Source of the DNA: Syntrophorhabdus sp.
GTDB taxonomy: Bacteria > Desulfobacterota > BSN033 > UBA1163
NCBI GenBank assembly: GCA_020724025.1
Contig: DYHU01000049.1
Coordinates: 1-17,575 of the forward strand
Length of the DNA stretch: 17,575 bases
Reading direction: 5' to 3'
Made by a program: the position numbers and the translations under genes. A model generated the notes under the pieces. It was not told the origin of the DNA. It saw only the letters and a list, made by a program, of their open reading frames with translations, and did not search any database. Shown piece by piece: positions 1 to 17,575 of this stretch. Numbering within the stretch: the stretch's first letter is position 1; the number at the start of each line of letters is the position of its first letter.

Positions 1-551
1 GAATATTCGATTTCCCCTCCCATCGGAACACCGTAGGCAATTCGTGTAACCTTAATTCCTAAGGGCCTAATTAATTCGGTGAGGTAGAGAGTGGTCGCTC
101 CCCCTTCAACCGTGGGATTGGTAGCAAGGATCACTTCTATGATCTTTTCCCGTTGAAGACGCTCCATTAGTTCTTTTATTTTTAACTCTCCCGGACCAAT
201 CCCCTCCAGGGGTGAGATGGCCCCATGTAACACATGGTACCTTCCGCTATAGCTCCCTGTATTTTCGATGGCGATGAGGTCATTGGGGCCTTCAACCACA
301 CAAAGAATCTCCGGGGTCCGTCGTGTATCTTGACAGATCCAGCAGGGATCTTCATCTGTCAAATTGAAACAGATGGAACAGAGACGGATCTTCACCTTCA
401 CATCTAAAATGGCTCTCGCTAATTCCTGGGCCTCTGAGAGACTCGATCGTAAAATATAGAAGGCCAGTCTAAAAGCTGTCTTTTTTCCGATGCCGGGAAG
501 TTTTGACAGGGCCTCGATGAGGTGATCAATCGGTTTGGCATGAAGCGGCAT
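1..551 (-). CDS. recR: Recombination mediator protein RecR, 3' end cut by window edge
   Basis: RecR works with RecF and RecO to load RecA at single-strand gaps; it is cytoplasmic and binds DNA as a ring. The visible 183 residues start MPLHAKPIDHLIEALSKLPG. A helix-hairpin-helix segment covers about residues 8-30. A four-cysteine zinc finger has C58, C61, C70 and C73. A Toprim domain begins near EGPND at 87-91 and continues to PTVEGGATT (146-154). Family members are about 200 residues, so roughly 15 C-terminal residues lie outside the window. The ATG is preceded by a purine-rich GAAAGGGAAA site. The order dnaX-ybaB-recR is a widely conserved operon, but here a 240-bp palindromic repeat separates ybaB from recR. 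Identification is secure. Confidence 0.95.
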   Translation of the reverse strand, partial: MPLHAKPIDHLIEALSKLPGIGKKTAFRLAFYILRSSLSEAQELARAILDVKVKIRLCSICFNLTDEDPCWICQDTRRTPEILCVVEGPNDLIAIENTGSYSGRYHVLHGAISPLEGIGPGELKIKELMERLQREKIIEVILATNPTVEGGATTLYLTELIRPLGIKVTRIAYGVPMGGEIEY

Positions 552-580
552 CTTTCTGTTTCCCTTTCGTTAACCCGCCA

Positions 581-822
581 GTTGCAAAAAACAATATCGA
601 AACCGAGCGGGGGCACTGGGCGGCTTCGCCGGGAAGTCGCCGCACAATGCGGCGGGTATTTTCCCAAAGCCTTGCAGCGGCACCTTTGGGAGTAGGCTAC
701 GTGCGTTTCCAGGCAAAACCGGGACTTCACGTAAAGTGACTTCCTCTGTAACCCTTAATTTTTTAAAAATCCGCAATTGCAAGGGTTTGAAAGTGCCCCT
801 GCTCGGGTCCGATATTGCAACA
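581..822. repeat. Palindromic miniature element between ybaB and recR
   Basis: The 277-bp gap between ybaB and recR is almost filled by a structured element. Its ends are imperfect inverted repeats: 592-617 (CAATATCGAAACCGAGCG then GGGGCACT) matches the reverse complement of 792-817 at 23 of 26 positions. Inside are two GC-rich hairpins, one with arms CGCCGCA/TGCGGCG near 637-655 and one with arms CCCAAAG/CTTTGGG near 663-692. No credible protein is encoded. It resembles a MITE or other non-autonomous repeat; target-site duplications were not identified with confidence. Transcription of the operon would have to pass through it. Confidence 0.6.
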
Positions 823-828
823 TCTGGG

Positions 829-1143
829 TTAAAATAGCCCTGGGACACTTAATCCTCCGGTGATCTTCTTCATCTCCTCTGCCATCATCTCCTGTGATTT
901 ACGGATGGCCTCATTCACCGCCGCGGTAATTAAATCCTGAAGCATCTCTATATCCTCCTTGTTGACTACCTCCAGATCAATACGGATTGAGAGGATTTCC
1001 TGCTTCCCATTCATCACAATATTGACCATCCCTCCTCCGGAGCTGGCCTCCACAGTCTTTCCGGCCATCTCCTCCTGGAGTTGAGTTATTTTTGAGTGCA
1101 TCTCTTGGGCCTGTTTTAAGATATTCCCGAAACCTTTTGACAT
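829..1143 (-). CDS. ybaB: YbaB/EbfC family nucleoid-associated protein
   Basis: This 104-residue protein has the full family layout: N-terminal MSKGFGNILKQAQEM, a long amphipathic helix of MHSKITQLQEEMAGKTVEAS type, a central beta strand region around GGGMVNIVMNGKQEILSIRID, and a helical tail ending GGLSVPGLF. Family members are small homodimeric DNA-binding proteins that coat the nucleoid and affect expression; a link to recombination is suspected from their location beside recR. The ATG has a strong GAGGAGG site upstream. It begins 21 bp after the dnaX stop, so the two are almost certainly co-transcribed. Confidence 0.95.
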   Translation of the reverse strand: MSKGFGNILKQAQEMHSKITQLQEEMAGKTVEASSGGGMVNIVMNGKQEILSIRIDLEVVNKEDIEMLQDLITAAVNEAIRKSQEMMAEEMKKITGGLSVPGLF

Positions 1144-1164
1144 CGATTCCTCCTCTGTTTCCTC

Positions 1165-2943
1165 TTATTTCCCCACAATCCTCCCATCAAAGAGGCGGAG
1201 CGCTTCCTGGACAAGAGAGTTCTCCTCTGTCTTGTTCTTTACCCCCTCCTCCAGCTTCTCTCGTTCATTTCTCTCTGCATGGGAGATGGTTCCCTTTGGC
1301 TTCGCTCCTCGCTCCAAAGATGAAATGATCACCTTGGTGTTCTTTTTAAAGTATTCCTGGCAGACCAACTCTAACTGGCTCCGATTCCCTTTCTCCAATA
1401 TTCGGTCATAGTGGAAAGAGTCTTTCTCAAAACCGATTTCAACCTTCTCGTCACTGAGACGAATGGGGGACCCCAAAACCAGAAAGGAACCGAGTATGGG
1501 ATTCTTGGCCCGGGTGAAATCGACCAATCCTCTCCATACCTCTTCTGAAAACTCCCTCGACTCTTCCAGGGCTCTCTCTTCCCGATAAATCTCTATATCT
1601 TTTGTCTCTTCTCTGAAAGAGGACGCCACCTGATCAACTTCGAGCGGGGAGCTTTCCTTCTCTATAACCTTCTCCCTGACCTTTTCTTCAAGACTCTTCT
1701 TGGGCAACTCCCCTCTTCCTAAAAACGGTTTTGATCCGACACTACTTTTACTGCTCTCCGGTCGTGAAATCTCTGCCGGTTTCGTTGACTCTCTGATAGA
1801 AGGAGTTTTTTCCATCCCTTCCAATTTTTTCAGAATCTCATCAATGGGAAGAACGGGGCGAAGGGTAGCCATCCGGATCAGGGTGATCTCCAGCATAGTC
1901 CGGGGAAAGGTGGACTGAGCGATCTCCTCTTCTCCCTTCAGGAGGAGGCTGAAGAGATGGTTCAATTGTTCGAACTGAAACCGCTGTGCCTCTTTTTTTA
2001 ACCCTTCCAACTCCTCCGGAGGTAACTCCATTAGCCCTTCGGGATGCTCGCTCACTTTGATCAGGATCAGGTTGCGGAGAGTGTGAAGGAGATCCTGGCA
2101 GAAGCGTTGAATGTCATACCCGTAGTGATATATATGCTCTACGACCTGAACACACCGTTCTCCATCCCTGTCGGCAATGGCCTCGATGGTATCGGAAAGG
2201 ACCTTCTGGTCGATCAGCCCGAGGACTTCGGTAATATCCTCGTTCCGTATCTCCTTCCCTCCATAAGAGATCACCTGATCGAGAAGGCTCTGGGCATCTC
2301 TCATACTGCCTTCCGATTCCCGGGCAATGACCAGGAGGCCCTTCTGGCTGATTTGAATCCCCTCTTTTTCGACAATTCGCTTCAGGCTCTCGATTACCTC
2401 TTTTAACGGAATCCTCTTGAAGTCATATCGCTGGCATCGGGAGAGGATGGTGGCTGGAATTTTATGGGGTTCGGTAGTGGCAAAGACAAAGATGATATGG
2501 CTGGGAGGCTCTTCGAGAGTCTTCAGGAGGGCATTAAAGGCCTCCCGCGTTAGCATGTGGACTTCGTCGATGATGTAAATCTTATAATGGCTTTTGGCAG
2601 GTGTATAACGGACATTCTCCCTCAGCTCACGAATCTCTTCGATCCCCCGATTCGATGCGCCATCGATCTCGATCACATCCATCGAATTTCCATCCGTGAT
2701 CTCCTTACAATTCGCACATTGATTGCACGGATTGCTCTGAGGGCCCTTTTCACAGTTCAAGGCTTTCGCCAGAATACGGGCGGTGGAGGTTTTACCCACT
2801 CCTCTGGCCCCTGTAAACAGGAAGGCATGGGACACCCGATTTTGAGAAATGGCATTCTGCAGGGTCTGCGTGATGGTTTTCTGCCCGATCACTTCTTCAA
2901 AGACCTGGGGTCTCCATTGCCTTGCCAAAACCAGATAAGACAT
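1165..2943 (-). CDS. dnaX: DNA polymerase III subunits gamma/tau
   Basis: This is the clamp-loader ATPase of the replicative polymerase, 592 residues. The AAA+ module contains Walker A GARGVGKT at 45-52, a zinc site with C64, C73, C76 and C79, Walker B with DEVH at 126-129, and the SRC sensor/arginine-finger motif at 168-170 (ATILSRCQ). Domain III runs to about residue 365. A charged low-complexity linker follows (about 370-460), then a C-terminal domain like that of tau, which contacts the polymerase alpha subunit and the helicase. The length fits a full tau protein. The start MSYLVLARQWRPQ is the usual family N-terminus, with a GGTGAAAG ribosome site. It lies downstream of the SRP RNA gene and upstream of ybaB and recR, a classic arrangement. 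No clear gamma-producing frameshift site was found. Confidence 0.97.
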   Translation of the reverse strand: MSYLVLARQWRPQVFEEVIGQKTITQTLQNAISQNRVSHAFLFTGARGVGKTSTARILAKALNCEKGPQSNPCNQCANCKEITDGNSMDVIEIDGASNRGIEEIRELRENVRYTPAKSHYKIYIIDEVHMLTREAFNALLKTLEEPPSHIIFVFATTEPHKIPATILSRCQRYDFKRIPLKEVIESLKRIVEKEGIQISQKGLLVIARESEGSMRDAQSLLDQVISYGGKEIRNEDITEVLGLIDQKVLSDTIEAIADRDGERCVQVVEHIYHYGYDIQRFCQDLLHTLRNLILIKVSEHPEGLMELPPEELEGLKKEAQRFQFEQLNHLFSLLLKGEEEIAQSTFPRTMLEITLIRMATLRPVLPIDEILKKLEGMEKTPSIRESTKPAEISRPESSKSSVGSKPFLGRGELPKKSLEEKVREKVIEKESSPLEVDQVASSFREETKDIEIYREERALEESREFSEEVWRGLVDFTRAKNPILGSFLVLGSPIRLSDEKVEIGFEKDSFHYDRILEKGNRSQLELVCQEYFKKNTKVIISSLERGAKPKGTISHAERNEREKLEEGVKNKTEENSLVQEALRLFDGRIVGK

Positions 2944-2958
2944 CTTTCACCAATTCGG

Positions 2959-3008
2959 CCCCTCACCTAACTCCTCTCCCCTCAGGGGAGAGGGAAAGGG
3001 TGAGGGGA
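2959..3008. repeat. Inverted repeat between SRP RNA gene and dnaX
   Basis: A nested palindrome fills the gap. Inner arms CCTCTCCCCT/AGGGGAGAGG (about 2973-2993) are enclosed by outer arms CCCCTCACC/GGGTGAGGGG (2959-2967 and 2998-3007). On the minus strand it lies directly after the SRP RNA and could help end or trim that transcript, but it has no U-tract, so it is not a standard intrinsic terminator. Its C-rich/G-rich pattern suggests a dispersed repeat. Confidence 0.5.
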
Positions 3009-3012
3009 ATAA

Positions 3013-3126
3013 CTTGTTGATAGCCAGGCGCCCCTGCGGCACACAAGGTGAATTACTACCGTTGCTTCCTTCCGGACCTGGCGGGGTTTGTAATCTCTCG
3101 TTGCGCAGGACCCGGCTATCAACAAG
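3013..3126 (-). ncRNA. ffs: Signal recognition particle RNA, bacterial small (4.5S) type
   Basis: The minus strand carries the invariant SRP RNA apical core CAGGTCCGGAAGGAAGCA (domain IV, the Ffh binding site), preceded by AACCCCGC and followed by ACGGTA. The RNA folds into one long hairpin closed by perfect 13-bp ends: 3013-3025 CTTGTTGATAGCC pairs with 3114-3126 GGCTATCAACAAG. The length of about 100-114 nt matches the small bacterial form, without an Alu domain. With Ffh it targets nascent membrane proteins to FtsY. Placement just upstream of dnaX is seen in many bacteria. The exact mature ends are inferred from the closing stem. Confidence 0.95.
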
Positions 3127-3148
3127 ATTTCATATAGTTTGGAATTTC

Positions 3149-3231
3149 CAGTTCGTGGTTCGGAGTAACTCATTCAAAAGCTCTTTTTGAATCTCCGATC
3201 TCCCAACTCCGAATTCATAACTCAATTTGGA
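3149..3231. repeat. Dispersed palindromic repeat, copy 1 (GTTCGGAGT family)
   Basis: The left half contains GTTCGTGGTTCGGAGTAACT and the right half CTCCGATCTCCCAACTCCGA with CATAACT, so the two halves are imperfect reverse complements. Two more copies lie at 3443-3520 and 5851-5932, all in tRNA-rich spacers. The rest of this spacer (to 3313) holds a second hairpin-rich stretch, including arms AGCCAAC/GTTGGCT (about 3270-3299), and a sequence like the tRNA trailer hairpins. No gene is visible. Confidence 0.55.
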
Positions 3232-3313
3232 ACAAATTGCATGGCCTGCCATCCGTAGCTTTAGCAGCCAACTACGCTTTTACCAAAGCTTCGTTGGCTA
3301 AATAGCCTGGCTT

Positions 3314-3341
3314 GCCATCCGAAGCTTCAGCGTAGGATGGC
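3314..3341 (-). repeat. Trailer hairpin overlapping the 3' end of tRNA-Ser(GCT)
   Basis: Plus-strand arms GCCATCC (3314-3320) and GGATGGC (3335-3341) pair perfectly around a 14-nt loop GAAGCTTCAGCGTA. On the transcribed strand the GCCA of one arm is the discriminator base plus CCA of the tRNA. The same loop, with a different but still paired stem, follows tRNA-Ser(CGA). Confidence 0.6.
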
Positions 3342-3430
3342 GGAGAGAGAGGGATTCGAACCCTCGATCCCGTTATTAGCAGGATACTCGCTTAGCAGGC
3401 GAGCCCCTTCGGCCTCTCGGGCATCTCTCC
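3338..3430 (-). tRNA. tRNA-Ser(GCT), reads AGC/AGU
   Basis: The RNA starts GGAGAGATGCCCGAGAGGCC and folds as a class II tRNA with a long variable arm. Acceptor arms are GGAGAGA and TCTCTCC. The anticodon stem-loop is CTCGC-CTGCTAA-GCGAG, giving anticodon GCT. The T-arm has the normal GGGTTCGAATCCC. Discriminator G and CCA are encoded. Total length is 93 nt, as expected for tRNA-Ser. Confidence 0.96.
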
Positions 3431-3442
3431 GCTTTAAACAAT

Positions 3443-3520
3443 AGTCCGAAGTTTTTAGTTCGGAGTTCGGAGTAACTCATGAAAATTCTTTCCAACTTTC
3501 CGGACTCCTAACTCTTAACT
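3443..3520. repeat. Dispersed palindromic repeat, copy 2 (GTTCGGAGT family)
   Basis: The left half has AGTTCGGAGTTCGGAGTAAC and the right half CCGGACTCCTAACTCTTAACT, related to the copies at 3149-3231 and 5851-5932. It fills the spacer between two serine tRNA genes. No coding potential is evident. Confidence 0.55.
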
Positions 3521-3537
3521 TATTCAGTAGATGGCCT

Positions 3538-3565
3538 GCCAATCGAAGCTTCAGCGCAGATTGGC
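3538..3565 (-). repeat. Trailer hairpin overlapping the 3' end of tRNA-Ser(CGA)
   Basis: Arms GCCAATC (3538-3544) and GATTGGC (3559-3565) pair around the loop GAAGCTTCAGCGCA. Compared with the hairpin at 3314-3341, the loop is conserved apart from one base, while stem positions beyond GCCA differ on both sides with pairing kept. The GCCA arm is the tRNA 3' end. Confidence 0.6.
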
Positions 3566-3651
3566 GGAGAGGGTGGGATTCGAACCCACGTCTCCTTGCG
3601 GGAGAACCGCTTTTCGAGAGCGGCGCCTTAAGCCAACTCGGCAACCTCTCC
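3562..3651 (-). tRNA. tRNA-Ser(CGA), reads UCG
   Basis: Starts GGAGAGGTTGCCGAGTTGGC. The anticodon stem-loop is CCGCT-CTCGAAA-AGCGG, giving CGA. A long variable arm (CTCCCGCAAGGAGA type) and a normal T-arm GGGTTCGAATCCC are present, and CCA is encoded. Length 90 nt. Its first 72 nt are repeated without change in the interrupted copy at 3724-3838, which lies upstream in transcription order. Confidence 0.96.
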
Positions 3652-3697
3652 AATTACCTCAATAATAAAATGCTCAATACTTCTTCCAACCATCATT

Positions 3698-3724
3698 TGG
3701 CATGAACCTTAAGGGTTCATGCCA
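3698..3724 (-). repeat. Perfect 11-bp hairpin replacing the acceptor tip of interrupted tRNA copy A
   Basis: Arms TGGCATGAACC (3698-3708) and GGTTCATGCCA (3714-3724) are fully complementary with a 5-nt loop. On the minus strand the hairpin begins where copy A loses its last acceptor bases and CCA. There is no U-tract. Confidence 0.6.
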
Positions 3725-3838
3725 GAGGGTGGGATGTGCTCGCTTCGCTCCGCCTCCCTTCGGTCGCCGAACCCACGTCTCCTTGCGGGAGAACCGCTTT
3801 TCGAGAGCGGCGCCTTAAGCCAACTCGGCAACCTCTCC
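3724..3838 (-). pseudogene. Interrupted tRNA-Ser(CGA)-like copy A with T-loop insert
   Basis: From the 5' end (3838) this matches tRNA-Ser(CGA) at 3562-3651 base for base over 72 nt: acceptor 5' strand, D-arm, CGA anticodon arm, variable arm and the T-stem up to GGGTTC. A 33-nt insert (3736-3768), starting GGCGACC and ending GCGAGCAC on the minus strand, then replaces the GA of the T-loop. The T-stem 3' side ATCCCAC and five acceptor bases CCTCT follow, after which the remaining acceptor CC, discriminator and CCA are missing. It cannot form a normal T-loop or be charged as it stands. A pseudogene is the plain reading; a structured non-translational RNA is the alternative. Confidence 0.8.
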
Positions 3839-3854
3839 AAGAAAATTAAAGTCT

Positions 3855-3971
3855 AACGGTAAGGGTAACGAGGCCCGTTTCGGTTACCGGTAACGGTTAC
3901 GTAAAAAGAGAATTAAAGACGGTAAACGTAACCTTTTATGAACGATACGGGCTTCGTAACCGTACCCTTTT
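3855..3971. repeat. GGTAACG-rich palindromic repeat at the 3' end of tadA
   Basis: The outer arms AAGGGTAACGAGGCCCGTTT (about 3861-3880) and the reverse complement of 3943-3970 (CGATACGGGCTTCGTAACCG and following) match imperfectly. The centre repeats GGTTACC/GGTAACG words (3882-3901 and 3919-3932). The right end overlaps the tadA stop codon. It has the look of a miniature inverted-repeat element. Confidence 0.5.
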
Positions 3972-4431
3972 AAGTCCTCCTCTCCTTAAAAAAATCCTTC
4001 AAAATCTCCGCGCACTCCTTTTCAAGAACCCCTCGCCTGACCTCTATCTTGTGGTTAACACCATTATCTTGCAACAATTTAAATTTCGATTCCACCGCTC
4101 CAAATTTTGGCTCCGCTGTTCCGAAAACCAACCTTGAAATTCTGCTGTGAATCATTGCAGAAGCACACATCGAACAGGGTTCAGCCGTCACATACATCAC
4201 CGTATCATTCAGACGGTAGTTTCTCAAAATCTCGCCTCCTTTTCGGAGGACAAGAATCTCAGCATGGGCAGTAGGATCATTAAGTTCAATACATCGGTTA
4301 TGGTCCTTGGCAATCACTTCATTCCCTTTTACCAATATAGCTCCTACTGGAACCTCCTCTCCCTGGCTTGCTTTCCTTGCCTCTTCAAGAGCCATCCTCA
4401 TGTATTTTGTATCAGGCTTTTTATCCTCCAT
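3970..4431 (-). CDS. tadA: tRNA-specific adenosine deaminase TadA
   Basis: TadA deaminates A34 of tRNA-Arg(ACG) to inosine, so that one tRNA reads CGU, CGC and CGA. The 153-residue protein has the cytidine-deaminase fold with the zinc-binding and catalytic HAE motif (H56, E58) and PCSMC (C86, C89). The substrate-side PVGAILV segment lies at about 28-34. Length is usual for the family. It starts MEDKKPDTKYMRMALEEA with an upstream AAGGATAG site. Its expected substrate gene, tRNA-Arg(ACG), lies 107 bp upstream on the same strand. The stop codon falls in a palindromic repeat. A related guanine or cytosine deaminase is less likely given the HAE context and location. Confidence 0.95.
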   Translation of the reverse strand: MEDKKPDTKYMRMALEEARKASQGEEVPVGAILVKGNEVIAKDHNRCIELNDPTAHAEILVLRKGGEILRNYRLNDTVMYVTAEPCSMCASAMIHSRISRLVFGTAEPKFGAVESKFKLLQDNGVNHKIEVRRGVLEKECAEILKDFFKERRT

Positions 4432-4460
4432 TGATCTTCTATCCTTACCAAAGAATCGGC

Positions 4461-4542
4461 GCCCTGAACTGCATTGAGTTCAGGGCTTGCCATGCACTTC
4501 AGGGGATTCATGGCCTGCCATGCACCCTACGTGGTGCATGGC
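4461..4542 (-). repeat. Hairpin array between tRNA-Arg(ACG) and tadA
   Basis: Three stem-loops lie in series. GCCCTGAACT (4461-4470) pairs with AGTTCAGGGC (4477-4486). A weaker one has CCATG arms at about 4490-4513. GCCATGCACC (4517-4526) pairs with GGTGCATGGC (4533-4542), whose outer bases are the discriminator and CCA of the tRNA. A near-identical pair of hairpins follows tRNA-Ser(TGA) at 5330-5382. Confidence 0.65.
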
Positions 4543-4615
4543 GCGCCCAGCCCGACTCGAACGGGCGACCTGCGGATTCGTAGTCCGACGCTCTATCCAT
4601 CTGAGCTATGGGCGC
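4539..4615 (-). tRNA. tRNA-Arg(ACG), TadA substrate
   Basis: Starts GCGCCCATAGCTCAGATGGA. Acceptor arms are GCGCCCA/TGGGCGC with discriminator G and encoded CCA. The anticodon stem-loop CGGA-CTACGAA-TCCG gives ACG, whose A34 is the site of inosine formation. The T-arm is GCCCGTTCGAGTCGGGC. Length 77 nt. Its 5' end lies 5 bp after the stop codon of the small membrane protein gene, so the two are likely on one transcript. Confidence 0.96.
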
Positions 4616-4620
4616 ACCGA

Positions 4621-4944
4621 CTATTTCTTCTTGGGAGGCGAGGGGGAAGGAGGGATCTCCACCTGATAAGCCACATTATGTCCTCGTTGTAAATAATAAC
4701 TCACCTTAATCCGCTCCCCCACGCCAGGTAAGCGGGCAGGAACATAGATGGTCCGTCTGCCCACGGCAAAATTCATCGTTTCTCCTTTGTCACCCTGTAC
4801 GCTAAGGCTCCCCCGGTAAAGGCTGACCACTTTCCCCGAAAAATTAAAATATTGCTGAGCCCGGGAGTTTTCCGCTGCAATCATCACCAGGAACGCCACA
4901 ATCAATACCGACAGAATAATCTCTACCTTCAGGAATCTCCTCAT
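4621..4944 (-). CDS. Small membrane-anchored or exported protein of unknown function
   Basis: The gene encodes 107 residues. I place the start at 4944 (MRRFLKVEIILSVLIVAFLV) because AAAGGGAGGAAA sits just upstream; an ORF extension to 4983 lacks this. Residues 8-25 form one hydrophobic helix, ending near ENSRAQQ, which could be a signal peptide or an anchor. The remainder (about 30-95) is predicted beta-rich, with FSGKVVSLYRGSLSVQG and GERIKVSYYL, like a small OB- or SH3-like barrel. It ends in a proline/lysine tail (PPSPSPPKKK). I do not recognise the family. It lies between tRNA-Ser(GGA) and tRNA-Arg(ACG) in the same direction. Reality as a gene is supported by the ribosome site and signal-like N-terminus. 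Confidence 0.75.
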   Translation of the reverse strand: MRRFLKVEIILSVLIVAFLVMIAAENSRAQQYFNFSGKVVSLYRGSLSVQGDKGETMNFAVGRRTIYVPARLPGVGERIKVSYYLQRGHNVAYQVEIPPSPSPPKKK

Positions 4945-5016
4945 AATGTTTCCTCCCTTTTTCTCCCCGCTACAGTTATTCATCCTCTATCCCCATTATC
5001 TACATGACAATGTAGA

Positions 5017-5109
5017 TGGCGGAGAGAGAGGGATTCGAACCCTCGGTCCCGATTTTGTCGGAACACACGATTTCCAGTCGTGCCCCTTCGGCCTCTCGGG
5101 CATCTCTCC
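5017..5109 (-). tRNA. tRNA-Ser(GGA), reads UCC/UCU
   Basis: Starts GGAGAGATGCCCGAGAGGCC, the same acceptor and D-arm as tRNA-Ser(GCT). The anticodon stem-loop CACGA-CTGGAAA-TCGTG gives GGA. The variable arm is long, the T-arm is normal and CCA is encoded. Length 93 nt. After CCA a hairpin forms with arms ATCTACA/TGTAGAT (4998-5004 and 5011-5017). Confidence 0.96.
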
Positions 5110-5178
5110 TCATCCATGTCTGTTAATCAATTAAATTCCACCTTGTTATCTATCAACCCTTGCTTATCGGCTTCCGCC

Positions 5179-5308
5179 GAGAGAGAGGGATGTGCTCACT
5201 CCGTTCCGCCTCCCCCGCTCTTCGGCGGGGTCGCCGAACCCTCGGTCCCGATTTTGTCGGAACACACGATTTCCAGTCGTGCCCCTTCGGCCTCTCGGGC
5301 ATCTCTCC
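5179..5308 (-). pseudogene. Interrupted tRNA-Ser(GGA)-like copy B with T-loop insert
   Basis: The 5' portion from 5308 through GGGTTC is identical to tRNA-Ser(GGA) at 5017-5109, including the GGA anticodon arm and variable arm. A 44-nt insert (5192-5235) then interrupts the T-loop, starting GGCGACCCCGCC and ending GTGAGCAC on the minus strand, with an internal CCCCGC/GCGGGG stem. ATCCCTC and six acceptor bases TCTCTC follow. The last acceptor base, discriminator and CCA are replaced by a small hairpin with arms TCGGC/GCCGA. The architecture matches copies A and C. Confidence 0.8.
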
Positions 5309-5329
5309 GTTTCAAACAAAATACATGGC

Positions 5330-5382
5330 GCCCTAAACCATACCAGGTTCAGGGCTGCCATGCACCCTACGTGGTGCATGGC
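5330..5382 (-). repeat. Trailer hairpins after tRNA-Ser(TGA)
   Basis: A first stem-loop (GCCCT and AGGGC ends, 5330-5355) is followed by GCCATGCACC (5357-5366) pairing with GGTGCATGGC (5373-5382) around CTACGT. The second hairpin is identical to the one that follows tRNA-Arg(ACG) at 4517-4542, and its outer arm includes the tRNA discriminator and CCA. Confidence 0.65.
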
Positions 5383-5466
5383 GGAGGGAGTAGGATTCGA
5401 ACCCACGTCCCGTTTCCGGGAAGCGGTTTTCAAGACCGCCGCCTTAAACCACTCGGCCATCCCTCC
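5379..5466 (-). tRNA. tRNA-Ser(TGA), reads UCA/UCG
   Basis: Starts GGAGGGATGGCCGAGTGGTT. The anticodon stem-loop GCGGT-CTTGAAA-ACCGC gives TGA. The variable arm stem is TCCCG-GAAA-CGGGA, the T-arm is GTGGGTTCGAATCCTAC, and CCA is encoded. Length 88 nt. With the GGA, CGA and GCT genes it completes the serine set. Confidence 0.96.
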
Positions 5467-5524
5467 TGCTCTTCCTAACAAATATCCACTCTGTTCCCAA
5501 TATTTAGCCTTTTGTATTATTTTA

Positions 5525-5677
5525 GCTCTTTGAAAAAGGTTACCTAATCCCCCTTCATCCCCCTTTGTCAAAAGGGGGAAAAATTTCCCCTCCCTTTGGT
5601 CTCCGACCCAGAGCGGTCTCTGACCCGGAGGGCAAAGGGAGGTGGGGAGGGATTTTAAAAAGTTTGTTTCAAACCGC
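5525..5677. repeat. Palindromic miniature element, copy with a hairpin-loop insertion
   Basis: It begins GCTCTTTGAAAAAGGTTACC and ends AGTTTGTTTCAAACCGC. Two internal C-rich/G-rich hairpins are present, with CCCCCTTTGTC/AAAAGGGGG arms and CCTCCCTTT/AAAGGGAGG arms. The copy at 7317-7436 is closely similar but shorter. The extra bases here lie in the loop of the second hairpin and contain the direct repeat GGTCTCCGACCC / GGTCTCTGACCC. Confidence 0.7.
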
Positions 5678-5718
5678 AAAATAGATACAGTCTTTTTAAT
5701 CTTTGCTTCTGTCGAAGC

Positions 5719-5840
5719 AGGGAGTAGGATGTGCTCACTCCGCTCCGCCTCTCCCGCCCAGGCGGGATCGCCGAACCCACGTCCCGTTTCCGGGAATCCC
5801 GTTTCAGACGGGACGCCTTAAACCACTCGGCCATCCCTCC
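5719..5840 (-). pseudogene. Interrupted tRNA-Ser(TGA)-like copy C with T-loop insert and rewritten anticodon arm
   Basis: It matches tRNA-Ser(TGA) at 5379-5466 over the acceptor 5' strand, D-arm, variable arm and T-stem up to GGGTTC. A 42-nt insert (5731-5772) follows, starting GGCGATCCCGCC and ending GTGAGCAC, with a TCCCGCC/GGCGGGA stem. ATCCTAC and acceptor CTCCC remain; the acceptor tip and CCA are replaced by a hairpin with arms TGCTTC/GAAGCA. The 17-nt anticodon arm differs completely from the intact gene: TCCCG-TCTGAAA-CGGGA instead of GCGGT-CTTGAAA-ACCGC. It still pairs and still shows TGA at 34-36, but has C rather than U at position 33. Confidence 0.78.
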
Positions 5841-5850
5841 ATTATTAAAT

Positions 5851-5932
5851 CAGTTCGGAGTTCTTAGTTCGGGGTTCGGAGTAATTTCTTAAATATTTAA
5901 GTCTCCGAACTCCCAACTCCGAACTCATAACT
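5851..5932. repeat. Dispersed palindromic repeat, copy 3 (GTTCGGAGT family)
   Basis: The left half carries AGTTCGGGGTTCGGAGTAAT and the right half CTCCGAACTCCCAACTCCGA with ACTCATAACT. This is the most symmetrical of three copies (see 3149 and 3443). It lies between the serS stop and tRNA-like copy C. Confidence 0.6.
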
Positions 5933-5933
5933 T

Positions 5934-7214
5934 TTATTTTCTCTTCTCTATTCGTTCCACTCCGTTCATATAAGGTCTTAAAACCTCTGGAATGAGGACG
6001 CTTCCGTCAGCCTGCTGATAGTTTTCCAGAATCGCCACCAGGGTTCTTCCGACAGCCAACCCGGAGCCATTGAGGGTATGCACATACTCTGTCTTTGACT
6101 TCCCGGCAATACGGTATCGAATCTTTGCCCTTCTCGCCTGAAAGTCTTCAAAGTTGCTGCAGGATGAGATTTCCTTGAATGTGTCCTGACCGGGAAGCCA
6201 GACCTCGATATCATAAGTCTTTGATGCTGAAAACCCAAGATCCCCTGTACAAAGGTTGACCACACGGTAAGGAAGTTTCAGTCTTTTCAAAACCTCCTCT
6301 GCATTGGAGAGAAGTTTTTCCAGTTCATCATAGGAATGTTCAGGCTTTGTAAACTTCACCAGCTCAACCTTATTGAACTGATGTTGCCTGATCAATCCAC
6401 GGGTATCCTTTCCATAAGACCCCGCCTCCTTCCTGAAACAGGGGGTGTAGGCGGTATAATATAGAGGAAGGTTTTTCTCCTCCAGAACCTCATCCTGGTG
6501 AATATTCGTCACGGGCACTTCCGCAGTCGGAATGAGAAAGTAGTCGACTCCTTCCACTTTAAACAGTTCTTCCTCAAATTTCGGAAGTTGCCCTGTCCCT
6601 GTCATCGTCATCCGATTGACCATGAATGGAGGAAGAACTTCGCGATACCCATGTTCCCGGGTATGGAGGTCTAACATAAAATTGATCAGTGTCCTCTCCA
6701 GCTTGGCCCCAAGGTCCCAGTAGAGGGTAAACCGGGCTCCGGTTATCTTCGCGCCTGATTTAAAATCAAGAATCCCTAACTCCTCACCGATATCCCAATG
6801 GGGTTTGGGGTCAAAATCGAATCTGGGTATCTCACCCCATTGCCTGACCTCCGAATTATCGGAAGAATCCTTGCCTACCGGCACAGAAGAATGGGGAAGA
6901 TTCGGGATGATGAGAAGAAATTCCTGCAGGGCTTTTTCTTTCTCCTGGACAAAACCGTCCAGTTCCTTCAACTCCTGAGATACCCTTTTCATCTCTGAGA
7001 TGAGATCAGAAGCATCCTCCCCTTCCCTTTTCTTCCTGCTGACCTCATCAGAGACTTTCTTCTGGAGGGCTCTCAACCTCTCCCATTCCTGAAGATTCTT
7101 TCTTCTCTCACCATCGATGGCCACAAATTGATCCAGGCTGATCGACTGCCCCCTTAAGGCCAGCCTGTCCCTAACCTCGTCTAAGTGTTCCCGGATGTAT
7201 TTGGCTTCCAGCAT
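5934..7214 (-). CDS. serS: Serine--tRNA ligase
   Basis: This class II aminoacyl-tRNA synthetase charges all tRNA-Ser species (and tRNA-Sec where present). It has 426 residues, the usual bacterial length. The N-terminal coiled-coil arm (about 27-105), rich in K/E/R heptads, grips the long variable arm of tRNA-Ser. Motif 1 is near 160-185, the serine-binding TAEVP at 230-234, motif 2 [14 protein letters not shown] at 260-273, and motif 3 [13 protein letters not shown] at 382-394. The start [14 protein letters not shown] is the standard family N-terminus, with AAGGTG upstream. A promoter is visible at 7262-7290. The serine tRNA genes lie directly downstream on the same strand, so they could share its transcript, at least in part. 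Confidence 0.97.
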
Positions 7215-7261
7215 AAAAACACCTTAAAGTTTGCAGAGTTGTCCCCTAAAAAATCTTATAA

Positions 7262-7290
7262 ATATTAGCACCAAATCCTCTTTAAATCAA
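7262..7290 (-). promoter_or_regulatory. Probable sigma-70 promoter of serS
   Basis: On the minus strand TTGATT (7285-7290) and TAATAT (7262-7267) are separated by 17 bp. This would start transcription near 7255, leaving a 5' leader of about 40 nt. No T-box features are evident in so short a leader. Confidence 0.55.
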
Positions 7291-7316
7291 ATGATTGGTT
7301 TTTTTGTAACACTTTG

Positions 7317-7436
7317 GCTCTTTGAAAAAGGTTATCTAATCCCCCTTCATCCCCCTTTGTCAAAAGGGGGAGATGTTTCTCCTCCCTTTGGAAAAGGGAG
7401 GTGGGGAGGGATTTTAAAAAGTTTATTTCAAACCGC
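7317..7436. repeat. Palindromic miniature element, short copy
   Basis: Same family as 5525-5677: starts GCTCTTTGAAAAAGGTTATC and ends AGTTTATTTCAAACCGC. Hairpin arms are CCCCCTTTGTC/AAAAGGGGG and CTCCCTTT/AAGGGAG. The second loop is short here. It lies between the GerMN gene and the serS promoter, and could end transcription of the upstream gene. Confidence 0.7.
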
Positions 7437-7457
7437 TAAGATGATACCTTTTTTTAA

Positions 7458-8036
7458 TTATTGTTTTTTAATGAGATCGGGTTTGGATGCGATGGGTTGC
7501 TTTAAGGAGAGATGTCCGGCAATGGTTTCTATGGGTTTTCCTTCGATGAGTATCTGAACCTGTTTGATCTGGGGAAAGTTTTGGATGAGGGAATTGACAA
7601 TGGAATAGGTGGTCAGAATTTCGGCAGAACTTCCTCCAGGATGATCTTTTGATAGCGCCTTATTAAAATTGATGATAGCTACCCCCCTCTCATCAAGTTT
7701 AAGGTTGAGGCATTTTGTTCGCGGAGGCAGGGTGGGAATGAGTTTTCCCCTCGGCCCTTTGATCAGTTCATCGATAATCTCTTTGGCCTCCTCTTTAAGG
7801 ACCCCTTTCTTTATGATCTTCCTCTTCTCTCCGATCAAATACTCTCCATCCTGATCCGAGAAGTAGAGGACAATCTCCTTCCTCTCTTCGACTAAATTTA
7901 ATTTTTCTAAAAATGGTCGAAATGTATGGACTATCTCCTTTCGAAAAAGGATAGATATGGAGGCGATAATCCCAATGAGGAACAGTAAAATAACGAACTT
8001 TCCTATCCAACCTTTTTTCTTACGTTTCTTCACCAT
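7458..8036 (-). CDS. GerMN-domain membrane-anchored protein
   Basis: The 192-residue protein has a basic N-terminus (MVKKRKKKG), one membrane helix at about 12-31, and an outside domain of about 130 residues. The segment from EIVLYFSDQDGEYLIGEKR through AAGEIIDELIKGP-like helix, TLPPRTKCLNLKLDERGVAIINFN and TTYSIVNSLIQNFPQIKQVQILIEG fits the GerMN fold (a domain first seen in the spore protein GerM). In non-sporulating bacteria such proteins are envelope proteins of unclear role. It follows the DUF4870-like gene by 11 bp, so the pair is probably an operon. It does not indicate sporulation by itself. Confidence 0.85.
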   Translation of the reverse strand: MVKKRKKKGWIGKFVILLFLIGIIASISILFRKEIVHTFRPFLEKLNLVEERKEIVLYFSDQDGEYLIGEKRKIIKKGVLKEEAKEIIDELIKGPRGKLIPTLPPRTKCLNLKLDERGVAIINFNKALSKDHPGGSSAEILTTYSIVNSLIQNFPQIKQVQILIEGKPIETIAGHLSLKQPIASKPDLIKKQ

Positions 8037-8047
8037 TGAAGCCCCAT

Positions 8048-8380
8048 TTATTTAGCCTTCTCCTCTGCCATCTTACCAACGATGGGCAATGCGTATCGTT
8101 CCCCTCGAAGGGCCTTCACCATAAGAATAAGCCACAGGATGATGCTCAAAATCCAGATCGGATAGACCAGAAGGCCGATGATGGGAATCATGCCAATGAC
8201 GAAGGAGATAACAAAGAGTCCAAGAAAGGTGATGGTCGACTGCATGGCATGAAACCTCACGAAGCTACTCTTCTTCTCCACCACCAAAAAAACGATCCCT
8301 GTGATGAACCCAAAAATATAACAGAGAAATCCCGCTACATTCTCCTCCAGTCCCGTGCTTGATCTTTCTTTCTCCTCCAT
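8048..8380 (-). CDS. DUF4870/Tic20-like small membrane protein
   Basis: The 110-residue protein has three hydrophobic segments, at about 14-33, 48-66 and 70-92. Between the first two lies the family-typical VEKKSSFVRFHAMQS motif (about 33-47). Proteins of this type are small inner-membrane proteins without an established function. The start has a strong AAGGAGGC site. It is the first gene of a likely two-gene unit with the GerMN gene, with a plausible promoter at 8418-8446. Confidence 0.8.
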   Translation of the reverse strand: MEEKERSSTGLEENVAGFLCYIFGFITGIVFLVVEKKSSFVRFHAMQSTITFLGLFVISFVIGMIPIIGLLVYPIWILSIILWLILMVKALRGERYALPIVGKMAEEKAK

Positions 8381-8417
8381 AATGCCTCCTTATTCACTCC
8401 CTTTAAATATTGAATGG

Positions 8418-8446
8418 TTTTTATCAATAGAAAATCAAAAAGTCAA
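8418..8446 (-). promoter_or_regulatory. Possible promoter of the DUF4870-GerMN pair
   Basis: Minus-strand TTGACT (8441-8446), a 17-bp spacer and TAAAAA (8418-8423) lie just upstream of the DUF4870 gene. The -35 is good and the -10 weak, so this is tentative. Confidence 0.35.
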
Positions 8447-8464
8447 GCTATGATAAAGATGATC

Positions 8465-8583
8465 TCGTAAAAAGTCTGAAAAGGCTATTTTCTGTCATTC
8501 CTGCGCAAGCAGGAATCCAGTCTTTTTAGGAATTTAGAATTCTCCTGGATTCCCGTTTTCACGGGAATGACGACTTTTTACGA
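8465..8583. repeat. 119-bp inverted-repeat element with perfect 12-bp ends, overlapping uvrA 3' end
   Basis: TCGTAAAAAGTC (8465-8476) and GACTTTTTACGA (8572-8583) are exact reverse complements. Inside are two further hairpins, CATTCCTGC/GCAGGAAT (about 8497-8516) and GGATTCCCGT/ACGGGAAT (about 8546-8568). It has the pattern of the widespread CATTCCCGCGAAAACGGGAA type of dispersed repeat. Its minus-strand reading supplies the last codons and the stop of uvrA. Confidence 0.8.
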
Positions 8584-11401
8584 AACCATCATTATAAAGG
8601 CTAATCTTCCTTTTGAGATATTGACCGGTGTAGGATTGGGGGATATGAATCACCTCTTCCGGAGTTCCTGTAGCCACCACCCAGCCTCCCTCTTCTCCTC
8701 CCTCCGGGCCGAGATCGATGATGTAATCGGCGGATTTGATGACCTCCATATTGTGTTCGATCACAATGACTGTGTTCCCCTTGTCGGTCAGTCGATTCAG
8801 AATATCGAGCAATCTCTGGATATCTGCAAAATGGAGACCTGTGGTCGGTTCGTCCAGGATATAGACTGTCCTTCCCGTGTCTCTTTTACTCAATTCCCTT
8901 GCCAGTTTAATCCGCTGAGCCTCTCCTCCTGAAAGGGTCGTTGCAGACTGGCCCAGTTTGATGTAGCCCAACCCCACATCACAAAGGGTCTGAAGTTTCT
9001 GATAAATTGCGGGAATGGCTTTAAAGAAATCATAAGCTTCCTCCGCCGTCATCTCTAAAACCTCAGAAATGCTCCTCCCTTTATAGCGGATATTGAGTGT
9101 TTCACGGTTATACCTTTTACCGTGGCACTCCTCGCAGGTGACATAGACATCGGGAAGAAAGTTCATCTCCACCTTCAGGATTCCATCTCCCCTGCAGGCT
9201 TCGCATCGCCCCCCCGAAACATTGAAACTAAACCGCCCGGACTTGAAGCCTCTCATCCTGGCTTCGGGGAGTTGGGCGAAGAGTTCCCTGATGGGTTGAA
9301 AAAGGCCAGTATAGGTGGCTGGATTGGAACGGGGTGTCCTTCCTATGGGCATTTGATCGACATGGACGACCTTGTCGATGTGTTCTATGCCTTCAATCTT
9401 TTGAACGGAGGTGCACTGCTCACGGCTACGATAAAGTCGTTGGGCCAACAGACCATAGAGGGTATCAATAACCAGTGTTGATTTACCGGAACCTGAAACG
9501 CCCGTTATACAGTTAAAAATACCCAGGGGAATCCTCACATCGATATTCTTTAAATTGTTGGCCGTGGCGCCCCTGAGGACCAGATGCTTGTCTCCAATGG
9601 GCCGCCTTTTTTGAGGAAGAGGAATAGATCTCTTCCCGGAGAGATACTGCCCGGTCAATGAATCTCCGTCCTCCACCAGTGCTTTCGGAGGTCCGGCGAA
9701 GACCACCTTCCCTCCTCTCTCTCCTGGGCCTGGTCCCATATCAATAACATAGTCAGCAGATCGGATTGTCTCCTCATCATGCTCCACGACGATGACGGTA
9801 TTCCCCAAATCTCTCAACCTTTTTAGCGTTCCCAGGAGTTTCAAATGATCCCTCTGGTGAAGGCCGATGCTGGGCTCATCCAGGACATAGAGTACACCCA
9901 CCAGACTGGAACCGATCTGGGTTGCCAGTCGAATGCGCTGGGACTCTCCTCCGGAAAGAGTGGCCGCATTCCGGTCCAGGGTGAGGTATTCCAGACCCAC
10001 TTCCATCATAAACTTCAGTCGATCCTTAATCTCCCTCAAAACACCATGGGCAATCTTTTGAGATCTTGGAGTCAGTTCCAGGTTCATTAAAAAATCCAAT
10101 GCCTCTTTTATATAGAGACGGGTTACCTCCGCGATCGACTTCCCACCCACCTTGATCGATAAGACCTCCTTTTTCAGCCGGGTGCCTCCGCATTCCGGAC
10201 AGGAAATCAAGCCCATAAATTTCTCTAATTCTTCGGCCCCTTCCCCATCACCTGCCCGCCTCCTCTCCAATTCCCGGATCACCCCTTCAAAGTTCTGCCG
10301 AAAGAGGTGGGCTGCACCCTTTCCTTTTGCTCTGAATGTGATCTTTTCTTCTTCTGAACCGTAGAGAAGAATATCCCGAACCGATTTTGGCAACCGGCTG
10401 AAAGGAGTGTCAAGACTGAAATGGTAGTGTTTTGACAAACCTTCCAGAACGGGTCTTAAAAAGGCTTGTCCTCTCTCCTTCCATGGTAGAATGGCTCCCT
10501 CATTGATGGAGAGAGACGGGTCAGGGACAATCAGACCGGAATCAAAATATGGTTTCGTCCCCAACCCACTGCAGGTCGGGCAGGCCCCCTGTGGACTGTT
10601 GAAAGAGAACATCCTTGGAGTAATTTCAGGAAAACTGAACCCGCAATCCGGACAGGAAAACTTCTGACTGAAGACCAAGGGAGAAACCCCCTCCCTCTCG
10701 ACCTTCACAATCCCTTCTGAAAGGTGAGAAGCCATCTCTAAGGAATCGTTGATCCTCTTTTCTGCATTCTCTTTCACCACCAGACGGTCCACCATTACAT
10801 CGATTTCGTGGCGTTTGTTCTTGTCCAGGTGGATCTCTTCGCTCAGGTCCCGGATCTCCCCATCGATCCTCACCCTCACAAACCCATTTCTCCGGAGTTC
10901 ATCCATCTCCTTCCGGTACTCACCCTTCTTTCCCCTCACCATGGGAGAGAAAACGGTAAGCGATGTCCCTTTCGGGAGCCGAAGGAGCGTTTCGGTCATC
11001 TGCTGAAGGGTCTGTGAGGCAATGGGAACGCCACAATGGGGGCAGAACGGTTCCCCGATCCGTGCAAAGAGGAGCCTCAAGTAGTCATAAATCTCTGTCA
11101 CGGTCCCCACGGTGGAACGAGGGGTTCGTGACATATTCCTCTGATCGATGGCAATAGATGGAGAGAGGCCGTCGATCGATTCGACATCCGCCCTTTCGAT
11201 CTGTTCCAGAAACTGTCTGGCATAGGCGGAAAGGGATTCGACATATCGGCGCTGGCCTTCGGCATAGAGGGTATCAAAAGCGAGGGTCGACTTGCCCGAA
11301 CCGCTCAGCCCGGTGATCACCACCAACTGATTCCGGGGGATCTCCACATCGATATTTTTTAGATTATGAACCTTGGCTCCCCGGATGACGATTTTCTCCA
11401 T
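8534..11401 (-). CDS. uvrA: Excinuclease ABC subunit A
   Basis: UvrA is the damage-recognition ATPase of nucleotide excision repair and loads UvrB at lesions. The predicted protein is 955 residues from the ATG at 11401 (MEKIVIRGAKVHNLKNIDVE), chosen because AGAGGGAAAG precedes it and the family begins this way; a TTG at 11416 is less likely. There are two ABC modules. The first has Walker A GLSGSGKST (31-39), signature LSGGESQRIRLA and Walker B VLDEPSIGLH. The second has GVSGSGKST, LSGGEAQRIKLA and ILDEPTTGLH. Zinc-binding cysteine pairs include CPHCG, CPDCG/CPTC and CEAC/CEEC. The natural end is near YTGQYLKRK; the final residues GFVKSRHSRENGNPGEF come from the repeat at 8465-8583. Confidence 0.97.
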   Translation of the reverse strand: MEKIVIRGAKVHNLKNIDVEIPRNQLVVITGLSGSGKSTLAFDTLYAEGQRRYVESLSAYARQFLEQIERADVESIDGLSPSIAIDQRNMSRTPRSTVGTVTEIYDYLRLLFARIGEPFCPHCGVPIASQTLQQMTETLLRLPKGTSLTVFSPMVRGKKGEYRKEMDELRRNGFVRVRIDGEIRDLSEEIHLDKNKRHEIDVMVDRLVVKENAEKRINDSLEMASHLSEGIVKVEREGVSPLVFSQKFSCPDCGFSFPEITPRMFSFNSPQGACPTCSGLGTKPYFDSGLIVPDPSLSINEGAILPWKERGQAFLRPVLEGLSKHYHFSLDTPFSRLPKSVRDILLYGSEEEKITFRAKGKGAAHLFRQNFEGVIRELERRRAGDGEGAEELEKFMGLISCPECGGTRLKKEVLSIKVGGKSIAEVTRLYIKEALDFLMNLELTPRSQKIAHGVLREIKDRLKFMMEVGLEYLTLDRNAATLSGGESQRIRLATQIGSSLVGVLYVLDEPSIGLHQRDHLKLLGTLKRLRDLGNTVIVVEHDEETIRSADYVIDMGPGPGERGGKVVFAGPPKALVEDGDSLTGQYLSGKRSIPLPQKRRPIGDKHLVLRGATANNLKNIDVRIPLGIFNCITGVSGSGKSTLVIDTLYGLLAQRLYRSREQCTSVQKIEGIEHIDKVVHVDQMPIGRTPRSNPATYTGLFQPIRELFAQLPEARMRGFKSGRFSFNVSGGRCEACRGDGILKVEMNFLPDVYVTCEECHGKRYNRETLNIRYKGRSISEVLEMTAEEAYDFFKAIPAIYQKLQTLCDVGLGYIKLGQSATTLSGGEAQRIKLARELSKRDTGRTVYILDEPTTGLHFADIQRLLDILNRLTDKGNTVIVIEHNMEVIKSADYIIDLGPEGGEEGGWVVATGTPEEVIHIPQSYTGQYLKRKISLYNDGFVKSRHSRENGNPGEF

Positions 11402-11472
11402 CTTTCCCTCTTTCAAAAACGTAACTTAAAAGCGGCAAGGTGTAAACCCCTTAAAAGGGAACCATACGAATG

Positions 11473-11519
11473 ATAGCGAATCTACCCAATAATCTGTCGC
11501 TATTAGAGTCATTCGCTAT
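11473..11519. repeat. Inverted repeat in the uvrA / polyamine-gene divergent spacer
   Basis: ATAGCGAAT (11473-11481) and ATTCGCTAT (11511-11519) are exact reverse complements, with additional related ATTCG words nearby (11466, 11531). This 361-bp divergent spacer (11402-11762) otherwise holds the promoter and palindrome listed next and a long untranslated leader. No gene is visible in it. Confidence 0.45.
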
Positions 11520-11558
11520 ATTTGCTGTCATTCGAAACATGGGTTCACAAAAAAATTC

Positions 11559-11586
11559 TTGACAAACTAAAAAAGAAAGTTATAAT
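11559..11586 (+). promoter_or_regulatory. Near-consensus sigma-70 promoter for the polyamine genes
   Basis: TTGACA (11559-11564), a 16-bp A-rich spacer and TATAAT (11581-11586) match the consensus hexamers exactly. Transcription would start near 11593, leaving a leader of about 170 nt before the carboxynorspermidine synthase start. Confidence 0.8.
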
Positions 11587-11592
11587 TTTGTG

Positions 11593-11610
11593 AGTTTAAT
11601 TTATTAAACT
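11593..11610. promoter_or_regulatory. Palindrome at the predicted transcription start, possible operator
   Basis: AGTTTAAT (11593-11600) and ATTAAACT (11603-11610) are exact reverse complements with a 2-bp centre, positioned at about +1 to +18 of the strong promoter. That is a typical place for a repressor site. No regulator is identified. Confidence 0.4.
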
Positions 11611-11762
11611 TAATTCTTCTTATAATGTCTCGTAGATTACTAAACATTTTTCTTTTTATACTATTCTCCCGGGATGGATGAAGATCGGAGAGGGAATTCG
11701 TCATTTAAGAGATTGGCCCGATTATCCTTAATATCCTTAATGGGAGGAGTTGGTGATAGATC

Positions 11763-12956
11763 ATGGCTAACGTATTGATCATAGGGGCAGGTGGCGTGGG
11801 CACGGTGGTCGCTCATAAAGTTGCAAAAGTTCCACAGGTGTTTACCGATATCATGCTGGCCAGCCGTACCCAATCAAAGTGTGATGCCATTGCCAAGGCA
11901 GTGGGCGTCAATAAAATGAAGACCGCTCAGGTGGATGCGGATAATGTCTATCAATTAGTTGAATTATTTAAAAGTTTTAAGCCCGAAATAGTGATCAACG
12001 TCGCGCTACCCTATCAAGATTTAACCATTATGGACGCCTGCCTTGAAACAGGAGTCAATTATTTAGATACCGCAAGTTATGAACCACCCGATGTTGCTAA
12101 GTTCGAATATAAATGGCAATGGGCATACCATGAAAGATTTAAAAAGGCAGGGCTGACAGCCATTTTAGGTTGTGGGTTTGATCCGGGAGTCACAGGGGTT
12201 TTCACAGCCTATGCTTCCAGACATCATTTTGATGAAATTCATTCTCTTGATATTGTTGACTGTAATGCGGGCGACCATGGAAAACCATTTGCCACCAATT
12301 TTAATCCCGAAATCAATATTCGTGAAGTGACCCAAAGAGGTAAATACTGGGAAAATGGAAAATGGGTTGAAACAGAACCTCACGAAATTCACAAACCGTT
12401 AAATTACCCGAATATCGGACCCCGCGAATCTTATCTCATTTATCACGAAGAATTAGAGTCGTTGATTAAACATTTCTCTACTTTAAAAAGGGCTCGATTT
12501 TGGATGACTTTTGGCCAGGAGTATTTAACCCATTTACGTGTGATTCAAAATATTGGGATGGCGAGTATTAAGCCTATTCTGTATGAAGGGAAAGAGATTG
12601 TGCCTCTTCAATTCCTCAAAGCGGTGTTGCCCGATCCGGGTGAACTTGGCGAACATTATTCAGGCGAAACCTCCATCGGTTGCCGGATCAGAGGGATGAA
12701 GAACAATAAGGAAAAAACCTATTATATCTATAATAATTGCAAACACCAGGATGCCTATAAAGAAACCGGTGCCCAAGCCGTGAGTTACACCACGGGAGTG
12801 CCCGCAATGATCGCCGCAATGATGTTTTTGACAGGTAAATGGAAAAAGGCCGGCGTATTTAATACTGAAGAATTTGATCCGGATCCATTCATGGAACAAT
12901 TGAATATCCATGGACTTCCCTGGCACGAATTACATGATGTCGATCTGGAGGTGTAA
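11763..12956 (+). CDS. Carboxynorspermidine synthase (saccharopine dehydrogenase family)
   Basis: The 397-residue protein has an N-terminal Rossmann NADPH site, VLIIGAGGVGTVVAHK at about 4-19, and the segment GCGFDPGVTGVFTAYA characteristic of the saccharopine-dehydrogenase fold. In the family, this enzyme reductively condenses aspartate semialdehyde with putrescine or diaminopropane to carboxy(nor)spermidine. Assignment over lysine saccharopine dehydrogenase rests on the full-length similarity in pattern and on the decarboxylase gene immediately after it. The GGGAGGAG ribosome site is about 15 nt from the ATG, longer than usual; an in-frame stop (TAG at 11757) rules out an earlier start. Codons look more AT-rich than in uvrA or dnaX. 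Confidence 0.9.
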   Translation: MANVLIIGAGGVGTVVAHKVAKVPQVFTDIMLASRTQSKCDAIAKAVGVNKMKTAQVDADNVYQLVELFKSFKPEIVINVALPYQDLTIMDACLETGVNYLDTASYEPPDVAKFEYKWQWAYHERFKKAGLTAILGCGFDPGVTGVFTAYASRHHFDEIHSLDIVDCNAGDHGKPFATNFNPEINIREVTQRGKYWENGKWVETEPHEIHKPLNYPNIGPRESYLIYHEELESLIKHFSTLKRARFWMTFGQEYLTHLRVIQNIGMASIKPILYEGKEIVPLQFLKAVLPDPGELGEHYSGETSIGCRIRGMKNNKEKTYYIYNNCKHQDAYKETGAQAVSYTTGVPAMIAAMMFLTGKWKKAGVFNTEEFDPDPFMEQLNIHGLPWHELHDVDLEV

Positions 12957-13090
12957 TGTTGGAATAATGGAATAGTGGAATAATGGATAAAAAACAATTT
13001 TCCCCTTTATTGCTTTTTCCAATATTCCAGTATTCCATTTTTCCAATATTCCGTGTTTTTTGATATCCATCATTCCAATATTCCAATATA
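12957..13090. repeat. TGGAATA/TATTCCA short-word repeat between the two polyamine genes
   Basis: The spacer starts with several TGGAATA and AATGGAATA words on the plus strand and ends with several TATTCCA and ATTCCAATA words, giving an overall imperfect inverted repeat. The transcript could form a long stem between the two genes. No coding capacity is evident. Confidence 0.65.
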
Positions 13091-13101
13091 TTCTGAGAAC
13101 G

Positions 13102-14235
13102 ATGCCCATTGACTTCAACAAAATCCCAACACCCTGCTATGTGATCGATGAAGCTCTCCTGCGAAATAACCTCGAATTAATAAAAAAAGTGGAAGAGGTA
13201 GCCGTCATTGATATTCTCGTTTCGTTTAAAGCTTTCTCGAATTGGGGGGTATTTCCGATCTTTAGAGAATACGGTTTTGGCGCCTCGGCAAGTTCGATGA
13301 ATGAAGCGCGATTGGCGTTTGAGGAACTCGGAGTCAAAGCTCATACCTATGCACCTGCTTATGAAGAGAAGGACATAGCAGACATTTTAAAATATAGCAG
13401 TCATATTTCCTTTAATTCCATAAACCAATTCCGAAAGTACTTTAAGATTGCCAGTCAAAAGGGTGTTTCGATTGGCCTGCGTGTTAATCCTGAGTTCTCA
13501 GATTCTTCCTATGACATCTACAATCCCTGTAAACCCGGTTCTCGATTTGGCATGACCGCCGAACAGCTTGGCGATGACCTCCCCCGGGGAGTTGAAGGCC
13601 TTCATTTCCATACATTATTCGAATCGGATTCCTTTGCGTTAGAAAAAGTGTTGGCCGTTTTTTTAAACAAATTTGGCAAGTTTTTGCCTAAGCTTAAATG
13701 GGTGAACATGGGCGGGGGGCATCTGATCACCCGAAAGGATTATGATGTAGACCATCTGATTCGAGTCCTCACCGATTTTAAGAACAAATATGGTGTTGAA
13801 ATTATATTAGAACCCGGAAGCGCTTTTACCTATCAAACCGGTTACCTGGTATCTACGATACTGGATATCGTTGAAAATAGCGGCATAAAAACAGCGATTC
13901 TCGATGTTTCCTTTACCTGCCATATGCCCGATTGCTTAGAAATGCCCTATAAACCCGTCATCCTGGCCGCGACCGATGAAACGGTAGGAAAACCAACATA
14001 CAGAATGGGAGGGATGAGTTGTTTGGCGGGCGACTTTATGGGGAATTGGTCATTTGATAAAGAATTAAAACCCGGCGATAAAATTATATTTGATGATATG
14101 ATTCATTACACCACGGTAAAAACGACCATGTTCAATGGCGTCAATCATCCCTCCATTGGAATATGGAACGATAAATCAGGATTCAGATTAATTAAAGAAT
14201 TTAATTACCAGGACTATAAAAATAGGTTATCTTGA
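13102..14235 (+). CDS. nspC: Carboxynorspermidine decarboxylase
   Basis: A PLP-dependent fold-III decarboxylase that converts carboxynorspermidine or carboxyspermidine to norspermidine or spermidine. The start at 13102 gives 377 residues beginning MPIDFNKIPTPCYVIDEALL, the family-like N-terminus; an ATG at 13060 would add residues encoded by the TATTCCA repeat. The Schiff-base lysine is K43 (SFKAFSNW). The phosphate-binding GGGH lies at 204-207, EPGSA at 237-241, the catalytic cysteine C307 in GMSCLAGD, and DDMIHYTTVK at 331-340. The conserved HFHTLFESD and NPCKPGSRFG segments favour this family over diaminopimelate decarboxylase. It forms a likely operon with the preceding synthase, with 145 bp of repeat between. 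Confidence 0.92.
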   Translation: MPIDFNKIPTPCYVIDEALLRNNLELIKKVEEVAVIDILVSFKAFSNWGVFPIFREYGFGASASSMNEARLAFEELGVKAHTYAPAYEEKDIADILKYSSHISFNSINQFRKYFKIASQKGVSIGLRVNPEFSDSSYDIYNPCKPGSRFGMTAEQLGDDLPRGVEGLHFHTLFESDSFALEKVLAVFLNKFGKFLPKLKWVNMGGGHLITRKDYDVDHLIRVLTDFKNKYGVEIILEPGSAFTYQTGYLVSTILDIVENSGIKTAILDVSFTCHMPDCLEMPYKPVILAATDETVGKPTYRMGGMSCLAGDFMGNWSFDKELKPGDKIIFDDMIHYTTVKTTMFNGVNHPSIGIWNDKSGFRLIKEFNYQDYKNRLS

Positions 14236-14342
14236 CCTTACAAGAAATTCACCCCACGATAAAACCTGCAAGATTATAATATTGGAATATCTTGACGCCT
14301 CTATCCTTTTTTGATAATGTTCTACCATCCCAAGAAGACCGA

Positions 14343-14370
14343 GGGTGCATGCCCCAGGGAGCCTGCACCC
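14343..14370. repeat. Hairpin downstream of nspC
   Basis: GGGTGCA (14343-14349) pairs with TGCACCC (14364-14370). There is no T-tract, so a terminator role is uncertain. The remainder of the 237-bp gap (14236-14472) shows no gene. Confidence 0.4.
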
Positions 14371-14472
14371 TGCCATAGCTTTAAGTAGTTATGCCAAGGA
14401 CAAAATGGAGCATACCCTTATGGTGTGCTAAAATAGAAACAGATCGTAAGAATAAAGGAGGCGTTGTGAAAT

Positions 14473-14703
14473 ATGCCAAAACATAGGAAGCAAATTCTTG
14501 CTGAGGCATTGGAACTGCCGCCTGTAGAACGTGCCGAGTTGGTCGAAAACCTCCTGACCAGTTTTGAGTTTCAGTCCAGGAAAAGGATCGATGCCTTATG
14601 GGCTGAAGAAGCAGAAGACCGAATTGATGCGTTCGAACATGGTGAAATGGCGGCAATCCCGGCAAAAGATGTATTTTCAGAAATCGAAAAGAATAGACGT
14701 TAA
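14473..14703 (+). CDS. Addiction-module antitoxin-like protein, orphan
   Basis: The 76-residue protein reads ILAEALELPPVERAELVENLLTSF (about 8-31), then DALWAEEAEDRIDAFEHGEMAAIPAKDVFSEIEK. This is the pattern of the 'putative addiction module component' family (Pfam Unstab_antitox), small antitoxins normally followed by a RelE/ParE-type toxin. An AAGGAGG site lies about 11 nt before the ATG. No toxin ORF follows: the next 100 bp are non-coding and then comes an unrelated HTH remnant. It is therefore an orphan, either a relic or one acting in trans. Unlike the surrounding genes it has no neighbour of related function. Confidence 0.8.
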   Translation: MPKHRKQILAEALELPPVERAELVENLLTSFEFQSRKRIDALWAEEAEDRIDAFEHGEMAAIPAKDVFSEIEKNRR

Positions 14704-14810
14704 TAAAAATGGAAATCACGGCTCAGAACCAACGAATTATGAGCCATGCCATAACACCTCAATATTTGCAAATAATTTGATATTTTTGAATTACGTCCCT
14801 CGAATGACCA

Positions 14811-15002
14811 ATGGGTTGCAGAGCAGGAGTTGTGGATAAGAGTGAGGACGAAAAAGTTTCGAGAAGGCGAGCGAAGATTGCGTATCATCTAAATCGTGAG
14901 TTCGGGGTTTCGAAGGCTGAGATCGCCCGGCAATTGGGGGTATGTACTTCAGCAATTGCTAAAGTCATTCAGAATATGGAAGCAGAGGGGAATAAGTGCT
15001 AA
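14811..15002 (+). pseudogene. Helix-turn-helix remnant, probably 3' end of a REP-associated (Y1) transposase gene
   Basis: The 63-residue reading frame contains SRRRAKIAYHLNREFGVSKAEIARQLGVCTSAIAKVIQNME, a good helix-turn-helix of the kind found at the C-terminus of many REP-associated Y1 transposases. The conserved HUH nuclease domain expected before it is absent, and an in-frame stop sits at 14805. A TACGTCCC word occurs on both sides (about 14792 and 15010). I infer a truncated mobile-element gene; a free-standing small DNA-binding protein is the alternative. Confidence 0.5.
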
Positions 15003-15059
15003 TTTTCAACTACGTCCCGTTTCCCCTCGTTTCCCATTTTCAAGAAGGAGGATCGGCGT

Positions 15060-16121
15060 ATGAAAAAGATAATCATCGGGGTAGTCGGAATTCTGGTGAT
15101 TCTAATCATCATCTTTCTCCTCCAATCCGCCCCCATCGATCCGGCGGTTTACAGCCCTCCTAAAGCCCCTGAGTTAACGGGTGTGCTGGCACCAAACAAC
15201 CTTTTGCAGAAGGCTGAACTTTTGGCCCTGGGGAAAATTGATGGTCCGGAAGAGGTGGCATTGGACAGCCAGGGCCGTATCTATGGAGGAACGCAGGACG
15301 GAAAAATCATGCGTCTTCTGCCGAATGGAAAGCTGGAGACTTTTGCCGAGACCAAAGGTCGCCCCCTGGGCCTCCAATTTGACAAGAATGAAAACCTCAT
15401 TGTCTGCGATGCCTACAAGGGCCTCCTTTCCATTGATCCCCAAGGGAAGATTAAAGTTCTGGCCACCTCAGCGGACAGAGTTCCCTTTAAGTTCACCGAT
15501 GCCCTGGATATTTCCAGCGATGGGACCATTTATTTTACGGATGCAAGCTCCAAGTATGGACAAGATAAGTACCTCTATGACCTTTTGGAAGCAAAACCCT
15601 ACGGGAGATTCATGAGCTACGACCCGGCCACAGGCCAGATTAAGGTTCTATTGAAGAACCTTTACTTTGCCAACGGTGTGGCCTTATCTCAACAGGAAGA
15701 CTTCATTTTGATCAATGAGACTTACCGTTACAGGATCGTCCGGTACTGGCTGAAGGGCCCCAAAGCGGGAACGCACGAAATCTTTATCGATAATCTACCA
15801 GGATATCCTGATAACATTTCAAGCAACCGAAAGGGAACATTTTGGCTGGCTCTTTTCACGGTTCGAAATGAAACTGCGGACAAACTCCATCCTTCTCCCT
15901 TTCTCAAAGCTCAAATGTCCAAATTGCCCAAAGCCTTCTGGCCTAAACCAAAGCCTTATGGCCTGGTTTTGGCTCTGGATGAACAGGGGAAAATCATCCA
16001 AAGCTTACATGAACCGACCGGAAAACACCTGAAGGAGATAACTTCCGCCAGGGAATATGGCGGCTCTCTCTATCTGGGCAGTTTACATAACGATCGGATC
16101 GGAAAATATAAATTACCTTAG
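15060..16121 (+). CDS. Membrane-anchored SMP-30/strictosidine-synthase-like beta-propeller protein
   Basis: The 353-residue protein has a strong signal-anchor (MKKIIIGVVGILVILIIIFLL, residues 1-21) and then a six-bladed propeller pattern: GPEEVALDSQGRIYGGTQDG, GLQFDKNENLIVCDAYKGLL, FTDALDISSDGTIYFTDASSKY, NGVALSQQEDFILINET, PGYPDNISSNRKGTFWLAL, and GGSLYLGSLHNDRIGKYKL at the end. This matches the strictosidine synthase/APMAP branch of the SMP-30/gluconolactonase superfamily. Members are hydrolases such as lactonases or arylesterases; the substrate here is not known. The domain would lie in the periplasm. An AAGGAGG site lies 9 nt before the ATG. A DUF362 gene follows 46 bp later, so they may be co-transcribed. 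Confidence 0.85.
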   Translation: MKKIIIGVVGILVILIIIFLLQSAPIDPAVYSPPKAPELTGVLAPNNLLQKAELLALGKIDGPEEVALDSQGRIYGGTQDGKIMRLLPNGKLETFAETKGRPLGLQFDKNENLIVCDAYKGLLSIDPQGKIKVLATSADRVPFKFTDALDISSDGTIYFTDASSKYGQDKYLYDLLEAKPYGRFMSYDPATGQIKVLLKNLYFANGVALSQQEDFILINETYRYRIVRYWLKGPKAGTHEIFIDNLPGYPDNISSNRKGTFWLALFTVRNETADKLHPSPFLKAQMSKLPKAFWPKPKPYGLVLALDEQGKIIQSLHEPTGKHLKEITSAREYGGSLYLGSLHNDRIGKYKLP

Positions 16122-16167
16122 ATAAAGTGTTAGGGTGTTCAAAGAAACAAAAAGAAGGGGGCAGCAG

Positions 16168-17487
16168 ATGGAAACAGATGAACCAGGAGGAAAAGTTGCA
16201 GTTGTGAAATACGACGGAACCTCGAATGCCTTAAGAAAGGCCATTGAGCTGTGTGGTGGTTTCGAAGAGTTAAAACCGGACCATAAGATTCTTTTGAAAC
16301 CGAATATCCTATGGGGCGGCACTAAAAAGTTGCCTCCTTTTGGCGTTGTCACAACATCCGTTATTGTCGGCCATCTTCTTGAGCTTCTGCGTGACCAAGG
16401 GTGCAGGGATATTACGATTGGGGAGGGCACCATCCCCAATAAGGAACTGAACTCAAGTACTCACAAAGGGTACGAATGGTCTGGCATTGGAAAGGTGGCA
16501 AAAAAATATGGTGCATGTTTGGTTGATTTTAACTCGGAGCCTTTCGAGGAAGTGCAATTGGAAAAGATCAAGGTCAAGATTTCCCGACGGGCGTTAGAAT
16601 CCGATTTCCTGATCAATCTGCCTGTATTAAAAACCCATCGGCAGACGAAGGTCTCCCTTGGCATGAAAAACTTAAAGGGGTGTTTGGCAATTGAGTCCAA
16701 AAAGAAGTTCCACAAGCATGATTTACCCCGTCTGATTGCCCTGTTGAATACGAAGATAAAAACATCCCTGACACTTGTTGACGGTATTTACGCAATGGAA
16801 CAGGGCCCTGATTTTCTGGGGACCTCTTATCGGACAAACCTCCTAATTGCCGGAAGAGACATCTTATCTTGCGATATTGTTGGAGCTGCAGCCGTTGGGA
16901 TTAAACCGGAAGAAGTAGCCTATCTAAGGGAATTTAGCTCTCTAAAGGGGCGGTCCCTTTCGCTGGATGCAATAGAGGTGAAGGGGGAAACCTTAAAAGA
17001 AATCGCAAGACCCTTGAAGTGGCACCTTTCCTTAGATGACATCTTTCATCAAGCCGGAATTCAAGGGATTACTGTTCAACATGAAGAAACAGATCTATCT
17101 TGGTGCTCCGGCTGTGCAACAATACTATCGGCCTTCTGTGGCGTCTTTTGTAAAGATAATCCGGGTATGGCTTTGGACGGATTGGAGATCTGCATTGGAG
17201 AGAAGGACAGGCCGAAAAAGGAGTCTAAAAAGGTTTTCCTCCTTGGAAATTGTGCTATTGCTGCCAATAAGGATTTTAAAGATGGGATTAAGATCAAAGG
17301 TTGTCCGCCTCCGGTTCTTGATACGGTTATGTCAATTGTCTTTAAAAACCTTCCCAAAAAAAGGGTGGCTAAAATCCTGATGTCCAGAATGATAAAGAAT
17401 ATCGGAATCAAGCTGGGAATCTATGACGAGGCTTTCCCTGCCTTTGGAGTCTACAAACCGCCGGAGTTTGATAGGAATCATTTTTAG
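16168..17487 (+). CDS. DUF362 protein with cysteine-rich C-terminal region
   Basis: I take the ATG at 16168 (after AAGAAGGGGG), giving 439 residues; a GTG at 16135 is possible. The DUF362 core covers about residues 8-280, with ILLKPNILWG (41-50), FLINLPVLKTHRQTKVSLGMKNLKG (147-171), TLVDGIYAMEQGP (202-214) and a later DILSCDIVGAAAVGIKP. The C-terminal part has C313-x2-C316, C324, C328, then GNC362A and GC379PPP, a spacing that suggests an iron-sulfur or other metal site. DUF362 proteins often carry ferredoxin-type domains and their function is not established. No signal peptide is seen. Confidence 0.85.
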   Translation: METDEPGGKVAVVKYDGTSNALRKAIELCGGFEELKPDHKILLKPNILWGGTKKLPPFGVVTTSVIVGHLLELLRDQGCRDITIGEGTIPNKELNSSTHKGYEWSGIGKVAKKYGACLVDFNSEPFEEVQLEKIKVKISRRALESDFLINLPVLKTHRQTKVSLGMKNLKGCLAIESKKKFHKHDLPRLIALLNTKIKTSLTLVDGIYAMEQGPDFLGTSYRTNLLIAGRDILSCDIVGAAAVGIKPEEVAYLREFSSLKGRSLSLDAIEVKGETLKEIARPLKWHLSLDDIFHQAGIQGITVQHEETDLSWCSGCATILSAFCGVFCKDNPGMALDGLEICIGEKDRPKKESKKVFLLGNCAIAANKDFKDGIKIKGCPPPVLDTVMSIVFKNLPKKRVAKILMSRMIKNIGIKLGIYDEAFPAFGVYKPPEFDRNHF

Positions 17488-17500
17488 TAAAGAAAGGGGT

Positions 17501-17521
17501 CACCCTGACGCGCGCAGGGTG
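17501..17521 (+). terminator. Hairpin after the DUF362 gene
   Basis: CACCCTG (17501-17507) pairs with CAGGGTG (17515-17521) around ACGCGCG, 14 bp after the stop codon. It lacks a T-tract, so a terminator role is only possible. It abuts the intron-like end at 17522. Confidence 0.35.
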
Positions 17522-17575
17522 GTCGCGGTAGGGACGCTGGTTGCCCAGCGCCCCCCGCACAGATCCGTACTTGAG
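17522..17575 (-). mobile_element. 3' end of a group II intron (domains V-VI), rest beyond the window
   Basis: On the minus strand the sequence runs AAGTACGGATC, then TGTGCGGG, then a stem-loop GCGCTGG-GCAA-CCAGCGT, then CCCTACCGCGAC. This fits the 3' half of domain V followed by domain VI of a bacterial group II intron. The A at 17529 in CCCTACC would be the branch-point adenosine, 7 nt before a 3' splice end at 17522, the usual spacing. Any reverse transcriptase would lie to the right, outside the window. Assigned from motif recognition only. Confidence 0.6.

Follow-up and report, generated by a model that had tools for sequence, protein, structure and literature searches.

Through in silico analysis of the window, that is the whole 17,575-nt stretch of Syntrophorhabdus sp. 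DNA, three interrupted tRNA-Ser copies have been delimited. They are probably redundant copies upstream of the intact genes, holding in their T-loop the 3′ domain of a putative mobile mini-element similar to the RtT repeat of E. coli. The copies are: A (3724..3838), a tRNA-Ser(CGA); B (5179..5308), a tRNA-Ser(GGA); and C (5719..5840), a tRNA-Ser(UGA). All three are located on the minus strand, starting at 3838, 5308 and 5840, and are split at one and the same T-loop point. An intact gene of the matching isoacceptor, called by ARAGORN on the same strand, lies downstream of each (CGA at 3562..3651, GGA at 5017..5109 and UGA at 5379..5466), and a fourth intact gene, tRNA-Ser(GCU) at 3338..3430 (minus strand, ARAGORN), has no interrupted partner in the window. 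The seryl-tRNA synthetase gene serS (5934..7214, minus strand) is placed upstream of C.

The inserts, all with an RtT-like 3′ domain, span 3736..3768 in A (33 nt, two short hairpins), 5192..5235 in B (44 nt) and 5731..5772 in C (42 nt), their limits being those of the initial annotation. Each insert replaces a single A within TTCGAATCC, giving the junctions TTCG-insert-ATCC. On their 3′ side the copies retain the T-stem strand and 5-6 nt of the acceptor strand, the discriminator and CCA are missing, and each copy then enters its own, different hairpin (read from the sequence at 3698..3724 for A, 5167..5180 for B and 5704..5719 for C, minus strand). Because the CCA end is lost, the product of A-C is probably not a working tRNA. 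ARAGORN called no tRNA at A, B or C, and an Rfam scan of the three left every family, RtT included, below threshold. The coordinates, break point, shared insert ends and three isoacceptors agree with the initial annotation.

The insert domain has been traced with R2, a model built from 17 copies, all located outside the window. Within the window R2 matched exactly the inserts of A, B and C (E-values 3.3e-10, 1.6e-7 and 1.6e-6), with no further match at E <= 1; the recovery of just these places by a window-free model argues against a chance resemblance. A model search for inserts elsewhere, as first suggested, covered 24 genomes and gave matches in 11 of them, at 29 places, with a low copy number of 1-5 places per genome. 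The number of distinct places is below 29, since the total includes four contig-end copies of one 141-bp repeat in genome G001, and two places in G008 (contig C36) resemble a contig-end overlap of two others (C116). A called tRNA lies within 400 bases of 22 of the 29 places (same strand in 22, opposite in 0). Reading the sequence linked five more to a tRNA: in G001 two repeats that open a contig, in G008 two within a copy located at a contig end, and in G017 one whose distance to the gene is 426 bases. Two of the 29 are intergenic. The domain occurs in T-loops, in variable-arm loops (G016 and G008) and at two intergenic sites, so that the insert, for which a T-loop-targeting mini-element was proposed at the outset, does occur elsewhere but is not bound to the T-loop. 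Comparison of the copies shows the domain to be conserved as a unit, its stems covarying in part.

In related genomes the insert domain forms the 3′ part of a module of about 100 nt. The module directly follows an intact Ser, Gln or Tyr tRNA and closes with a second copy of the 3′ end of that tRNA; the motif GGTTCG is common to tRNA and module. The survey of these genomes displays 19 loci. Before counting, 9 of the 11 stretches of one search were removed for lack of tRNA context. From another search, 7 of 13 genomes with a match were removed, judged on the matched sequence alone, and in the same manner 8 of 14 from a further search, together with one of three G009 matches; locus L032 was left out as a chance coding match.

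RtT, an RNA repeat found in the tyrT operon of E. coli, is poorly understood. The initial annotation knew of no described bacterial element of this kind, and in this respect it has to be revised: RtT (rttR, RF00391) appears to be a described relative. Like the module of the related genomes, it is located downstream of a tRNA, is repeated, and closes by repeating the 3′ end of the tRNA, and the two have a common frame, TGAGAA.C...GGTTCG...AUCC. The layout of RtT, with a module behind an intact tRNA and the tRNA 3′ end repeated, was found in the related-genome modules, and the whole module contains the shared core of sequence and structure. There are also differences: the module stays below the Rfam threshold and stands behind Ser, Gln and Tyr tRNAs, whereas A-C carry the 3′ domain alone, inside the T-loops of whole tRNA bodies. 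When R1, a model of the whole module, was applied to E. coli tyrT, its best four matches were the four RtT repeats, and in 31 gammaproteobacterial RtT loci 16 of 16 R1 matches at E <= 5 fell inside RtT copies. R2 gave one clear match in the same 31 loci (E 0.0024), and the insert alone is therefore a weak RtT match. With the Rfam covariance model, 1 of 7 loci (L017) was matched at E <= 1, every copy tested stayed below the gathering score (best 30.8 vs 45 bits, at L017), and 20 genomes yielded no credible match. RF00391 includes a tRNA-Tyr-like 3′ end and thereby favours tRNAs with similar ends. On these comparisons the insert looks like a distant relative of the tyrT repeat.

RtT occurred in 62 of 274 Gammaproteobacteria and, in another phylum, in 0 of 296. 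A tRNA stands immediately upstream in 24 of 30 gammaproteobacterial RtT loci, and all 24 are Ser, Tyr or Gln tRNAs. In one gammaproteobacterium (locus L200) RtT cores occupy both the D-loop and the T-loop of a single spare tRNA-Ser; no description of an RtT core inside tRNA loops was found in searches of open-licence PMC text. It is conceivable, although doubtful, that RtT and its relatives all belong to a single, widespread family of very small mobile elements, parasites of tmRNA and of tRNAs with a GTTCGAATC T-loop (Ser, Gln, Tyr). These would insert into loops as structured units or restore the 3′ end of the tRNA behind them, and be moved by T-loop-cutting endonucleases, while the host gene would survive via tandem duplication and gene conversion. 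The RtT resemblance itself connects an unexplained repeat RNA of E. coli with probable relatives, found in numerous Gammaproteobacteria and in one Thermodesulfobacteriota lineage, shows that an RtT-like core can occupy tRNA loops, and offers a possible reason for the restriction to Ser, Gln and Tyr tRNAs.

The tRNA bodies have been compared from the 5′ end to TTCG between each interrupted copy and its intact neighbour. The bodies of A and B are identical to those of their neighbours (0/71 and 0/74 differences), as first reported, while the body of C shows 10 differences over 69 ungapped positions, confined to nt 28-44. Four of the five anticodon-stem pairs of C are changed on both sides with pairing kept, and two loop bases differ. 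Body scoring covered 8 of 11 interrupted copies (the G008 CGA, G013 UGA and G016 UGA copies were left out) and missed the intact GGA gene of G005 itself. Interrupted GGA and CGA copies showed 0-1 body differences from their own scored intact gene (n=5), the intact GGA genes differ between genomes at up to 9 positions, and one 3′ tail is common to the GGA copies of four assemblies (the window, G004, G005 and G016). Repeated conversion of the bodies by nearby genes, as proposed initially, is consistent with the GGA and CGA copies; judging from this comparison, the body of C is not converted. We infer that the RtT-like unit is mobile. In the proposed order of events, a tRNA gene would duplicate in tandem, the element would enter one loop of the spare copy, and the intact gene would then renew the spare-copy body through gene conversion, with the CCA end being lost. 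Such a scheme describes, in testable form, how tRNA genes may gain, tolerate and homogenise interrupted copies.

An alternative, which is considered unlikely, holds that A-C are conserved functional RNAs, either tRNA-like regulators or processing signals of serS/tRNA-Ser transcripts, maintained by selection instead of gene conversion. The recurrence of the copies would suit it, B-type copies with a similar tail being present in the four assemblies named above, A-type copies in the window, G001 and G008, and C-type copies in the window, G013, G016 and G017; so would the altered yet paired anticodon stem of C. The insert stems covary on some measures: none of 500 shuffles reached the observed covariation score or the observed value for cells changed on both sides. 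Other measures did not rise above the shuffles, namely pairs changed on both sides (68/500) and further pair types (75/500, and 492/500 in a separate calculation). Template switching can likewise preserve pairing. The structured RNA family raised in the initial annotation has some support from this partial covariation and from the RtT-like parent module, just as the other two options named there, mini-element and converted body, each have some. Against selection speak the missing CCA ends in the window, the G016 C-type anticodon arm, a poorly pairing mosaic, and the differing anticodon of the G017 C-type copy (both read from the sequence). Furthermore, interrupted copies were not seen in the examined regions of several related genomes, G003, G009 and G010 among them, an absence that is uncertain because the assemblies are drafts.

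It is highly improbable that A-C are ordinary decayed tandem duplicates, in which a single early insertion into a tRNA-Ser reached the other isoacceptors through duplication and recombination, without any mobile element. The three window copies are indeed all tRNA-Ser, in one cluster and on the same strand, and the shared GGTTCG would fit, but the domain also forms part of Gln and Tyr modules and is found both in variable-arm loops and at the two intergenic sites, and the RtT core is present twice within the one tRNA copy of L200. Scars of tRNA-targeting integrative elements are likewise very unlikely; on that view, tRNA fragments would be left by crossovers within loops, and the inserts would be what remains of attachment sites. 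Fragments of tRNA 5′ and 3′ ends do occur near Ser, Ala and Asn genes; some of them are arranged in tandem and some accompanied by a GIY-YIG open reading frame, and G001 carries a tRNA-Ser 3′ fragment distant from its gene. However, the inserts are short, structured and located in different loops, and a scan of 15 window open reading frames (E <= 0.001) revealed no recombinase or nuclease domain, the sole exception being the family domain of the repair protein UvrA itself. Four other explanations were set aside: (i) a tRNA intron, provisionally, given the 33-44 nt length, T-loop position, missing CCA end and Rfam matches without a group I family; (ii) a phage-borne element, as one pattern had 0 matches in viral contigs; (iii) an assembly artefact, as similar arrangements are present in other genome assemblies; and (iv) GIY-YIG genes as direct movers, owing to little linkage.

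For the preferred reading, entry of an RtT-like element into spare tRNA copies, a weaker suggestion concerns the entry site, which might be set by cutting of the T-loop GTTCGAATC, the insert destroying that site. The sequence GTTCSAWTY is present at the T-loops of the four intact window tRNA-Ser genes and missing from A-C; GTTCGAATC also occurs in some Arg and one Leu tRNA and is lacking in some Ser tRNAs. SegB of phage T6, a GIY-YIG homing endonuclease from a phage tRNA region, is reported to cut within tRNA genes, with the motif RAWTSGAAC, and to drive tandem amplification of a tRNA-bearing region (PMC13096335). By our own reading, the motif given there is the reverse complement of GTTCSAWTY. 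SegB is an enzyme and the window feature an insert, and a link to SegB is hypothetical. GIY-YIG genes were found in 4 of 32 loci of the window's clade, none in the window and none in 30 gammaproteobacterial RtT loci. No mobilising enzyme is linked to the inserts at the loci examined, no insertion event was seen, and the interrupted copies show no target duplication.

Double-hairpin elements of Allomyces mitochondria insert into the loops of structural RNAs, and the present inserts share this trait (T-loop, variable arm, and the D-loop in L200). Mobility of the Allomyces elements was inferred, flanking duplications were lacking and an RNA route was suggested (PMC2800124). The mitochondrial double-hairpin or repetitive hairpin elements of Allomyces and sponges resemble the inserts in being short hairpins of inferred mobility. 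In contrast, the present inserts are bacterial, sit at tRNA-loop sites, resemble RtT and have a low copy number; they would represent a bacterial counterpart of the mitochondrial elements. Double-hairpin elements are dispersed over many loci; the places matched here number 29 in the 24 genomes, nearly all of them at tRNAs.

On the minus strand the window reads serS, C (5719-5840), tRNA-Ser(UGA), B (5179-5308), tRNA-Ser(GGA), a small ORF with no family match in Pfam, tRNA-Arg, a tadA-like deaminase gene, A (3724-3838), tRNA-Ser(CGA), tRNA-Ser(GCU), SRP RNA, dnaX and a ybaB-like gene. Each interrupted copy (A, B and C) is followed by the intact gene of the matching isoacceptor. The common T-loop break point proposed in the initial annotation has been confirmed, all three copies being interrupted at TTCG^A. 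By reading, the copies retain the 3' strand of the T-stem and 5-6 nt of the 3' acceptor strand, a hairpin replaces CCA at their 3' end, and the second hairpin of the inserts has 4 bases fewer on either side of the helix. Named relatives of the window SerS are labelled Deltaproteobacteria or Thermodesulfobacteriota, including Deltaproteobacteria bacterium RBG_16_49_23 at 93%.

The inserts are, judged from sequence, a putative structured mini-element of RtT-like type that sits in tRNA loops, RtT being the repeat RNA of the E. coli tyrT operon (Rfam RF00391). The earlier view that no such bacterial element had been described needs correction: one form of this element family is already known. No description of its placement inside tRNA loops was found in the literature searched (open-licence PMC text).

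A single exact-pattern scan of the species-genome collection yielded one credible genome, the uncultured-bacterium MAG G001 (CALLAL01), where, just as in the window, an interrupted tRNA-Ser(CGA) precedes the intact gene. Relatives of G001 show a longer module with the insert as its 3' part. It is composed successively of a T-stem strand, GGATGAGAACC, a hairpin, GGTTCG, the insert, ATCC and a tRNA 3' end. This module is located downstream of intact tRNA-Ser, tRNA-Gln and tRNA-Tyr, and forms three 125-bp units in assembly G005. A covariance model of seven modules, R1, matched 12 of 198 relatives, all within the first 17 of a list that we infer to be ordered by closeness; 14 of these 17 carry a SerS 86-93% identical to that of the window. 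Within the window R1 scores A, B and C highest, at E 3.5e-5, 0.003 and 0.01. A pattern for the module 5' half matched 14 of 395 phylum genomes, six of which are taken as real, all among the same 17.

The initial annotation had also suggested searching related genomes with a covariance model. R2, a model of the insert built from 17 copies (zero from the window), found 29 places, spread over 11 of the 24 genomes searched; some are contig-end duplicates, so that the distinct places are fewer. A called tRNA lies within 400 bases of 22 places, always on the same strand; inspection links five others to a tRNA, and the remaining two are intergenic. The interrupted tRNA-Ser copies with related inserts are real and present in several assemblies: 11 were counted by reading in eight assemblies, of GGA (window, G004, G005, G016), CGA (window, G001, G008) and UGA type (window, G013, G016, G017). 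The G016 UGA copy has inserts in both variable arm and T-loop; the G008 copy carries this insert in the same two positions, and its anticodon loop holds a different hairpin; in G013 a single insert stretches from variable arm to T-loop. Two identical mini-elements (L042:1520-1561 in G008; L055:1499-1540 in G010) lie within another intergenic repeat.

The best module reached 30.8 bits against the Rfam RtT model, whose cut-off of 45 it misses, with E 0.015 in 17.6 kb and 2.7e-4 in 311 bases, and a search of 20 genomes with RF00391 gave nothing credible. The reverse test, R1 on RtT loci, is stronger. When R1 was run on the E. coli tyrT locus, its top four matches (E 2e-4 to 4e-3) coincided with the four RtT copies there, which score 133-138 bits; across 31 loci all 16 R1 matches at E <= 5, compared by eye with the copy positions, fall inside RtT copies on the correct strand. 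With the insert domain by itself the match is weak: R2 gives one clear hit in the 31 loci (L210, E 0.0024).

In the alignment of insert copies, 94.5% of cells are paired (equalled in 1 of 500 shuffles); no shuffle reached its 10 cells with a change on both sides or its covariation score of 0.220. Neither the pairs with both-side change (68/500) nor further pair types (75/500) exceed the shuffles, and pair 38/51 breaks in 6 of 16 rows. For the module alignment, covariation score and cells changed are higher than in any shuffle, unlike the number of pair types. A tandem GA motif has been described in RtT (PMC7657543); by reading, invariant GA steps adjoin the last hairpin in both alignments.

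Under stricter filters, RF00391 at E <= 0.01 matched 62 of 274 genomes (19 over the cut-off) in the class of G401, an Oceanospirillaceae locus, and none of 296 in the phylum of a Cellulomonas locus. Thirty listed places, mostly best-scoring, were taken as loci. A tRNA stands immediately upstream (-9 to 79 nt) in 24, always Ser, Tyr or Gln, in a sample biased to tRNAs with alike ends because RF00391 includes a tRNA-Tyr-like 3' end; 15-19 nt of the upstream tRNA 3' end are repeated in 18 loci. Two of the other six, L194 and L211, come directly after a tmRNA gene, and no tRNA was called upstream in L193, L208 and L212. The tmRNA 3' end terminates the module in L211 and not in L194. Locus L200 is itself an interrupted tRNA-Ser followed by the intact gene, with inserts of 82 nt in the D-loop and 79 nt in the T-loop (58 aligned columns, two mismatches, five gap positions).

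Bodies of interrupted copies differ from their own intact gene by 0 (window GGA and CGA, G016 GGA, G001 CGA) or 1 (G004 GGA), and intact genes differ between genomes by 0-9 (GGA) and 1-4 (CGA). Since B-type tails are alike in the window, G004, G005 and G016, B appears to be a single old locus whose body has been renewed. No such homogenisation is seen in C-type bodies (window, 8 gapped or 10 ungapped differences; G017, 17).

In a tally of the commonest T-loop sequences among tRNAs called in L012-L186, GTTCGAATC occurs in all Gln, all Tyr, most Ser, some Arg and one Leu tRNAs, and GTTCAAATC in some Ser tRNAs. According to PMC13096335, T6 SegB, a GIY-YIG homing endonuclease, cleaves sites inside tRNA genes and promotes amplification of its tRNA region in tandem; 23 of its 83 cutting sites carry the motif RAWTSGAAC. 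On our own reading this motif is the reverse complement of the tRNA T-loop; the words T-loop and T-arm are absent from the main text of that paper. From the motif match, the T-loop sequence may be what is cut in tRNA genes. In the window the motif occurs in the T-loops of the four intact tRNA-Ser; one further occurrence lies in uvrA at 9330, and A, B and C lack it. GIY-YIG relatives were found in 16 of 17 genomes at 26 places, 13 with a called tRNA; 10 of 12 examined tRNA-bearing loci hold an extra fragment of that tRNA. Only 4 of 32 element loci contain a GIY-YIG gene, and none of the 30 gamma RtT loci does.

GIY-YIG ORFs precede intact tRNA-Ser(UGA) at L140:4905-5183 (minus strand, PF01541), L147:171-446 (plus strand, PF01541) and L151:1-192. 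In L140 and L147 they are preceded by a tRNA-Ser(UGA) 5' half with its anticodon loop broken by a GC-rich double hairpin, and the reading frame extends into the tRNA gene. Near tRNA-Ala(GGC), a GIY-YIG ORF accompanies extra exact 3' fragments (nt 44/51/53-76) in L165, L168, L169, L170, L171 and L177, and 5' fragments (nt 1-26) in all of these except L168. Tandem units were observed in G003 (L185:1929-2552, minus strand; tRNA-Asn copies with hairpin inserts, about 120 bp apart, upstream of intact tRNA-Asn and a GIY-YIG ORF) and in G011 (L153:1400-1720, minus strand), where the intact tRNA-Ser(CGA) follows two units spaced about 151 bp apart, both consisting of a tRNA-Ser(CGA) 5' half and a hairpin insert. 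In G001, whose contig C32 possibly holds an integrated element, a tRNA-Ser(CGA)-like 3' fragment (L014:1268-1297) lies ahead of tRNA-Ser(GCU), separated from the intact gene by about 12.8 kb.
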